Of a stretch of 64,000 nt of DNA, positions 1 to 64,000 are shown in pieces. Source of the DNA: Planococcus plakortidis (GTDB lineage Bacteria > Bacillota > Bacilli > Bacillales_A > Planococcaceae); contig NZ_CP016539.2 of assembly GCF_001687605.2 (NCBI RefSeq), positions 2,200,501 to 2,264,500 of the forward strand, read 5' to 3'. The notes under the pieces were generated by a model that had not been told where the DNA came from, made no database searches, and was given only the letters and a program-made list of their open reading frames with translations. The stretch's first letter is position 1. The number at the start of each line of letters is the position of its first letter. The position numbers and the translations under genes are program-made.

Positions 1-724
1 TCCACAATCGGCGCAGCCAACGTGGAAGCCAGGTAAGCAGCGTAGCCGACTAACGCAAGACGGAAGAATTTGAAGAAATCGGTATTGTATTTCTCAGGCA
101 GCGCAGCAAATAGTTTCGGCTTTTCATCCTGGACTTTTTCTTCAGCTGTCCCTACTGCCAAAGGCGTATAATCCGGCAATTCGTTATTGCGGTATTTCTG
201 CAGTAAATTGCGGCCTTCCCGTTTCAACATGACGGAAGTGAGTGGATAGCCCGCAAAGCCCTGGATCACATAAATGACGATGGCGAATACGGCGAGCGTT
301 GGCAGCCCCGCTGCAGTCGCCCCTTCCGACATGATCAATGCAGAGACCAACCCTCCTACAAGCGGCGGGATCGCGACGATGACCGTCTGGAAATCGAACA
401 GCAAGGTCCCGATCGCAAGTAGGAATACGACGATCCCCAAAATCCCGGACAAGGCGATCAAAATCGTGCGCCATTGCTTCTTCAATTCGTCAAGTGATAA
501 TAAGGTCCCCATATTGGTGATCAGCAAATAGATCAACAATGTCGCGACGACCGGCGGGATCCCCCGATGGTCACGATATCTTCCGGGAAGAATGTCCAAT
601 ACCCGATCAGGAACAAGACCCCACTGACAAAAATCGATGGAATCCAGGCTTTGGTACGGATGGAGATCAGTTCTCCGATAAACAGGATGAAAGCCATAAT
701 GGCCAAGGCTAACATTTGGGGCAT
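1..724 (-). pseudogene. Polytopic membrane transport-like protein, frameshifted and cut by the window edge
   Basis: The ATG at 724 follows an AGGAGAGG site and opens a hydrophobic reading frame (MPQMLALAIMAF...) that runs about 53 codons and then leaves frame at a run of five Cs (561-565; Gs on the coding strand). Adding one G restores a continuous membrane protein reading through to base 1 (...GGIPPVVATLLIYL..., then several hydrophobic segments, a charged loop near 130-200 and further membrane segments). The whole thing resembles a bacterial secondary transporter or uncharacterised YhfA-like membrane protein; I cannot name a substrate. Its 3' part lies outside the window. Either the gene is inactive or the read has a homopolymer error. 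It is divergent from the dehydrogenase gene that starts at 1065. Confidence 0.7.
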
Positions 725-863
725 TGATATTCATTCCTCTCCTAGCTTCAAAACATTATGCAATCGTAAGTTTTTTCAGAAGCTTCATAGTTTTAAGCAA
801 TAGTAGCACAGAATTTCGAGTACGGAAATAAAATTTATAGACTATTTCGAAATAATATTGAAT

Positions 864-897
864 TGAATAAACGTTCATTTTAATGTAAGCGCAACCA
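864..897. promoter_or_regulatory. Candidate operator and weak cre-like site in the 725-1064 intergenic region
   Basis: The 340-base gap between two divergent genes is AT-rich and holds no convincing ORF. It contains TGAATAAACGTTCA (864-877), with TGAA/TTCA arms as in TetR-type fatty-acid regulator operators. It also has TGTAAGCGCAACCA (884-897), which fits the CcpA cre consensus at 12 of 14 positions. Both are pattern matches only. Confidence 0.25.
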
Positions 898-1064
898 ACA
901 GCGATATATTGCGTATTTCGGTAAAAGTGAATTTTTTTCGTCATCGACTATTTTTTTGGAGGATTTTTAACCCCTTCGTTTCTCCACGGGTGCTTCACTG
1001 AAAGTTTAGACGTTTTAAAGGAGAGGTATTGACTACAAGAAGCAAAATTTAAGGAGGAATTCGG

Positions 1065-2489
1065 ATGAACGGCAAACATTATATAAATGGCGAATGGACA
1101 GATAAGGGTAACGACACGATCAAAGTCATGAACCCGGCGACCGGCGAGCAAGTCGGCACGGTGCCAAACGGCGGCGAAGCGGAAGCAACGGATGCGGTCG
1201 AAGCTGCCGCTGCGGCTTTTCCTTCCTGGTCGAAGACAACGGCCTACGAACGCGCTGACCTTTTAATGAAATGGCATGATCTCCTGTTGGAACATAAAGA
1301 AGAAGTCGGGGAAATCCTGACGAAGGAAATGGGCAAGCCGCTGAAAGAAGCGATTGGCGAAGTGGAATATTCCGCATCGTTCATTTCCTGGTTCGCGGAA
1401 GAAGGCAAACGCGTTTATGGCCGGACGATTCCTGCGAGCAAAGACGGCAAACGCATCCAAATCAATAAACAGCCAGTTGGCGTCGTCGCATCCATCACCC
1501 CATGGAATTTCCCTGCGGCCATGATGGCGCGCAAAATGGCGCCTGCCCTCGCAGCCGGCTGCACCTTCGTTTCAAAACCGGCGAAGATGACGCCTCTCAC
1601 AGCAGTCCGCATGTTCGAACTCGCAGAAGAAGCCGGGTTCCCGAAAGGCGTCATCAACTTGGTGACCGGCAGCGCTTCACAAATCGGCAAGGTGTTTACA
1701 AGCCATCCATCCGTCCGCAAGCTAACGTTCACTGGCTCCACGGAAATCGGCAAGGAATTGATGAAGCAAGGTGCGGACACAATGTTGAACCTGTCATTGG
1801 AACTTGGCGGACATGCGCCGATTATCGTTCTTGACGATGCTGACATCGACAAAGCGGTAGAAGGCGTCATGGCTTCTAAATTCCGTAACGCCGGGCAGAC
1901 GTGCGTTTGCGGCAACCGCATTTATGTGCAAGAAGGAATCGTCGATGAATTTTCCGAGAAACTTAAGCAGGCAGCCGGCCAATTAAAAGTCGGCAATGGC
2001 CTTGAAGACGGAGTGGATATCGGCCCTCTCGTCGACAAGGATGGTTATGACAAAGTAGAGCGCCACGTAAAAGATGCTGTCGATAAAGGCGCCAAAGTAC
2101 TGGTCGGCGGTGACGGACAATCGGAAAACGCTGCTTATTTCTACAACCCGACGGTTCTCGTCGATGCTTCAGAAGATATGCTCGTCATGAACGAAGAAAC
2201 GTTCGGGCCGGTTGCGCCGATCATGAGCTTCAAAACCGATGAGGAAGCGGTCAAGCTCGCGAACGACACACGCTTTGGTTTGGCTTCGTACTTCTTCACG
2301 GAAAGCATGTCACGCGGCACATTCATCGCCGAGAATCTTGAATACGGCATCGTCGGCTGGAACGACGGCCTGCCCTCCACGGCACAAGCCCCGTTCGGCG
2401 GCATGAAAGAAAGCGGCATCGGCCGGGAAGGCGGACAGGAAGGGCTGGACGCCTTCCTCGAAACCAAATATATTTCCATCAAATTGTGA
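1065..2489 (+). CDS. gabD: NAD(P)-dependent aldehyde dehydrogenase, succinate-semialdehyde dehydrogenase type
   Basis: A 474-residue member of the aldehyde dehydrogenase superfamily of normal length. Visible motifs are the Rossmann entry ITPWNFP, the cofactor loop [18 protein letters not shown], the general-base glutamate in LELGGHAP and the nucleophile cysteine in NAGQTCVC. The second cysteine two residues after the nucleophile, in TCVC, is typical of GabD-like enzymes that oxidise succinate semialdehyde to succinate. The ATG at 1065 has a strong AAGGAGG site just upstream (1051-1057). It stands alone as a single-gene unit, closed by the hairpin that follows. Substrate assignment comes from family likeness; other semialdehydes are possible. 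Confidence 0.85.
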
Positions 2490-2496
2490 TAAATAG

Positions 2497-2531
2497 AAAA
2501 AGCTCCGGATCAGCTGATCCGGAGCTTTTTT
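2497..2531. terminator. Bidirectional intrinsic terminator between gabD and thrB
   Basis: A perfect 26-base palindrome (2501-2526, arms AGCTCCGGATCAG/CTGATCCGGAGCT) has T or A tracts on both sides. It serves the rightward dehydrogenase and the leftward thr operon, and touches the thrB stop codon at 2530. Confidence 0.92.
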
Positions 2532-3435
2532 ATGCCACTGTTTCATATGATTTGGTGCCGATACGGGCCGGCTTCATCGCCATGCTTTCATAATGAGGGA
2601 ACAACTGGCCGAGCGATGTGGCGAGACGCTGCTCTTCTCCTGAAGGAACCGGGATGAAAAGAGATGGGCCCGCTCCACTAATCGCATATCCATAGGCGCC
2701 AAGTTTGCGGCACGCTTCACCGATCTCCTGGAAATCCGGGAAACGGTTTTGGCGATACGGCTGATGGAACGTGTCTTTGCTCATGAGCTTGCCGGCTTTT
2801 TTCCAGTCGCCACACACCATCGCTGCAGAAAGTACATTGGCCGCTGCACTTCCACGGATACTTTCAGCGTGTGGAAGCTGCTCAGGCAACAGGCTTCTGG
2901 ACTCTTCCGTAAGGAACATTTCCTGGGGAATCAATAGCACGACCCCGATATCGACTTGTTCGACGTGTACGGTCTCGATCTGCTCTTCATCATAATAGGA
3001 AATTGTCAGCCCCCCAAGCAGTGAAGCGGAGATATTATCCGGATGGCCTTCCATCTCCGTGCCGATTTGTACTTTCTCCTGGTCAGACATATGCAAATCA
3101 AGCAAACGATTGGCCAGTTCAATACCTGCAGCGATAGCCGATGCGCTGCTGCCGAGCCCCCGCCCGAGCGGGATATCCGTTTCGATTTCCAGTTTGGCTG
3201 GCGGCAGCTCTTTGCCGTAAGCGGCCGCGGTGCGTTCAGCCGCCTGCAGGATCAAATTATTTTCAGTGCCCGACAAATGGGCGTATTCCGGTGTTTTATA
3301 GTCAAGCTGCCACGAATCGGCAGGCGACACATGAATATTCAAATGGAGATCCAGGGCAAGGCCGATGGAATCGAATCCGGGGCCTAAGTTGGCAGTGGAT
3401 GCAGGTACTGCGATCGAAAATTCTTTACCGCTCAT
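2530..3435 (-). CDS. thrB: Homoserine kinase
   Basis: Phosphorylates homoserine with ATP to give O-phosphohomoserine, the substrate of threonine synthase. It is a GHMP kinase: the N-terminal [13 protein letters not shown] strand and the phosphate-binding loop [11 protein letters not shown] are clear, and [10 protein letters not shown] is the third GHMP motif. I chose the ATG at 3435 (MSGKEFS), which has GGAGGT six bases upstream. An upstream in-frame codon at 3465 lies inside thrC and has no better site. The start overlaps the thrC stop as ATGA, so translation is probably coupled. Last gene of hom-thrC-thrB. Confidence 0.95.
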
Positions 3436-4493
3436 ACTTTGACCTCCTTTTTTAACTCCTCCCAAAACTGTTCCATGTTTGCCGCTTCGAGCATGCCGTC
3501 TTGCTTGCTCACTTCGATGGCTGTCGCTGGGTCTTTCAAACCGTTCCCTGTCAATACACAGACGACAGTCGACCCTTTTTTGATGTGGCCGTCTTCGACT
3601 TGTTTTTTCAGGCCGGCAATCGATGCGCAGGATGCCGGTTCCGCAAAAACGCCCTCTGTCTTGGCGAGCAGCTGATACGCCTCAAGGATTTTGTCATCGC
3701 TTCTCGCAAGGATCGTACCTTGCGATTCATCGAGTGCATTAAGTGCCAATTGCCAGCTGGCCGGGTTGCCGATGCGGATCGCCGTCGCGACCGTTTCAGG
3801 CTGCTCGACTACTTTGTTCTGGACAATCGGCGAAGCGCCTTCTGCCTGGACGCCGAGCAGTTCAGGGCGTTTTTCGCCAGTGCGTTCTGCATATTCAGTA
3901 AAGCCTTTCCAAGCGGCCGAAATATTGCCGGCATTGCCGACAGGCAGCGCGAACAGGTCCGGCACTTTCCCGAGCTGTTCGATCACTTCGAAAGCGATGG
4001 TCTTCTGGCCCTCTAAGCGGTACGGGTTGACTGAGTTGACGAGTGCGATGCCTGGGGATTTGCCGATTTCACGGACCATTTCCAAGGCTTCGTCAAAATT
4101 GCCTTTGATCTCCAAAATTTCCGCGCCGTACATTTTCGCCTGCGCCAGCTTGCCAAGCGCGATGCGCCCTTCCGGAATGACGACAATCGTCCGCATGCCG
4201 GCTCTTGCGCCGTACGCAGCGGCCGAAGCCGATGTGTTTCCTGTAGATGCACAAACCAGGACGCTCTTGCCTTCTTCTTTCGCCTTGGCGACTGCCATGA
4301 CCATGCCGCGGTCTTTAAAAGAACCGGTGGGGTTGGCGCCTTCGATTTTGGCATAGACCTCGATGCCCCAATCAGCAGACAATTTCTCGAGATGGATCAG
4401 CGGTGTGTTGCCTTCTTGCAAAGTCAGTTGAGGTGTAGCTTCCGTCACCGGCAGCCACTCTTTATATTGTTCGATCAGTCCAGGCCATCTCAT
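3432..4493 (-). CDS. thrC: Threonine synthase
   Basis: A 353-residue PLP enzyme that converts O-phosphohomoserine to threonine and phosphate. The PLP lysine is in [10 protein letters not shown] near residue 60, the phosphate-binding loop is [14 protein letters not shown], and [19 protein letters not shown] is the substrate region. The length is that of the short Bacillus-type enzyme. Its ATG overlaps the hom stop (ATGA, 4490-4493) and its stop overlaps the thrB start, so the three genes form one tightly coupled transcript. Confidence 0.95.
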
Positions 4494-5788
4494 GCTGCAT
4501 CCTCCCCTTCAATGCGGTAATGGCTGATGAGGCTTGCCATTCCTTCAAGTTCTTTCAAGACATCCAAATGCTGCTGGCGGGAAATTTCATGTGTTTTTAA
4601 AATGAGTTCCGCTTTTCCTTCAGTTTCATTTGTTCCTGGATTCTGTACGATCGATTGGATACTTGCACCGTGTTTGCTGTAGATGGCGCTCACTTTGGAT
4701 AATACACCGACGACATCATCCACCAGCAAGCGATGGAAATACTTTGAGCAGCTTTTATCCGCCGGCTTGATGACGCGTTCGTGCTGTGCTGCGTGTTCAC
4801 GTTTTCCGTTCACCCCGAGAAGCAAGTTTCTGCACGCTGCGATGATATCGGATACGACGGATGTCGCTGTCGGCAATGAGCCTGCCCCCGGCCCATAAAG
4901 CATCGTTTCCCCAACTGCATCGCCGTAGATATAAACGGCATTGAATTCGTTATTGACCGAAGCCAAAGGATGGCTGTTCGCCAGGAAAATCGGTTCAACC
5001 GAAACATCGATGCCGTCTTCATCCTTTGTCGAAGAGCCGACCATTTTCATCGTATAGCCCAAGCTTTCGCCCATCTCTACATCGCCATCCTTGATGGTCT
5101 CCATGCCGCGGATATTGACATCATCCAACTTTACTTCTGTTGAGTAAGCGAGCGATGACAAGATGACCATTTTGCGCGCTGCATCAAGGCCGCCGACATC
5201 CGCGGTCGGGTCAGCTTCCGCAAATCCGAGTTCGGTCGCTTCGGCGAGTGCGTCTTCATAGCTTTTCTTTTCCTGCTTCATTTTTGTCAGGATGAAGTTC
5301 GTTGTGCCATTGACGATCCCCATCATGCTTGAGATGCGGTCGGAAGCGAGCCCGTCTTCAAGCGTCCGGATAATCGGGATGCCGCCGGCTACACTCGCTT
5401 CATAGAATAGATCACATTTCTCGTCATCTGCCATTTTCAATAGATCATGGCCGTATTCTGCCATGACGTCTTTATTCGCAGTCACGACTTGTTTGCCTGA
5501 TTTCAACGCCTGTTCCATCGCGGCTCTTGCGCCTTCGATGCCGCCCATCACTTCTACGATTATATCGAGGGAAGAATCATTCAAGATTTCTTCAATATCC
5601 GTCGTGAAGACATTCGGATCGAGGTCCGATATCCGGTCTTTCCCGGCATCACGCACCAATACTTTTTGGATCGTGACTTTGGCGCCGAGTTTATGCTGAA
5701 GATCTTCCTGGTGCTGCTGGATGATCTTTGCCACGCCGCTTCCTACTGTCCCGAAACCTAATAATCCGATTGAAATTTCATTTTTCAT
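4490..5788 (-). CDS. hom: Homoserine dehydrogenase with C-terminal ACT domain
   Basis: Reduces aspartate semialdehyde to homoserine, the branch point to threonine and methionine. The N-terminal dinucleotide site is [11 protein letters not shown], followed by VTANKD and [10 protein letters not shown] of the catalytic domain. The last ~80 residues form a probable ACT domain ([16 protein letters not shown]) that would confer threonine feedback. I chose the ATG at 5788 (MKNEISI), with GGGAGGA seven to eight bases upstream, over the in-frame codon at 5815, whose upstream sequence has no ribosome site. First gene of the thr operon, divergent from the aspartokinase. Confidence 0.95.
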
Positions 5789-5916
5789 TGACGATTCCTC
5801 CCATGGTGTGTACACTGTGAAAAAACAGCTGTTTTTGTCATAGAGACATTATAGTATTATATTTTAGTGAAAACAACCCTTTTCACAGACTATTAAAAAA
5901 GATGGGACTTGATAGG
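5789..5916. promoter_or_regulatory. Divergent control region between hom and the aspartokinase gene
   Basis: The region holds a 16-base palindrome AAAAACAGCTGTTTTT (5820-5835). Around it is a wider inverted pair, TGTGAAAA (5817-5824) and TTTTCACA (5880-5887). A rightward promoter is plausible at TTGTCA (5835-5840) and TATATT (5858-5863) with 17-base spacing, so the palindrome abuts its -35. In B. subtilis the MocR-type repressor ThrR acts on hom and thrD promoters. That the same control acts here is inference. Confidence 0.55.
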
Positions 5917-7284
5917 ATGAAAGTATGCAAATTCGGTGGAACTTCAGTCGCTAGCGCGCAGCAAATCAGAAAAGTCGCAAGCATCATCAAAGCGGACCCG
6001 GCACGCCGGATTGTGGTCGTCTCAGCCCCGGGCAAGCGCTACGGCGGGGATGTCAAAGTGACCGACCTATTGATCCGACTCGCGTCCGCCGCATTAATGG
6101 GCGAAGCAATCCAGCAGCCCTTGCAGGCAGTCATCGACCGTTACACGGAAATCGCGGATGAACTCGGGCTCGACCGGGAGATCATCGACATCATCCGTGC
6201 CGATCTCTCAGACCGCCTGCGTGCAGACAGCGGCCAGCATGATTTGTATATCGACTCGATCAAAGCGGCAGGGGAAGACAATACAGCGAAACTGATCGCT
6301 GCTTACTTCATGTCCATCGGAATGCAGGCGGAATACGTCAATCCGTATAAAGCTGGCTTGTTCGTCAATGATCCCCCGGAACGCGCACAAGCCTTGCCGG
6401 AGTCCTACAGCCAACTTGCCGCTTTAAGCGACAAGCCATCGATTACCGTGTTCCCCGGTTTTTTCGCTTACACAACATCCGGCATGCTCCGGACATTCGA
6501 CCGCGGTGGCTCTGACATCACTGGTTCCATCCTTGCAGCTGCCGTAAAGGCTGAGCTGTATGAGAATTTTACCGATGTTGACTGTGTGTTTGCCGCCAAT
6601 CCCCAAGTCGTCGACAACCCAGTGGAAATCGAGCAGATGACTTACCGTGAAATGCGTGAACTGTCCTACGCAGGATTTGCCGTCCTACACGATGAAGCCT
6701 TGATGCCTGCCTACCGGGCGTCCGTGCCGCTGTGCATCCGCAATACCAATAATCCGTCAGCGCCAGGCACGATGATCGTTGCGGAACGCGCCGATTCCCC
6801 GCGCCCTGTGACCGGGATCTCGGCGGACAGCGGTTTCTCTACTTTATATGTCGGCAAGTACTTGATGAACCGCGAAGTCGGATTCGGCCGTAAATTGCTG
6901 CAAATTTTGGAAGAAGAAGAAATCTCTTACGAGCACATCCCATCAGGTATCGATAATCTCTCCGTCATCCTTAGAAGCCATCAGCTCGATGAGAACAAGG
7001 AACAGCGCATCATCGAACGGGTGAAGAACGAACTCCAGGCGGACGATGTGCATATCCGCAATGATTTCTCGATGATCGTGTTGGTGGGCGAAGGCATGAA
7101 CAATAATAAAGGCCTGACTGCCCGTGCGGCTGCAGCATTTGCACGCACTAACGTCAATATCGAGATGATCAACCAGGGATCTTCCGAAGTCAGTTTGGTG
7201 TTTGGCATCCTGAAAGAAGACGAAGGAAAGATCCTCAATGAACTGTACAAGGAATTTTTCGCACCGGCGCTGGTCGGCCAGTAA
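5917..7284 (+). CDS. thrD: Aspartate kinase (aspartokinase III type, YclM/ThrD family)
   Basis: Phosphorylates aspartate, the first step to lysine, methionine and threonine. KFGGTSVAS at the N-terminus is the kinase signature. FDRGGSDITGSI and ELYENFTDVDC follow in the catalytic domain, and two ACT domains lie at the C-terminus (IEMINQGSSEVS). It matches the B. subtilis YclM layout of about 455 residues. The ATG at 5917 (MKVCKFGG) gives the family-typical N-terminus; an in-frame ATG at 5902 would add five residues. Neither has a strong ribosome site, so the start is not certain. It is transcribed away from hom-thrC-thrB, so the two units together encode most of the aspartate-to-threonine route. 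Confidence 0.92.
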   Translation: MKVCKFGGTSVASAQQIRKVASIIKADPARRIVVVSAPGKRYGGDVKVTDLLIRLASAALMGEAIQQPLQAVIDRYTEIADELGLDREIIDIIRADLSDRLRADSGQHDLYIDSIKAAGEDNTAKLIAAYFMSIGMQAEYVNPYKAGLFVNDPPERAQALPESYSQLAALSDKPSITVFPGFFAYTTSGMLRTFDRGGSDITGSILAAAVKAELYENFTDVDCVFAANPQVVDNPVEIEQMTYREMRELSYAGFAVLHDEALMPAYRASVPLCIRNTNNPSAPGTMIVAERADSPRPVTGISADSGFSTLYVGKYLMNREVGFGRKLLQILEEEEISYEHIPSGIDNLSVILRSHQLDENKEQRIIERVKNELQADDVHIRNDFSMIVLVGEGMNNNKGLTARAAAAFARTNVNIEMINQGSSEVSLVFGILKEDEGKILNELYKEFFAPALVGQ

Positions 7285-7298
7285 TATTCCATTTATCA

Positions 7299-7344
7299 AA
7301 AAGACGAAGCACAAGGCGGCTGGCCTTGTGCTTCGTCTTTTTTC
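7299..7344. terminator. Intrinsic terminator after the aspartokinase gene
   Basis: A 17-base-pair stem (7300-7316 with 7324-7340, inner arm GAAGCACAAGG) closes a 7-base loop and is followed by TTTTTT. It is A-rich on the left, so it can also stop the leftward cupin transcript. Confidence 0.92.
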
Positions 7345-7351
7345 GCTTGCT

Positions 7352-7849
7352 TCAAGCCTTCCATTCTGAAAGCAATGGCCCCGTCTCACCATAAACCGGG
7401 TCGCTCTCCGGACGCGGCGTATTTCGGATATCCTCCAATACATATGGCCGCTCGCCCGGCTCACCCGTTTTCAGATTGTATTCCACTCCGCCTGGATAGG
7501 CGCCCACGATGCGGAAGTCATCGCTTGCCAACAATCGTTTATGCCCCGTCCCAGCCGGCAACACGCAGACGTCTCCAGCCTTCACGTCCACTTCTTTTCC
7601 CGTTTCACCGCCAAGTTTTAAGCGGGCCGACCCGCTTACCACTCCGAGCGCTTCATGTGTATTGCTATGGTAATGGTGGTAATCGAATACGCCGCCTTGC
7701 CACGTATTGCCCCAGCCATGCTGCTCGAAAACCAGCTGGATGCGCTCTGCTTTCCCGCGGAATGCAGCGGGATAGAAAACTACCGGAAGTTCCGGGTTAT
7801 TCGGGATGGTGCCGTCATCTTTAAAATGGAAAAACTGTGCATCTGCCAT
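7352..7849 (-). CDS. Cupin-domain protein of the YjlB family
   Basis: A 165-residue single-domain protein. The cupin metal-site pattern is visible as HHYHSNTHE followed by GVVSGSARL, and the second cupin motif as GDVCVLPAGTGH. B. subtilis YjlB is a similar uncharacterised cupin. The ATG at 7849 has AAAGGAG upstream. It lies 49 bases after the M20 deacylase gene on the same strand, so it may be the last gene of that transcript. No enzymatic function can be claimed; a metal-binding sugar or acid isomerase or a sensor are both possible. Confidence 0.8.
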   Translation of the reverse strand: MADAQFFHFKDDGTIPNNPELPVVFYPAAFRGKAERIQLVFEQHGWGNTWQGGVFDYHHYHSNTHEALGVVSGSARLKLGGETGKEVDVKAGDVCVLPAGTGHKRLLASDDFRIVGAYPGGVEYNLKTGEPGERPYVLEDIRNTPRPESDPVYGETGPLLSEWKA

Positions 7850-7898
7850 GCCGATCAGCTCCTTTGCCTTTCTTTACCCGGCACGCTTCCGTTTATGC

Positions 7899-9518
7899 CT
7901 ATTTACTCGACAACACCGGCGTAAACTGGGTCAGCAGCAAATCTTCCAGCAATACTGGCAGCTCTTCGAAGGCGCTTTTTCGGTTCAGGCGTTCTGTGCG
8001 CTGATGCGCGTCACGCCCGAATGGCCCGACATTCAATACCGGTGCCTGGAGTTTTCCCATCGCTTCGAATGGAATGCCGTAACTTCTGCCGTAGACCGGG
8101 GTATTTTGTTCGTACGTCTGCCAGCCCTCGTTCTGGTCCCGGAAATTGACATAGCTCAAATCGGAAATGCCATTGAAATAATGGCCTTGCTTCACTTCCA
8201 GGCCGAAGCGTTCAAGTGCCGTCTCCTGTACTTGCCGGATGCATTCCTGGACGAGCTGTGAATCGCTTGAATTGACCGGCGGATAATAGGGCGGCGCAAA
8301 CAGCAAGATGACCGCCGGCGTCAGTTCGTGGCACTGGATCAATAATTGGTCTGTAATGGCGTGGGACTGTTCGCGTACGTCGTGGTCCACATCTTCTGTG
8401 ACATTCGACATGATCTGCTCAACCGTTTTTTCGCCCAATTTTTCCAGCGCATATTCCTTCAGCTCTTCAAAGCGGAAAACTTTCACTTCGTCGACCGGCT
8501 CGATGCCTTCACGCGTGCACATCTCGACGTAATCTCGGCTCATTTTATGGAGCGCTTCACGCGCTGTTTCCTCAAACAATTGCATCGTTTCTTCCGCATT
8601 GCGTTCGAGCAGGAACACATTGAACATGGATACTGCACGGTAAGGCGTCTGGGCAGAATATTCCATCTTGACGTCGCGCTGCAGGACCGTGACCGGCAGC
8701 GGGGATGTTTCATCGTAAAGCGTCTCGCGGAATTTAGGGTTCCAGCTCATTTCCTGGGTCAAATAGGAAGCCATATAATTCGATGTCAGCCCGCTGAGCG
8801 GTTCCCCGACATGGGTTTCTTTCCCGTAGAACAAGGCGCTCGGCATGATTTTCCCGATGCTGCCGCTGTAAACCTTGAAATCACTTTCTTTCGGGTCCTG
8901 GGCGAATACCGGTTCGCCGTTCAAGAACAAGGAATAGCTGAGTTTGTGCGTTTCCGCTAATTCCAGCAAAAACGGCACGGCATGGCGCATGCCGTTCGAA
9001 TTGACTTCCTCATCCGGCACCGTCAACAGCAGAAGATTGACCGGCCATTGTTCCGTCGATGCCTTTTCAAGCAAGGCCATATGCAATGCGAGCCCCGCTT
9101 TCATGTCCATCGTACCGCGGCCGAACAAATAATTGCCCGATTCCAAATCAGCCAAAGCCTCTTCAGTGAGCATTTCCTTCCGGTCATGGAGCGCACGCGT
9201 CAAAAGACGTGGGCTTGAAGCGAGCGGACGCAAAACACCGTAATCTTCTGTCGATACGGTATCGAAATGGCTGATCAGAACGACCGTATCCACAGCTTCG
9301 TCGTGTTTATAGAGCGCAGTCAGGAACGTACGGCCCCAGTTCACTTCGCCTAGCGCCAATTGATCGGGATGCTGTTTAAAATAATCCAATTCCCCCAACA
9401 GGCCTTTTAATTTCACCGGGAATTCCGCTTCGCCTTGTGTCAGGTAAATACTTTCCCAGCTGACCAGCTCGCACAGCAAATCCTCTAATTTTTCCGGTGT
9501 GTCCCAGAAACGCTCCAT
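7899..9518 (-). CDS. M20-family metallopeptidase / N-deacylase, RocB-like
   Basis: About 540 residues. The M20 zinc motifs are LISHFDTVST (first histidine ligand), FGRGTMDMKAG (bridging aspartate) and PDEEVNSNG (catalytic glutamate pair). Length and order fit the RocB-like branch, which in B. subtilis acts in arginine and ornithine breakdown. I chose the ATG at 9518 (MERFWDTPEK), with AAAGGA nine bases upstream; the open frame extends 57 bases further but without a site. It lies 140 bases after patA with a weak hairpin between. It may release amino acids from N-acyl forms for the neighbouring aminotransferase, which is inference. Confidence 0.8.
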   Translation of the reverse strand: MERFWDTPEKLEDLLCELVSWESIYLTQGEAEFPVKLKGLLGELDYFKQHPDQLALGEVNWGRTFLTALYKHDEAVDTVVLISHFDTVSTEDYGVLRPLASSPRLLTRALHDRKEMLTEEALADLESGNYLFGRGTMDMKAGLALHMALLEKASTEQWPVNLLLLTVPDEEVNSNGMRHAVPFLLELAETHKLSYSLFLNGEPVFAQDPKESDFKVYSGSIGKIMPSALFYGKETHVGEPLSGLTSNYMASYLTQEMSWNPKFRETLYDETSPLPVTVLQRDVKMEYSAQTPYRAVSMFNVFLLERNAEETMQLFEETAREALHKMSRDYVEMCTREGIEPVDEVKVFRFEELKEYALEKLGEKTVEQIMSNVTEDVDHDVREQSHAITDQLLIQCHELTPAVILLFAPPYYPPVNSSDSQLVQECIRQVQETALERFGLEVKQGHYFNGISDLSYVNFRDQNEGWQTYEQNTPVYGRSYGIPFEAMGKLQAPVLNVGPFGRDAHQRTERLNRKSAFEELPVLLEDLLLTQFTPVLSSK

Positions 9519-9605
9519 GTAGACCAATCCTTTCCTTTTCCAATTATGTTGAGCATAAGATGTGTAGTTAAGCAAAAAATTCCGTATATATCTGTAACTA
9601 GCGTA

Positions 9606-9638
9606 AACAGCCCGGGCGCCAATTCACCGCGGGCTGTT
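9606..9638 (-). terminator. Weak hairpin between patA and the M20 gene
   Basis: AACAGCCCG (9606-9614) pairs with CGGGCTGTT (9630-9638) around a 15-base loop. Only three T residues follow on the minus strand, so termination is probably partial. Confidence 0.45.
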
Positions 9639-9657
9639 CAAGGCTGCTGGCACTAGT

Positions 9658-10821
9658 TTATCTTTTATCCAGCTGCGTTATGAATTTCTCCAACCGGTTC
9701 ATGCCTTCTTCTAAAACAGGCATGCTATATGCATAGGAAATTCGCAGGAAGCCTTCCCCGTATTCAGTGAAGGCAGAACCAGGAACGGCGGCCACCCCGC
9801 CTTCTTTCAACAAACGGATAGCAAATTCATAGGAAGGCAGCCCGAATTTTTCAATCGAAGGGAAAATATAGAAAGCCCCGTTCGGCTTGATGACATCAAT
9901 GCCCATCCCCTTCAAGCGCTCATAAACGAAATCCCGGCGCTCGATATAGGCTTTGTTCATTTCCGCCGGCACGTGCCGCTGGTTCGCCAACGCCTCGATA
10001 GCGGCGTATTGGGCCGGTGCAGAAGCGCAGATTGCGTTGTATTGATGCACTTTCAGGACATGCTCCATCAGTTTCGCCGGCCCGAGGATATAGCCGATGC
10101 GCCACCCTGTCATCGAATGGGATTTCGATAAGCCATGGATGAGAACCGTTTTGTCGCGCAAGCTCTTGAAGCAGGCAAATGTGCAATGGGTTCCGCCAAA
10201 TGTGTTTTCACTGTAAATTTCGTCTGTCACGATATACAATTCATGGCGTTCGAAGACTTCTTTTAAAGCGGATAGTTCATCCATCGTCATCGTGACGCCT
10301 GTCGGGTTTGATGGAAAGTTCATCAACACCGCCTTGGTCCGCTCATTGATCAATTGCTCGAGCGCTTGCGGATCCGGTTTGAAGCCGGTATCCGATGTAT
10401 CCAAGTAGACGACTTTGCCGCCGCATAGTTCCACTAATGGCCCATAGCCGGAATAAGTCGGTGCCGGCAGGATGACTTCATCGCCTTCTTCCAGTATCGT
10501 CCGGAATACGGAATCCAATCCTTCACTTGCGCCATTCGTGACGATGATTTCATCTTCTGTCCGGTAAGACAAGCCGTAGCTGTCCTTGAAAAAAGACTGG
10601 ATGGCCTGGCGCAGTTCGAGGACGCCCGCGTTATGCGTGTAATTGGTCTGGTTATTGCGGATAGCATCGATGCCTGCCTGCTTGACCGCATCGGGTGTCG
10701 GGAAATCCGGCTGGCCGACCGTCAAATTGACCGCATCGGGATAATCCGCCATCTGGTTGGCGAATTGGCGGATCCCCGAAAAGACAATCGATTCCGCCCT
10801 TTTGTTAATTGACATGCTCAT
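9658..10821 (-). CDS. patA: Class I/II PLP aminotransferase, PatA type
   Basis: A 387-residue fold-type I aminotransferase very like B. subtilis PatA. Shared features are the N-terminal SGIRQFANQ, LTVGQPDFPTPD, YTHNAG, the proline-rich NFPSNPTGVT, the PLP aspartate in VTDEIYSE and the PLP lysine in GLSKSHSMTGWRIG. The substrate arginine region is FLRISYA. PatA-type enzymes move amino groups between amino acids and 2-oxo acids, with N-acetyl-diaminopimelate among known substrates. The ATG at 10821 has GAAAGG 11 bases upstream; a second ATG lies two codons later. It sits 35 bases after dctM, so it is probably co-transcribed with the TRAP transporter. Confidence 0.88.
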   Translation of the reverse strand: MSMSINKRAESIVFSGIRQFANQMADYPDAVNLTVGQPDFPTPDAVKQAGIDAIRNNQTNYTHNAGVLELRQAIQSFFKDSYGLSYRTEDEIIVTNGASEGLDSVFRTILEEGDEVILPAPTYSGYGPLVELCGGKVVYLDTSDTGFKPDPQALEQLINERTKAVLMNFPSNPTGVTMTMDELSALKEVFERHELYIVTDEIYSENTFGGTHCTFACFKSLRDKTVLIHGLSKSHSMTGWRIGYILGPAKLMEHVLKVHQYNAICASAPAQYAAIEALANQRHVPAEMNKAYIERRDFVYERLKGMGIDVIKPNGAFYIFPSIEKFGLPSYEFAIRLLKEGGVAAVPGSAFTEYGEGFLRISYAYSMPVLEEGMNRLEKFITQLDKR

Positions 10822-10855
10822 AGCAAAACAACCTTTCTTAAATTAGGAATAGCTC

Positions 10856-12145
10856 TTATTCATAAAGCCCTGGCAGCCAGAGGGAAAGCTGCGGGACGAA
10901 CGTGATGACCAATAGGCAGACGATCATCGTGAACAAGAATGGCAGGACTGCATAAGCGATTCGCTCGAACTTGACGCCACCGACACTCGAAGCGACAAAT
11001 AAATTGACGCCAAGCGGGGGCGTGACAAAGCCGATCGCCAAGTTCGCAACAAGCACGACGCCGAAATGGACAGGGTCCACGCCCACTTCTGTCACAATCG
11101 GAAGCAAGATCGGCGTCAGCACGACAAGCGCTGAAATCGTGTCGATAAACATGCCCACTACGAGCAATAATACATTAATTGCGAGCAGAATAACGAATGG
11201 ATTGGTCGATAAAGCCGTCAAATAATCGGAAATCTCACCCGGTATTTGCTGGATGGTCATGAAATAAGCAAACGAAACCGACAATCCGATGATGATCATC
11301 GTCGTTGCATTGATGACAATCGTTTCACGGAAACTTTCATATAAGCCTGTCCATGTAAGTTCCTTATAGACGAATTTACCGATAATGATGGCATACACTA
11401 CTGCGACAACTGCCGCTTCTGTCGGCGAGAACACCCCGCCGTAGATGCCGCCAAGGATAATGACCGGGATAAGCAGCGCCCATTTGGCATCCCAGAACGC
11501 TTTTCCGACATCCTTTAAATGAAACTCCGATTCTTTGCCGGGTTCCGGTTTATAGCCGCGCTTTTTCGAAATCAAATAGGCCGTCAGCATCAACGCCGCA
11601 CCGACCAACAGCCCCGGCAGAATACCGGCCAAGAACATGCTGCCGACGGAGACGCTGCCGATGACCCCATACAATACGAACGGGATACTCGGTGGGATCA
11701 TTACCCCGATCGAACCGGCAGACGCCGCTATGGCGGAAGCGAAACCGCCGCTGTATTTCCGTGCCACCATCGCGGGAATCATGAAGCCCCCGATCGCTGC
11801 AACGGTCGCTGGGCCGGAGCCAGAGATCGCGGCGAAGAACATGCAGGCAACGATCGTCACCATGCTGAGCCCGCCCGTCATCCAGCCGACCATCGCAGAA
11901 GCCAGGTTCAACAAGCGTTTCGAGACGCCGCCCTTGCCCATCAAGACGCCAGCAAGCATGAAAAATGGAATCGCCAGCAGCGGGAATGAATCCAGCGAAG
12001 TAAACGCTTTTTGCGTAATGATGCTCAGTGGCATCGTCGTCCCGAAATAAATGGCTGTCAGCGCCGATACGCCGAGTGCGATGGCGATCGGCACGCCAAT
12101 CAATAAACAGACAAATAAAGTACCGAATAACAGGGCGATTGTCAT
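10856..12145 (-). CDS. dctM: TRAP transporter large permease subunit (DctM)
   Basis: The 429-residue, roughly 12-helix membrane subunit that carries out ion-coupled uptake in a tripartite ATP-independent periplasmic-type transporter. Family landmarks are the N-terminal IGVPIAIALGVSAL, FPLLAIPFFMLAG, the conserved GSGPATVAAIGGFMIPAM and PPSIPFVLYG segments and C-terminal GFVTPPLGVNLF. Its start overlaps the dctQ stop as ATGA. The gene order on the strand is regulator, dctP, dctQ, dctM, the standard set. The substrate is not readable from this subunit. Confidence 0.95.
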   Translation of the reverse strand: MTIALLFGTLFVCLLIGVPIAIALGVSALTAIYFGTTMPLSIITQKAFTSLDSFPLLAIPFFMLAGVLMGKGGVSKRLLNLASAMVGWMTGGLSMVTIVACMFFAAISGSGPATVAAIGGFMIPAMVARKYSGGFASAIAASAGSIGVMIPPSIPFVLYGVIGSVSVGSMFLAGILPGLLVGAALMLTAYLISKKRGYKPEPGKESEFHLKDVGKAFWDAKWALLIPVIILGGIYGGVFSPTEAAVVAVVYAIIIGKFVYKELTWTGLYESFRETIVINATTMIIIGLSVSFAYFMTIQQIPGEISDYLTALSTNPFVILLAINVLLLVVGMFIDTISALVVLTPILLPIVTEVGVDPVHFGVVLVANLAIGFVTPPLGVNLFVASSVGGVKFERIAYAVLPFLFTMIVCLLVITFVPQLSLWLPGLYE

Positions 12146-12636
12146 GCCTGGACACCCCCGTCTTTATGCATTTCGTAATCACCTTTCCAAATCTGGCGCA
12201 ATTGCACAATCAAGCGGATGCACATCCCGATGCCGCCGATTGGAATCGCCAAGAACGGGATCCACATCGGCAACTGCATGGCAGGCGTCACTTGGCCGTT
12301 GGATAAACTTTGCATGACCAGAATCGTGCCGAAATACGCCAGGAATAAAGCCATCGCAAACCAAACAGTCAAGGAAATGGTTTCCAGGATCTTTCTAGGG
12401 AGCCCTTGGAACCGTGTAATGAAAGCTTCCACACGGATATGCTCACGCAGCTTCACTGCATAGCTTGCGCCGATCCATACTTGGAAAATATGGATATAGC
12501 GCGCCATTTCTTCCGTCCAGCTCGGCGCGTTGGAGAATACATAGCGCCCGACCACCTGGCCGAAGATCAAGGCGACCATCGCAACAAGCGTCAGCACCAA
12601 TAATGCTTCTTCTGCTTTCGCGAATTTCTTCATCAT
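12142..12636 (-). CDS. dctQ: TRAP transporter small permease subunit (DctQ)
   Basis: About 164 residues with four predicted membrane helices. QVVGRYVFSNAPSWTEEMARY is the DctQ hallmark (aromatic and SWTEE residues), and a second helical pair follows IRVEAFITRF. I chose the ATG at 12636 (MMKKFAKAEE), with AAGGAAG six bases upstream, rather than the open-frame codon at 12675, which lacks a site. It lies 65 bases after dctP and overlaps dctM by four bases. Confidence 0.92.
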   Translation of the reverse strand: MMKKFAKAEEALLVLTLVAMVALIFGQVVGRYVFSNAPSWTEEMARYIHIFQVWIGASYAVKLREHIRVEAFITRFQGLPRKILETISLTVWFAMALFLAYFGTILVMQSLSNGQVTPAMQLPMWIPFLAIPIGGIGMCIRLIVQLRQIWKGDYEMHKDGGVQA

Positions 12637-12701
12637 CAGAATCTTCCTTTCTAAAAAGAAAAACCAAGGAACCACGTCCTTGATTTTTCATCTGTCATCG
12701 C

Positions 12702-13727
12702 TCAGTTATTCGCCTCAAGTGCACGGTCGATCAAGTCTGCCCCGATCTGCCCTTCGTATTTTTCATAAACCGGTGCTGCCGCTTCGCGGAATGCGTCGCG
12801 CTGTTCGTCGGTCAAGTCATTGATCTGCATGCCTTCCGCTTCCAGTTGCTCCATGAACTCGGTGTCTTGCTGTTGAGCCAGTTCACGCTGTTGGTCGCGG
12901 AACTCTTCAGACGCTTCCATCAGCAACTCCTGCAAATCTTCAGGCAGGCTGTTGTAGAAATCATCGTTCATGAGAAGCGAAGTCGCTGCATAGACATGGC
13001 CGGTTAGTGTCAGGTAATCCTGCACTTCATAGAATTTATTGGTGTAATAAAGCGAAATCGGGCAATCCATTGCATCGTATGTGCCTTGCTGCAAGGCTGT
13101 ATACAATTCGCCGAATGCAAATGGCGACGCGTTCGCGCCGAACGCGTTGAATGTATCGGTATGAAGCGGGCTCTCAAGTGTACGCATCTTCAAGCCTTCC
13201 ATGTCTTCCGGCTTTTCAATCGGCCCTTCGTTATTGGACACATGGCGGAAGCCGTTTTCCCCGAAGACTAGCCCTTTCAAGCCATTGCTCTCAAGGTCAG
13301 CCATCAATTCCTGGCCCAGTTCCCCGTCAAGCGCTTTGTAGGCCGCTTCGTTGTTATTGAAGAGGAACGGTAAATCGAATACCTGGAATTTTTCGTTGAA
13401 TGACGCCATCGCAGCTACTGCCGGGATCGTCATTTCGATATTGCCGAGCTGCACCGCTTCGATCGCTTCGCGGTCAGAACCGTAAAGCTGGCCGTTCGGA
13501 TACAGCTCCACTTTGATCCGCCCATCGGATTCGGATTCCAGTTTTTCCTTAAAGTCCACTGCCGCTACATGGGAGGATTGCTCCTCAGGCACCAAGTGGG
13601 CCAGGCGGATCGTGTAGGTTTCGCCCTCCCCTCCTTCTTCACTCGACGAACCGCCGCTATCCGGCCGGCCGCAAGCGGCAAGAATCAATACGAGCATGAG
13701 TAGAATTAGTCCTGTAAGTTTTTTCAT
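12702..13727 (-). CDS. dctP: TRAP transporter solute-binding lipoprotein (DctP)
   Basis: A 341-residue extracellular binding protein. It starts with a lipoprotein signal (MKKLTGLILLMLVLILAACG; lipobox LAAC), then a Ser/Gly/Glu linker, then the DctP fold with IRLAHLVPEEQ, VELYPNGQLYGSDREAIEAV and the ligand-arginine segment GLKMRTLESPLH. It captures a carboxylate substrate outside the membrane and hands it to DctQM. Its ATG overlaps the regulator stop (ATGA, 13724-13727) with GGAGGAG just upstream. The family binds many organic acids; the neighbouring GlcD-type oxidase hints at a 2-hydroxy acid, which is inference. Confidence 0.93.
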   Translation of the reverse strand: MKKLTGLILLMLVLILAACGRPDSGGSSSEEGGEGETYTIRLAHLVPEEQSSHVAAVDFKEKLESESDGRIKVELYPNGQLYGSDREAIEAVQLGNIEMTIPAVAAMASFNEKFQVFDLPFLFNNNEAAYKALDGELGQELMADLESNGLKGLVFGENGFRHVSNNEGPIEKPEDMEGLKMRTLESPLHTDTFNAFGANASPFAFGELYTALQQGTYDAMDCPISLYYTNKFYEVQDYLTLTGHVYAATSLLMNDDFYNSLPEDLQELLMEASEEFRDQQRELAQQQDTEFMEQLEAEGMQINDLTDEQRDAFREAAAPVYEKYEGQIGADLIDRALEANN

Positions 13728-14389
13728 AGCTCCTCCTGTGAAATGTATTTCAGCAATCTGTCCTCGATGTTTTCGAGGTGGACAGCCAATTGTTTTTTCG
13801 TCTTTTCCAAATCACCTTGTTCCAATGCTTCGATGATGGCACCGTGTTCCTGATGGGCGATCACTGCACTGTCGAATACTTTTTTGGACAGCAGCAAGAA
13901 TGCGCGGCTGCCGCCCGTGTTCACTGCGTGGATCAATTCACGCAAGCGCTGGTTCGGATGGAATTCATAGAATTGGTCGTGGAACCATTGATCCCAATCC
14001 ATGAATGCCGCAAAGTCATGTGCTTGAATCGCTTCCCACTGGCGTTCATGGGCATAGCGCAATTCTTTCAAGACATGCTGTTGATCTGCTTTCGACAACC
14101 CTTCAATCCCGTAAATCTCAAGCAATCTCCTGAGCTCCATGATTTCCTTGACGTCCTGGTGGGTAAATCTGGCGACGAGCGCCGGTTTTGTCTTCCTCAA
14201 CTCGATAAGCGCATCAACAGCGAGTCTTTTCAATGCCTCCCTCAGGGGCGTACGGCTGATGCCAAGCTCTGCGGCGAGCTTTTCTTCCGGCAATTCCTCG
14301 CCTGGTTTCAATTCGCCGGTGATGATCATTTTCTTGACGGATTCGTATGCCTGTTCAGCCAAGGTCGGCTGTTTGACGATTTTTCTCAT
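13724..14389 (-). CDS. GntR-family regulator, FadR/FCD subgroup
   Basis: About 221 residues. The N-terminal winged helix-turn-helix reads EKLAAELGISRTPLREALKRL and is followed by an all-helical FCD ligand domain with the metal-site pattern D...H...H (for example FHDQFYEFHP and the HLEN C-terminal segment). FCD regulators of TRAP genes usually respond to the imported acid. I chose the ATG at 14389 (MRKIVKQ), with GGGAGGA six to seven bases upstream. It is the first gene of the regulator-dctPQM-patA transcript, so autoregulation through the palindromes upstream is likely. Confidence 0.92.
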   Translation of the reverse strand: MRKIVKQPTLAEQAYESVKKMIITGELKPGEELPEEKLAAELGISRTPLREALKRLAVDALIELRKTKPALVARFTHQDVKEIMELRRLLEIYGIEGLSKADQQHVLKELRYAHERQWEAIQAHDFAAFMDWDQWFHDQFYEFHPNQRLRELIHAVNTGGSRAFLLLSKKVFDSAVIAHQEHGAIIEALEQGDLEKTKKQLAVHLENIEDRLLKYISQEEL

Positions 14390-14417
14390 GATTCCTCCCT
14401 TCCCATCCAAAACTTAC

Positions 14418-14437
14418 ACAGTGTATACTGTATACAG
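14418..14437. promoter_or_regulatory. Overlapping palindromes, likely operator of the FCD regulator
   Basis: ACAGT-GTAT-ACTGT (14418-14431) overlaps the perfect palindrome CTGTATACAG (14428-14437), 29 bases ahead of the regulator gene and in the gap to glcD. FCD-type GntR proteins commonly bind short GTATAC-containing palindromes. The position would let one site govern both directions. Confidence 0.6.
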
Positions 14438-14600
14438 AAAGTATAGAATACTCATTTTTATTTGTAAACATAAATTTCAGAATAAATTCACATTTCCGAC
14501 ACATCTTTTTTTTCATTGAAGCTCCTATACTTTTAAGCCAATTTTTGATTACATAAAAAAAGGAATGCATACTATTGCATAAATTCAAGGAGATGATTGA

Positions 14601-15977
14601 ATGTCTACCGAAACGACAGCTGATTGGGTCAAAATCTTATCAAGCCGCTTGACTCCCGGCCAATTATCCACAAGCGAAGGGGAACGCTATCGCCATAGCC
14701 ATGATGAATCCGATCACCCGCCCTCCGAACCGGATGTCGTCTGTTTTCCTGAAAGTACGGAAGATGTCCAGACGGTGCTCGCATTCGCGCGAGACCATCA
14801 AATTCCAGTGACGGCTTTTGGGGCAGGCTCAGGCCTCGAAGGATCTGCCATCCCGATCCGAAAAGGCATTTCACTTAATTTTGAACGGATGAATCAAGTG
14901 CTCCATTTTGCCCCGGAAGATTTGCTTGTGACTGTGCAGCCCGGCATCACGCGTCTCGCATTGAACCGACGCATCAATCGCCATGGCCTGCAGTTCCCGA
15001 TCGATCCTGGCGCAGATGCAACGATCGGCGGCATGGCCGCGACCAATGCGAGCGGAACGACTGCCGTCCGCTACGGTGTCATGCGCGACCAGATTTTGGA
15101 TATGGAAGTCGTCCTCGCAAATGGCAGCATTATCCACACCGGCACGAAAGCGAAGAAATCTTCTTCCGGCTATTCGGTCGGCGGGCTGTTCGTCGGCTCC
15201 GAGGGAACGCTTGGCATCATTACCGAAATCACCTTGAAGCTACATGCCATCCCGGAACATACCATCGCTGCCTCGTGCACCTTCGATACGCCAGGCGAAT
15301 GCGCCCAGGCGGCGAACAGCGTCCTGTTGATGGGGATCCCGGTGCAGCGCATGGAATTCGTCGATGCCTCGAGCATCCAGAAGGTCAATGAATACGGCGG
15401 CTATGGGCTGCCGGAAAAGCATTCCTTATTCTTTGAATTTGCTGGATTGACTCAGTCAGCCATTGAAGATGCCCGCCTTGCAGAAGAGCTCATGAAGGAT
15501 TTGGGAGCGCACAATTGGCATGTTGCGGCGGATGCCGAAGAGCGCGCCAACATCTGGAAAGCACGCCATGAAATGGCCTATGCCTACCGCCACCAGCCCG
15601 GCGTTTCCGTCACGGGCGGCGACGTCTGTGTGCCGATTTCCAAATTGCCGGACCTGTTGGAACACGGCCGCGAACTGATCGAAGCCAGCGGATTGGAAGG
15701 CGGCCTGCTCGGCCATATCGGCGATGGCAATTTCCATACATGCATCGTTTACGATCCTGAATCTATAGAACAAAAACAATTGGCTTTTGGCATCAACGAC
15801 CAATTGGCATTCCGCGCCATCGAACTCGGCGGCAGTTGCACAGGCGAACATGGCGTCGGCCTCGGCAAGCAAAAGTTCCAGGAAGCTGAACACGGTGAAG
15901 CCATGGTGCTTTTCAAAAATGTCAAACAGCTGCTAGATCCCGATAATTTATTGAATCCTGGGAAGGTTATTGGCTAA
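14601..15977 (+). CDS. glcD: FAD-linked oxidase, glycolate oxidase GlcD / D-lactate dehydrogenase type
   Basis: A 458-residue FAD-dependent 2-hydroxy acid oxidoreductase. The PCMH-type FAD domain shows FGAGSGLEGSA, DPGADATIGGMAATNASGT, RYGVMRDQIL and GLFVGSEGTLGIIT. The C-terminal cap carries GHIGDGNFH, and CTGEHGVGLGKQ lies near the end, with the histidines that face the substrate and flavin. Such enzymes turn glycolate or D-lactate into the 2-oxo acid. GGAGATG lies seven bases before the ATG. It is divergent from the TRAP operon and shares its control region, which suggests that the imported substrate is a 2-hydroxy acid. Confidence 0.88.
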   Translation: MSTETTADWVKILSSRLTPGQLSTSEGERYRHSHDESDHPPSEPDVVCFPESTEDVQTVLAFARDHQIPVTAFGAGSGLEGSAIPIRKGISLNFERMNQVLHFAPEDLLVTVQPGITRLALNRRINRHGLQFPIDPGADATIGGMAATNASGTTAVRYGVMRDQILDMEVVLANGSIIHTGTKAKKSSSGYSVGGLFVGSEGTLGIITEITLKLHAIPEHTIAASCTFDTPGECAQAANSVLLMGIPVQRMEFVDASSIQKVNEYGGYGLPEKHSLFFEFAGLTQSAIEDARLAEELMKDLGAHNWHVAADAEERANIWKARHEMAYAYRHQPGVSVTGGDVCVPISKLPDLLEHGRELIEASGLEGGLLGHIGDGNFHTCIVYDPESIEQKQLAFGINDQLAFRAIELGGSCTGEHGVGLGKQKFQEAEHGEAMVLFKNVKQLLDPDNLLNPGKVIG

Positions 15978-16015
15978 GTGCTTGAATCTCCATTAAATCC
16001 GGATACTGCGCGAAA

Positions 16016-16065
16016 CAAAAAAATCACCCTGGCGACTGTGGACTGCGCCTGGGTGATTTTTCTTT
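16016..16065. terminator. Bidirectional terminator between glcD and the LysM gene
   Basis: AATCACCC-T-GGCG pairs with CGCC-T-GGGTGATT (one T:T mismatch) around an 11-base loop. An A tract lies to the left and TTTTTCTTT to the right, serving both converging genes. Confidence 0.88.
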
Positions 16066-16078
16066 AGTTCGCCTGCAT

Positions 16079-16924
16079 CTATTCCAGCTCTTGCACCGCA
16101 TAAGACACCATCTCATACCGCTCGCCTACACGAACTACCGTAAACGTCAGCCTAAGATCGTTGCGGTCTGCCAAATGCTGGATCGGTGCGTTTCCTTGAT
16201 ACAAATTGACTGCGTAATAATCATTGCCCACTTTCACTTCGATTACGCGGCCATCTGCCAACCCAAAAGGTTCCTCGGTGGTGATTTCAAGTACTTCGCC
16301 CGATATTTTGAGCGGCTGGAGCACTTGCAACTCTCCGCTTGGCAAAGTGACCGTCTTGCCGAATTTGTTTCGCAGCGTGTATTTCGTGTCCCCTGACTTC
16401 ACATAGTAAGTCGCGGAAGTTTTGTGAATCACCCCAACATCCGGGTAGAGCGTCAAGACTTGGCCGATCATGATCAGATCGGATGTTAAGTTGTTCATCT
16501 TCTTAATGCTGTCAATCGATACACCGGTTCGTTTAGAAATGGAATAAAGGGTATCCCCTTTGACCACACGGTAATTTCTCGCATTCAAATCTTCCTGGTT
16601 GCCGGACCACGCTTGGGTTTTATGCGGAATGGCGAGTTTTTGGCCGACGATGATTTTGGTGCTGGTTGTGAAATTGGCAGCCATCAGCTGTTCGACCACC
16701 AAGCCGTACTTTTTCGCGATGCTGTAGAAAGTATCCCCTTTTTGGACAATGTAATAACTGGCCACTTCAGTAGCTGCACTGGGTGACATGACAGGGCCTG
16801 CCGCTGCTGCGGAAGAGACTAATGCAAACGACAAGAGAACTTTGGATAACCGTTTCTTTCCTTTTGGCGTTTGAAGCTCTTTCTTCTTGGCTGGGGGGAC
16901 GGGTTTCAAATGAAATTCAGTCAT
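16079..16924 (-). CDS. Secreted or membrane-linked protein with two LysM domains
   Basis: 281 residues. A lysine-rich cytoplasmic head of about 25 residues precedes a hydrophobic signal segment (VLLSFALVSSAAAAG). Two LysM peptidoglycan-binding repeats follow at about residues 57-99 (YYIVQKGDTFYSIAKKYG) and 117-160 (YRVVKGDTLYSISKRTG). A third, diverged unit near residue 170 (YYVKSGDTKYTLRNKFG) lacks the usual LysM ending. The C-terminal ~90 residues form an unknown beta-rich domain. No catalytic domain is visible, so this is a cell-wall binding protein rather than a recognisable hydrolase. It is a single gene with its own convergent terminator. Confidence 0.88.
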   Translation of the reverse strand: MTEFHLKPVPPAKKKELQTPKGKKRLSKVLLSFALVSSAAAAGPVMSPSAATEVASYYIVQKGDTFYSIAKKYGLVVEQLMAANFTTSTKIIVGQKLAIPHKTQAWSGNQEDLNARNYRVVKGDTLYSISKRTGVSIDSIKKMNNLTSDLIMIGQVLTLYPDVGVIHKTSATYYVKSGDTKYTLRNKFGKTVTLPSGELQVLQPLKISGEVLEITTEEPFGLADGRVIEVKVGNDYYAVNLYQGNAPIQHLADRNDLRLTFTVVRVGERYEMVSYAVQELE

Positions 16925-17053
16925 TTTACCTCCCTACTTTCCTTTGTTTTTTTGTTGCCATCATTCCTTAAATACCCTTTTCCCAAAAACGACAATCATT
17001 TTTTTGTCATCATCAAGATATTTTTACGATGATTTTTATATAAATCCAAGATC

Positions 17054-17320
17054 TCATTTTTCTGGCTTCTGCCCATTGCAAAGTTCCCGGCTAGCTATAT
17101 TACCCCCATAATAAATGTTGGATATTTTGACATCACTGGCATCAATGGCTATCATAAAAACAAGAAATCGAAGGGTTTGGCCATTACTATTGCGTAATTT
17201 CCATTCTTCCCCTAACAATTGATTGTAGTTATTTTCATAATCCGGTCGAGTGAGCCAGACGATTGAGCTGGAGTAACGCCAAGAGAGTGCAAGCTTCTTT
17301 TTGGTGTTTTTATTTTGCAC
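17054..17320 (-). CDS. Uncertain short ORF in an AT-rich gap
   Basis: An 88-codon frame with a GTG start at 17320 inside the 16925-17363 gap, preceded only by a weak AGGG. The predicted protein has a basic N-terminus and mixed composition (ENNYNQLLGEEWKLRN, FLVFMIAIDASDV) and matches nothing I recognise. The surrounding 440 bases are richer in A and T than the neighbouring genes. It could be a real small gene, a remnant or chance. Apart from this frame I see nothing else in the gap. Confidence 0.3.
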   Translation of the reverse strand: MQNKNTKKKLALSWRYSSSIVWLTRPDYENNYNQLLGEEWKLRNSNGQTLRFLVFMIAIDASDVKISNIYYGGNIASRELCNGQKPEK

Positions 17321-17363
17321 AATAACCCTATTTTTTTGCAGCTAAGATAGAAAGGAGAATTCG

Positions 17364-17939
17364 ATGTTCGGCTTATCCGATTTCATATCACTCGTTATTT
17401 CCGCTTTTATCATACTGCCGTTAACGATTCTTATAAGGGAATCGGGATATTTGATTGCAAGCGGCATTGTCGGTGTAGAGAATCCGAGGCTGACAATCGG
17501 TTCTGGTCCACGTGTCTTTAAAATCGGGATACTGGACGTGCGTAAGTACTATCAATTGTATAGTCGGTTTTCTTACGATTCATTGAAGAGGGACAATAAA
17601 TTCACTTATATTTTTCTATACGGGAGCCCAATCTTGATGACACTCTTTCTGGCATTGGCACTTAATGCATTAATTGCCAACGGCATCCTCCAATCATTCA
17701 TGACTTTTTGGGATCGATTTGTTTTCTATGCCATTTTTTACCTCCTATTCGATGTGGTGCCGATGAAAATGCAAGGAGGCATGCCCAATAACGGCATGAT
17801 TATTTACGAAATGCTGCGGTATGGGAAACGGACGGATTTCAACGAAAGCCCTTTTATTCCAGCAACATCGGATGTTGAACAAGAACAGCAGGATATCGTT
17901 GAAAAAATAGAGAAACGCCAGAAAGAACAAAGCAAATAA
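17364..17939 (+). CDS. Degenerate site-2-protease-like (M50 fold) membrane protein
   Basis: A 191-residue membrane protein. Its order of features follows family M50 intramembrane metalloproteases. A first helix ends in LIRESGYLIASGIVGV where a protease has HExxH, and then LTIGSGPRVFKIG matches the conserved GxGP strand. Two further helices follow, then FDVVPMKMQGGMPNNG where a protease has the N-P-x-x-D-G zinc motif. Both zinc histidines are replaced (R and Y) and the aspartate is absent, so proteolysis is unlikely. The C-terminal tail is charged. AAGGAG lies six to seven bases before the ATG. The role is unknown. Confidence 0.7.
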   Translation: MFGLSDFISLVISAFIILPLTILIRESGYLIASGIVGVENPRLTIGSGPRVFKIGILDVRKYYQLYSRFSYDSLKRDNKFTYIFLYGSPILMTLFLALALNALIANGILQSFMTFWDRFVFYAIFYLLFDVVPMKMQGGMPNNGMIIYEMLRYGKRTDFNESPFIPATSDVEQEQQDIVEKIEKRQKEQSK

Positions 17940-17941
17940 GA

Positions 17942-17976
17942 AACAGCCGTTGAAATTCCCTCAACGGCTGTTTTCT
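17942..17976 (+). terminator. Intrinsic terminator after the M50-like gene
   Basis: AACAGCCGTTGA pairs with TCAACGGCTGTT around AATTCCC and is followed by TTCTTT. The leading A residues let it act leftward for the next gene too. Confidence 0.88.
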
Positions 17977-17991
17977 TTATATGGAAGAAAC

Positions 17992-18297
17992 TTATATCCA
18001 CCAGCTCCACGAAACGATGAGTGCGATGGACGAGACGATTATCGAAGCAATGACTGCCATGGAACGTTCCCTCCGGATCAGCATCGAAACGATGCCGGAG
18101 AACAGCGCGACGGCGAAAGAGGCCAGGGACATCAGCAGCAGAAACGTCAAGAGCAGGTTATCGCCCATTTCCCCTTCAAACGCCAGCGGCAACTCCTGGA
18201 ATGCACCGGCAAGGGCGATCAACAATGCCAACAATAACGGGACAGCCGTGAAGACAACGGAAATATTGCCGAGCTTGGATTTGGGCCAGATTGTCAT
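17992..18297 (-). CDS. Small integral membrane protein of unknown function
   Basis: About 101 residues with three hydrophobic segments (VVFTAVPLLLALLIALAGAF, LLTFLLLMSLASFAVALFSG and the C-terminal AVIASIIVSSIALIVSW) and a basic IRRER loop. I chose the ATG at 18297 (MTIWPKS), with GGAGG five bases before it; an in-frame GTG at 18309 lies inside that ribosome site. No family recognised. It ends facing the M50-like gene and shares its terminator. Confidence 0.7.
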   Translation of the reverse strand: MTIWPKSKLGNISVVFTAVPLLLALLIALAGAFQELPLAFEGEMGDNLLLTFLLLMSLASFAVALFSGIVSMLIRRERSMAVIASIIVSSIALIVSWSWWI

Positions 18298-18387
18298 ATC
18301 AGCCTCCACCTTTCCCCACGTATTATGTTCTGCCTAGTGTATTCCACTTGTTTGCCGCATTTCCTGCCGGATGAATTGTAAAGAATG

Positions 18388-19038
18388 TTAAAATCCAAGG
18401 CGGTTGCGCACTTCAGCCGTATAGTTCTGGCTGATGGGAATCATCGAGCCGTCGCGTAAAGTCAATACATAGTTCGACGCGACGTCTTTTGCTATTTCTT
18501 CTATATAATGCACGTTGACGATGAACGACCGGTGGACGGACAGGAAATAATCAGGCAATTGTTCTTTCAAGTTTTTCAATGTCCGGCTTGAACAATAGGA
18601 TTCTTCATCTGCAAAGAACCAGGTCTTCTTTTGGCTGCTTTCGATATGGGAGACTTTCTCGACAGGCACCGGGCGCCAACTGTCGTCTTGCTTGCCTGTC
18701 AAAAAGGCGAGCGGCTTTTTTCTTCCCACCACGTAATCCGGCGGCAATGTAATGACCAGCACCGCATCCCGGTTATCGATGGTGATCGGATAGCCGATGC
18801 CGTAATAAGCAGATCCAAGAACCGCTTCTTCGACATACATTTCGACTTTGCTGCCTTCTTTCGCAACACGAGCCGCGATGGTACCGGATGACACGGGCTG
18901 CCCTTCTGTGATGGAGAGATCGTGGACGCCCGCCTTATAGTAGATATAGTGATTTTCGGCCGCAACCGCGATCGACGCCTCTTTCGGGATCCAGTCCCCG
19001 ATGATGAATCCTACCTGTTCCAATACAGTGTTTGCCAT
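18388..19038 (-). CDS. LytTR-family transcriptional regulator
   Basis: About 216 residues. The C-terminal ~100 residues form a LytTR DNA-binding domain (VEKVSHIESSQKKTWFFADEES, LPDYFLSVHRSFIVNVHYIEEI, GSMIPISQNY). The N-terminal half is a globular input domain (YYKAGVHDL...GYPITIDNRDAVLVITLPP) resembling small sensor folds; it is not a response-regulator receiver. I chose the ATG at 19038 (MANTVLE), with AAGGGG eight bases upstream. It is divergent from aceA-aceB, and two LytTR-type boxes lie in the gap, so it probably controls the glyoxylate shunt. That link is inference from position and motif. Confidence 0.82.
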   Translation of the reverse strand: MANTVLEQVGFIIGDWIPKEASIAVAAENHYIYYKAGVHDLSITEGQPVSSGTIAARVAKEGSKVEMYVEEAVLGSAYYGIGYPITIDNRDAVLVITLPPDYVVGRKKPLAFLTGKQDDSWRPVPVEKVSHIESSQKKTWFFADEESYCSSRTLKNLKEQLPDYFLSVHRSFIVNVHYIEEIAKDVASNYVLTLRDGSMIPISQNYTAEVRNRLGF

Positions 19039-19157
19039 GGTCATTTCCCCTTCCAAGTTCATTCGTCCGAATATTCCGCCTTTTATCCGCTTATATCGTC
19101 TTTCGTCATTTTTTCAGGACAGGCTGAATATTCTGTTATATATTAATATACATCAAA

Positions 19158-19181
19158 ACAAACTGTATTAATACAGTTGAT
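19158..19181. promoter_or_regulatory. Palindromic operator with two inverted LytTR-like boxes upstream of aceA
   Basis: AACTGTATTAATACAGTT (19161-19178) is a perfect 18-base palindrome. Each arm extends into a match to the LytTR half-site consensus [TA][AC][CA]GTTN[AG][TG]: ACAGTTGAT on the plus strand (19173-19181) and ACAGTTTGT on the minus strand (19158-19166). It lies 37-60 bases before the aceA start. Confidence 0.6.
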
Positions 19182-19217
19182 TTCAAAAAATATTTATACC
19201 GGAAAGGGATGGTTGGA

Positions 19218-20510
19218 ATGGTAAACAAACAACAGCAAATCGAGGAATTGAACAAAGCATGGCAGGAAGATAAACGCTGGGAAAACATCGAGCGTCCATA
19301 TACAGCGGAAGATGTCGTTAAACTCCGCGGATCGGTCATGATCGAGCATACACTTGCAAAACGCGGTGCAGATCGCCTCTACCGCCAGATCAACGAAATG
19401 CCTTTCGTAAACGCTCTTGGCGCACTTACCGGCAACCAGGCTGTGCAGCAAGTGAAAGCTGGGCTTCAGGCAATTTACTTGAGCGGCTGGCAAGTAGCAG
19501 CGGATGCCAACTCCGCTGGCCAGATGTACCCCGACCAAAGCTTGTACCCGGTTAACTCAGTTCCGGATGTTGTCCGCAAAATCAACCGTGCGCTTCAACG
19601 TGCTGACCAAATCGATAGCGTGGAAAACACGGAAGGCTTCGACTGGTTCGCACCGATCGTCGCGGATGCTGAAGCTGGCTTCGGCGGACCGCTTAACGTA
19701 TACGAATTGATGAAGTCGATGATCGAAGCTGGCGCAGCTGGCGTCCACTTTGAAGATCAACTCGCTTCCGAGAAAAAATGCGGACACCTTGGCGGTAAAG
19801 TATTGTTGCCGACTCAAAACGCAGTGAAAAACCTCGTCTCCGCAAGACTTGCAGCTGACGTGATGGGCGTTCCGACACTGATCATCGCCCGCACCGATGC
19901 GGACGCAGCGGATTTGATCACAAGCGACATCGATGAGCGCGACCACCAGTTCATCACCGGCGAACGCACTCCGGAAGGCTTCTACCGCACGAATGCCGGT
20001 ATCGATCAAGCAATCGCCCGTGGCCTTGCTTATGCACCATACGCTGACTTGATCTGGTGCGAAACGTCCCATCCGAACTTGGAAGAAGCACAGCAATTCG
20101 CTGATGCGATCCACGCCCAGTTCCCTGGCAAGATGCTTGCGTACAACTGCTCGCCTTCATTCAACTGGGCTGCGAAGCTTGATGAGGAAACCATCGCGAA
20201 ATACCAAGTCGAACTTGGCAAGATGGGCTACAAATTCCAATTCGTTACACTTGCAGGTTTCCATGCACTCAACCACAGCATGTTCGAACTGGCATACGAC
20301 TACAAAGACAACGGCATGGCCGCTTACTCGAAATTGCAGCAAGCTGAATTCGCTTCCGAATCGAAAGGCTACACAGCAACGCGCCACCAGCGTGAAGTGG
20401 GTACTGGCTACTTCGATGAAATCTCGCAAATCGTTTCTGGCGGAACAAGCTCAACGACCGCGATGCAAGGTTCTACTGAAACCGAGCAATTCCAGACAGT
20501 GAAAGGGTGA
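19218..20510 (+). CDS. aceA: Isocitrate lyase
   Basis: About 430 residues. It splits isocitrate to glyoxylate and succinate, the first glyoxylate-shunt step. The signature KKCGHLGG (nucleophilic cysteine at about residue 188) is intact. [17 protein letters not shown] supplies the metal and substrate aspartates, and YNCSPSFNW is the family's conserved C-terminal substrate loop. I chose the ATG at 19218 (MVNKQQQ), with GGAAAGGG at a proper distance; the in-frame ATG at 19209 lies too close to that site. It is co-transcribed with aceB, whose start is five bases after its stop. Codon usage looks like that of a highly expressed gene. Confidence 0.96.
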
Positions 20511-20515
20511 TTTGA

Positions 20516-22108
20516 TTGCTGACGAAATCGAATGTACAGATTACAGGTGAAGCGGTTCCAGGCAGGGAGGAAATCCTGACTCCTGAAGCGCTGGAGTTCA
20601 TTGAAAAGCTGCACACTCGTTTCGACAAGCGTCGGATCGAACTTCTGGAAAAACGCCAGGTGCGCCAACAAGAACTCGATAGCGGCAAGAAACTTGATTT
20701 TCTTCCTGAAACGAAAGAGATCCGTGAAGGGGACTGGAAAATCGCTCCCCTCCCGGAAGATATGAAAGACCGCCGGGTGGAAATCACCGGCCCGACCAAC
20801 CGCAAAATGCTCATCAACGCGCTGAACTCCGGCGCGAAGATGTTCATGGCGGACCTTGAAGACGCGACAGCGCCAAGCTGGTTCAACGTCATCGACGGAC
20901 AGGTCAATTTGCGCGACGCGATTCGCCGCCAAATCGATTTTACAGCCCCTGAAACCGGCAAGAAATATGCGCTCAATGAAGAAACGGCCGTCTTGATGGT
21001 ACGCCCGCGAGGCTGGCATCTACCCGAGAAGAACCTTCTCATTGACGGAAAACCGACTTCCGGCAGCCTGGTCGACTTCGGGCTTTACTTTTTCCATAAT
21101 GCCAAGGAATTGATTGACCGCGGAACCGGCCCTTACTTCTATTTGCCGAAACTTGAGAGCCATCTGGAAGCACGCCTTTGGAACGACGTGTTCATCTTTG
21201 CACAAGATGAGCTCGGCATCCCGCAAGGCACAATCCGGGCGACGGTGTTGATCGAGACGATCATGGCGGCATTCGAAATGGATGAAATCCTCTATGAACT
21301 GCGCGACCATTCCGCCGGCCTCAACTGCGGCCGCTGGGATTACATCTTCTCGGTCATCAAACGGATGCGCAACAATCCGGATTATATCTTCCCGGACCGC
21401 TCGCAAGTGACGATGACAGTTCCATTCATGAAGGCGTACACCTCCCTTTGCATCAAAACCTGCCACCGACGAGGCGCTCCGGCGATGGGCGGAATGGCTG
21501 CCCAAATCCCAGTCAAAGGCGATGACGAAGCCAACACGGCCGCTTTCAACAAAGTCGCTGAAGACAAACGCCGTGAAGTGACGGACGGCCACGACGGCAC
21601 TTGGGTCGCCCACCCAGGAATGGTGCAGACGGCGATGGAGCAATTCGATAAGTATATGCCGACACCGAACCAGATCGACAAACAGCGCGACGATGTCCAC
21701 GTGACAGCGGAGCAATTGGTGGAAGTACCGGAAGGCTCGATCACTGAAGAAGGCCTCCGCTCCAATATCTCGGTCGGCATCCAGTATATCGCCTCTTGGC
21801 TTTCCGGAAACGGCGCTGCACCAATCAATCATTTGATGGAAGACGCGGCGACAGCGGAAATTTCCCGCTCCCAAGTATGGCAATGGATCCGCCATCCAAA
21901 AGGCGTTTTAGAAGATGGCCGCAAAGTCGACGTCAGCTTGTTCCACGAAGTCATCGAACAAGAAGATGCGGCAATCAAACAAGCGGTCGGTGAAGAACGC
22001 TATAACACCGGACACTACGCGGAAGCCCGCGAGTTGTTTACAAGTCTCACGTTGCAAAGTGATTTTGCTGAATTCTTGACGCTGCCAGGGTACGAAAAAC
22101 TAACCTAA
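20516..22108 (+). CDS. aceB: Malate synthase A
   Basis: 530 residues. It condenses glyoxylate with acetyl-CoA to malate and completes the shunt begun by AceA. Family features are [10 protein letters not shown] (catalytic region), [37 protein letters not shown] and the C-terminal helical plug with the catalytic aspartate region [19 protein letters not shown]. It uses a TTG start at 20516, with AAAGGGTGA upstream. Together with aceA it lets the cell grow on acetate or fatty acids. Confidence 0.95.
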
Positions 22109-22126
22109 CAACTGGAGGAGATCACT

Positions 22127-22255
22127 ATGAAAAACATGCAAACATTTGAAACGCGTACACGCAAAGAATGCCGGGAATGCGGTTGTGAAATCAAGGAACG
22201 CCGCGAATCGATCATCTATGAATGCGAACGCTGCATCGCGAATAAAGACGAATAG
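22127..22255 (+). CDS. Small zinc-ribbon protein, YhfH-like
   Basis: A 42-residue ORF with GGAGGAG seven bases ahead of its ATG. It carries two Cys-x2-Cys pairs (CRECGCE and CERC) separated by about 15 residues, the pattern of a tiny treble-clef or zinc ribbon, and is charged throughout. B. subtilis YhfH is of the same size and pattern. It lies 18 bases after aceB and before the terminator, so it is co-transcribed with the glyoxylate shunt. Function unknown. Confidence 0.8.
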   Translation: MKNMQTFETRTRKECRECGCEIKERRESIIYECERCIANKDE

Positions 22256-22261
22256 ATAGTA

Positions 22262-22295
22262 AAAAGGGAGATCCGATTTCGGATCTCCCTTTTCT
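22262..22295. terminator. Bidirectional terminator at the end of the ace operon
   Basis: A perfect stem, AAAAGGGAGATCCGA (22262-22276) with its complement (22279-22293), has a two-base spacer and A/T flanks on both sides. Confidence 0.92.
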
Positions 22296-22300
22296 ATCGA

Positions 22301-22594
22301 TCATTCCTGGTTCGATGCTTCAATGCGGTAGCTTTCATCAGCTTCGATGGCGTTGAAGATATTGATATAGCGCATGCCTTGCGGCGAAGCTTCTTCCGGT
22401 GCTTCGTCTTCATCAAGGACTTCTTTGAGTGGTTGCTTGACCGGCTCTTCGACTGTCGCATCGTAATCTTCCATCAAACTTTGCAGTTCACCGTAAGAAT
22501 CGATGCCTTTGGATTTTTTCACTTGTTCAAACAGCCGGTCCGATTCGTCTTGCGTCAACTCCACATAACCGACCGTGATTCGTTGCTTTGCCAT
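22301..22594 (-). CDS. Hypothetical acidic protein
   Basis: About 97 residues. I chose the ATG at 22594 (MAKQRITVGYVEL), with GGAGGGG six bases ahead; the open frame continues 159 bases upstream but overlaps the promoter of the neighbour and has no site. An N-terminal ~40 residues of probable alpha/beta structure (LTQDESDRLFEQVKKSKGIDSYGELQ) precede an acidic linker (EEPVKQPLKEVLDEDEAPEE) and a short conserved-looking tail (GMRYINIFNAIEADESYRIE). Not recognised. Confidence 0.7.
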   Translation of the reverse strand: MAKQRITVGYVELTQDESDRLFEQVKKSKGIDSYGELQSLMEDYDATVEEPVKQPLKEVLDEDEAPEEASPQGMRYINIFNAIEADESYRIEASNQE

Positions 22595-22657
22595 GTCTAC
22601 CCCTCCAGCTTCATTGTTTCTTTTCCATACCCTTGGAAAGAAAAAGGCTAAACATGC

Positions 22658-22687
22658 TTGGTGAAAACTGGAGATTTCCGCTATGAT
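22658..22687 (+). promoter_or_regulatory. Candidate sigma-A promoter for the HAD gene
   Basis: TTGGTG (22658-22663) and TATGAT (22682-22687) with 18-base spacing, about 35 bases before the ATG. Confidence 0.45.
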
Positions 22688-22721
22688 GGAAACAGCAGGA
22701 AAATGAGAATGGAGGGATAAT

Positions 22722-23381
22722 ATGCGTGTCGCCATATTCGATTTCGATGGCACTTTATATGCAAAAGAAACATTTCAATTGATGATGGACCATTTGAAAA
22801 ACCACTCGGTCCATAGCCGCAGATACCGCAAATTCTACCGCGCCATCATGCCGCCTTATCTCGGCCATAAACTGAAGATCTATCCGGAAGCAAAGATGCG
22901 TGCCCGTTCCGTCCAGGCCTATCTTGCAGCGCTCGAGACCTTCTCGAAACAGGAGCTGGAAGAATACTTCGGGGAAATCGCCGAGCTCATGCACGATGAT
23001 TTCAATCACGAAGTCGTCGAGCGCCTGAAGCGGCATGTGTCCAATGATGATTATTGCATGCTTGTATCGGGCGCATTCACGCCGCTCTTGCATGCCGTAA
23101 CGAAAGAATTACCGATCAAAAAAATCATCGGCACGGAAGTTCCCTACGTTGCGGATGTTCTAGACCACAAAACACCGGTCGTCCATATCCAGGGGCCTTT
23201 GAAAACAGAGAAGATCCTCGAGGAACTCGGCGATGCGCCGGTCGATTGGCAAAACAGCTATGCTTACGGCGACAGCCTGTCAGATGTCCCGGTCCTGGAA
23301 CTCGTCGGCCATCCCGTCGCTGTGCGCCCTGAAGCCCGCCTCCGCACACTCGCTTCCGAACGCAACTGGGAAATTATCTAA
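22722..23381 (+). CDS. HAD-family phosphatase, SerB-like (subfamily IB)
   Basis: 219 residues. Motif I FDFDGTL is at the very N-terminus with both aspartates, motif II is MLVSGAFTP, and motif III/IV is AYGDSLSDVPVL. The all-helical cap between residues 20 and 100 is typical of IB enzymes such as phosphoserine phosphatase. It probably hydrolyses a small phosphomonoester; the substrate cannot be read. GGAGGG lies before the ATG. It is a single gene flanked by its own promoter and terminator. Confidence 0.85.
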   Translation: MRVAIFDFDGTLYAKETFQLMMDHLKNHSVHSRRYRKFYRAIMPPYLGHKLKIYPEAKMRARSVQAYLAALETFSKQELEEYFGEIAELMHDDFNHEVVERLKRHVSNDDYCMLVSGAFTPLLHAVTKELPIKKIIGTEVPYVADVLDHKTPVVHIQGPLKTEKILEELGDAPVDWQNSYAYGDSLSDVPVLELVGHPVAVRPEARLRTLASERNWEII

Positions 23382-23411
23382 AAAGAGCCGCACATAGCGG
23401 CTCTTTTTTTA
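23382..23411. terminator. Terminator after the HAD gene
   Basis: AAAGAGCCG (23382-23390) pairs with CGGCTCTTT (23398-23406) and is followed by further T residues. It also covers the stop of the convergent ABC permease gene. Confidence 0.9.
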
Positions 23412-24512
23412 TGAAGCGCTGCGCCATTCCATCAAACGGATGGCGATCGCCATGCAGATGCTGCCGAAACCAAGCAATAGCAAGAGCGGCATCGCGACCG
23501 CCTGGAGGCCGTTTCCGTAGACGGCAACACTTGTTAAGGCCTGTAAGCCATAAGTGATCGGCAATGCTTTCGATATTGCCAGCAGGATTTCATTGGTCAC
23601 CAGCTCAATCGGCCAGAACGCACCGCCCATCATCGCCATCCCGGTCGCGACAATCGGGATGACGGCACCGAGCTGTTGCGGTTTGGTGATGAGCGAGATG
23701 ATCAATAACCCCAATGCGACGATGGAAAATGTGTAACATGCCGCGATGGCGATCAATAGCCAGAACCGGTCCCCCAGCTCAAAGCCGAACGCAAAGCGGA
23801 ACAACAGGAAAATGAGCGTAATCTGGAAAAACCCGATCAAAAAGCTATAGCCGAGATGCCCAAGATACATTTGCCATTTCCGGACCGGTGAAATGATCAT
23901 CCGGCTCCAGGTACCTGTCCTTTTCTCATCCACGATGCGCACAAGGCTGAACATGATCGTATAGATGACGAAGAACAGGGTCATGCCGAACAATAGCTGG
24001 AGCTGCCCGTTGTATTGAAAACTGTCTTCCACGCCTTGCAGCGATTCGACCGATAGCGTCAGGGCCGGGTCCGCCAATGAAGATTCCACATCCGCCCTGA
24101 TCCCCGGTGTTGTTTGCTCCGCCTGTTCCAGACGCAATTCTTCTGAATAGATGCGGCGAAGAAACGAATCCAGCGCAAATCGCGCAGGGTCTTCCCTGCC
24201 GACTAGTAAACGGTAATCAGTTTCAAGCAAATTGACCGCTTGCGAGACGTCCCCTTCCGCTACATACGATCGGGCTTCAGGTTCTGTCATTAATTCAAAC
24301 TGAAATTGATCTCCATCGTTCAAGCGCTCAAGCCACGTTTGCGCTTGCCGCCCGTTCATCGATTCCTCTGCATAGACTGGAACCATTTGTGGCCCGCTTT
24401 GCCCGCCTGCCGCTGTGACGGAGACGAAAATGACGGTCAACCCGAACATCGCCAAAACAAGGAGAGGTTTGCGGTAAAAACGGCGCCATTGCAGCAAGAA
24501 TACTGCTTTCAT
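23409..24512 (-). CDS. ABC-2 type export permease (second of the pair)
   Basis: About 367 residues. One N-terminal membrane helix (LLVLAMFGLTVIFVS) leads to a ~190-residue extracellular domain, then five further helices, with VRIVDEKRTGTWSRMIISPV as the cytoplasmic coupling segment. This is the ABC-2 drug/daunorubicin export layout. I chose the ATG at 24512 (MKAVFLLQWRR), with GGGGGG upstream; it overlaps the previous permease stop as ATGA. It forms a heterodimer partner with the upstream permease and ATPase. Confidence 0.88.
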   Translation of the reverse strand: MKAVFLLQWRRFYRKPLLVLAMFGLTVIFVSVTAAGGQSGPQMVPVYAEESMNGRQAQTWLERLNDGDQFQFELMTEPEARSYVAEGDVSQAVNLLETDYRLLVGREDPARFALDSFLRRIYSEELRLEQAEQTTPGIRADVESSLADPALTLSVESLQGVEDSFQYNGQLQLLFGMTLFFVIYTIMFSLVRIVDEKRTGTWSRMIISPVRKWQMYLGHLGYSFLIGFFQITLIFLLFRFAFGFELGDRFWLLIAIAACYTFSIVALGLLIISLITKPQQLGAVIPIVATGMAMMGGAFWPIELVTNEILLAISKALPITYGLQALTSVAVYGNGLQAVAMPLLLLLGFGSICMAIAIRLMEWRSAS

Positions 24513-25768
24513 GCCGTTCCCCCCTTTCTCGGAAATAAGGCAAGTGCCAATGACAGAAACACTGCTGCTACGATTGCAATGCGCATGAGCGGCTCCCACA
24601 ATTGGCCGAAATCCGGTTCCAGTAACCAGGAAAAATAGGCGGACAGTGCCGCTCCGTTCGGTGTCCAGTTGCCGATTGCCCAAAGCATTTCCGGCATCCC
24701 GTCAAGCGGCATAAAACTGCCGCCGACAAACGCCATCAGGGAAATGACGCCGCCTGAGAAAATCGCCGGCACCGCATCACTTTCAAGCCTTAAGGTTATC
24801 GCTACCATCAAAGCGGCAAGACAGCCAACCGAAAGTGCCAATGTGATGGAAATGATGGCGATCCCCGACCAAAAAGCCCAGGAATCGGCTGCAAACGTCT
24901 GGAACAACAGCGCCGATAAACCGAATAACAAAGCCAGCTGCACGGTGACGATGGCAGCTGCAGCAATGGCTTTGCCCGTTAAATACAATAGCGGCGGGCG
25001 GTCCGACAAACGGATGCGGTCGAAAACCATCTGCTTTTGTTCAAGGTTTGCCTGTCCTGCAATCGTAGACCCTACAAACAACACGAACATGACAGCCATG
25101 CCGACCGTGTAATATTGAAAGGAAGTGATCGGTTGCCGTGCGGTGATCGTTTCGATGCCGCCCGATACTTCCGCTGCCGCTTCCCGTCCTGACAGCCTGG
25201 AAATCGAGGCTTCAAAATTCACTGTGCGGACAAATTCCTGCAGTATGGAATGAAGGACATCCGTTTGCGGCGAAGACAGATCCGCCACCAATAATTCCAA
25301 TTTCCCTCCTCCACTCGAGCCGAATAACATATTTCTCAAGGAATCTTCCGTAAAACCTTCCGGCAAGGTGATGACGGCATCCACGGTTTCTTCATCCAGG
25401 CTTTCTTGTGCCTGTGCCCGGGCCATCCGTTCGACCGTAATCAATTCACTTAAATTTTCATCTTCCAAAAGCGAGATAAGCATCTTCTGCGGACTGGCCG
25501 ATTGGGCCGCTTGTTTCAAAGCCTGTACTTGTCCTGGAGGCAACCCCATTTGCCCGATTTCGTTCTGAATTGATGCCACTGCCTGTGCTTCGTCTTCTTC
25601 CGCAACGAGTGCAATGTCCATTTCCAAGGCTTCCAAGTCCCCCGAAAAAATGCCGCGCAGTGAAAAGCCGAGTATCGCAATGAGCAAGAATGGCATCGCC
25701 AACAGAATCAATAACTCGGAACGGTCACGGAGCAATAGCATGATGTCTTTCACTAGAAAAGCATTCAT
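24509..25768 (-). CDS. ABC-2 type export permease (first of the pair)
   Basis: 419 residues with the same plan as its neighbour: one N-terminal helix (LILLAMPFLLIAILGFSL), a long extracellular domain with a Gln/Ala-rich part, then membrane helices from about residue 225 (YTVGMAVMFVLFVGSTI). The coupling helix is EQKQMVFDRIRLSDRPPL. GAGGAGGG precedes the ATG at 25768. The ATPase gene ends 12 bases upstream, so ATPase and two permeases form one transcript. The exported substrate is unknown; peptide or drug export is typical. Confidence 0.88.
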   Translation of the reverse strand: MNAFLVKDIMLLLRDRSELLILLAMPFLLIAILGFSLRGIFSGDLEALEMDIALVAEEDEAQAVASIQNEIGQMGLPPGQVQALKQAAQSASPQKMLISLLEDENLSELITVERMARAQAQESLDEETVDAVITLPEGFTEDSLRNMLFGSSGGGKLELLVADLSSPQTDVLHSILQEFVRTVNFEASISRLSGREAAAEVSGGIETITARQPITSFQYYTVGMAVMFVLFVGSTIAGQANLEQKQMVFDRIRLSDRPPLLYLTGKAIAAAAIVTVQLALLFGLSALLFQTFAADSWAFWSGIAIISITLALSVGCLAALMVAITLRLESDAVPAIFSGGVISLMAFVGGSFMPLDGMPEMLWAIGNWTPNGAALSAYFSWLLEPDFGQLWEPLMRIAIVAAVFLSLALALFPRKGGTA

Positions 25769-25780
25769 TCCGCTCCCTCC

Positions 25781-26712
25781 TCAATCCCTTAATTTCCTTC
25801 CGGTCAACCGCAGGAAGACATCTTCCAGTGTCGGCGTCTGGACATTGACATTGACCACTTGTGCACCGTACCGCTCCGCTTCATGGAACAAAGCCGCAAG
25901 CAATCTCGTGCCTTTCGGGATGATCAGCTTCACGCTTCGTTCCTCGACTGTCGAGTGCTGGACACCCTCCATTCCACTGAGTTTCGTGAAGAGTTCCGGA
26001 TAATTTTGGTCGAACTCGATCAGCACCGTTTCCCGGTCGGACAGGATCGCTTTCAGTTCTTCCTTCGTTCCTTCCGCAATGACTTTTCCGTGGTCCATGA
26101 TGTAGACACGGTCACAGAGTTTTTCTACTTCTTCCATGTAGTGGCTCGTATACAGGACAGTCATCCCTTCATCGCGGTTAAGTTTGCGGATGGTTTCCAA
26201 TAGATGGTTGCGCGATTGCGGGTCGATGCCGACGGTCGGCTCATCCATGATGAGTATTTCGGGTTCATGCATCATCGCTGCCGCCAGATTGACTCTCCGC
26301 TGCATGCCCCTGAATAATTCTTGACTAGCTCTTTTTTCCGATCCGTCAAACCGACGAGCTCCAGCACGTAATCGATTCGCTGTTCGAGCCTGTTTCCCGA
26401 TAAACCATACAGCCGGCCGAAGAACTTCAAGTTCTCATAGGCGCTCAACTCTTCGTATAAGGCGATTTTTTGTGGGACGACGCCAAGCACACGGCGCATT
26501 TCGGCAGGCTTTTTCAACACGCTCTTGCCATTGAGCCTGACATCGCCCGAGCTCGGTTTCATCAAAGTGGAGATCATGGCGATCGCGGTCGACTTGCCTG
26601 CCCCGTTCGGCCCTAATAGCCCGACCGACTCCCCCTGCCTGAGCACCAAACTCACTTCATCGACTGCGATGGTGTCTTTGAACTTTTTTGTCAGCTGATC
26701 CGTTTCGAGCAT
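25781..26712 (-). pseudogene. ABC transporter ATPase, frameshifted in the signature motif
   Basis: The ATG at 26712 (GGAGG upstream) opens a standard ABC ATPase: Walker A GPNGAGKST, then the Q-loop region VPQKIALYEELSAYENL. At the signature, TAT TCA is followed by four Gs where five would give YSGGMQRRVNLA; the frame shifts at 26307-26310 and stops about ten codons later. The remainder continues in another frame (25781-26305) with MQRRVNLAAAMMHEP, Walker B ILIMDEPTVGID and the H-loop TSHYMEE. All parts of one ~310-residue ATPase are present, so it was intact recently or the read is wrong. It heads the exporter operon. Confidence 0.88.
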
Positions 26713-26834
26713 AAGGCACCTCCGATCTTAAAACTCTTGTTACATCTATCCTACTGCTTTTCACATAAAATGCCATAATATTCTATAAAAACATCCACGC
26801 TTTTAAGAAGGAAACCTTGTGCTGCCATATGCAT

Positions 26835-26866
26835 AAAAAAGACAGAGCTCACAGGCTCTGTCTTTT
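26835..26866 (-). terminator. Terminator after pcp
   Basis: AAAAGACAGAGC (26837-26848) pairs with GCTCTGTCTTTT (26855-26866), six-base loop, A tract on the left for the leftward pcp transcript. Confidence 0.85.
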
Positions 26867-26872
26867 CGGGTT

Positions 26873-27487
26873 TCATTCCATTTCTTCAGCTATCGTGCCC
26901 AAGCAGATCCGCACGCCTTTCAGTAGGTCTTCATGGGACCAGCTGGGCAATTTCCCGTGTTCGATCGCCAATTGGTGGTCTGCCGGGATGTGGATGAATC
27001 CTGACAGCATGCCCGGCTTGTTCACGGCGGCATAATGAAGTCCTTCATACATAATGTTATTGCATAGATATGCACCGGCTGTATTGGAAATCTCCGCTGG
27101 CAACCCCGCCTGAAGCAATGCCTGTGTCATCTTACGCACCGGTAAAGTCGAGAGATAGGCATCGGGCCCATGTGCAAAAACCGGTTCATCGACCGGCCGG
27201 TATCCCTCGTTATCCACATCGCCGTCCTTGACGTTGAGTGCGACACGCTCGGGAGTCATCTTGTAACGTCCAGCTGCCAGCCCTAACGAAACAACTGCAT
27301 CAGGCTTCAAGTCATCGATCCATCGCAGGATCAATTCACCCGAGCGATTGAAATCGACTGGCAAGATGCGGCTGATGATGCGATATCCGCCAATCTGTGC
27401 CCCATCCAACTTCTCCGCGATTCTCATTGTTGGGTTGATTGTGTAATTCAAGAAAGGTTCAAACCCTGTCAAAAGCAAAGTTTTCAT
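26873..27487 (-). CDS. pcp: Pyrrolidone-carboxylate (pyroglutamyl) peptidase
   Basis: A 204-residue cytosolic cysteine peptidase (family C15) that removes N-terminal pyroglutamate from peptides. The catalytic triad sits at the family positions: E80 (KMTPERVA), C142 (AGAYLCN) and H166 (GFIHIP). N-terminal TGFEPFLNYTINPT is also family-typical. GGAG lies before the ATG at 27487. A single-gene unit with its own terminator. Confidence 0.95.
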   Translation of the reverse strand: MKTLLLTGFEPFLNYTINPTMRIAEKLDGAQIGGYRIISRILPVDFNRSGELILRWIDDLKPDAVVSLGLAAGRYKMTPERVALNVKDGDVDNEGYRPVDEPVFAHGPDAYLSTLPVRKMTQALLQAGLPAEISNTAGAYLCNNIMYEGLHYAAVNKPGMLSGFIHIPADHQLAIEHGKLPSWSHEDLLKGVRICLGTIAEEME

Positions 27488-27620
27488 TTGTCCACACTCC
27501 AGTTTTCTGAAATATTTGAATTAATAATTATTCATAAATATGTATAAAAACTCTTTCTCTTGTTCTTATGTCGTGTTAAGATTCATTCTATCGAATAAAC
27601 ATACAACGGAGGGAATTATT

Positions 27621-28391
27621 ATGAAAAAATCATATTTACTTGCAGGCGGCGTTTCAGCACTTCTTTTGACAGCTTGTGGCCAAGATGACAAAGCAACTGG
27701 AGCAGCCGAGCAAAAAGAGGTATTGGAGATGGGTACATCCGCTGAGTTCGCGCCTTTTGAGTCTCGCAACCCGCAAGGCGACATCGTCGGTTTTGATATC
27801 GACCTTGCCAATTATATCGCAGATGAACTCGGCGTTGAACTGAAAATCACTGACATGAAATTCGACGGCTTGATCGGCGCATTGCAAAATGACCGCGTCG
27901 ACCTGGTATTGGCCGGCATGTCCGCGACGGATGCCCGCAAGGAAAACGTCGATTTCTCGACGGAATACAACCATTCCGGTGAAATGTTCGTTTCCGCAAA
28001 AGGCTCTGGCCTTGAAACGCTTGAAGACCTCGAAGGATTGACGGTCGGCGTCCAGCTCGGAACGATCCAGGAAGAAGGCGCGAAGAGCATCATCGAAGAG
28101 GAAGCGATCGATTTCGAATTGAAGGCACTCGATGATTCCGGTGCCTTGATCCAGGAAATCCTCTCCGGCCGGATCGATGCCGCTTATATGGATAAGCAAG
28201 TGGCACTCGGCTATATCGAATCACAAGGACTGGATGCATTCGACGACCCGACAACGGCTTCACCAGGAATGGCTGTGGCGTTCCCGAAAGGCAGTGACTT
28301 GGTTGACGATGTCAACACCATACTTGCTGAAATGGAAGAGAACGGCAAGCTGGATGAACTGAAAGACAAATGGCTCACAGACGAGCAGTAA
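27621..28391 (+). CDS. artP: Amino-acid ABC transporter solute-binding lipoprotein, ArtP-like
   Basis: About 257 residues. The lipoprotein signal (LLTAC lipobox at about residue 20) anchors it outside the membrane. The family 3 binding-protein fold shows MGTSAEFAPFE, DIVGFDIDLANYIADELG, FDGLIGALQNDRVDLVLAGMSAT and the second-lobe GVQLGTIQE. ArtPQR of B. subtilis takes up arginine; the match is by family and gene order, so a different polar amino acid is possible. I chose the ATG at 27621, with GGAGGG upstream, not the earlier in-frame ATG at 27540. First gene of a three-gene operon. Confidence 0.9.
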   Translation: MKKSYLLAGGVSALLLTACGQDDKATGAAEQKEVLEMGTSAEFAPFESRNPQGDIVGFDIDLANYIADELGVELKITDMKFDGLIGALQNDRVDLVLAGMSATDARKENVDFSTEYNHSGEMFVSAKGSGLETLEDLEGLTVGVQLGTIQEEGAKSIIEEEAIDFELKALDDSGALIQEILSGRIDAAYMDKQVALGYIESQGLDAFDDPTTASPGMAVAFPKGSDLVDDVNTILAEMEENGKLDELKDKWLTDEQ

Positions 28392-28421
28392 AATCGACTT
28401 TAGAAATGAGTTGGAACTGTT

Positions 28422-29081
28422 ATGAATCTTGATTTTTCGCAAATCGTCCCATATATCCCCTTCATGCTTGAAGGCATTTGGGTGACCTTGAAATTCGTCT
28501 TTTTCGCGATCATCCTCGGATCCATTTTCGGAACCGTGCTGGCGCTGTTCAAGATCGGTTCGGCAAAGCCGCTGAGATGGTTCGCCGATGCCTATACGTC
28601 GATTTTCCGGGGCACACCGCTAATTTTGCAGCTGATGATCATTTATTATTCGATTCCGCAATTGACCGGCTATGACATCTCGCCGTTTCTATCCGCGATT
28701 CTCGCGTTTGGCTTGAACTCATCGGCTTATATTTCAGAAATCATCCGGGCGGGCATCCAGGCGGTCGACAAAGGCCAGCTCGAAGCTGCACAAGCGCTTG
28801 GCGTCCCTTATAGCGCAATGATGAAAGACATCATCTTGCCGCAGGCACTGAAGAACATTCTGCCTGCCTTGATGAATGAATTCATCACCTTGACGAAAGA
28901 ATCCGCCATCGTCTCGACAATCGGCTATCTGGACTTGATGCGCCGTGCCCAGGTGGTCGGGGCGGACTTATTCCGTAACTTTGAGCCGCTCTTGTTCGTC
29001 GGGGTCATCTATTGGTGCCTCGTCATGGGACTCACAGTCATCGGCCGCATGGTGGAAAGGAGATTGAAACTTAGTGATTGA
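28422..29081 (+). CDS. artQ: Amino-acid ABC transporter permease, ArtQ-like
   Basis: 219 residues with about five membrane helices of the HisM/GlnP type. The EAA coupling loop is [21 protein letters not shown], and the N-terminal signature [17 protein letters not shown] is clear. It forms the membrane channel for the lipoprotein upstream (gap 30 bases). The last eight bases overlap the ATPase gene. Confidence 0.93.
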
Positions 29082-29796
29082 CGTACAGAACCTATCCAAG
29101 AAATTCGGGGACAACCTCGTATTGAACGATATTACCACCACCATCCAAAAAGGCGAAGTCGTCGCGATCATCGGCCCGTCCGGCTCCGGCAAGTCGACTT
29201 TCCTGCGGTGCTTGAATTTGCTCGAGACCCCAAGCTCAGGAAGCATTGAAATCAACGGCAAGAACTTGACTGCGTCCAAAAAAGACATCCATAAAATCCG
29301 CCAGCAGATCGGCATGGTATTCCAGCATTTCCACCTCTTCCCCCATATGACGGTGAAAGAGAACTTGATGTATGCCCCGATGAAAGCAAAAGGCGTCAAG
29401 AAATACGACGCTGAGGAAAAGGCGCGCCAATTGCTCGACCGCGTCGGCCTGGCGCAAAAAGCCGCTGCCTACCCGAACAGTTTGTCCGGCGGCCAAAAGC
29501 AGCGTGTCGCGATTGCGCGCGCACTCGCCATGGAACCGGAACTCATGCTGTTCGACGAACCGACCTCTGCACTCGATCCGGAAATGGTCAAGGAAGTGCT
29601 GGAGGTCATGAAAGATCTTGCAAAATCCGGCATGACCATGGTCGTCGTGACGCATGAGATGGGTTTTGCCCGGGAAGTCGCAGACCGCGTCTTGTTTTTG
29701 GATCATGGTATCCTCGTTGAGGAAGGCGAACCGGAAAGCTTTTTCAAGAATCCGGCAAGCGCACGCGCACGCGACTTCCTGGATAAAGTGCTTTAA
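29074..29796 (+). CDS. artR: Amino-acid ABC transporter ATPase, ArtR-like
   Basis: A 240-residue ATPase of the polar amino acid family. Walker A is GPSGSGKST, the Q-loop [12 protein letters not shown], the signature LSGGQKQRV, Walker [14 protein letters not shown] and the H-loop VVTHEMGF. It uses a GTG start at 29074 within the end of artQ, with AAAGGAG upstream. It powers uptake through ArtQ. Possible cre-like sequence TGAAAACGTTCATG (29798-29811) lies just after the stop; it may belong to the next gene or be chance. Confidence 0.93.
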
Positions 29797-29898
29797 TTGA
29801 AAACGTTCATGTGATGCTCAAAACTCTCCCCGTTTTTCGGCCTGTCCCCGTGCTATAATCGGTAGTGCAGGAAATACCCGAAATTTGAGGTGGAAATT

Positions 29899-30768
29899 TT
29901 GTTCAGAAAGACTGTCATACTGATTATTACTTTGTTTTTCATGGCGCTGATCATCTTTACAGCGGTCATGTTCTTGAAAAATGAGGAAACGCTTTATACC
30001 CACGAAGACGTTGAACTCAGCATCGACAAGCCGACCTTCATCACGCTTGGCGAAGCACAAACGGAAACGGATGGAAATGCCACAACCATGGTCTACCCGC
30101 TGACCTTCCTGACCCTGTCGGTCGGCTCGCTAAGCATCACAGAGGAAACCTTGCCAAACGGAGATGTCTTCCTCTTCGATACAGCCGAAAACACCGGCTG
30201 GATGCCATTTACGTTTTCGATGAACCGCAGTGGCATGGCTGATGCTGAAGTGACACGCTGGAACGAGGAGCCGATGTTGCAGCAAGAGGAAGCGACCTTC
30301 GGCACCGATGCGACGCGCAATCCATTCGGTGTCATCCGCAGTGCAGACACTGAAACGCTGCAAGGCAATATTTATGTTTCCCGTGGCTTGTCGCTCGGAA
30401 ACGGCGAACGTGTACAGGAACTGCGCCATGAGATTTACGATTTCCCTATCGAAGAAGGCGTGATGGAAAAGAGCTTATGGCTCCCGCCGAAACACCAAAG
30501 CGAAAGCTGGATGCTCATTTCAAGCGAAGCGCTGTTCGATTCAGCTGATACCGAGACTGAATGGGCGCAATTCGCCAATGCCAATCGCCGCGCGCAATTC
30601 AATTGGCTGACGCCGGATGGCCCGCGCCAAAAGATGGCATTGACGGATGACTTGCGGACCGAGCTTGCTTACACGATTCCGGAACAAGCGGAATCGGCCT
30701 ATCCTGAATGGTTCGAAGAAACGTCTTCGCGCTTTTTTGAATCGATGGAACAATATTTAGCTAAATAA
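29899..30768 (+). CDS. Hypothetical membrane-anchored extracytoplasmic protein
   Basis: About 289 residues. A single N-terminal hydrophobic helix (VILIITLFFMALIIFTAVMFL) without a lipobox anchors a ~260-residue, tryptophan-containing, acidic extracellular domain. I chose the TTG at 29899 (MFRKTVIL), with GAGGTGG five bases before it; a GTG at 29890 lies inside that site. The body shows no motif I recognise. It follows artPQR by about 100 bases, so it could be read by extension of that transcript or from its own promoter, and ends at a clear terminator. Confidence 0.75.
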   Translation: MFRKTVILIITLFFMALIIFTAVMFLKNEETLYTHEDVELSIDKPTFITLGEAQTETDGNATTMVYPLTFLTLSVGSLSITEETLPNGDVFLFDTAENTGWMPFTFSMNRSGMADAEVTRWNEEPMLQQEEATFGTDATRNPFGVIRSADTETLQGNIYVSRGLSLGNGERVQELRHEIYDFPIEEGVMEKSLWLPPKHQSESWMLISSEALFDSADTETEWAQFANANRRAQFNWLTPDGPRQKMALTDDLRTELAYTIPEQAESAYPEWFEETSSRFFESMEQYLAK

Positions 30769-30772
30769 CCTT

Positions 30773-30811
30773 AAATCCCCCTCGCCTCGAAATTGGCCAG
30801 GGGGATTTTTT
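30773..30811. terminator. Terminator after the hypothetical gene
   Basis: AAATCCCCC (30773-30781) pairs with GGGGGATTT (30800-30808), with inner GCC/GGC pairs, followed by T residues. Confidence 0.88.
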
Positions 30812-30819
30812 AAAATACC

Positions 30820-31596
30820 TTAAGTGACCGATTCCATCTGTTGATGGATTAAGAGCCCAATGTTCGCGATCAAATGATGGGCTTCCAGTGGATTTCTCGC
30901 CCCTTCCACGAAAACCGCAGCGATGGCGAATTTTTCTCCGTTCCCAAAAACCCCGACATCCGCCTGCAGGCCAGCCAGTTCACCGGCTTTGCCATAAAAC
31001 TCCACTTCATCTTCCTCGATCGCCGCAGTCAGCTTGCGGCTTTGCTGATTGCCCAATATTTCCATGGCCCGTTTTCGCTCCTGTTCCGGCAAAACGCCCG
31101 GCATGGCAAACGATTCCATTAAACGGATCATATCACCTGCGGAGGTCCGGTTATCGATCCCGTGTTCAACCGCTTCGAAATCCATGAAGCGGCGATCGAT
31201 TTTCGTATTGTGCAAGCCAAGGTCGCTGCACGCCTTATTGACGGTTTCTTTCCCGAGCAGTTCCAGCACCGCATTTGAAGCGGCATTATCGGAAACGATG
31301 ATCATCAAGGCCAATACATCCCATAAGGCTAATTCTCTAAGTGATGGCAGATGGTCCAGTACGCCTGCGCCTCCGGCAGGTTTGCCTCCGAACACAATTT
31401 TCTGGCCGCCCGACAGCGTGCCATTTGCGATTTGCCGGCACGCTTCGAATAACAGGGCCAATTTAATCGTGCTCGCTGCGCGCATCGGGGCCCCACTATT
31501 GATATACACTCGGCTTGACCGGAATTCAATTGCCACACTGACGCGGGCTGAAGATCTGCCAATCAGTTGTTTTATCGCATTCTCCACTGCTGCCAC
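30820..31596 (-). CDS. Class A beta-lactamase-fold serine hydrolase without a signal peptide
   Basis: 258 residues with a GTG start at 31596 (AGGAAAGG upstream). The active-site serine and lysine are in STIK near residue 43, the SDN loop is VSDNAAS near residue 103, and the third motif reads KAG instead of KTG (FYGKAGELAG). The omega-loop glutamate-asparagine pair of true class A enzymes (ExxLN) is not seen in the matching stretch RRFMDFEAVEHG. There is no export signal. These features fit the beta-lactamase-like enzyme family of unknown substrate rather than a resistance enzyme. Confidence 0.8.
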   Translation of the reverse strand: MAAVENAIKQLIGRSSARVSVAIEFRSSRVYINSGAPMRAASTIKLALLFEACRQIANGTLSGGQKIVFGGKPAGGAGVLDHLPSLRELALWDVLALMIIVSDNAASNAVLELLGKETVNKACSDLGLHNTKIDRRFMDFEAVEHGIDNRTSAGDMIRLMESFAMPGVLPEQERKRAMEILGNQQSRKLTAAIEEDEVEFYGKAGELAGLQADVGVFGNGEKFAIAAVFVEGARNPLEAHHLIANIGLLIHQQMESVT

Positions 31597-31746
31597 ACAC
31601 CTTTCCTTGATGATTCAATTCGGCAAAAATCGGGCCAATCCTTTAAATCAAATTAATATCAAAAAGACAGAATACTCTGTATAATAAAATATGAACATAG
31701 AGATGGTCCGTCGTTCTTGCGATTTTTAAAGAAGGAGGATATCGTC

Positions 31747-32019
31747 ATGGAACGCAAATGGGTGGAACGGAAAGAAGTTGAATTGCGGCTCGATGAAGAG
31801 TTCAATGCGATTCTGAACATGATTGGCGAAGGCGGCCCGGACTATGCAAGAATCGACGAAGACATGGAACCGAAGGAATTGAGGGATTGGCTTGCTGAAG
31901 AATTCGATTCGATCTTGAATATGATCGGCGAAGGCGGCCCGGACTATGCAAGGAACGATGAAGATATCGAAATGCAAATCATGAAGCACGACGAGGCCAA
32001 ATCCCAAGACCTTCACTGA
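31747..32019 (+). CDS. Small acidic protein with an internal 34-residue duplication
   Basis: A 90-residue protein with strong GGAGGA seven bases before the ATG at 31747 and a TATAAT -10 box at 31680-31685. It is rich in Glu and Asp and has no cysteine or membrane segment. Two copies of a unit carrying FNAILNMIGEGGPDYAR and FDSILNMIGEGGPDYAR lie exactly 34 residues apart. The second ends with NDEDIE against IDEDME. The 26 bases under the core are identical in both copies, which points to recent duplication. Nothing I recognise matches it; it could be a peptide precursor, a binding repeat or a lineage-specific protein. A hairpin follows the stop. Confidence 0.72.
   Translation: MERKWVERKEVELRLDEEFNAILNMIGEGGPDYARIDEDMEPKELRDWLAEEFDSILNMIGEGGPDYARNDEDIEMQIMKHDEAKSQDLH
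31795..31968 (+). repeat. Tandem in-frame repeat inside the acidic protein gene
   Basis: The two units start at 31795 and 31897 (period 102 bases). Identical 26-base cores lie at 31825-31850 and 31927-31952. Confidence 0.9.
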
Positions 32020-32021
32020 TT

Positions 32022-32051
32022 GCTCCCCCTTCTTAACCGGAGGGGATTTTC
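32022..32051 (+). terminator. Probable terminator of the acidic protein gene
   Basis: TCCCC (32024-32028) pairs with GGGGA (32042-32046) and is followed by TTTTCT. The stem is short. Confidence 0.55.
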
Positions 32052-32056
32052 TATTA

Positions 32057-32085
32057 AAAAAAGCACCAGCTCAGGGCTGGTGCCT
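32057..32085 (-). terminator. Strong leftward terminator with no adjacent leftward gene
   Basis: GCACCAGC (32063-32070) pairs with GCTGGTGC (32076-32083), with seven A residues to the left (T on the minus strand). The nearest leftward gene ends about 380 bases away, beyond a structured repeat, so this may end a long 3' UTR or a small RNA. Confidence 0.75.
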
Positions 32086-32225
32086 CAAAATATTGATTAT
32101 ATTGGCAGTTCATTCAGACTGGTAGAAATTAATGCTTTTCTCGCATGATAAAATCAATGAGCTTTCAGAGCGTTTGGAGGGCGTCCGCTTGTAAAACCTT
32201 CTGCTCAATAATGCTGCGCATTACT

Positions 32226-32410
32226 TCGCAAAGATAAGGTCTCACGCAGTTCGACTTTATCTTTCCTGTGGGATCAGCGGGTTTGAGAGACCCCATAGGC
32301 AATGAATGAGCGAAGCAATGCTGAGCACATTCATTTGCGATGCTCGAACGCAGTGAGAGTTGAGCAACGTTTTTAGTGACGAGGAGGCTCGATTCCCGCC
32401 CCACGGAAAG
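32226..32410 (-). repeat. Structured intergenic repeat of Bacillaceae type
   Basis: On the minus strand this reads CTTTCCGTGGGGCGGGAAT, CGAGCCTCCTCG, later TGGGGTCTCTCAAACCCGC and GATCCCACAGGAAAG. I recall closely similar blocks (CTTTCCGCGGG, GAGCCTCCTCG, GGGGTCTC, GATCCCGCAGGAG) as a widespread intergenic repeat in Bacillaceae genomes. Internal inverted pairs AATGAATG/CATTCATT, TGCTC/GAGCA and AAAGATAA/TTATCTTT show that it can fold. No ORF of coding character lies in 32090-32460. Confidence 0.65.
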
Positions 32411-32463
32411 CAAGCGGTAAGCTTCGTAAAACACGGTTTATAAATTTTCTCGATAGCCAAAGG

Positions 32464-33471
32464 TTATTCCATCATTTCCGCTAGCAATGAATAAGAATGC
32501 AGGCGGTCTTCCTGATAGAAGATCGGTGAATTGACGATGACTTCATTAGCGCGTGTCTTATTGATGAAAGCTGCCAGTTTTTCGCGCACCAATTCCGGCG
32601 TGCCGACGATCATCGATTCGGACTTCAGTTTATCCCGGAACATGACGATTTCACGCGGCGTCCACACCGAGCCAAGATCATCAATCGGTGGTTGGAACGT
32701 CGTCGGTTCGCCTTTCATCAGCGCAAACATCTGCTGCTGCAAAGACGTGGCGAGCCATTCCGCGCGCTCCTGCGTATCAGCTATGATCACTGACACGCCG
32801 ACCATCGCATACGGGCTGTCGAGCGCCGCGGATGGCTTGAAATTCTGATGGTACAATTGCAGCGCCTGCATCGTGAAGTCCGGCGCGAAATGGCTGGCGA
32901 ATGAAAACGGCAAGCCTTTTTGCGCGGCGAGTTGAGCGCTGAATCCGCTCGATCCAAGCAGCCAGATTGGAATGTCCATGCCTGTTCCCGGGTACGCTTT
33001 GACCCGGCCGACCGGTTTATCGGAGAAATAATTCTCCAATTCCATCACTTGCTGCGGGAATTCGTCTCCCGTGCTGTGTAGGGTACGGCGCAAAGCATAA
33101 GCAGTCGCCTGGTCACTGCCAGGTGCACGGCCAAGGCCGAGGTCGATGCGGTCTGGATACAACGACGCGAGCGTCCCGAATTGCTCGGCGATAACAAGCG
33201 GGGCATGGTTCGGCAGCATGACGCCACCTGAACCTACGCGGATTGAGTTGGTTTTTCCGGCGATATGCCCGATCAACACAGACGTCGCCGAGCTGCCGAT
33301 ACCTGGCATATTGTGATGCTCGGCCAGCCAGTAGCGGTTAAATCCCAGTTTCTCTACGTGTTGCGCAAGTTCTACGCTATTTGCAAATGATTCTGTTGCG
33401 GTGCTGCCTTCATTGATCGGCGCCAAGTCGAGCACGGCCACGGGAATCTGCTGAAATGTTTTTTGTGTCAT
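32464..33471 (-). CDS. LLM-class flavin-dependent oxidoreductase (luciferase-like monooxygenase)
   Basis: About 335 residues of the bacterial luciferase family, which uses reduced flavin. Family segments are [13 protein letters not shown] at the N-terminus, [50 protein letters not shown] and [16 protein letters not shown]. subtilis has several such proteins of unknown substrate. I chose the ATG at 33471 (MTQKTFQ), with AAGGAG upstream; a GTG four codons earlier is an alternative. It is a single-gene unit. Confidence 0.88.
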
Positions 33472-33627
33472 ATCTTTAAGCACTCCTTTACCCTCCCTAT
33501 TGTAACGCTCAAGTTTCGGAAGGCGTACGAAAATGCTCAGAGATCCCATTCCATTGTGTCACTTAAGCTAAACTGCCCAGCGCAGGCGTACCCATGTACT
33601 GAAGAAAATGTTTATCCAAACGTAAGG

Positions 33628-34302
33628 TTAATCAATATATGCATTTAACCCTTGGACGATCCTATTCAGTTCGTCCAACTCATCTATAGTGTAATCCGCC
33701 GCGGCTTCACTCCAACCAGCATCTTTTTTCCATACCCCGATCATGCCGGCTTTTTTGGCGGCCTCCACATCCGTCGTTGGATGGTCCCCGACAAACAAGC
33801 TATGGGCTGGCAAGACATTCAAACGGGCCATCGCCCTTTCGAAAATCCGTGGATCCGGCTTCCGTAAATTCTCGCTTTCAGAAATCAAGATCGCATCAAA
33901 CCACCTCTCGATTCCCAAGGCTTTAATATTATCCATCTGGAATTTCCCCTTGCCATTCGAGATGATGCCTAGTTTCACGCCTTGTTGTTTCAGGCTCTCC
34001 AGCATTGCTTGCAGGCCATCGAAAGGATGGCAATGGAAGCGGAAATGGGCGATATAATCTTCCAATAAATTTTCCATCGTTATCTGTTCGATATTAAATT
34101 CCTGGATCAATTGAGCATAGACCTGGTCTTTCCATACATATCCCCGCCTGTCCAATTCAATAAAGCGCTCGGCATACACTTCCTTAGGAATATGCCCGAG
34201 AGACTGATGCATCCGATCGTATTGATCGTCGATAAACGACATCACTGAAGCATCCCGGTTGAGCAGGGTCCCGTCCAAATCAAACAGCACCGCTTGAATC
34301 AT
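33628..34302 (-). CDS. HAD-family hydrolase (subfamily IA)
   Basis: 224 residues. Motif I is LFDLDGTLLN, motif II IISNGKG, motif III lysine in ENLRKPDPRIF and motif IV LFVGDHPTTDVEAAKKAG. A helical cap lies between residues 20 and 85. It is likely a phosphatase of small metabolites. Its ATG overlaps the stop of the histidine phosphatase gene upstream (ATGA, 34299-34302), so the two phosphatases are translated together. Confidence 0.9.
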   Translation of the reverse strand: MIQAVLFDLDGTLLNRDASVMSFIDDQYDRMHQSLGHIPKEVYAERFIELDRRGYVWKDQVYAQLIQEFNIEQITMENLLEDYIAHFRFHCHPFDGLQAMLESLKQQGVKLGIISNGKGKFQMDNIKALGIERWFDAILISESENLRKPDPRIFERAMARLNVLPAHSLFVGDHPTTDVEAAKKAGMIGVWKKDAGWSEAAADYTIDELDELNRIVQGLNAYID

Positions 34303-34847
34303 TGAGATCCCTCATTCCACAATCGTTCCCCACTCTTTCCATCAGGTGCGTCAGTTAAAACGAACACATCCGGATTGCTTAAAGCACGCCATCCTTCAAA
34401 TCCGAAGCCTTCCACATAACGCGACAGAAGCAGTGCCATGATGTTGCCGTGGGTGACGATTGCTGCTGTTTGGCCGCTCTTTTCAAGCTCAGCTACTACT
34501 TGTGAAATACGGTCCAGTGCTTGTCTGCTGGATTCGCCGCCTTCAAGCACGAGATTGTGGTCATCGAATGTGCTTTTCAAGCGTTCGAACCAATCGGGAA
34601 GGTTTCCTGAACTTAAGACCCGTTCTTTCAAACGCTCGTCGGTTTCGATTTCAACAGCCAACGTCTCCGCGAATGGTGCGATCGATTGAACGGCTCGTGT
34701 ATACGGGCTCGAGACGACCCGCTCGATCCCCAGCTCACTCAAAAAGCCGCTTAATTCTACAGCTTGTGCCATTCCTTTTTCCGTAAGTTCTGCATCCGGC
34801 TCCTGTCCAGTTGCGGCACAGTGACGGATGATATAGATTTTTGTCAC
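34299..34847 (-). CDS. Histidine phosphatase family protein (phosphoglycerate-mutase-like)
   Basis: 182 residues with a GTG start at 34847 (GGGGTGA upstream). The phospho-histidine motif is IRHCAATG near residue 8, the second arginine is in SSPYTRAVQS and the second histidine in IVTHGNI. The pattern fits a broad-specificity phosphatase rather than a glycolytic mutase. It is transcribed with the HAD gene downstream and the small membrane protein may follow from the same or a nearby promoter. Confidence 0.88.
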   Translation of the reverse strand: MTKIYIIRHCAATGQEPDAELTEKGMAQAVELSGFLSELGIERVVSSPYTRAVQSIAPFAETLAVEIETDERLKERVLSSGNLPDWFERLKSTFDDHNLVLEGGESSRQALDRISQVVAELEKSGQTAAIVTHGNIMALLLSRYVEGFGFEGWRALSNPDVFVLTDAPDGKSGERLWNEGSQ

Positions 34848-34868
34848 TTTAAATCACCCCGTTTCCGT

Positions 34869-35060
34869 TTATAGACCAAGCAAATCCGCCATGATCTCTG
34901 CACTGCCTGGCGAGAACATGAATAGCGAAAACCCAATACATAAGGCGCCGCCCCCAAGCAAGCCGATTTTCACAACGAGCGGAAACCCTCTTTTCGGCAA
35001 GATCCCAGCGAAAAACAAACAAATCCCGATGAATAACAACAGCATATACCAGAAGCCCAT
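34869..35060 (-). CDS. Small two-helix membrane protein
   Basis: About 63 residues from the ATG at 35060 (MGFWYMLLLFIG), with AAGGGG seven bases before it. Two hydrophobic helices (YMLLLFIGICLFFAGILP and VVKIGLLGGGALCIGFSLFMF) are joined by KRGF. Not recognised. It is the first gene of a run that continues into the phosphatase pair 21 bases downstream. Confidence 0.65.
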   Translation of the reverse strand: MGFWYMLLLFIGICLFFAGILPKRGFPLVVKIGLLGGGALCIGFSLFMFSPGSAEIMADLLGL

Positions 35061-35183
35061 CTGCCCACCCCTTTTCAATATGTTAATAACTGGACGCTTG
35101 CTGAATGAAAAGGTTCTGCTGTTGTATGTCTATTGTCACTCCTGGATTCAGCTTACCATATGCCTGACTGCTTACTAGACAGA

Positions 35184-35223
35184 AAATCACCTGCTGCAAA
35201 AAATTGCAGCGGGTGATTTTTTT
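35184..35223. terminator. Hairpin terminator in the 35061-35372 gap
   Basis: AAATCACC-GCTGCAA pairs with TTGCAGC-GGTGATTT (stem 35184-35219) and is followed by seven T on the plus strand and TTTTC on the minus strand. No rightward gene precedes it; on the minus strand a 13-codon ORF ends against it. Confidence 0.75.
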
Positions 35224-35263
35224 ACTTATCCATCACTTCTTTGAAATAGTTCACGGTCTTCAT
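35222..35263 (-). CDS. Possible 13-residue ORF ending at a terminator
   Basis: ATG at 35263 preceded by GGCGGGGGAA encodes MKTVNYFKEVMDK and stops directly against the hairpin. It could be a leader peptide, the relic of a longer gene, or chance. No regulated downstream gene is evident. Confidence 0.25.
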   Translation of the reverse strand: MKTVNYFKEVMDK

Positions 35264-35320
35264 TTCCCCCGCCTATTGTTCGTATGTTCCATTGAACGTA
35301 AAGCGCAAGGGCTATCTGCA

Positions 35321-35362
35321 TAAAAAAAGCCAGCAGCCTGTCGAATGGACAGGCTGCTGGCT
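35321..35362 (-). terminator. Terminator after the amidohydrolase gene
   Basis: AGCCAGCAGCCTGTC (35328-35342) pairs perfectly with 35348-35362 around GAATG; T tract on the minus strand. Confidence 0.92.
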
Positions 35363-35372
35363 CCAAATGAAA

Positions 35373-36128
35373 TTATTCAATTTTGTACCATTGCAACGCA
35401 TTGTGATAGAGAACCTTTTCTGCTTCCTTGTCGCCCAAAGCTTCTTGGATCACTGTCACATCACCCGCCTGAAACACCCTCTTTGCCCGAGTCGACGGAA
35501 GATCGGTGCCGAAAAGCAGCGCTTCAGGATTGAGTTCATGGATAGCTCTTATTGCTTGCGACGGGTCGAAATCAATCCGCCCGAACCCGGTCGCTTTCAC
35601 CTTTACACCTTGTTCCACCAGCTTCAACAGTTCGGGGAATCCTTGTTTCGATAAGCCGAGATGATCGATGGAAACGGCAGGCAAGCGGCTGATTACGTCT
35701 TTCAGTTCCACGAGATCTTTCGAATCGATGTACAGCTCTGCATGCCACCCGGCGATGTCATGGATGCGCCTTGCGAAATGATCGAGCCGTTCAATCGTTT
35801 CCGAGCCGCCGCGCTTCACATTAAATCGCACTGCACGTACGCCTTTTTCATGCAAGCTGAGGATTTCTTCGTCCGATGTGCCCGCCGGCAATTGCGTCAC
35901 GCCGACAAACCGCTCACCGAGCATGTCGAGTGTATCCAGTAAATACGATTGGTCAAAGCCTTGGAACGATCCCGACACGATGGCGCCTCCGGATACATTG
36001 AAGTTTTCAACAGACCTCATATAATCCGGAGCCGTGAATGCAGGCGGCAGATAGCCGTGGTTTTCGGCTACCGGAAATCTCGGATCGATAATATGTAAAT
36101 GGGCATCGAAGATTTTCACTTTCTTCAT
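35373..36128 (-). CDS. Amidohydrolase family protein (TIM-barrel lactonase/decarboxylase-like)
   Basis: 251 residues. The metal motif DAHLHI opens the first strand, followed by AELYIDS, VSIDHLGLS and LFGTDLPST, the pattern of the amidohydrolase-2 branch (ACMSD and PDC-lactonase relatives). It probably acts on a ring lactone or carboxylic acid. Its ATG overlaps the stop of the ancestral HIT reading frame upstream (ATGA), which shows that the two genes were once translationally coupled. GGAG lies just upstream. Confidence 0.85.
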   Translation of the reverse strand: MKKVKIFDAHLHIIDPRFPVAENHGYLPPAFTAPDYMRSVENFNVSGGAIVSGSFQGFDQSYLLDTLDMLGERFVGVTQLPAGTSDEEILSLHEKGVRAVRFNVKRGGSETIERLDHFARRIHDIAGWHAELYIDSKDLVELKDVISRLPAVSIDHLGLSKQGFPELLKLVEQGVKVKATGFGRIDFDPSQAIRAIHELNPEALLFGTDLPSTRAKRVFQAGDVTVIQEALGDKEAEKVLYHNALQWYKIE

Positions 36129-36610
36129 CGCTCCAGTTCTTCCGTCAATGCCGAAATCGCTTGCCTGACACTCTTTAGATTCGCTTCATCGTTCATCTCA
36201 TTTCGCGCATGCAAAAGCGCCGGCCGCACCGACTCGACAGAACGCCCGAATGCGTACATCCAGTCTTAGCGCGGTACCATCCACGTATGGAAATGATGCG
36301 TCGTGTCTTCATTATAGAAATAATAGACCGATTCGATGCCAAGCACGTTTCGCTGTGCTTTGCGGATTTCCGCCAGGACCGTGATGTAGTCGATCCGCTC
36401 TTCTTCAGTCAATTCGTCCAGGCTTTTCAAATGGCGCTTCGAGGCGAGGATGATCAAGCCAGGGATGGGATATGCCACATCCTGATGGGCATGGAAATGC
36501 TCCGTCACCATCACGACGCCGCCTTCCGGTTCGATCAATCCATTCACCAACGCGCAGCTCAAGCATTCCACTTCGACGGTTTCGCCATTTGCCAAGGTGA
36601 TGGTTCTCAT
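36125..36610 (-). pseudogene. HIT-family nucleotide hydrolase with an in-frame TAA
   Basis: The ATG at 36610 (AGGAGGG upstream) opens a 114-codon frame. It has CLSCALVNG, the FHAHQDVAYPIPGLIILASKRH strand and the histidine-triad-like HHFHTWMVPR, and then hits TAA at 36266-36268. The same frame continues for 46 sense codons (DWMYAFGRSV...ISALTEELER) and ends in a TGA that overlaps the next gene's ATG. One base change, for example TAT or TAC to TAA (tyrosine), explains it. The truncated product keeps the triad but loses the C-terminal helix region. If expressed it may be unstable; readthrough or a read error are also possible. Confidence 0.85.
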
Positions 36611-36651
36611 TTCAATCGCCCTCCTCGGCTGTCAGTATTGAATATTTTCAT

Positions 36652-37185
36652 TTACCGGAATGAACCATCCCATGCATAAGTCGAAAAAGAGGCCAATTTC
36701 TCGAAATAATGCTCCATGCGCTGATAGACCGAAGGCACGATCAAGCGCTCCCGGTTCATTTGCTGGAACTCAATCCAATTGACCAGCTGCGCGGCGCACA
36801 CTTCACCCGGCTGGAGCTGCAGGGCATCCATGTCGATGCGTTCCTTGCATCTCCAGACATAGCTGTCCAGGAAATAATTGCCGCCTTTCATCTGGCCTAA
36901 AAAGCGTAGTTCATCAGGTCTTGCCAATAAACCCGTTTCTTCCTCCAGCTCGCGGAGAGCCCCCGTCAAACTGCTTTCTCCCGCCACCACGGAGCCGCGT
37001 GTCGTTTCCCAAAGCATCGGAAGCGGCTTTTCCGGATCTCGTTGCGTCATGAAAATCCTTCCATCTGCATTGAGCGTGATGACTTCCGCGACAATGTGGA
37101 ACTCGCCAGGACGCAATTTATTGCCTCTCATATGTTTCTTTCCGAGCGGGTTCCGCTCTCCATCATATAAATCCCAAACTTCCAT
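36652..37185 (-). CDS. NUDIX hydrolase
   Basis: About 177 residues. The complete NUDIX box lies at G(x5)E(x7)REUxEExGU: GSVVAGE...RELEEETGL, so a nucleoside-diphosphate-linked substrate is cleaved with metal help. The N-terminal MEVWDLYDGERNPLGKKHMRG resembles the isopentenyl-diphosphate isomerase-like NUDIX group. I chose the ATG at 37185, with GGGAG nine bases before; the upstream in-frame ATG at 37236 lacks a site. Single gene. Confidence 0.88.
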   Translation of the reverse strand: MEVWDLYDGERNPLGKKHMRGNKLRPGEFHIVAEVITLNADGRIFMTQRDPEKPLPMLWETTRGSVVAGESSLTGALRELEEETGLLARPDELRFLGQMKGGNYFLDSYVWRCKERIDMDALQLQPGEVCAAQLVNWIEFQQMNRERLIVPSVYQRMEHYFEKLASFSTYAWDGSFR

Positions 37186-37320
37186 TTCCCTTTGCTCCCA
37201 TCCCTTGAACGTGAATTCCCGACATATACTCCTCAAGTAGTTACTCCTGTTTATACTTTAAAGAATATTCCCATTAATTAACAGACTTTTTTCACTCATT
37301 TTGGAATTTTATTTTTCACT

Positions 37321-37354
37321 AAAAAAAGTGCCGGAGACAGACGCCCCCGGCACT
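37321..37354 (-). terminator. Leftward terminator after a 36-codon ORF
   Basis: AGTGCCGG (37327-37334) pairs with CCGGCACT (37347-37354); seven A to the left give the T tract on the minus strand. Confidence 0.8.
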
Positions 37355-37358
37355 CGAT

Positions 37359-37469
37359 TCATTTTTTGGATCGCTGTTGAACGTATATGGAATTGACTGC
37401 TTCTTCAGAGCTATTGTGGCTGTCCGGTCCCGAGATTCCGGGATGTCCGTAGAAAAATGTGTTGTTCAT
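37359..37469 (-). CDS. Possible 36-residue peptide
   Basis: ATG at 37469, weak AGAG upstream, and TGA five bases before the terminator. The peptide is polar, with Ser, Asn and His (FFYGHPGISGPDSHNSSEE) and a basic end. It lies in the otherwise empty 37186-37589 stretch. The placement against a strong leftward terminator, with no other leftward gene nearer than arsC at 37590, is the main support. Confidence 0.35.
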   Translation of the reverse strand: MNNTFFYGHPGISGPDSHNSSEEAVNSIYVQQRSKK

Positions 37470-37589
37470 ATAATCTCTTGCACAAACTGGCGGCATTCAT
37501 TTGAAAAAAGGATGAACGCATGATATGACTTGAAGTGCTCGGGCTGCAGACGGCCTCTTCACACCAAAATCCTTTTCGAACTACATCTC

Positions 37590-38009
37590 TTACTCACCAG
37601 TTGCAACGAAATAGCGGATGCGCGCTTCGATATCATCGCGTACCGATTGGAACACTTTCCATTTCTCTTCTTCGGTGCCTTGCGCTTTCGCCGGATCCGT
37701 AAAGCCCCAGTGGTCGCGTTTTACGTGAGGAGGCGTCATCGGGCATTTATCGGCCGCATCGCCGCAAAGCGTCACGACGAAATCGGCATTGTTCAAAATT
37801 TCGGTATCGATGACATCGGATGTTTGTCCTGAAATATCGATATTCACTTCATTCATCGCTTTCACTGCGTTCGGGTTCAAGCCATGCGCTTCGATCCCGG
37901 CACTCAACACTTGCCACTCATCGCCCAAAATTTCCTTCCCCCAGCCTTCTGCCATCTGGCTGCGGCAGGAATTGCCTGTGCATAAAAAGTACAATGTTTT
38001 TTTCGTCAT
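37590..38009 (-). CDS. arsC: Arsenate reductase, thioredoxin-coupled
   Basis: About 139 residues. It reduces arsenate to arsenite with electrons from thioredoxin. The low-molecular-weight phosphatase loop CTGNSCRS has C10 and R16, and the relay cysteines are C82 and C89 (LCGDAADKC), exactly at the positions known for the pI258 enzyme. I chose the ATG at 38009 ([10 protein letters not shown]), with AAGGGAG upstream. It lies 80 bases after arsR on the same strand and is likely co-transcribed. No arsB or acr3 exporter is in the window. Confidence 0.95.
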
Positions 38010-38089
38010 ATTGATTAGCTCCCTTGTTCCATGAATGGTTTTTGTTAGATCAATGTTCATTCAACTTGATGCCTTTTCCGCATTAACAC

Positions 38090-38440
38090 TTATTCACAAC
38101 GAATGCGCAGTCCCTGCTCCACCAACTTCTCGATGCGTTCGTCCTGGCTTGGAATGAACGCCAACACTTGCATGAGCATGTCGTATAATTCACTGTCCTG
38201 GTTCAATGAATAGAAAATCCATTGCCCCTTGCGCTTTTCCTTCACTAAACCGAGATCGCGAAGCTTGCGCAAGTGCTGGCTGATGGCGGACTGGCTGACG
38301 TTAAAGATTTCCACGAATTCGCAGACGCAGCAATCGTTTTTTTCGAGCAATTTGACCATCGACAATCTTGTCTTGTCACCTAATAGCTTCAGCAGCATGC
38401 TCGCTTTGTCAATTTCTATTTCGCGCGCTTTCACTTCCAT
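38090..38440 (-). CDS. arsR: ArsR-family metal(loid)-responsive repressor
   Basis: A 116-residue winged helix-turn-helix protein. The DNA-recognition helix is SQSAISQHLRKLRDLGLV. The sensor site in the alpha-3 helix reads DCCVCEF, close to the ELCVCDL that binds arsenite or antimonite in classic ArsR. GGGGGAA lies upstream of the ATG at 38440. It should repress its own operon with arsC until arsenite binds; that follows from the family. Confidence 0.93.
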   Translation of the reverse strand: MEVKAREIEIDKASMLLKLLGDKTRLSMVKLLEKNDCCVCEFVEIFNVSQSAISQHLRKLRDLGLVKEKRKGQWIFYSLNQDSELYDMLMQVLAFIPSQDERIEKLVEQGLRIRCE

Positions 38441-38500
38441 CGGATGATTCCCCCGCTTCTATACTTAGGTTTGCTTAAATACTTTAATACCAAATACAGC

Positions 38501-38520
38501 ATATCAGCATATGCTTATAT
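38501..38520. promoter_or_regulatory. Palindromic operator upstream of arsR
   Basis: ATATCAGCATATGCTTATAT is a palindrome with one mismatched pair, centred on AGCATATGCT (38506-38515), about 60-80 bases before the arsR start. Its length and AT-rich character match ArsR/SmtB operators. Confidence 0.6.
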
Positions 38521-38570
38521 GTTCAAGCAGTGATCTGAATGATAAAACATGTACAGCGCGTATTTTTCAT

Positions 38571-38601
38571 AGAAAAAAGGAGCGGCATGCTCCCGCTCCT
38601 T
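38571..38601 (-). terminator. Terminator after czcD
   Basis: AAGGAGCGG (38577-38585) pairs with CCGCTCCTT (38593-38601); A tract to the left gives T on the minus strand. Confidence 0.85.
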
Positions 38602-38619
38602 CCTGATTGAATCTTTTCT

Positions 38620-39564
38620 TCAATGATGATGATGCCCAGCCGCTTCAGTCTCTTCTTGCCCTTGGCAGCGGATCGAGTCGTCATGGGGATGATCTTCGGT
38701 TTCCAACTGCACGGTGACATGGCCGATTTTCAGCTCCAACAGCGCATGTTCAATATCCCTAAGCACTTGCTGGCTGTCCTTGAACGAGATATGTTCTTTG
38801 ATGACCACATGTCCCGACATGGCATTCTTCCCGCTCGTGATGCTCCACACGTGAAGGTCGTGGATACTTTTCACGGCAGGCAGCGCTTCGATCGTTTGCG
38901 CTACTTGTTCCAGGTCGACATTTTTCGGCGTGCCTTCCATCAAGACATGCACCGCTTCTTTCGTTACGCGCCAACCGCTGATCAAGACAAGGATGGCGAC
39001 AACTACACTCGCCAGCGGATCTGCCCATGCCCACCCGAAGAAAATGATCAACAGGGCCGCCGTGATCGCGCCGACCGATCCGAGCAAATCACTTAAGACA
39101 TGTAAAAAAGCGGCACGGAGGTTCAAGTTTTCTTTCGTATCGCCTCCGCGCATCAAAATCCACGCAACGAGGATATTGACGAGCAAGCCGATAACCGCAA
39201 TGGCCAGCATGCCCGAAGTCGCAATTTCAGGTGGGTCGGAAAATCGGTGATAGGCTTCATAGAAAATATAAAGTGAAATCAACACTAGTGTTACTCCATT
39301 AAAGACTGCCGCCAGAATTTCAAAGCGTTTATAGCCGTAGGTCTTCATTTGATCGGCCGCTTTTTCGCCGATGGAAAAAGCCAGGTAGCCGACACCGAGC
39401 GAAATGGAATCGCTGAGCATATGGCCGGCATCCGCCAGCAGCGCAAGGCTGTTCGTCAAATATCCGCCGATCGCCTCGACCACCATATAACCGGTGATGA
39501 TCAGAAAGGCGATCAACAATGTTTTTTTATTGCGGCTATGCGCATGGTCATGTGATGATCCCAC
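38620..39564 (-). CDS. czcD: Cation diffusion facilitator metal exporter, CzcD type
   Basis: About 314 residues with six membrane helices (from LLIAFLIITGYMVVEAIGG). The transport-site residues are in LLADAGHMLSDS (helix II, HxxxD) and LHVLSDLLGSV (helix V, HxxxD), as in zinc, cobalt and cadmium exporters. A cytoplasmic C-terminal domain holds IHDLHVWSI. His-rich stretches lie at both ends (HDHAHS and a terminal HHHH run). I chose the GTG at 39564, with GGAGGTG seven to eight bases before it. It has its own terminator and stands between arsR and the sensory operon. Confidence 0.92.
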   Translation of the reverse strand: MGSSHDHAHSRNKKTLLIAFLIITGYMVVEAIGGYLTNSLALLADAGHMLSDSISLGVGYLAFSIGEKAADQMKTYGYKRFEILAAVFNGVTLVLISLYIFYEAYHRFSDPPEIATSGMLAIAVIGLLVNILVAWILMRGGDTKENLNLRAAFLHVLSDLLGSVGAITAALLIIFFGWAWADPLASVVVAILVLISGWRVTKEAVHVLMEGTPKNVDLEQVAQTIEALPAVKSIHDLHVWSITSGKNAMSGHVVIKEHISFKDSQQVLRDIEHALLELKIGHVTVQLETEDHPHDDSIRCQGQEETEAAGHHHH

Positions 39565-39663
39565 CGCCAACACCTCCACTGCAGCTTCTTAATAATCCTC
39601 TTCTATATGTGTATTCCCGAATCATGGATGGATATCCTTTTCGAAAAAATCTTTTCCGCATGG

Positions 39664-39687
39664 AAAAACCGGCTCATAAGGCCGGTT
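39664..39687 (-). terminator. Terminator of the sensory operon
   Basis: AACCGGC (39667-39673) pairs with GCCGGTT (39681-39687); short A tract on the left. Confidence 0.7.
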
Positions 39688-39690
39688 TCA

Positions 39691-40452
39691 TTAGCTTTTT
39701 GCAGCAGCTGTACTCAAAATGGATTCCAGTGAAGCTTCGAAACGCAGGTTCATTTCCCGTTTCAACAAATGCAATTTTTGGGCATGGTCCGGTTTCACGC
39801 CAGTGATGGCCGCGTCGATTCCCATGACGCCCAAAGTCTGCACGAGCGATTCCAGGTAATGGACGCCTTCTTGTGTCACTGTCCCCATCGCCGTCAAATC
39901 GATCACGACCGTGTCCGCTTCATATTCATAGATTCGGGTCACGACGTAAGGGCGGATCGCTTCGACTTTCTTGGCGTCCAAATTGCCGAATAACGGAATC
40001 AGCACATAGCCGCCCCCGACTGAGATGCACGGCGCGGATAGTTCCCGCACTTTTTCCAACAATGCGTCTGCCCGTTCTTTTTCCTTCAGCAATTCATAAT
40101 CCGTTTCCTTCAAGCGGCCGCGAAGGCGGACCATTTGCGCCGTAATCGAATCCAGTTGCCCATCTTTCGGCACAAGCACCAAATTCAACGAGAAGTCGCT
40201 ATCCCAGCGGTAATGGACATCCGCTAAAAACAAGCCGTCGCCCACCATGAAGTTCAGCTCTACGGGCTTCTGCTTCGTGCGTTGTTTCAATAGGCGTTCG
40301 GCTTTCGGGCGGCTGCCTTCATCAAGCAGCTCAAAAAACGTTTCCGGCGCGCCGAAAAGCTGTTCGGCTTCCGAGGATTGGTCGACCACTACAAAGCTAT
40401 TATTCAACCTGAAAGCCGGCAGCGGCCATTCAGCCAGTGGAGAGCGTGTCAT
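39691..40452 (-). CDS. PAS-STAS protein, RsbR-type stressosome paralogue
   Basis: 253 residues. Residues ~10-95 look like a PAS-type fold (FRLNNSFVVVDQSSEAEQLFG ... HYRWDSDFSLNLVLVP). A coiled-coil linker follows (about 100-138, LRGRLKETDYELLKEKERAD). The C-terminal STAS domain (~139-245) has VLIPLFGNLD. Threonines T187 (VVIDLTAMG) and T217 (AAITGVKPDHAQ) sit where RsbR proteins carry T171 and T205, the RsbT kinase targets. I chose the ATG at 40452, with AAAGGGG ahead; it overlaps the B12 gene by 23 bases. It probably joins or imitates the sigma-B stressosome. The last gene of the operon. Confidence 0.82.
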   Translation of the reverse strand: MTRSPLAEWPLPAFRLNNSFVVVDQSSEAEQLFGAPETFFELLDEGSRPKAERLLKQRTKQKPVELNFMVGDGLFLADVHYRWDSDFSLNLVLVPKDGQLDSITAQMVRLRGRLKETDYELLKEKERADALLEKVRELSAPCISVGGGYVLIPLFGNLDAKKVEAIRPYVVTRIYEYEADTVVIDLTAMGTVTQEGVHYLESLVQTLGVMGIDAAITGVKPDHAQKLHLLKREMNLRFEASLESILSTAAAKS

Positions 40453-41080
40453 CGTTCGGCCCCTTTCCAGTGCGGATCCATTCCCTGAGCGCACCCAGTT
40501 CCCGGACAACTACCGCGCCTTTCACATGCAAATCCGCAAAACTCGACAAGGTGACAGCCCGGCCGCCGATCAGCACGGCGGGGTTGGAACCGGTGTGCGC
40601 AAAAGCTTCCGCATAGGTTTTCAAAGCCGGCAGCCGATGCGCGAGCGCGCCGGATAATGCCACGACGTCCGGCTGCCATTCCCCGGCCAGTTCAAGCGCT
40701 GAATCAAGCGGCAGATTCGGCCCCATGTAGCGGACTTCATACCCTTCTTCGCGGAACAATGCGGCGACCATCTTGAGCCCGATATAATGCTCTTCGCCTT
40801 CCGGCCCGAAAACCATCGCCTTTTTTGGCCCGTTGCCTGCCTTGTTCCGCAGTTCCGTAGCGGACAGCACAAAATCACAGACGGCAGTGGCCAAATGCTC
40901 TTCCGCTACCGATATCTCATTTTGTTCCCATAGTTCACCGATACGATACATCGCCGGTGTCAATAATTCGCTGTAGAGCTGTTCGTATGAATGGCTTTCC
41001 AGGAAATCCTGGACATATTTCAAAGCTTCCTCTTCCTGTCCCTGCAGGAAAAGATCCGAAAGCTGTGTTGATTCGTGCAT
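40430..41080 (-). CDS. Cobalamin-binding protein with CarH-type light-sensor signature
   Basis: 216 residues. An N-terminal four-helix cap carries W51-x9-E61-H62 (LWEQNEISVAEEH), the W-x9-EH motif of adenosylcobalamin photoreceptors of the CarH/LitR group. The Rossmann-type B12 domain follows: E96-x-H98-x2-G101 supplies the lower axial histidine, then SGALAH and IGGRAV contact the nucleotide tail. The MerR DNA-binding domain of CarH is absent. I chose the ATG at 41080 (MHESTQLSD), with AAAAGGGG upstream. It overlaps the STAS gene, so it is likely its sensory partner. Light, oxygen or B12 level could be the signal. Confidence 0.85.
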   Translation of the reverse strand: MHESTQLSDLFLQGQEEEALKYVQDFLESHSYEQLYSELLTPAMYRIGELWEQNEISVAEEHLATAVCDFVLSATELRNKAGNGPKKAMVFGPEGEEHYIGLKMVAALFREEGYEVRYMGPNLPLDSALELAGEWQPDVVALSGALAHRLPALKTYAEAFAHTGSNPAVLIGGRAVTLSSFADLHVKGAVVVRELGALREWIRTGKGPNDDTLSTG

Positions 41081-41084
41081 TTGA

Positions 41085-41453
41085 TCAGCCCCTTTTATGT
41101 TGAGGGAGCTCCAATAACCGGACTGCGCGATCGAGGCAGCCCAGCATGAAATCTCCTTGCGTTGTTTCGGTGTAGCGCGGCACAATATCCATAAGCCGCC
41201 TGAAATTATCGATGATGAGGGCGGTTTCGACATTGCGGCTCACAAGCACCGTCTCGAGCCAGATGGCGTAGTCGACAAAGGATTGCTCGCTTTGCAGCTC
41301 CCACGCGGTTTCGAGATAATCCAAGTGGTGATGATTGTCTTTGACGGTATGTTCATATCCCTTATCGCCGAAACGTTCCCATAAATTCGGATACGCTTCG
41401 TATATACCGTCTGCCGTGTCGGTCGCGATTTGCTGTTTTTGTTCCTGGTTCAT
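41085..41453 (-). CDS. Small helical protein of the B12-sensor operon
   Basis: 122 residues, mostly helical and acidic. It has YEAYPNLWERFGDKGYE, HHHLDYLETAWEL, FVDYAIWLETVLVSRNVE and a C-terminal LDRAVRLLELP. I recall this pattern (YPxLxxRYG...HLxYL...FxxYxxWLxxVLxSR) as an N-terminal extension of some cobalamin-binding proteins; here it would be a separate subunit. That comparison is from memory. Its start overlaps the monooxygenase stop (ATGA) and its stop is four bases before the B12 gene. Confidence 0.75.
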   Translation of the reverse strand: MNQEQKQQIATDTADGIYEAYPNLWERFGDKGYEHTVKDNHHHLDYLETAWELQSEQSFVDYAIWLETVLVSRNVETALIIDNFRRLMDIVPRYTETTQGDFMLGCLDRAVRLLELPQHKRG

Positions 41454-41755
41454 TCGGCCACCACTTCGTACTGATGGACTTTCGGCACGATGCCCGCGAG
41501 TTCCTGGTCAGGATAGTTCTTTTCCAAATCATGGATTTCCTTGAACTCCTGGCTCTTGACCCAGTTCATATACGACTGTTTGGACTGCCATTCCAGATGA
41601 ACAGTCAATTCATGTCGCTTTTTCGTGTTTTGGATCAACCGGAATGAAGTAAAGCCTTCCGCCTGGTCCACACGGCGCGAGCGTTTCTGGTAAATTTCGA
41701 TGACGTCTTGTACCTTGTCTTCAGGCACAATGACGGTGGATGTGACGATGTACAT
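41450..41755 (-). CDS. ABM-fold monooxygenase (antibiotic biosynthesis monooxygenase / HmoA-like)
   Basis: 101 residues of the dimeric alpha+beta barrel type. N-terminal MYIVTSTVIVPEDKVQDVIEIY and central GFTSFRLIQNTKKRHELTVHLEWQSKQSYMNWV follow the pattern of heme-degrading or quinone-forming ABM proteins. A single histidine in the usual heme position is not assured, so the reaction is open. First gene of the four-gene operon. A TATAAT -10 box lies upstream on the minus strand (41862-41867). Confidence 0.8.
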   Translation of the reverse strand: MYIVTSTVIVPEDKVQDVIEIYQKRSRRVDQAEGFTSFRLIQNTKKRHELTVHLEWQSKQSYMNWVKSQEFKEIHDLEKNYPDQELAGIVPKVHQYEVVAE

Positions 41756-41888
41756 AATTCAGAACCCCTTTGCAACTAGCTTTGTATAAGCTGGGCATGA
41801 TTAAAGTTTACCTCAGCATACCATTTCAGCTCCCGGAATAAAAGCGAGCGCCTTTAAGGCAATTATAAGAGTATTTTCAATATTCCGC

Positions 41889-41917
41889 TTGTATTCCGCA
41901 CGCAATTGCCGTATGAT
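41889..41917 (+). promoter_or_regulatory. Sigma-A promoter of metI-metC
   Basis: TTGTAT (41889-41894) and TATGAT (41912-41917) with 17-base spacing, about 45 bases ahead of the riboswitch. Confidence 0.65.
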
Positions 41918-41960
41918 GGAAAACATCAACCAACAGCAAACGACAACTTTATAAAATGAT

Positions 41961-42116
41961 TCTTATCGAGAGAGATGGAGGGATTTGGCCCTTTGAAGTC
42001 TCAGCAACCGGACAATGTCACGGTGCTAATTCCAATAGGTACAGCCTAGTAGATGAGAAGATGGCATATACGGCAGGGGCTTTCTTCTAATCAATAGAAG
42101 AAAGCCCCTGCTTTTT
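41961..42116 (+). ncRNA. SAM-I (S-box) riboswitch with terminator, upstream of metI
   Basis: The aptamer reads TCTTATCGAGAGAGATGGAG, GGATTTGGCCC, TGAAGTCTCAGCAACCGG, CGGTGCTAATTCC and AGATGAGA (41961-42060), all S-box landmarks. It is followed by a strong terminator whose stem (42073-42111, arms GCAGGGGCTTTCTTCT and complement) ends in TTTTT. High SAM should stop transcription before metI; low SAM permits the antiterminator. Confidence 0.96.
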
Positions 42117-42136
42117 GATTTGAAAGGATGAGGACC

Positions 42137-43261
42137 ATGACACAGCATAGTTTAGAAACTCGACTGGTACAGCTCGGCAACCGCAGCGACCAACGCACAG
42201 GAGCGGTCAATCCCCCGATTTACCTTTCCACCGCTTATGAACACGAAGGCCTTGGCAAATCCACAGGCTATGATTATACGCGGACAAAAAACCCGACACG
42301 GCAGCTTCTTGAAGAAGGGATCGCGAATCTGGAAGGCGGCGACGCAGGCTTTGCATGCAGCTCCGGAATGGCCGCGATCCAACTGGTCCTCTCCTTGTTC
42401 CGTCCGAACGATGAAATTTTGCTTCCTGAAGATATTTATGGCGGCACCTACCGCCTGCTGGAACAATATGAAGAGAAATACCATATCCGCCCCATTTACG
42501 ATTCCTTCATCGATCCGAAAACAGCTGAAGCGAAAATCACTGACAATACAAAAGCGATTTTTATTGAAACCCCAACCAACCCATTGATGCAGGAGATCGA
42601 TTTGGAATTGTATGCACAATTGGCGAAACGCCACAAGCTTTTGCTGATTGTCGACAATACCTTTTTGACGCCTTTCCTGCAGCAGCCGCTCGCAATCGGT
42701 GCGGATATCGTACTCCATAGCGCCACCAAGTATATCGGCGGCCATAACGATGTGCTCGCTGGGCTAGTCGCCGCAAAAGGCGTCACTTTATGCGAAGAAC
42801 TGTTCACTGCCCACAATTCGGCTGGTGCCGTGCTATCTCCGCTCGATTCCTGGCTGTTGATCCGCGGCTTGAAAACCTTGCCGCTGCGCATGCGCCAGCA
42901 CGAAGCCAATGCCAAGGAAATCTCCCGTTTCCTGGAGACACATGATGCCGTGACAGATGTACTGTATCCAGGAAAAGGCGGCATGTTGTCGTTCCGCCTG
43001 CGCGAAGAGCGATGGATTGGGGAATTCCTCGAGAGCCTATCGCTCATCACATTTGCCGAGAGCCTCGGCGGCGTAGAAAGTTTCATCACATATCCTGCGA
43101 CCCAGACCCATGCCGATATGCCGGTCGCAGAACGCACGGCACGCGGCGTCTGTAACCGCCTGCTCCGCTTCTCTGTTGGCGTCGAGCAGGCAGAAGATTT
43201 AATTGCTGATTTGTCCCAGGCCTTGGCTAAACTAAAAAAGGAGGTCGTTTCCCATGAGTGA
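42137..43261 (+). CDS. metI: Cystathionine gamma-synthase / O-acetylhomoserine thiolyase (MetI)
   Basis: About 374 residues of the Cys/Met PLP family. It joins activated homoserine with cysteine (or sulfide) in methionine synthesis. Signature segments are YDYTRTKNPTRQLLEEG, CSSGMAAIQL, the PLP lysine in LHSATKYIGGHNDV, and ETPTNPLMQEIDL. I chose the ATG at 42137 (MTQHSLE), with AAGGATGAGG upstream; an in-frame ATG nine bases earlier lies in that site. It follows the SAM riboswitch and overlaps metC by eight bases. Confidence 0.94.
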   Translation: MTQHSLETRLVQLGNRSDQRTGAVNPPIYLSTAYEHEGLGKSTGYDYTRTKNPTRQLLEEGIANLEGGDAGFACSSGMAAIQLVLSLFRPNDEILLPEDIYGGTYRLLEQYEEKYHIRPIYDSFIDPKTAEAKITDNTKAIFIETPTNPLMQEIDLELYAQLAKRHKLLLIVDNTFLTPFLQQPLAIGADIVLHSATKYIGGHNDVLAGLVAAKGVTLCEELFTAHNSAGAVLSPLDSWLLIRGLKTLPLRMRQHEANAKEISRFLETHDAVTDVLYPGKGGMLSFRLREERWIGEFLESLSLITFAESLGGVESFITYPATQTHADMPVAERTARGVCNRLLRFSVGVEQAEDLIADLSQALAKLKKEVVSHE

Positions 43262-44426
43262 ACGACGCGAGACGAAATTGATCCATTCCGCAGGCATCGA
43301 TCCATTAACAGGCGCAGTCAATGTTCCGATCTATCTGTCTTCCACTTTTCATCAGGAGAGTATCGATTCGTTCGGGCCTTTCGATTACAGCCGTTCCGGC
43401 AACCCAACGCGCAAATCACTTGAGGAAACGATCGCCAAACTTGAAGGCGGCGCACGGGGCTTGGCCTTTTCTTCCGGCATGGCGGCTATTTCATCAGCCT
43501 TCATGCTGTTGAAAGCCGGCGACCATGTGCTCGTTTCGGAAGACGTGTACGGCGGCACGTACCGCTTCATCACGGAAGTGCTCGAAAAATTCAAAGTCGA
43601 TTACACCTTCGTCGATATGACCGACCTTGGCGAAGTGGCCGCCGCTTTCCAGCCGAATACGCGAGTCGTCTACATTGAAACGCCTTCCAATCCGGTCATG
43701 AAAATCACCGATATCGAAATGGCCGCTAAACTGGCGAAAGCGAACGATGCCATGACCTTTGTCGACAATACTTTCATGACACCGCTTTACCAGAACCCGC
43801 TTGAACTCGGCGCGGATATCGTACTTCACAGCGCGACGAAGTTCCTGTCGGGCCATAGCGATATCACGGCTGGGCTTGCGGTGACCAAAGATGCCGGGCT
43901 TGGGGAACAATTGGCATTCATCCAAAATACATTCGGCTCTGTACTCGGTGCCCAGGATTCCCATACCTTGATCCAAGGCATCAAGACACTTGGCGCCAGA
44001 ACGAAACAATCCGGTGAAACGACTGCGCGCATTGCGGAGTATTTGCATAAGCATCCGCTTGTCGAGGAAGTCTATTATCCCGGCTTCTCGTTCCATCCCG
44101 GAAACCCGATCCATAGCCGCCAAGCAAGCCACGCCGGTTGTGTGCTGTCATTCCGCCTGGCAGATAAAGACGCAGCCCGCATTCTCGTCGATGCTTTGGA
44201 GATCCCGGTGTTCGCGGTCAGTCTCGGTGCCGTCGAATCGATCCTATCCTATCCCGCTACGATGTCCCATGCCGCCATGCCGCCGGCTGAACGGGAAAAA
44301 CGCGGCATTACCGACGGGCTTCTGCGCTTCTCTGCAGGACTCGAGCATCCCGATGATTTGATCAATGACTTCAGCCAGGCACTCGAAAAAATTGCGATCG
44401 CCAAAGGGCTCAGCATCGCTGATTGA
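43254..44426 (+). CDS. metC: Cystathionine beta-lyase (MetC)
   Basis: 390 residues, a paralogue of the preceding gene. It cleaves cystathionine to homocysteine, pyruvate and ammonia. YSRSGNPTRKSLEE, FSSGMAAIS, ETPSNPVMKI and the PLP lysine in LHSATKFLSGHSDI are clear. AGGAGG precedes the ATG inside metI. With metI it makes homocysteine from homoserine made by the hom gene of this window; both are under SAM control. Confidence 0.94.
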   Translation: MSERRETKLIHSAGIDPLTGAVNVPIYLSSTFHQESIDSFGPFDYSRSGNPTRKSLEETIAKLEGGARGLAFSSGMAAISSAFMLLKAGDHVLVSEDVYGGTYRFITEVLEKFKVDYTFVDMTDLGEVAAAFQPNTRVVYIETPSNPVMKITDIEMAAKLAKANDAMTFVDNTFMTPLYQNPLELGADIVLHSATKFLSGHSDITAGLAVTKDAGLGEQLAFIQNTFGSVLGAQDSHTLIQGIKTLGARTKQSGETTARIAEYLHKHPLVEEVYYPGFSFHPGNPIHSRQASHAGCVLSFRLADKDAARILVDALEIPVFAVSLGAVESILSYPATMSHAAMPPAEREKRGITDGLLRFSAGLEHPDDLINDFSQALEKIAIAKGLSIAD

Positions 44427-44443
44427 TGCCAAGCAATCAACAG

Positions 44444-44487
44444 ACTGCCCGCTTCGTCAATTACAAGACGAAGCGGGCAGTCTTTTT
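44444..44487 (+). terminator. Terminator after metC
   Basis: A 15-base-pair perfect stem (44444-44458 with 44467-44481), eight-base loop, then CTTTTT. Confidence 0.93.
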
Positions 44488-44529
44488 CACGTGCATCTGC
44501 AATACACCCGAATCCCCATATCCCAATAA

Positions 44530-44567
44530 GAAAGCCTGAATTCCAGGGGGAGGGAATTCAGGCTTTC
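44530..44567 (-). terminator. Hairpin after the malic enzyme gene
   Basis: GAAAGCCTGAATTCC (44530-44544) pairs perfectly with 44553-44567; the leftward T tract (CTTTCTTATT) is imperfect. Confidence 0.7.
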
Positions 44568-44576
44568 TTCCATTTA

Positions 44577-45788
44577 TCATAAAACGATCTGCTGGGCAGG
44601 CTCTTTGAGCGATACTTTGGCAACGCCCGTTTCTTCCGCAGCTTTGGAGACGGCTTCGGCAACCGCCTGTGCCACGCGCGGGTCGAACGGCTTCGGTATC
44701 ACATACTCTTCGTGCAGTTCATCGGTAGCGATCAAGGCGGCGATCGCTTCGACTGCCGCGATTTTCATCGCGTCATTGATATCACTCGCCTGTACATCGA
44801 GTGCGCCGCGGAATAACCCCGGGAACGCCAGTACATTATTGACCTGATTGGCAAAATCGGAACGCCCTGTCCCGATGACCCGTGCACCGGCTGATTTCGC
44901 GGCATGCGGCAAGATTTCAGGATTCGGGTTCGCCATGGCAAAGATGACCGGGTCTTCATTCATCGAGCGCACCATGCTTTCCGTCAATGTGCCTTCTGCC
45001 GATACGCCGACAAAGACGTCGGCATCGGCGATGACTTCCTCCAATTGCCCTTGTTCCATCCGGTAATTGCTCATTTCCGCTACTTCCGCCTTGAATGGAT
45101 TCATGCCGTTCGGGCGCCCTTTATATATCGCGCCTTTGGTGTCGCACATGACGATATGGCCGAATCCGAACTTCGCCAGCAATTTGACGATGGCAATGCC
45201 TGCTGCGCCGGCGCCATTCACGACCACTTTCACGTCCTCCACTTCCTTTTCGACCAACTTCAAGGAATTGATGAGGCCGGCCAGTGTGACAATCGCAGTG
45301 CCGTGCTGGTCATCATGGAATACGGGTATATTCATTTCCTGTTTTAAACGCTGTTCCACGATAAAACAAGTCGGGGCGGCGATATCTTCCAGATTGACGC
45401 CGCCAAAACCGGGTTCGAGCAATTTGACGGTCCGGATGATCTCTTCGGCATCCGTCGTATCCAGGCAGATCGGGAAAGCATCCACACCGGCAAATTCCTT
45501 GAACAAGAGAGCTTTCCCTTCCATGACCGGCAGCGCCGCTTGCGGCCCGATATTGCCAAGGCCGAGTACTGCGGTGCCATCCGTAATGACCGCCACCGTG
45601 TTGCCTTTCATCGTGTAGTCATGCACTTTCTGTGGGTCGGCATGAATTTCGCGGCACGGTGCGGCTACGCCAGGAGAATAGGCGAGGCTCAGATCCCTTT
45701 CGTTTTCCACAGCCACTTTTGAACGAATCTCCAATTTCCCTTGATGCCGGCTATGCAAGTTCAGCGAATCGTTTTTCAGATCGGTCAT
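44577..45788 (-). CDS. ytsJ: Malic enzyme (short, YtsJ type)
   Basis: About 403 residues. It decarboxylates malate to pyruvate with reduction of NAD(P). AYSPGVAAPCREI opens the catalytic region, with DGTAVLGLGNIGPQAALPVMEGKALLF, DIAAPTCF and FHDDQHGTAIVTLA following. The dinucleotide site is VVNGAGAAGIAIVKLL. The length is that of the B. subtilis YtsJ group, which is mainly NADP-dependent. I chose the ATG at 45788 (MTDLKND), with AAGGGAG nine bases upstream. It complements the malate synthase of the glyoxylate shunt by feeding pyruvate and NADPH. Confidence 0.92.
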   Translation of the reverse strand: MTDLKNDSLNLHSRHQGKLEIRSKVAVENERDLSLAYSPGVAAPCREIHADPQKVHDYTMKGNTVAVITDGTAVLGLGNIGPQAALPVMEGKALLFKEFAGVDAFPICLDTTDAEEIIRTVKLLEPGFGGVNLEDIAAPTCFIVEQRLKQEMNIPVFHDDQHGTAIVTLAGLINSLKLVEKEVEDVKVVVNGAGAAGIAIVKLLAKFGFGHIVMCDTKGAIYKGRPNGMNPFKAEVAEMSNYRMEQGQLEEVIADADVFVGVSAEGTLTESMVRSMNEDPVIFAMANPNPEILPHAAKSAGARVIGTGRSDFANQVNNVLAFPGLFRGALDVQASDINDAMKIAAVEAIAALIATDELHEEYVIPKPFDPRVAQAVAEAVSKAAEETGVAKVSLKEPAQQIVL

Positions 45789-45910
45789 TTGCCTCATCTC
45801 CCTTTTGATTATAATTGTTTATTATATCGCCTCCCCACTAAATTAAAAGACTTTTCTTATAATTCTGATTAATTTCAGACTTTAGGCTGATAGAGAAAGA
45901 GTGAGGATCC

Positions 45911-46846
45911 TCACCCTTTTTCCATATCCTGCTTGAGGAAATGGATCAACGCTTCTTCCCGTTTTCCTTGTACAGCTTTCGATTGCTCTTCCGGCCACTC
46001 GTAGAAGCCGCTCCCTGTCTTTGCCCCGAGTTCGCCTTTTCCTGTCAACTCACTTAATGTCCTGCCCGGTTTTTGGTCTGTCGACAGGTCTTCGAATAGA
46101 TAATCGGAGATCGCATGGAAAATATCCAAACCGCCGAGGTCTGCCGTCTGCAGCGGGCCGGTCACCGGCAAGCGCCTGCCGATGCTATACGTAACAGCTG
46201 CATCGATATCTTCTTTCGACGCCACTCCCGCATCCAGCAAAGCTTGCGCTTCACGGAACAAGGCGAACTGGAGGCGGTTCCCGATAAATCCGGGAAGCTC
46301 TTTTTTCAACATCACCGCTTGCTTTTTCATCTGTTCGATGAATGCCTTTGTTTGCTGCAAAGTTTTTTCATCGGTCTTCTCCCCGCCGACGATTTCCACG
46401 AGCGGCACTAAATGTGCAGGATTCCAGAAATGCGTCAATACGAAGCGTTCAGGATGTTTCATCCCTTCAGCGAGTGCAGTCGGCATCAGCCCTGAGCTAT
46501 TGCTCGCGATGATAATATCGTTTGCGGCCAGCTCTTCCAGCTGATGATAGATTTTATGCTTCAAGGCCATATTTTCCGGTACGGCTTCGATGATGAATTC
46601 TGCATCTTTCACTGCTTCTTCCAAGGATGTTGTGAATGCAACATGTTCTGCTATCTCCTGTGCCTGTCCCTCATTGATCAGTTCATTGTCTGCCATGAGT
46701 TGCAGTTTCGCTGCAAAACCTTTTTTCGCCGTTTCCAGATCGTGGTTGTCTACCCCGAATATTTTCACTGAATGTCCGCTCCATGATGCTGACAATGCAA
46801 TTGAATGCCCCATCGTACCTGCTCCGATAATCGCGATGTTCTTCAT
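45911..46846 (-). CDS. 3-hydroxyacyl-CoA dehydrogenase family protein
   Basis: About 311 residues. N-terminal Rossmann site IGAGTMGHSIALSA, then FIIEAVPENMALKHKIY, the catalytic serine and histidine region ASNSSGLMPT and LTHFWNPAHLVPLVEIVGG, and the dimerisation helices (GFIGNRLQFALFREAQALLDAGVAS). It oxidises 3-hydroxyacyl-CoA or a related hydroxy acid with NAD; the C-terminal part fits HBD and lambda-crystallin types. I chose the ATG at 46846, with AAGGAGAGG upstream; the longer open frame to 47026 is non-coding extension. Single gene. Confidence 0.9.
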   Translation of the reverse strand: MKNIAIIGAGTMGHSIALSASWSGHSVKIFGVDNHDLETAKKGFAAKLQLMADNELINEGQAQEIAEHVAFTTSLEEAVKDAEFIIEAVPENMALKHKIYHQLEELAANDIIIASNSSGLMPTALAEGMKHPERFVLTHFWNPAHLVPLVEIVGGEKTDEKTLQQTKAFIEQMKKQAVMLKKELPGFIGNRLQFALFREAQALLDAGVASKEDIDAAVTYSIGRRLPVTGPLQTADLGGLDIFHAISDYLFEDLSTDQKPGRTLSELTGKGELGAKTGSGFYEWPEEQSKAVQGKREEALIHFLKQDMEKG

Positions 46847-46894
46847 CTTGACCCTCTCCTTTATGTAAAGATAACATGGCTTCATGTACTGCCA

Positions 46895-46921
46895 AAAAGC
46901 CCGCTGCATGAGCGGGCTTTT
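46895..46921 (-). terminator. Terminator after the lipoprotein gene
   Basis: AAAAGCCCGCT (46895-46905) pairs with AGCGGGCTTTT (46911-46921), five-base loop. Confidence 0.9.
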
Positions 46922-46937
46922 CGTCAAAGCCGTCCGT

Positions 46938-47672
46938 TTATTTCGTTTTTTCGCCAAGCTCGATGGATGCCAGTGTGGATGTAATCGCCATCTCATCGGG
47001 GTCATCTGCATTTGCGCGAAATTCACGTTTCACTTCCCCGTAACCTTCGACAAAATAATTGCGGTTGATGGAACCATCTTCTTCAGAAACCGATTCAAGC
47101 ACGAAAACATCGTCGAAGTTTTCGTACGGTGTCTCTAGGCTGGTTCCCGTTTCAATGATAGTCGCATCACCGATTTCCTGGCCTTCCTCGATCGGGAATT
47201 CCAGATAAGTCGAAATCACATCCAAAGCTTCCAATTCCTCAAAGCTTGCTTCATATTCATCATAAAACTCGCCTTCCTGCTTGACCAGTTCGATGCGGTC
47301 ATCGTGCAGGCGGAAGACTTTCAGGACCACGGTCCCCCCATTATCTTCATAAGTCGCCACATGGTTCGCTTCCATATAATCGGTTTTCAGCGTAAACTCG
47401 GCAAATTCATTTCCGTACCCCTCGAACCTGGCAGTAGACCCATCCTCCAGAAAGTAATCATATGGATCGACGGCTGCCTGTCCGCCTTCATGGCTGTCGC
47501 CGCTTGTGCCTTCAGCCGGTTCCTCCTCCGTCGCTGCTTCTGGTGCTTGATCCTGTTCCGTTTCTTCCTGCGCTGCACCTTCTTCAGGTTCTTCTGTTAC
47601 CGCATCCTCTGTCCCGCAGCCAGCGACTGTCAGCGTCAGTGCCAACCCTCCTAAACCAAGCCAATATTTCAT
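46938..47672 (-). CDS. Hypothetical lipoprotein
   Basis: 244 residues. A lipobox VAGC ends the signal at residue ~19. A long Glu/Gln/Ala/Pro linker (to ~residue 65) precedes a globular domain that begins ATYEDNGGTVVLKVFRLHDDRIELVK, with an acidic surface and FVEGYGEVKREFR near the end. It looks like one of the common uncharacterised exported lipoproteins of this family of organisms. AAGGAG before the ATG at 47672. Confidence 0.82.
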   Translation of the reverse strand: MKYWLGLGGLALTLTVAGCGTEDAVTEEPEEGAAQEETEQDQAPEAATEEEPAEGTSGDSHEGGQAAVDPYDYFLEDGSTARFEGYGNEFAEFTLKTDYMEANHVATYEDNGGTVVLKVFRLHDDRIELVKQEGEFYDEYEASFEELEALDVISTYLEFPIEEGQEIGDATIIETGTSLETPYENFDDVFVLESVSEEDGSINRNYFVEGYGEVKREFRANADDPDEMAITSTLASIELGEKTK

Positions 47673-47779
47673 TAACTCGTCTCCTTTTTTAAATAGACGG
47701 CTAACGGACTATATAGTTACGGAATATTCAGTTATTAATTAACAGAATTGATTAGAAATTCCTGTTCCAGGCAAGCCGG

Positions 47780-48109
47780 TCATAGATGGAGTGAATCGTG
47801 GTAAATGGGCTTCAAGTGGATATCATATTCTTTTCGCACTTCGTTTAAATCGTAAATATGCCCCCGAAAATCGGGGTCTTCAAGTTTCTCGATCTGTTCA
47901 TGCACGAGATCCGCAAAATAGACGCCTACGGCTACGCCTTTTGGATATTTCCGCTTCACTTCCGCTACAAATTCATCTGTCAGCTCTTGGTTGAAAGCAT
48001 GGTAAAGCGCTGCATTCACCACAGTCAAAGAATCTTTCGTCGCGTAGGAGACGACATAATAATTGCCATATTCGTCCTTCAAGAGATCGCGTTCGGCTTC
48101 TATATTCAT
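47780..48109 (-). CDS. Hypothetical cytoplasmic protein
   Basis: 109 residues with AAGGAGGAG ahead of the ATG at 48109. Mixed alpha/beta, acidic, no cysteine or membrane segment; KDEYGNYYVVSYATKDSLTVVNAALYH and VKRKYPKGVAVGVYFADLVHEQI stand out. Not recognised. It precedes the lipoprotein gene by about 107 bases on the same strand. Confidence 0.7.
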   Translation of the reverse strand: MNIEAERDLLKDEYGNYYVVSYATKDSLTVVNAALYHAFNQELTDEFVAEVKRKYPKGVAVGVYFADLVHEQIEKLEDPDFRGHIYDLNEVRKEYDIHLKPIYHDSLHL

Positions 48110-48200
48110 CCTCTTCTCCTCCTTTTAACACTACTACTTGTCCATACCCTGAGGGAGCATGGCGAAAACAGGAATTCCAACTCTCCCATAAACCCGAAAA

Positions 48201-48233
48201 TGCCCCAGCTGCCCGAACTGGCGGGCTGGGGCA
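48201..48233 (-). terminator. Terminator after the DUF4956 gene
   Basis: TGCCCCAGC (48201-48209) pairs with GCTGGGGCA (48225-48233); TTTTC follows on the minus strand. Confidence 0.85.
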
Positions 48234-48240
48234 AGATGCT

Positions 48241-48924
48241 TCATTCCAAGGCTTGTGTATAAGAAAGGGATACTTTCAAATTGGCATTGCGTTCGCGGAT
48301 CAGGTCAAGCAAGTCCCTGTCTTTAACGCCTTGTTTCCCGCGGATCGAGAAGGTATAAAGAATCATCGTCCCGAGATTCGCCGTCTCCACCTGGCGCAGT
48401 TTAAACTCTTCGGTCTGTTCGGCCAAAATATCATCGAGAAACTGTTCTTCATTCAAATTTTCGGGAACCATGACTTTAAGCAATTGGGTGCTGCGGCCTT
48501 TTCCGTAATTGCTTTTGAAAAGGAAATAGAATACGAAAGATGCAAACAAGGTCAAAGCGACTGCGAGCTGGAATTGAAAAAGCCCTGCGGTCATTCCGAC
48601 ACATAAGCCGAAGAAGATGTAGGCGATATCTTTCGCATTGGTGACAGCGCTGCGGAAGCGTATCAACGAAAAGACTGCGAATAAGCCGAAAGCGACGCCG
48701 GCATTGCCGCTGACGACATTCATGACAACCGAGACGACGACACTCATCATGATAATCGTGTGGACAAAGTCCTGGGAGTAATGCTCCCCCGTGAATGTCA
48801 ATTGGTATACTTGCGTGATGATCAAACTCAATACGAGCGCTATCGCCATCGCAAATGAGCTCATCCACAATGTCGATTCCCCCGTTTCTGCACTAACGCT
48901 AAAAAGTTCATTGATTTTTTCCAT
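48241..48924 (-). CDS. DUF4956 membrane protein
   Basis: 227 residues. Four N-terminal membrane helices carry the family pattern VVSGNAGVAFGLFAVFSLIRFRSAVTNAKDIAYIF, and a cytoplasmic C-terminal ~85-residue alpha/beta domain follows. It is the usual partner of VTC-domain proteins, and here overlaps one by 17 bases. Its activity is not known. Confidence 0.9.
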   Translation of the reverse strand: MEKINELFSVSAETGESTLWMSSFAMAIALVLSLIITQVYQLTFTGEHYSQDFVHTIIMMSVVVSVVMNVVSGNAGVAFGLFAVFSLIRFRSAVTNAKDIAYIFFGLCVGMTAGLFQFQLAVALTLFASFVFYFLFKSNYGKGRSTQLLKVMVPENLNEEQFLDDILAEQTEEFKLRQVETANLGTMILYTFSIRGKQGVKDRDLLDLIRERNANLKVSLSYTQALE

Positions 48925-49687
48925 GCCAATCTCCTCCTATTGTTGTTTGTTCTGCGAATCCCGCTTGTACAAGATCCGTTTCTGCCAGTTGTTCAGTCGA
49001 TGTGCAAAATTTCGAAGCGCTGCGCTGTTCACAATTTTGTTTCTGCAAGATCCGCGCAAGCCAAAGCGGCACACTATGGTCGACCTTCACTTCCATAACA
49101 ACTAGGCCCGGATCAATGAAATGGTCGCCATGCGGGCCTTTGTCCAGCTGCAATTCATCCCGCCTGCAGCGCAAATTGAAATCGAAGGTAATCCGCAAAT
49201 CACTATCGCTTTTTCCGTGCATGGCGTGGCGGTCATAAGCGACAATCATTGTCGGCTCCAGCCCGTACAAGCGGCGAAAATAATCGATTTCCCTCAGCAC
49301 TTGGGGGTTGGAGCTTTCGTAGTCATCCGCTAATCCGAATATGGGCGCCGCTAAATAGCGGTGCGCTTCAGAAAGGGGCATCGTCAGCCTTCGTTTGTAG
49401 ACGACCTTGCCATGTTTTTGTTTGACCTCGAAAAATGCCAAGCCATCAGGGCCAGTATCGCCATAAACGCGCAGCCTCAGTTTCTGCCGGTATCTCAATT
49501 TGTTTTTCGTCTCGTAATAGATGGCCCGCTCCGCATTGTCGAAATACAGGCTGCTCACGGTATAGCGGCCGTCTTTCCCATTCCGGTCATCGCGCATATA
49601 CGGCGCCAGTTCATGGATCAATGCCTCATACTGTTTCCGTGTAATCAAATACTTCTGTTCCTTCCTGCTGAAAATTTCAATGGCCAT
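48908..49687 (-). CDS. VTC-domain protein (polyphosphate polymerase-like)
   Basis: About 259 residues of the triphosphate tunnel fold. RKEQKYLITRKQYEAL, YTVSSLYFDNAERAIYYETKNKLRYRQKLRLRVYG and FFEVKQKHGKVVYKRR carry the basic and acidic residues that line the tunnel, and LVVMEVKVDHSVPLWL closes it. In yeast Vtc4 the domain makes polyphosphate; in bacteria the DUF4956/VTC pair is of uncertain role. I chose the ATG at 49687 (MAIEIFSRK), with AAGGAGGG ahead; the longer frame to 49819 has no site. Confidence 0.88.
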   Translation of the reverse strand: MAIEIFSRKEQKYLITRKQYEALIHELAPYMRDDRNGKDGRYTVSSLYFDNAERAIYYETKNKLRYRQKLRLRVYGDTGPDGLAFFEVKQKHGKVVYKRRLTMPLSEAHRYLAAPIFGLADDYESSNPQVLREIDYFRRLYGLEPTMIVAYDRHAMHGKSDSDLRITFDFNLRCRRDELQLDKGPHGDHFIDPGLVVMEVKVDHSVPLWLARILQKQNCEQRSASKFCTSTEQLAETDLVQAGFAEQTTIGGDWHGKNQ

Positions 49688-49818
49688 TTGTTTCCCTCCT
49701 TGGTGGATGATGGGTGATTTGCATAATGCAAGTATGCGTTTTGAAAGTGAGAAAGTACTGAGACTATTCTGAGAGTTTAATGAGAAATTATTTTGGTAAA
49801 TATTTGAATACTTCAACA

Positions 49819-49853
49819 CAAAAAAACCTGAAGCCTTTGAAAGACTTCAGGTT
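49819..49853 (-). terminator. Terminator after the YeiH-type gene
   Basis: AACCTGAAG (49825-49833) pairs with CTTCAGGTT (49845-49853); A tract to the left. Confidence 0.88.
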
Positions 49854-49857
49854 GCGC

Positions 49858-51006
49858 TTAGATAGCCAGCTGCACCAAATCGCCGAACAGCGAGATGAGC
49901 AATAGACTGACTGCCCCCACCGAAATGGCTGCAATCAAGCCGATATAGAACGGCTTCATTCCCATTCCGCGGAATATTTTCAAATTGGTTGATAACCCCA
50001 CTCCTGCCATCGCAAGGCCCAGCATATAGGTTGAGCCGAACGAACTCCAAAAGCTGTAGAACTCTTCCCAGCCCGTGGCACCGAACACGCCGAATGCCCG
50101 GCCGCCTGAAGCGAGTGTCGCATCCCCGATCGTCCGGAGAAGCGATAACAAAAGAAACCCTAAAATGAAGAAAGGAAACAATTTATACCATTTCGGCATG
50201 GTGCCGCCTTCTTGCCCTTCGCTCCGGAAAAACAAATACGCGATCAGCGGAATCACCGCAATAATGAACAGGTTGCGCGTCAATTTCGTGATGGTCGCCA
50301 CATCGAGCGCAAGCGTCGAGCCGTACATTTGTTCATACATCAAGGCAGCGCCAGTCACTTGCGCCGTGTCATGTATGGCGGTGCCGAGAAATAGCCCTGC
50401 CTTGATCGGCTCTTCCGCAAAAAAGAAGTGGGCAAGATATGGATAAAACAACATGCCGATCAGCCCGAAAACCGTGATATTGGCGATCGCATACGAAATT
50501 TCATTTTCCTTTGCGCGAATCACCGGCGCCGTCGCCATGATGGCCGTCACGCCGCATATCCCTGTCCCATTGGCGATCAATGCGCCAAGCCGATTGGATT
50601 GGCCCAAGAGTTTCGTGAAAAACAAGGTGACCCCGATGCCCACCGTGATACAAGCGATAATGAGCGGCATGCCCCATGCCCCAAGCGTCAATGCTTCCGT
50701 CAAGCTCAAGCGCAAACCGAGCAGGATGATGCCGAGACGCAATGCGTATTTGACCGCAAAACCGACGCCACTGATGAATAGCTCCGGCAAGCCAACCGTA
50801 TTGCGGATGAGGATCCCGATCAGGATCGCCACAAAAATTCCCGATACCGGGCTTTTGCCACCCTCCGGCAACAGCCCCATCGCCCCGAGTGCCATACCGA
50901 ACAAATCTGCGCCGTAAATACCGGCCCATATAACCAATAAACAAATGGCCAGGCCCGGAAGCAGCCTGACCATTCGCTGATTTTTCGTGTTTTTCCGCAC
51001 GTCCAT
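49858..51006 (-). CDS. YeiH family putative sulfate exporter (UPF0324)
   Basis: 382 residues with about ten membrane helices. Family segments are LRLGIILLGLRLSLTEAL, ANGTGICGVTAIMATAPVI, ISYAIANITVFGLIGMLFYPYLA and FLGTAIHDTAQVTGAALMY. Proteins of this family are often annotated as sulfate exporters on thin evidence. AAGGAG is six bases before the ATG at 51006. Single gene downstream of the polysaccharide operon. Confidence 0.9.
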   Translation of the reverse strand: MDVRKNTKNQRMVRLLPGLAICLLVIWAGIYGADLFGMALGAMGLLPEGGKSPVSGIFVAILIGILIRNTVGLPELFISGVGFAVKYALRLGIILLGLRLSLTEALTLGAWGMPLIIACITVGIGVTLFFTKLLGQSNRLGALIANGTGICGVTAIMATAPVIRAKENEISYAIANITVFGLIGMLFYPYLAHFFFAEEPIKAGLFLGTAIHDTAQVTGAALMYEQMYGSTLALDVATITKLTRNLFIIAVIPLIAYLFFRSEGQEGGTMPKWYKLFPFFILGFLLLSLLRTIGDATLASGGRAFGVFGATGWEEFYSFWSSFGSTYMLGLAMAGVGLSTNLKIFRGMGMKPFYIGLIAAISVGAVSLLLISLFGDLVQLAI

Positions 51007-51077
51007 CTGCTCCTTGCGAAACGTCTTTTGATTTCGTATTAATCATACCATCAAAATGCGGCTCGGTCTAAGGGCGT

Positions 51078-52283
51078 TTAGGACAGGATTTCTTCGAGCA
51101 GCGCAATGATGCGCTGCTGCTGCTCCGGCTTCAAGTCGGATCCAGAAGGCAGGCAAAGCCCTTCGGCGAATAATTTTTCGCTGACAGCCGTCTTGCCATG
51201 CGGATTATGGGAATAGAATTTGCATCCGGCAAACAGGGGTTGCATATGAAGCGGTTTCCAGACTCTGCGCGATTCGATATTTTCCGAATCCAGCCATTCC
51301 CGGATATGGTCAGGCGACCGATCGGTACGAGCCGGGTCGAGCAGCATGACCGTCAGCCAGCGGTTCGAGCGGGTGCCTTCAAGTTCTGGCTGGAACTTCA
51401 CCGCTTCATGCTTGCCAAGAGCTGTAAAATAGCGGCTGAAGACCGCCCGGCGCGCCGACACGCGCAGTTCGATCGCTTCGAGCTGCGCACGCCCGATGCC
51501 GGCTAGCACATTGCTCATGCGGTAATTATAGCCGACACGGCTATGTTCATAGAACGGCGCGTCATCTTTCGCCTGGGAGGCGAGAAATCTTGCTTGCGCC
51601 ACTCCTTTGCGGTCATTCGATACCAGCATGCCGCCCCCGGAAGTCGTGATGATTTTATTGCCATTGAACGAATAAATGCCGTAAGCCCCAAGACTTCCCG
51701 TTTTCTTCCCTTTATACGTAGAACCGAGGGATTCCGCTGCATCCTCGATGATCGGCACCCCGTAATGATCGCAAAGGGCAATGAGTTCATCCATGCGGGC
51801 GCTTTGTCCATAAATATGTACGACAATCACCGCTTTAGGAAGTTTGCCCTCTTGTTCGGCGGCTGCGAATGCTTTTTGCAGCGCCCAGGGAGACATATTC
51901 CACGTTTCTTCTTCCGAATCGATAAAGACAGGTTCCGCACCGGCGTAAAGAATCGGATTCGCACTTGCCACAAACGTCAAACTTGAACAGAATACACGGT
52001 CTCCCTTTCCGACCCCCAATAATTGCAAGGCCAGATGGATTGCGGCTGTCCCTGAAGATAACGCGGCCGCGGCCTGTGTCGTGGCATAGGCCGCCATTTC
52101 CGCCTCGAACTGGTTGACATTCGCCCCCATCGGCGCAATCCAATTGGACTCGAACGCTTCACTGATATACTTCTGCTCATTCCCTGTCATGTGCGGGGCA
52201 GAAAGAAAAATCCTATCGCCTGTTTCTTTAACCGGAACCGGAAATGGCATAACCGATGCTCCTGTTTCCTGTCGAATGTTCAT
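51078..52283 (-). CDS. DegT/DnrJ/EryC1/StrS-type sugar aminotransferase
   Basis: About 401 residues of PLP fold type I. The substrate-sugar loop is APMGANVNQFEAEMA, with SSGTAAIHLALQLLGVG, FIDSEEETWNMSP, IIEDAAESLGSTYKG and the PLP lysine in SFNGNKIITTSGGG. It transfers an amino group to a 4-keto-6-deoxy nucleotide sugar, probably the product of the dehydratase in the same operon. I chose the ATG at 52283, with GGAGG nine to ten bases ahead. Last gene of the operon. Confidence 0.9.
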   Translation of the reverse strand: MNIRQETGASVMPFPVPVKETGDRIFLSAPHMTGNEQKYISEAFESNWIAPMGANVNQFEAEMAAYATTQAAAALSSGTAAIHLALQLLGVGKGDRVFCSSLTFVASANPILYAGAEPVFIDSEEETWNMSPWALQKAFAAAEQEGKLPKAVIVVHIYGQSARMDELIALCDHYGVPIIEDAAESLGSTYKGKKTGSLGAYGIYSFNGNKIITTSGGGMLVSNDRKGVAQARFLASQAKDDAPFYEHSRVGYNYRMSNVLAGIGRAQLEAIELRVSARRAVFSRYFTALGKHEAVKFQPELEGTRSNRWLTVMLLDPARTDRSPDHIREWLDSENIESRRVWKPLHMQPLFAGCKFYSHNPHGKTAVSEKLFAEGLCLPSGSDLKPEQQQRIIALLEEILS

Positions 52284-52315
52284 GTACAACAGCCTCCTCT
52301 TCTTCCTCGGCACGT

Positions 52316-53707
52316 TCAGTCCGTGCTGTAATCACTTTGGCAAGTTCGCGGGAGTTGCAGATTATTGATGATCAACCCGCTCGGCCCCGCTCCCTTATCC
52401 CCTGCGCCATGTAAACGGCCCTTCACCGTAAAACTCATGTCTTCACCAAATATATCCGCCATCTCCCGGACGATATTTTGTTCAAGTTCTGCAGGTATCG
52501 TATTGGTTCCGCTAAGCCATATTTCAATTGCATCCAAAGAATTTTGGACGAACTGCATGGAAGGGGCGGCTTGCCGGAACTTCTCCTGCACGGTCGCCAA
52601 ATAGAGGCTTGTCACCCTGCCCCTGCTCCTCGACTGCAAAAAGGCCGATATCGGCTCTAGCGGCTTGCGGACTACCGGATGGACGCTGCCGCATGGGCAC
52701 TGGCAATATATGGGCATCCATTGGTCCTTGATCTTCAGCCGGATCAGCGGCGTCCCTGTAGTATGGAAGCGTGTCAAGAGCACGTCGCCTTGATCGGTAA
52801 ACTCCATCACCCCTGTGCGCATATTGAAATGCAGGTTGCCTGCAGAACATTCGGTAAGGAATGGCGAGCGCTCGGTTTTCATGCTCCACCGGCGGACAGA
52901 GCAGCCAAACGCGCTTTCGATCTCCAAGCCTTCGCTTTCGGATAGTATTTCCGATTCGACGAAAACGGCCACTGCCTGAAAATCCAAGAGCAGCCGATGG
53001 TCGTTGATGTAGCGGGCAATCGCCAAAATCGCATCCGGCAAGCCGTCGATGAAATCAGGCCGGAAGCCATTCAGGTTCCGGACCACTGTCGGGAGGAATG
53101 GCTCCATGCAATGATCGGCTGAATACAGCCGTTGATTCAGGTAGTAGATATCACGCCAGAACGCCCCTTGTTTTTGGCCGGGGGGAACGAAATTCCCCTG
53201 ATGGAATGTGGCACGCTTCATATCCAGGTTGATTGCGCCATGCTGTTTCTTGAAATGGTCTACAGCTGCGGTTTGTTTTTGCAGGTCCAAATTGCTCAGC
53301 CATAAGCGGGGCGATTGGCCTGTTCCTGAAACGTCAGCTGCCCCCTCTTTTTTTCGCATAGTGTGCAAACGGATTTCATCGATCCGTTCATTGAAAAGCT
53401 CCTCTTCGATCACTGGGAGCTGCCGCAAATCGCTGGCACATTGAATGTCAGCCAAACTTTTTCCGTAAAGTTCCTGATAAAATGCGCTATGTTCTGCAGC
53501 ATGGCGGAGAAATGAACGAAGTTCCTGGTCACGATACCGCTCTTCAGATTGCCGGTCATTTTCATCCATGCCCGAAAGTTGATGAAGAAAGCGATAATAG
53601 CCCATGCCATACCGTTTACGTGAATTGGCGTATTCACGTAAACTGAGCATCAGATTCTGGAGGTAAACAGGAGAATTCCCATACAGTTCCGTTGATAGCA
53701 GCTTCAC
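52316..53707 (-). CDS. CapK/PaaK-like adenylate-forming protein of polysaccharide locus
   Basis: 463 residues, GTG start at 53707 with GGGGGG seven bases before. It resembles phenylacetate-CoA-ligase-like CapK proteins of capsule clusters, e.g. FLRHAAEHSAFYQELYGK, LPVIEEELF, GTPLIRLKIKDQWMP and a CxCG pair (CQCPCG) before the C-terminal domain. The classic adenylate-forming P-loop is much reduced (VSGTGQSPRLWLSN), so activity may be altered. Located between the dehydratase and the aminotransferase. What it activates is unknown. Confidence 0.78.
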   Translation of the reverse strand: MKLLSTELYGNSPVYLQNLMLSLREYANSRKRYGMGYYRFLHQLSGMDENDRQSEERYRDQELRSFLRHAAEHSAFYQELYGKSLADIQCASDLRQLPVIEEELFNERIDEIRLHTMRKKEGAADVSGTGQSPRLWLSNLDLQKQTAAVDHFKKQHGAINLDMKRATFHQGNFVPPGQKQGAFWRDIYYLNQRLYSADHCMEPFLPTVVRNLNGFRPDFIDGLPDAILAIARYINDHRLLLDFQAVAVFVESEILSESEGLEIESAFGCSVRRWSMKTERSPFLTECSAGNLHFNMRTGVMEFTDQGDVLLTRFHTTGTPLIRLKIKDQWMPIYCQCPCGSVHPVVRKPLEPISAFLQSRSRGRVTSLYLATVQEKFRQAAPSMQFVQNSLDAIEIWLSGTNTIPAELEQNIVREMADIFGEDMSFTVKGRLHGAGDKGAGPSGLIINNLQLPRTCQSDYSTD

Positions 53708-53744
53708 TTTGCATCCCCCCTGCGCTTGTAGGAAGAAACTGTAA

Positions 53745-55604
53745 TCAGGCCAATCCCCCTTCGATTTTCAACTCTTCCTTCCAGGCCATTTCCTTTACTT
53801 TGCCTTCTTTCGGGCGGTTCGCGAGTTTCAATAAAGTCTCACGAATTTCCTGTTCTTCCATTTCAGGAAGCTTTTTCAGGATCCGGCTGATTTCCACTTG
53901 GCTGATTGGTGTGGCTTTTCCGATATGGATTTTCGGGAATACTTTCTCCGACTGGATTTCACTCGGATCCAGCAGTTCTTCATAGAGCTTTTCACCAGGC
54001 CGCATGCCGGTATATTTGATTTGGATCTCGTCCTCTTCAAAACCCGACAACCGGATCATATTGCGCGCCAAGTCGACGATTTTCACCGGTTCCCCCATGT
54101 CCAGCACGAACACTTCACCGCCGGATGCAAGCATGCCCGCCTGGATCACCAAGCGTGAAGCCTCCGGGATTGTCATGAAATAGCGGGTCATTTTCGGATC
54201 GGTGATCGTCACCGGTCCGCCTTTTGCGATTTGTTCACGGAACAGCGGCACGACGCTCCCTCTCGAACCGAGGACATTGCCGAAACGCACGGCAGCGAAT
54301 GTCGTATTGGAAGAAACCGCCAGATTCTGGACGATCATTTCCGCGAATCGCTTGGACGCCCCCATGATATTCGGTGGATTGACGGCTTTATCGGTGGATA
54401 TCATGACGAAATTGCCGACGCCGTGCCGATCTGCCGCTTCCGCCACATTTTTCGTTCCGAAAATATTGTTTTTCACCGCTTCAAGCGGATTTGCTTCCAT
54501 CAATGGCACATGTTTATGCGCTGCGGCGTGGTAAATGATATCGGGCTTGAATTTGCCGACCATCCTGAAAATCCGTTCGCGGTCCTGGATATCCGCGATG
54601 ATCGGGACGATATCGATTTCTTTCGGGATTTTTGCGCGCAGTTCACGGTCGATGGTGTAAATCGAGTTTTCGCCATGTCCCAGCAAAAGAAGGCGTGCCG
54701 GCTTGAAAACACTGATCTGGCGGCAAATCTCGGAGCCGATCGATCCACCTGCGCCAGTGACCATGATGCATTTGCCTTCGATTTTTTCAGTCAATGCTTC
54801 CATGTCCAGGCGAACTTCCTCGCGACCGAGAAGATCCTCGATTTTCACATCCCGGATATCGCTGACTTTGACTTTGCCGACCATCAGATCTTCAATTCGA
54901 GGGATTGTCTGGACTTTCAGCCCTGTCTCGATGCATAGTTTCGTCACTTCCGCCATTTCCTTTTTCGACAGCGATGGAATGGCGATGACGATTTGGTCGA
55001 TCTCGTTCTCAGCAGCCAAACGGGGGATTTCCGAAATCGGCCCAGCCACCCCTAAACCGAAGATTTCCAAGCCCCATTTTGTCCGGTCATCATCGATGAA
55101 CAGAATCGGCTTTCTTCCCCATTGCGGATTCTGCTTCATCTGGCGGACGATCATTCGCCCGGCTTCACCCGCACCGACCACGATTGTGCGGCTCAATTGC
55201 CCTTCGCCTTTCCGCGGTTCGCGTTCATGGTAGAGGCGCAATGAAAAACGCGAGGCCCCAAGGAACAGGATGAGGAACATCCACGTCAGCGCAAGGATCC
55301 GGACAAATACCCCACCGGTCTGGATGTACTGCATGACCGTCGCCACGAACATCGTCAAAGTGACCGCCTTGACGATCGATTTCAACTCATGGACCGAAGC
55401 ATACGCCCACACTTTACGGTAGAGGCCATAATGCCAGGCAAAGGAATGGTGGGCGATGAACAATGTGACGGTCATAAACAGCAACAACTGGTTCGACATG
55501 ATGTTGTCGAATGGCAGCAAGAACAAATAACAGAGATACGTTGCTGAGAGGATGATCAGCGAGTCGATGATGAACAATGATGTATAGCGTTTGGTAATTG
55601 TCAT
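53745..55604 (-). CDS. Membrane nucleotide-sugar 4,6-dehydratase (CapD/PglF type)
   Basis: 619 residues. Four to five N-terminal membrane helices (to ~residue 120) precede a GxxGxxG redox domain (VVGAGEAGRMIVRQ) and the catalytic SDR domain: VTGAGGSIGSEICRQI and VMISTDKAVNPPNIMGASKR. In place of the usual Tyr-x3-Lys it has Met-x3-Lys, as PglF and CapD do. It makes UDP-2-acetamido-4-keto-2,4,6-trideoxyglucose from UDP-GlcNAc, the likely substrate of the aminotransferase. AAGGGG lies ahead of the ATG. Confidence 0.92.
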   Translation of the reverse strand: MTITKRYTSLFIIDSLIILSATYLCYLFLLPFDNIMSNQLLLFMTVTLFIAHHSFAWHYGLYRKVWAYASVHELKSIVKAVTLTMFVATVMQYIQTGGVFVRILALTWMFLILFLGASRFSLRLYHEREPRKGEGQLSRTIVVGAGEAGRMIVRQMKQNPQWGRKPILFIDDDRTKWGLEIFGLGVAGPISEIPRLAAENEIDQIVIAIPSLSKKEMAEVTKLCIETGLKVQTIPRIEDLMVGKVKVSDIRDVKIEDLLGREEVRLDMEALTEKIEGKCIMVTGAGGSIGSEICRQISVFKPARLLLLGHGENSIYTIDRELRAKIPKEIDIVPIIADIQDRERIFRMVGKFKPDIIYHAAAHKHVPLMEANPLEAVKNNIFGTKNVAEAADRHGVGNFVMISTDKAVNPPNIMGASKRFAEMIVQNLAVSSNTTFAAVRFGNVLGSRGSVVPLFREQIAKGGPVTITDPKMTRYFMTIPEASRLVIQAGMLASGGEVFVLDMGEPVKIVDLARNMIRLSGFEEDEIQIKYTGMRPGEKLYEELLDPSEIQSEKVFPKIHIGKATPISQVEISRILKKLPEMEEQEIRETLLKLANRPKEGKVKEMAWKEELKIEGGLA

Positions 55605-55639
55605 GTCATTAGCCCCTTCTCCTCGCGCAAGTACCGCTT

Positions 55640-56332
55640 TTATTGGTATTCATTGCTGTAATAATGGTCCTTGCTGAGTTTGTAGTTATTCATCACGACC
55701 CCGACGATAAACGCTTTGGAAGTCGCTAAACTGTCCCTCGCCTTCATTGCGCTCTGCTTTTCGGTTTTCCCCGTATTGACGACGAGAACGGTTCCGTCGC
55801 ATTTATTCGCCAGGATCTTGGAGTCTGTCACCGATAAAATCGGCGGTGAATCGAAGATGACCAAGTCGTAGCGCTCTTTCATCTCCGCCATGAGCCGGTC
55901 CAACATCGGTGAATCCAGCAGCTCTGCCGGATTATGCGGCACCTGACCCGAAGTCAGCAGTTCCAGGCCACGGATTCCGCTATCGCGGACGCTTTGCTCG
56001 AGTTCCCCCTTGCCGACCAATAAATTCGATAAGCCGCTATGGTTATTCAAATTGAACGTATGGTGCAGCGTCGGTTTTCGCATATCGGCATCTACAAGCA
56101 GCACCCTTTTCCCGGATTCCGCAAAAACGACTGCCATATTGGCTGAAGTCGTCGATTTGCCTTCTTCTTTCGAAGCGGAAGTGAATAATAAAGTCTTCAT
56201 TTCGCTGCCTGGCAGCGAAAAATTAATGGTCGTACGGATCGTGCGGTATTGTTCGCTGATGACCGAATTCGGTTTAATACGTGCTACCAACTTTCGGGCG
56301 AGCGGCCGTTTTGACGCTGTCTGATTCAACAT
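55640..56332 (-). CDS. epsB: Bacterial tyrosine kinase (EpsB/CpsD type)
   Basis: About 230 residues. Walker A' is SASKEEGKST, Walker A/second motif LLVDADMRKPTLH, Walker B LVIFDSPPIL. The C-terminal tyrosine cluster is YKLSKDHYYSNEY, the autophosphorylation tail of BY-kinases. It needs the membrane activator encoded upstream (EpsA). I chose the ATG at 56332, with GGATGAG ahead. The gene overlaps the end of epsA by about 60 bases in another frame. It regulates chain length or enzyme activity, for example of sugar dehydratases. Confidence 0.92.
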   Translation of the reverse strand: MLNQTASKRPLARKLVARIKPNSVISEQYRTIRTTINFSLPGSEMKTLLFTSASKEEGKSTTSANMAVVFAESGKRVLLVDADMRKPTLHHTFNLNNHSGLSNLLVGKGELEQSVRDSGIRGLELLTSGQVPHNPAELLDSPMLDRLMAEMKERYDLVIFDSPPILSVTDSKILANKCDGTVLVVNTGKTEKQSAMKARDSLATSKAFIVGVVMNNYKLSKDHYYSNEYQ

Positions 56333-57062
56333 TCTCATCCAACTCCATTCTGTCAGTATGTTTCGATGGTTTATCCGTCTTATCCAAGTCGCCGACCGGG
56401 CTCACGACACCGAGCACTTGCAGGCCAAGCAATTCATCGATGTCCTCTTCCGTACGCACCGTCGTGTTCAATTGATCGAGGACGATGGCAAGTCCGGTTC
56501 CGAGCATGAAGCCGATGATCGCTCCGACTGCCATATTGAACAGCGGATCCGGCTTGACCGGTTCAGGGCTTCCGGGCATCATGGCCGGTGCCAGGATGCT
56601 GACGTTGTCGACACGCATCAAATTGCGGATTTCCTGTTCAAATACTTTAGCGGTCGTATTGGCGATCAGTACCGCCTGCTGCATCGAGCCGTCTTCGACT
56701 TCGAGCGTCACGACTTGCGAATCCTCGATGCTTGACACTTCAATCCGATCGTTCAGCGATTGTACCGTCTCGTTGAGCCCCAGCTCATTGATGACTTCCG
56801 TCAAGATCGCCGGGCTCTTGATGATGACGTTATAGGTGCTGATCAATTGAAGGTTCGTATCGATATCCTGCATGCTGAATTCCTGTGCATTTGCCGGCGC
56901 TTTATTGACGAGGATCTGTGTCGATGCCTGATAGACCGGTTTCATCCATAAATAACTGACAGCTGCCGCGATGGCGACAAAGGCGACCGTCATCGCGAGA
57001 ATGAGCGGCAGGCGTTTCTTCAGGTTCTTGAAAAACTCTTTCATATTGAATGTACTTTCCAT
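56274..57062 (-). CDS. epsA: Polysaccharide co-polymerase / kinase activator (EpsA, Wzz domain)
   Basis: 262 residues. Two membrane helices (LILAMTVAFVAIAAAVSYLW near the N-terminus and AVGAIIGFMLGTGLAIVL near residue 200) flank an extracellular coiled domain; the PEPVKPDP motif just before helix two is the Wzz/proline-rich hallmark. The cytoplasmic tail (LDKTDKPSKHTDRME) contacts the kinase. GAGGTG lies before the ATG at 57062. Confidence 0.92.
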   Translation of the reverse strand: MESTFNMKEFFKNLKKRLPLILAMTVAFVAIAAAVSYLWMKPVYQASTQILVNKAPANAQEFSMQDIDTNLQLISTYNVIIKSPAILTEVINELGLNETVQSLNDRIEVSSIEDSQVVTLEVEDGSMQQAVLIANTTAKVFEQEIRNLMRVDNVSILAPAMMPGSPEPVKPDPLFNMAVGAIIGFMLGTGLAIVLDQLNTTVRTEEDIDELLGLQVLGVVSPVGDLDKTDKPSKHTDRMELDENVESDSVKTAARPKVGSTY

Positions 57063-57104
57063 GTCTTCACCTCATATCCCCATATACGGGGTGATTTTGC
57101 TTGT

Positions 57105-57527
57105 TCAATGGAGCTGTTTTTCTGCAAAGCGGCCGATGATCCACAGGCGCAGCGCCTTCCCGTTATGTGCGTTCAACATGAGGATGATCCACAGCACCAA
57201 GCCGATCGGCATCAAGAACACTTCAGCCACCCACCCTGTCATCGGCATCATGCCGGCTGCTGTAAACAATGTGAAAAAAAGAATCGAGACATACACGGAC
57301 TGGAAAGCGTGGTAACGGACGAAACGATTTTCCCGCTCGACCATCAGCAGGACGAAGCCCGAGAAAAACCCGAGCAAATACGCAAGCGATCCTGCGACAT
57401 TTTCCGAAAGGCCAAGCCCGGTGATGGAAGGCTGGGTGCTTGGCGCTTCCCGGCTCTGCTTGAAGATGGTTTGCTGCTCAAAATCGACAGGCGGTTCATT
57501 CGTCATCTTGATCTTGTTCTCAATCAT
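57105..57527 (-). CDS. DUF4870 membrane protein
   Basis: 140 residues. A ~45-residue cytoplasmic head with Glu/Pro/Thr precedes three membrane segments in the DUF4870/Tic20-like pattern LSENVAGSLAYLLGFFSGFVLLMVERENRFVRYHAFQS. AAGGAGG precedes the ATG at 57527. It lies 42 bases before epsA, so it probably begins the same transcript. Its link to polysaccharide formation is by position only. Confidence 0.85.
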   Translation of the reverse strand: MIENKIKMTNEPPVDFEQQTIFKQSREAPSTQPSITGLGLSENVAGSLAYLLGFFSGFVLLMVERENRFVRYHAFQSVYVSILFFTLFTAAGMMPMTGWVAEVFLMPIGLVLWIILMLNAHNGKALRLWIIGRFAEKQLH

Positions 57528-57696
57528 CTGCTTTTCCTCCTTGAAATCTGTCTTCCTATCGGTTAAGACCCATACTAAAGAGAGCAGGTTAAAACAAAGT
57601 TAAATAGTTTCACTAGTTTCATTTATCTAAAAAATTAATTTACCGTGGCGCTTTTGTCCTGCATGCTTGGCCAGATCTTCACCAATTTCGGGAACT

Positions 57697-57741
57697 AAAA
57701 AAGCCGATCGCTTTTGCCTTTTCGGCAAAACGATCGGCTTT
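57697..57741 (-). terminator. Terminator after the response regulator gene
   Basis: AAAGCCGATCG and TTTTGCC pair with GGCAAAA and CGATCGGCTTT in one long stem with a bulged C; the A tract at the left end gives T on the minus strand. Confidence 0.85.
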
Positions 57742-57748
57742 CCCTTAT

Positions 57749-58441
57749 TCAATTCGTGAACTTATATCCGAATCCCCGGACGGTCTGGATATAGCGCGGG
57801 GTGGCCGGGTCGTTCTCCACTTTCCGGCGCAGATTGCTGATGTGGACCTTGACCGTCTGGACATCGCCTTCTGAATAATAGCCCCACACTTGGTCGTATA
57901 ATTGTTCAGCTGTCCAGACACGGTTCGGTGTCTGGGCCATCAAGAGCAATAATTGAAACTCTTTATGGTAGAGTTTCACGGGCTTTCCTTTCACGTACAG
58001 CTCACGTGAATCGACATGGATATGGAGATCCCCGAATTTCAGGATCGACAGTTTGTCCTCTTCCCCGCTTTTCCAGCCGTTGCGCCGCAAGATCGCCTTG
58101 ACGCGCGCTTCGAGTTCCGTGAAGTCGAAGGGCTTGGTGATGTAATCATCGCCACCCACTTCAAGCCCTTGTATTTTATAGGCGAGTTCTTTCCGGTAGC
58201 TGACGAAGAGGATCGGCGTCTTGGTCCGGATCCGGATCTTCTCGCACAATTCCAAGCCGCTCATGCCGGGCATTTCGATATCCAGCAAAATCAGGTCCGG
58301 ATTTTCTTTGGACAGCACATCCATCGCCTCATATCCGTCTTCGGCCTCGATGATGTCATAGCCTTTCTTCACCAGGAACAAACGCATCAATTCACGGATA
58401 CCGTCTTCGTCTTCGACAATCAGTACAGTTGCACTGTTCAT
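57749..58441 (-). CDS. OmpR-type response regulator
   Basis: About 230 residues. The receiver has VLIVEDEDG, phospho-acceptor aspartate in LILLDIEMPGMSG, and ITKPFDF with the conserved lysine. The C-terminal winged helix is VKLYHKEFQLLLLMAQTPNRVWTAEQLYDQVW ... HISNLRRKVENDPATPRYIQTVRGFGYKF. I chose the ATG at 58441 (MNSATVL), with GGGAGGG seven bases before. It starts 21 bases after the hybrid kinase gene, which probably phosphorylates it. The targets may include the polysaccharide operon just downstream. Confidence 0.94.
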   Translation of the reverse strand: MNSATVLIVEDEDGIRELMRLFLVKKGYDIIEAEDGYEAMDVLSKENPDLILLDIEMPGMSGLELCEKIRIRTKTPILFVSYRKELAYKIQGLEVGGDDYITKPFDFTELEARVKAILRRNGWKSGEEDKLSILKFGDLHIHVDSRELYVKGKPVKLYHKEFQLLLLMAQTPNRVWTAEQLYDQVWGYYSEGDVQTVKVHISNLRRKVENDPATPRYIQTVRGFGYKFTN

Positions 58442-58462
58442 GAATATCCCTCCCATGGGTTG

Positions 58463-61400
58463 TTAGTATCTCAAGGGCAGGGCAATGAGGAATGTGCTGC
58501 CTGCGCCTTCTTCACTTTCCGCCCAGATTTCGCCTTTATGCGATTGGATGATTTCCTTGGCAATCGCAAGGCCGAGCCCGCTTCCCTTGTAATGCACCGA
58601 TTCATCGATCTTGAAGAAGCGGTCGAATATATGCGGCAAAGCCTCTTTCTTGATGCCGCATCCATTATCTTCCACACGTATGATCAATTCGCCATCCGCT
58701 TCTTTTTCATCCAGTATCGTCACGCTGTCATGGATAGTTGCCGACAAAATGATGCGCCCTTCTTCCGCCGATGTATGCTTGACCGCGTTCCACAACAAGT
58801 TCGAGAACACCTGATCGACACGATCGACATCGACCATCAGCCGCCAGTCTGCAGGCCGTTCCTTTCCATCCGGCCCTACAAACCGGAAGCGCCTGCCGCT
58901 TTGCGCAAGGTCCGCTTCCATGGAAGCCGCAATCCGCTCGAGCCAATCGTCGAGCTGCAGTTCCCCGAAACGCAGTGTCATATTGCCCGATTTGTATTTC
59001 GACAGCTCGACCAGATCCTCCGTCAAGCGCTCAAGCAATAACAGTTTTTTGTGGATCATATCCAAATAACGGGGATTGTTCTCTTCGATCAAACTTTCCT
59101 TCACTGCCTGGATATAACTGTGGATCAAGGTAATCGGTGTGCCCAATTCATGCGAAATTGCCGACAGCATCTCGTTGCGTGATTTTTCGACTTCCTGGAT
59201 TTCATCATTCACCGTCAATAAGTTCATGTTGGTGATCTCCAATGCCATCGTCCGCTCCTTGACATTGCGTTCAAGGAAGAAATTCAAATTGGTGATTTCC
59301 TGTGTCATGCTGCGGAGCGTGGCGAGCGTTTCCACCCTCATGAAAAACTCTTCGACATCGCATGGCTTCACCAAATAATCGTTGGCCCCGGCACTGAAGG
59401 CATTGGCTTTTTCCTTGACCCCCTCTTTATCGGACAGCATCAGGATCGGCAATTCCGTCAAGGTTGCATTGACCCGGATCCGGCGGCATAATTCATCCCC
59501 TGCCATATCCGGTAGCTCATCATCGAGTATGACCAAATCCGCTGGCCGATTATCCAGATGAACGAGGGCTTCCTCACCGCAACTGACCCCTTCCGCCTTA
59601 TACCCTTCCCCCTTAAGCTGGTGGGCCAGCATGAGGCGGTTGACTTCTTCCGCCTCGACCACCAAAATGCGCAAACCTTTTTTGACGTTCTTTTCCTTGA
59701 TCAATGAATCTGCCAGTTGTGAAGCCGTCAATTCCTTGATTTCTGTCGGCGGGGCAGGTTCAGGGTCCCGCTCCTCTTCGGTGAGTGGCAAGGTGAATGT
59801 AAAGGAAGAGCCTTTACCGGGAACTGATTCCGCTTTCAGCCAGCCCCCCTGCAATTCCACAAGCCGTTTGGTGATCTTCAACCCCATCCCGATGCCCAGG
59901 TGGGGCGTTGCCGAGTTGCCGATCGGCTCGAACAAATTATCCAATTGCTGTTCTTCCATTCCGCTTCCAGTATCTTTAACAGTTATGGCGACCTGTTTTT
60001 TGATGATTTTTGCAGAAACGGTGATTTCTCCGTTATCCGTATGCTCCACCGCATTGCCGACAAGATTGTAGAGCACTTGGCGCACGCGCTCCGGATCGGC
60101 GATCGCTTCCGGGAAATCGGCAGGTATTGTGTGCTTCAGGCTGACCTCCCCTGATTTCAGCAACGGTGTACATAGCCGGATGACAGAATCGGCAACGTCC
60201 GGCAGCTTCACTTTCTCCAGATGCAAAGACAGCATATGGTGTTTCGGCCCTGAAAAATCCAATGTTTCATTGATCATTCTCGCCAGCTTCTTGCCGGTTT
60301 CAGAAATGGTTTCCAACTGCTGGATGACGGATGGCGGCATTTTGCTGTAAGCGGATTCTTGAAGCGATTGCGCTATCCCTACCATTCCGTATAAAGGCGT
60401 CCGCAAGCTGTGGGACGTGATGGCGAGCAATTCATCTTTGCGTTCGTTGACTTGCCGAAGCCGTTCGATTTCAATGCGCTGCCTTTCAGCGGAACTGCGC
60501 TCACGCTGAAACCTCTCCTGCTCCCTGATTTTCTCTTTATCCCGGAGCGCCATTGCAGCGCAAATGACAGCCAACACCCCAAACAGGAAGATGAAGCCTT
60601 GCGCAATCATGGTGATCGGCAACATTCCCGAAACATACAATGCGTTCAAGACCCCAGCGGCTAAAAAGAACAGTAAGGACAGCGCATAATAACGGGCATG
60701 CACCACTCCCCTTTTCATGCCATGGGCCGCCAATGAAAGGCTGGCAAGCAAAGTGACACCGAGTGCCAGCGTCAACAGCAGCCTCGCCCATTCGAAAGAA
60801 ATGAATAAGGTGGTCAAGATAACTGCATTGGATACGAGCAGCGATTTGACCATCCTGTCCGCTTCAGGCAAATGCCGCTTCACATTCAATAAACCTTCCG
60901 TCAGCAGCGTAACCGACAGCCCAGCCAACCCGACCATGAAGAACACGCTATAGCCATTCCATAAATCCAGCTCCGGCCAGATCACATCCAAACTCAAGCC
61001 GGCTGCAGAGGAAAAAAGGAAAAAGGCCGTGATGGCATAAATGACAAAATACAAATAAGCACGCTGCCGGAGGGCTATGAACCGCTGGATATAATAGAAC
61101 AAAAACATTAACCCAAGCCCGCCAAGCACACCCACAAAGGCGACCTGCTGCCGCGTCTCCGCCTCGAATGCTTCCCGCTCCCAGACTGTAACCGGCAATT
61201 GGATCGGCTCTGATGATTCCACGCGCATCCAATAAATGGTTGCTTCACCGGACGGAGGCGTTATCGGAAAAACGGCCGTCCTATGGATGATTTCGGATGC
61301 CACTTCCTGGCCTCCCTGCACAACCGTATACCCTCCCTCGCCATCGGACGTGTACAAGCTCACTTGATCGACACTTGAAGAGCCCAGTTCGAGAAGCCAT

Positions 61401-61723
61401 TCCTTTTCGGCTGGAGCCTGGTTTTCCACTTCCAGCATGAGCCAATACACCGACGGGCTGAAACCGATATTCAAGGGAGTATCGCCGGCTGGCATGAAAT
61501 TCCACACATGCGGGGCTTGTTGGATCTCCTCCATTTGCAGACCGCCTGATTCATCTTCCAGAACGGAAAGCTGGCTGCCTGCAGCAACTTTTTCATGATG
61601 GCCATCCAGGACAAGCCGCTGCCCTGAATCGGCTGCTATGTTCATGGCGGCACACCCTATCGCCATACAGCATATTAGAAAAAAGAATAGAGCTGAGTAA
61701 ATTTTCTTCTTTGAATAACTCAT
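58463..61723 (-). CDS. Very large hybrid histidine kinase with two kinase cores
   Basis: 1086 residues. Signal and a 7TMR-DISM extracellular domain (~30-190, e.g. FSPSVYWLMLEVENQ), seven membrane helices (~195-395, VGVLGGLGLMFLFYYIQRF and on), a coiled linker, then kinase core 1 (H438 in SHSLRTPLYG; ATPase N box LVGNAVEHT near 555-562). Next is a receiver (~685-800; likely D734, K786) and kinase core 2 (H858 in SHELGTPITLIHSY, ATPase NLLWNAVKHT near 990). Core 1 reads SHSLRTPL, not SHELRTPL. The DISM part likely senses a carbohydrate. AAGAGG precedes the ATG. It heads the kinase-regulator pair. Confidence 0.92.
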   Translation of the reverse strand: MSYSKKKIYSALFFFLICCMAIGCAAMNIAADSGQRLVLDGHHEKVAAGSQLSVLEDESGGLQMEEIQQAPHVWNFMPAGDTPLNIGFSPSVYWLMLEVENQAPAEKEWLLELGSSSVDQVSLYTSDGEGGYTVVQGGQEVASEIIHRTAVFPITPPSGEATIYWMRVESSEPIQLPVTVWEREAFEAETRQQVAFVGVLGGLGLMFLFYYIQRFIALRQRAYLYFVIYAITAFFLFSSAAGLSLDVIWPELDLWNGYSVFFMVGLAGLSVTLLTEGLLNVKRHLPEADRMVKSLLVSNAVILTTLFISFEWARLLLTLALGVTLLASLSLAAHGMKRGVVHARYYALSLLFFLAAGVLNALYVSGMLPITMIAQGFIFLFGVLAVICAAMALRDKEKIREQERFQRERSSAERQRIEIERLRQVNERKDELLAITSHSLRTPLYGMVGIAQSLQESAYSKMPPSVIQQLETISETGKKLARMINETLDFSGPKHHMLSLHLEKVKLPDVADSVIRLCTPLLKSGEVSLKHTIPADFPEAIADPERVRQVLYNLVGNAVEHTDNGEITVSAKIIKKQVAITVKDTGSGMEEQQLDNLFEPIGNSATPHLGIGMGLKITKRLVELQGGWLKAESVPGKGSSFTFTLPLTEEERDPEPAPPTEIKELTASQLADSLIKEKNVKKGLRILVVEAEEVNRLMLAHQLKGEGYKAEGVSCGEEALVHLDNRPADLVILDDELPDMAGDELCRRIRVNATLTELPILMLSDKEGVKEKANAFSAGANDYLVKPCDVEEFFMRVETLATLRSMTQEITNLNFFLERNVKERTMALEITNMNLLTVNDEIQEVEKSRNEMLSAISHELGTPITLIHSYIQAVKESLIEENNPRYLDMIHKKLLLLERLTEDLVELSKYKSGNMTLRFGELQLDDWLERIAASMEADLAQSGRRFRFVGPDGKERPADWRLMVDVDRVDQVFSNLLWNAVKHTSAEEGRIILSATIHDSVTILDEKEADGELIIRVEDNGCGIKKEALPHIFDRFFKIDESVHYKGSGLGLAIAKEIIQSHKGEIWAESEEGAGSTFLIALPLRY

Positions 61724-62004
61724 GACACAGCACCTCTTTTATCCGAATAATCAGATATTTAAAGTTCCCGGCAGCTCTTTAAGTGGAAAATGCATTGAAA
61801 TAACCACGTTAATCATTTGTCCTAAGGCAAAAGATTTAATTTTTATTTCTCAAATCCATTTTATGTATATTAACTAGGTTTATTGATTTAACGAAATCAT
61901 ATCATTTATCACAGGAAATGAAAACCATTTTAATTTCCGAATATTCAAATATATATTTAGCACTACAATAAATACACCTTTTCCAATGGCTTAGTTCGAA
62001 AGCA
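61724..62004. other. AT-rich intergenic stretch upstream of the hybrid kinase
   Basis: About 280 bases with no ORF of coding character. It must hold the leftward promoter of the kinase-regulator pair; no single site stands out enough to name. Confidence 0.5.
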
Positions 62005-62007
62005 TTA

Positions 62008-62036
62008 AAAAAAGCCGCAAGCTTCCGCTTACGGCT
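62008..62036 (-). terminator. Terminator after the diguanylate cyclase gene
   Basis: AGCCGcAAGC pairs with GCTTaCGGCT around TTCC with one mismatch; the gene's TAA at 62029-62031 lies within the right arm. Seven A at the left give T on the minus strand. Confidence 0.75.
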
Positions 62037-63699
62037 GCAATACCTTATTTTCGTTCGCGGCGCTCCCTTTCGCTTTATACATCGCTTCATCCGCACGCCT
62101 TAAAATCGAGGAAATACTTTCTTCAGCAGAAGAAGCTACAGCGGCGCCCAGACTGAAATTGGCCGGGACGGAAATGCCGTCGACGACCAAGCCGCTTGAG
62201 AGCGCTGAACGGATTTTTCCTGCAGCTGCATGTGCCGCTGCATCCGTCGTCACCCCTTCCAGAACGACGAGAAATTCATCTCCGCCCATCCTCACAGGAA
62301 TGTAACCTTCTTCATCCAATTTGGCTAATCGTTTTGCGAATTCCTGCAATACCATATCACCGAAATCGTGCCCGTACTTATCGTTGATACCCTTGAAATC
62401 ATCGAGGTCCAATAATGCCAGGGCCACCCTGCCATCCGTCCGCTCCTGGGCTTCCAATTTGCGCTGGCTGTATTCCTGAAAATAGCGACGGTTCGGCAAT
62501 CCCGTCAATGAATCATGGAATGCATAATATTCCAGTTGGGCTTCGTATTTCTTCTGCACTGAAATATCCCGCACGATCATGACCATATGGGAAAATTCGC
62601 CTTTCTCATCATAGACAGGTGTCCCATTCATCTCTGCCCAAATCCATCCGCGCCCCGGATGATCGAGGCGCAGCTGCAAGGAATAAGGCCCTGCCTTTTG
62701 TACAGCCTCCTGAAACTGCCGATCCACAAGTTCCAGATCATCCGAATGAACATTGAAGAACGGTTCCCGCCCAACTGCTTCTTCAGATGCAATGCCGAAA
62801 ATCTTCTGGCTCGACGGAGAGACGTATAAATACTCCTTTTGTTTGTTCATCAAGACGACCACATCGTAAACATTTTCTGCCATCACCCGGAAATTCTTCT
62901 CGCTTTCCAAATATTTACTGACCAGGAGGTCCAGCTCGGTCATATTTTTCGCCATCAAATAATAGCCTGTGACCTCCCCCCGCACACTGATCGGGATGAA
63001 TTTCACCAAACATCCGATAGCCTCGCCATCTTTCGGTTGGAGGCTTAGGCGATGGTCTTTATAAAGACCAAAGGCCGCTTCCTCGAATATTTCCTTTGAC
63101 TTCACCCGTTCGTTTTCCTCGACCAGCCCGCAGAAATCCCTTCCGGCCAATTCACTGATCGGCCGTTTCACAAGCGCCCTGGCCATCCGGTTCCCGCCAT
63201 TGACCTGCCCACTCAATGTCAGGGTGAAGACGGCATCCCCATTGCTTTCGAACAATGATCGGTATTTCGCATTACTCTCTTCTAAACGGGTCAACGCCTC
63301 TTCACGCGCAAGTTTTGCCAGCTTTTCTTCCGTCACATCATTGACCACACTGACGATGTGGCTGCAACGGCCGGACCCGTCCAGCATCGGCGTCAAGCGC
63401 GACTTGGAGTAACGCAGCTCCCCATCCGGGGCATAATAGGAATCTTCATAGAAAATACTCTCCCCTCCAGCCAGGGCCAATTCATAAAAATGAATCAGCT
63501 GTTGCGCAATTTTGGGTTCATGCACTTCCCGGAAAGACTTACCGAGGGCGGAGTCATCCATCTGTGTATTGGCTTTGACCGCTTCGTTGATGAATTCGTA
63601 AACACAAGCTTCCGGTTCGACCCTGACAATGAAAACCATCTCTTCTATTCCTTCAAGCAATACACGTTCCAACGCCAATCGTTCAGGCCTGCTCCCCAT
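62029..63699 (-). CDS. Diguanylate cyclase with PAS sensor domains
   Basis: About 556 residues, cytosolic. Three PAS-type domains follow one another (VFIVRVEPEACVYEFINEAV; SLFESNGDAVFTLTLSGQV; ENVYDVVVLMNKQKEYLYVSP, the last with a PAC ending GWIWAEMNGTPVYDEKG). A GGDEF domain comes last with YAFHDSLTGLPNRRYF and the intact RMGGDEFLVVL, so c-di-GMP synthesis is likely. An RxxD inhibitory site is not evident. I chose the ATG at 63699 (MGSRPERLA), with GGGGGA seven bases ahead; an in-frame ATG at 63765 has no site. Its position beside an exopolysaccharide cluster suggests biofilm control. Confidence 0.92.
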   Translation of the reverse strand: MGSRPERLALERVLLEGIEEMVFIVRVEPEACVYEFINEAVKANTQMDDSALGKSFREVHEPKIAQQLIHFYELALAGGESIFYEDSYYAPDGELRYSKSRLTPMLDGSGRCSHIVSVVNDVTEEKLAKLAREEALTRLEESNAKYRSLFESNGDAVFTLTLSGQVNGGNRMARALVKRPISELAGRDFCGLVEENERVKSKEIFEEAAFGLYKDHRLSLQPKDGEAIGCLVKFIPISVRGEVTGYYLMAKNMTELDLLVSKYLESEKNFRVMAENVYDVVVLMNKQKEYLYVSPSSQKIFGIASEEAVGREPFFNVHSDDLELVDRQFQEAVQKAGPYSLQLRLDHPGRGWIWAEMNGTPVYDEKGEFSHMVMIVRDISVQKKYEAQLEYYAFHDSLTGLPNRRYFQEYSQRKLEAQERTDGRVALALLDLDDFKGINDKYGHDFGDMVLQEFAKRLAKLDEEGYIPVRMGGDEFLVVLEGVTTDAAAHAAAGKIRSALSSGLVVDGISVPANFSLGAAVASSAEESISSILRRADEAMYKAKGSAANENKVLQP

Positions 63700-63843
63700 C
63701 TCCAAATCCCCCAATTCCGCGTGATGCCATCGACTTATTTTCATTTGTTTTGACTTCTTTAACATCTTATCAGATTTTCAAACAAGCAGGAACTTCCGGC
63801 CCAGCCCCCAAACACGGCATAAGCCAATCATATCCGTATCCGT

Positions 63844-63849
63844 TATAAT
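63844..63849 (+). promoter_or_regulatory. Candidate -10 box for the NRDE gene
   Basis: TATAAT about 70 bases before the ATG; the -35 region is weak. Confidence 0.4.
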
Positions 63850-63918
63850 GGAATCAGCTTCAAACAGCCGGATCGTCTTGTGTTCATTCCCTGATCGGGA
63901 CGAGAAAGGAGAACCATT

Positions 63919-64000
63919 ATGTGCTTGATCAACCTGCAATACCAACAGCATCCCCGCTATAAATTAATTGTCGCCGCAAACCGCGATGAATTTTACGGCC
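63919..64000 (+). CDS. NRDE family (TANGO2-like) protein, partial
   Basis: Only the first 27 codons are in the window. MCLINLQYQQHP is followed by LIVAANRDEFYG, with the NRDE motif that names the family. The initiator-adjacent Cys2 is typical and may become N-terminal. AAAGGAG lies six bases before the ATG. The rest lies beyond base 64000. Confidence 0.85.
   Translation, partial: MCLINLQYQQHPRYKLIVAANRDEFYG

Follow-up and report, generated by a model that had tools for sequence, protein, structure and literature searches.

The analysed window is a 64-kb stretch of the Planococcus plakortidis genome (64,000 nucleotides), in which four co-directional and nearly contiguous genes occupy the minus strand (41755→39691) in an operon-like layout. 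In the order of transcription, the locus contains the following features:

41450..41755, minus strand: ABM-fold protein, IsdG/HmuQ-like, 101 aa (Pfam ABM, NCBIfam HmuQ and PDB matches, and a check of the catalytic triad)
41085..41453, minus strand: helical protein, predicted to be a photoglobin-type bilin-pocket globin, 122 aa, five helices (profile search against the PDB, AlphaFold2 model, conservation, fusions)
40430..41080, minus strand: cobalamin-binding domain protein of the CarH/photocobilin class, 216 aa (Pfam, NCBIfam and PDB matches, conservation)
39691..40452, minus strand: PAS-STAS output protein, YtvA/RsbR-like, 253 aa (STAS match, fold matches, phosphosite alignment)
39661..39688, minus strand: likely intrinsic terminator of the operon, AAACCGGCCTTATGAGCCGGTTTTT (minus-strand reading), a palindrome right behind the STAS stop codon

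The palindrome is accompanied by a T-run and lies directly 3' of the stop of the STAS gene. A first-pass annotation had described four overlapping genes, and the four genes are indeed present, with the stop of the ABM gene overlapping the start of the helical protein gene and a 23-nt overlap between the B12 and STAS genes, but the helical protein and B12 genes are spaced by 4 nt. A promoter scan at the operon start gave no signal above chance. Since no match to the sigma-B consensus promoter was found anywhere in the 64-kb window, autoregulation of the operon by sigma-B was rejected. The sole match of the Rfam scan was a SAM riboswitch (RF00162, 83 bits) at 41960-42059 on the plus strand, opposite to the operon and divergent from it, which precedes two genes for cystathionine-type PLP enzymes (42128-44426). 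Just downstream of the operon (37590-39579, minus strand) are genes that appear to encode an ArsR-type regulator, an arsenate-reductase-like phosphatase and a cation-diffusion transporter.

The product of the third gene contains the B12-binding_2 and B12-binding Pfam domains (E about 1e-16 each), matches the NCBIfam CarH family at E 9e-24 (under the cut-off), and has PDB matches to CtMerR, SasPcob and CarH. It carries the complete GxxW, EH, GxxH and GxxxP light signature (PMC11796333), and the motifs W51-x9-E61-H62 and E96-x-H98-x2-G101 are present as the first-pass annotation had claimed. Glu61, His62, Glu96, His98, Gly101 and Ser143 are identical in all 90 homologues, and Trp51 is kept in 88 of them, the remaining two being alignment gaps; Gly120 is also kept, as is Pro124 in 80 of the 90. 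The photocobilin motifs W-x9/10-EH and E/DxH are likewise found in 88 to 90 of the 90 sequences. The protein shares with CarH and LitR a B12 domain with Wx9EH and a lower-ligand His, but it has no MerR domain, as had been proposed, and only B12 domains were found by Pfam and NCBIfam searches. It also differs from CarH at the position of His132, which serves the bis-His light state and is occupied here by Glu52 (Glu in 74 and Gln in 14 of the 90 homologues); this position is variable among other light-sensing cobalamin-binding domains (PMC11796333). In a tree of B12 domains the CarH sequences form a separate clade, and long branches and a misplaced MetH in this tree mean that it does not separate a split-first from a fused-first order of events. 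These sequence features support a CarH-class adenosylcobalamin (AdoCbl) photoreceptor domain without a DNA-binding domain, genetically tied to a PAS-STAS protein. Three matches to cobalamin adenosyltransferase were found in the genome, which also encodes a second CarH/LitR-like MerR-B12 regulator of 310 aa (G000:C1, about 2864967-2865899; L131:2968-3900) with a W-x9-EH motif of its own.

The B12 protein also shows weaker similarity to the corrinoid proteins of methyltransferases (E 1e-10 to 1e-8), as would be expected if it were an MtgC/MtbC-like methyl carrier in a corrinoid methyltransferase cassette. We consider such a cassette extremely improbable, because the cluster contains neither a methyltransferase nor an activase gene, the similarity to CarH and photocobilins is much stronger, and the adenosyl-capping Trp and Glu-His residues are invariant.

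The 122-aa helical protein encoded by the second gene has no family in Pfam or NCBIfam. When a profile built from 25 homologues was compared with all PDB sequences, four matches were obtained up to E 10, namely the photocobilins 8j2x, 8j2w and 8j2y, in their globin part, and one phycocyanin chain; these matches are individually weak, the best (E 0.014) being to a photocobilin. Photocobilins combine a B12 domain with a biliverdin-binding globin (PMC10979010). The AlphaFold2 model of the helical protein (pLDDT 95.7) has five helices and aligns with SasPcob residues 233-345 (8j2w) with Z 14.8 and 2.2 Å over 113 residues and with allophycocyanin B with Z 14.8, and bilin proteins make up nearly all of its top structural matches, although a helical fold alone may give a Z near 14 by chance. 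In SasPcob, Asp270 and Trp296 are the named biliverdin contacts (PMC10979010), and they align with Asp39 and Trp65 of the helical protein, both of which occur in every one of the 88 homologues (the offset of 6 between sequence and author numbering of SasPcob was checked on Trp61, Glu71 and His72). AbPcob, which is a poor biliverdin binder, lacks the Asp equivalent to SasPcob Asp270 (PMC10979010). From its modelled fold and pocket residues, we therefore predict that the helical protein is a globin with a bilin pocket, of the photoglobin/phycobiliprotein type.

The globin of the split family has two further nearly invariant residues, His42 (81/88) and His43 (83/88), which could ligate heme. Together with the action of IsdG-group ABM proteins on heme, they would suit a metabolic, heme or redox sensor, in which the globin would bind heme, a gas or a heme breakdown product, the B12 protein would report cobalamin or redox state to the STAS protein, and light would be incidental. 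This explanation appears unlikely to us: the full light signature of the cobalamin-binding domain is kept, including Trp51, Glu61, His62, Gly120 and Pro124 (the last in 80/90), in fold and pocket the globin resembles bilin proteins and not heme proteins, and His42 and His43 are missing from most fused relatives, in which Asp39 and Trp65 nevertheless remain.

A search of genomes for the same gene order, suggested by the first-pass annotation, showed that the order recurs widely. When named genomes were scanned with the helical protein as query, 80 Bacillales loci were found in Planococcus, Sporosarcina, Halobacillus, Pontibacillus, Thalassobacillus, Marinococcus, Metabacillus, Cytobacillus, Evansella and other genera, and 74 of them have the ABM, globin, B12 and STAS genes in this order on one strand; thus, the four-gene group is not a chance grouping. 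Within the family, 29 loci carry a gene closely related to that for the B12 protein, and 27 of them have all four genes in the same order; the globin and B12 genes are side by side at 78 of the 80 loci. The helical protein is present in 59 of the 261 genomes of the order sample, with a genus share of 36 out of 46.

In distant Firmicutes, the two domains occur in a single polypeptide. Six full-length open reading frames of about 360 aa (L156-L161) have this globin in the N-terminal half (E 1e-22 to 1e-11) and a B12 domain in the C-terminal half, so that these fusions are, as judged from their sequences, photocobilins that keep the gene order of the operon, with the globin first. In one of these cases (L158/L166), an ABM gene whose product is 52% identical to that of the window lies directly upstream of the fusion. 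An in-frame globin-B12 fusion is also found within the genus (L163:779-2857), but the neighbouring STAS gene carries an in-frame stop and this locus may be decaying; for this reason the fusion argument rests on the more distant cases. At L169:4595-7543, a fused globin-B12 gene is apparently split by an inserted open reading frame at 5522-6949, which at its start looks, from the sequence, like a reverse transcriptase of a group II intron.

The fold, the pocket residues, the fusions and the gene order all point to a split photocobilin as much the best explanation of the second and third genes, and we hold it with high confidence. It is not a photocobilin in the strict sense but a split relative, because the globin and B12 domains are two separate proteins. 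The B12 protein could instead sense light alone and act directly on the STAS protein, with the globin and the ABM protein as accessories for chromophore protection or heme housekeeping. Such an arrangement would account for G001 and G054, a pair of genomes from a sister genus that retain the B12 and STAS genes and have lost both the ABM and globin genes, and it is compatible with the conserved B12 signature and with the green-light photochemistry that AdoCbl by itself gives in photocobilins (PMC10979010). We nevertheless find it rather unlikely, given the adjacency of the globin and B12 genes at 78 of the 80 loci, their fusion in other Firmicutes, and the invariant bilin contacts of the globin, which would be unexpected in a dispensable accessory. 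More probably, the sensor is a split photocobilin with two chromophores and not a B12 protein alone.

The output side of the system is modular. At L102:3535-4647 and L109:3530-4633, the last gene encodes the same N-terminal PAS-like part joined to a histidine kinase instead of STAS, and the gene order is B12, kinase, ABM, globin. In other lineages, the gene next to a fused photocobilin on its downstream side encodes a hybrid kinase or a GGDEF protein, and three loci lack an adjacent output gene. The joint loss of the ABM and globin genes, the kinase and GGDEF swaps and the loci without an output gene say that the effectors fed by the sensor block are exchangeable, and that a PAS-like domain common to them makes the connection in the split form. 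Two loci have a full RsbR-like STAS gene (L104:3562-4371 and L108:3617-4453) directly upstream of the ABM, globin and B12 genes.

The first gene of the operon encodes an ABM protein (PF03992, E 2e-14), whose best NCBIfam match is to the HmuQ heme-degrading family (8e-13, under the cut-off) and whose PDB matches are heme-degrading monooxygenases. It shares with IsdG and HmuQ the ABM fold, Trp65 and His75, but has Ser6 at the position of the catalytic Asn. Characterised heme oxygenases of the IsdG family need an Asn-Trp-His triad (PMC5557675), and the protein was rejected as an ordinary IsdG enzyme, the catalytic Asn being missing. Because Ser occupies this position in 79 of 81 homologues, the sequence makes some other reaction or role likely, and the protein may not make a bilin. 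We describe it as a putative enzyme making or handling a heme-derived pigment, with uncertain chemistry. No canonical heme oxygenase was found in the genome, and such an enzyme was therefore rejected as the pigment source; another ABM protein of the genome retains the Asn, Trp and His residues.

The last gene encodes a 253-aa protein with a C-terminal STAS domain of the stressosome type (Pfam, E 1e-8). The PAS-STAS architecture that had been proposed for it was borne out, with residues 1-96 matching a PAS structure and the STAS domain confirmed. The top fold match of its model is full-length YtvA, followed by the Listeria stressosome proteins RsbR and RsbS. The first-pass annotation had also assigned to this protein both threonines phosphorylated in RsbR (T187 and T217), and this assignment fails. 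The alignment was referenced to RsbR of the same genome, in which T187 and T221 are 34 residues apart, the same distance as between Thr171 and Thr205, the phosphorylated sites of RsbRA (PMC3944199), to which they are equivalent. The corresponding positions of the window protein are Ala160 and Gln194, and no consistent Thr or Ser occurs at them across its homologues; its own T187 belongs to a D-L-T motif in a structural strand, and T217 is located beyond it. Since the phospho-acceptor threonines are not kept, this protein resembles YtvA rather than RsbRA. There is no Cys in the PAS part (residues 1-140), and direct flavin photosensing of the LOV type by this domain was rejected on that ground.

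The genome contains a complete rsbRSTUVW-sigB-rsbX cascade in one cluster, including both rsbS and rsbT, as well as about ten more RsbR-like STAS proteins. Of the Bacillales genomes tested, each of the 33 that carry the B12 gene of the operon has an RsbS orthologue, against none of the seven genomes with the distant fused form; this association fits a stressosome output, but it follows taxonomy and ancestry and does not constitute independent proof. By analogy with YtvA, a stressosome input through the PAS-STAS protein is plausible. The earlier idea of a B12 photosensor wired to a stressosome STAS protein is thus retained in part: the CarH-class domain tied to a PAS-STAS protein and the complete rsb cluster speak for it, but the threonines did not hold up and the globin had been missed.

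Combining these results, we favour, somewhat above even chances, the full proposal, in which the operon encodes a split photocobilin together with a dedicated output protein that acts through STAS on sigma-B. The B12 protein would bind AdoCbl, with His98 as the lower ligand and Trp51, Glu61 and His62 capping the adenosyl group. The globin, to judge from its fold and invariant contacts, would hold a heme-derived linear tetrapyrrole through Asp39 and Trp65, supplied or processed by the ABM protein, and would dock on the B12 protein like the fused domains of photocobilins. As in photocobilins, green light absorbed by B12 or red light absorbed by the bilin would break the Co-C bond, and the globin-B12 complex would then change its shape or its oligomeric state. 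Gene order and effector swapping suggest that the altered complex would bind or release the PAS domain of the last gene product. The STAS protein, as a non-phosphorylatable relative of RsbR within the stressosome, would then alter the release of RsbT and hence sigma-B activity, as suggested by its homology to YtvA and RsbR and by the rsb cluster. Light sensing by the system is inferred here from homology, and an effect on sigma-B by way of the STAS protein is one step further along the same path. A more ambitious version, in which a modular split photoreceptor with AdoCbl and a heme-derived bilin, distributed across Bacillales, passes green and red light to the sigma-B stressosome via a non-phosphorylatable PAS-STAS adaptor, with a histidine kinase as the swapped effector in some species, and the non-canonical Ser-type ABM protein makes a new chromophore, is put forward only tentatively.

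The closest described systems are the photocobilins SasPcob and AbDPcob (PMC10979010), which share with the operon the CarH-type B12 domain (W-x9/10-EH, ExH) and a bilin-pocket globin with the Asp and Trp contacts, and which resemble it in having effectors in cis or in trans. SasPcob is a single polypeptide with the globin last, whereas the operon has a separate globin gene in first position relative to the B12 gene, as in the Firmicutes fusions, and also includes genes for the ABM protein and for a PAS-STAS output protein. Photocobilins acting in trans by protein contact have been published, with STAS and SpoIIE partners suggested for SasPcob (PMC10979010), so that the earlier statement that no such system had been described was too strong. 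In the BBAG-2 clusters of Myxococcales, a separate globin, a B12 protein, a bilin reductase and a heme oxygenase are encoded together, and the BBAG-2 protein tested binds biliverdin (PMC10151467). These clusters, like the operon, place an unfused bilin globin beside a B12-binding protein and a bilin-making enzyme, a role that is putative for the ABM protein; they differ in having a canonical heme oxygenase/FDBR and an RGMC motif, in contrast to the ABM protein and a globin without the RGMC Cys, and the output here is PAS-STAS or a PAS-kinase. YtvA (LOV-STAS) shares the arrangement of PAS fold, helix and STAS, a non-canonical Thr205 position and a likely role as stressosome input, but in the window protein the PAS domain lacks the Cys for a flavin adduct, and light input would come from the partner proteins. 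The RsbR co-antagonists share the fold and similarity of the C-terminal STAS domain; their N-terminal domain is a globin, whereas that of the window protein is PAS, and both RsbT acceptor sites are lost here. Literature on the stressosome with cobalamin, or on B12 binding with STAS, contained nothing on this operon, and the split four-gene form of Bacillales appears undescribed in the literature surveyed, the original photoglobin paper (Schneider et al. 2022) lying outside this comparison.

If the proposal is true, many Bacillales, including Planococcus, Sporosarcina, Halobacillus, Metabacillus, Cytobacillus and others, would own a green- and red-light sensor besides the flavin-based YtvA, with vitamin B12 and a heme-derived pigment as its chromophores, and their stress defences may be switched on by green or red light. 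The stressosome would acquire a photoreceptor working through protein contact, an unnamed family of helical proteins would get a defined role, and a source of the pigment would be suggested. The operon would represent a naturally split and swappable photoreceptor, the parts of which could be expressed in the laboratory, and the model of trans-acting photocobilins would become testable in organisms with good sigma-B assays.
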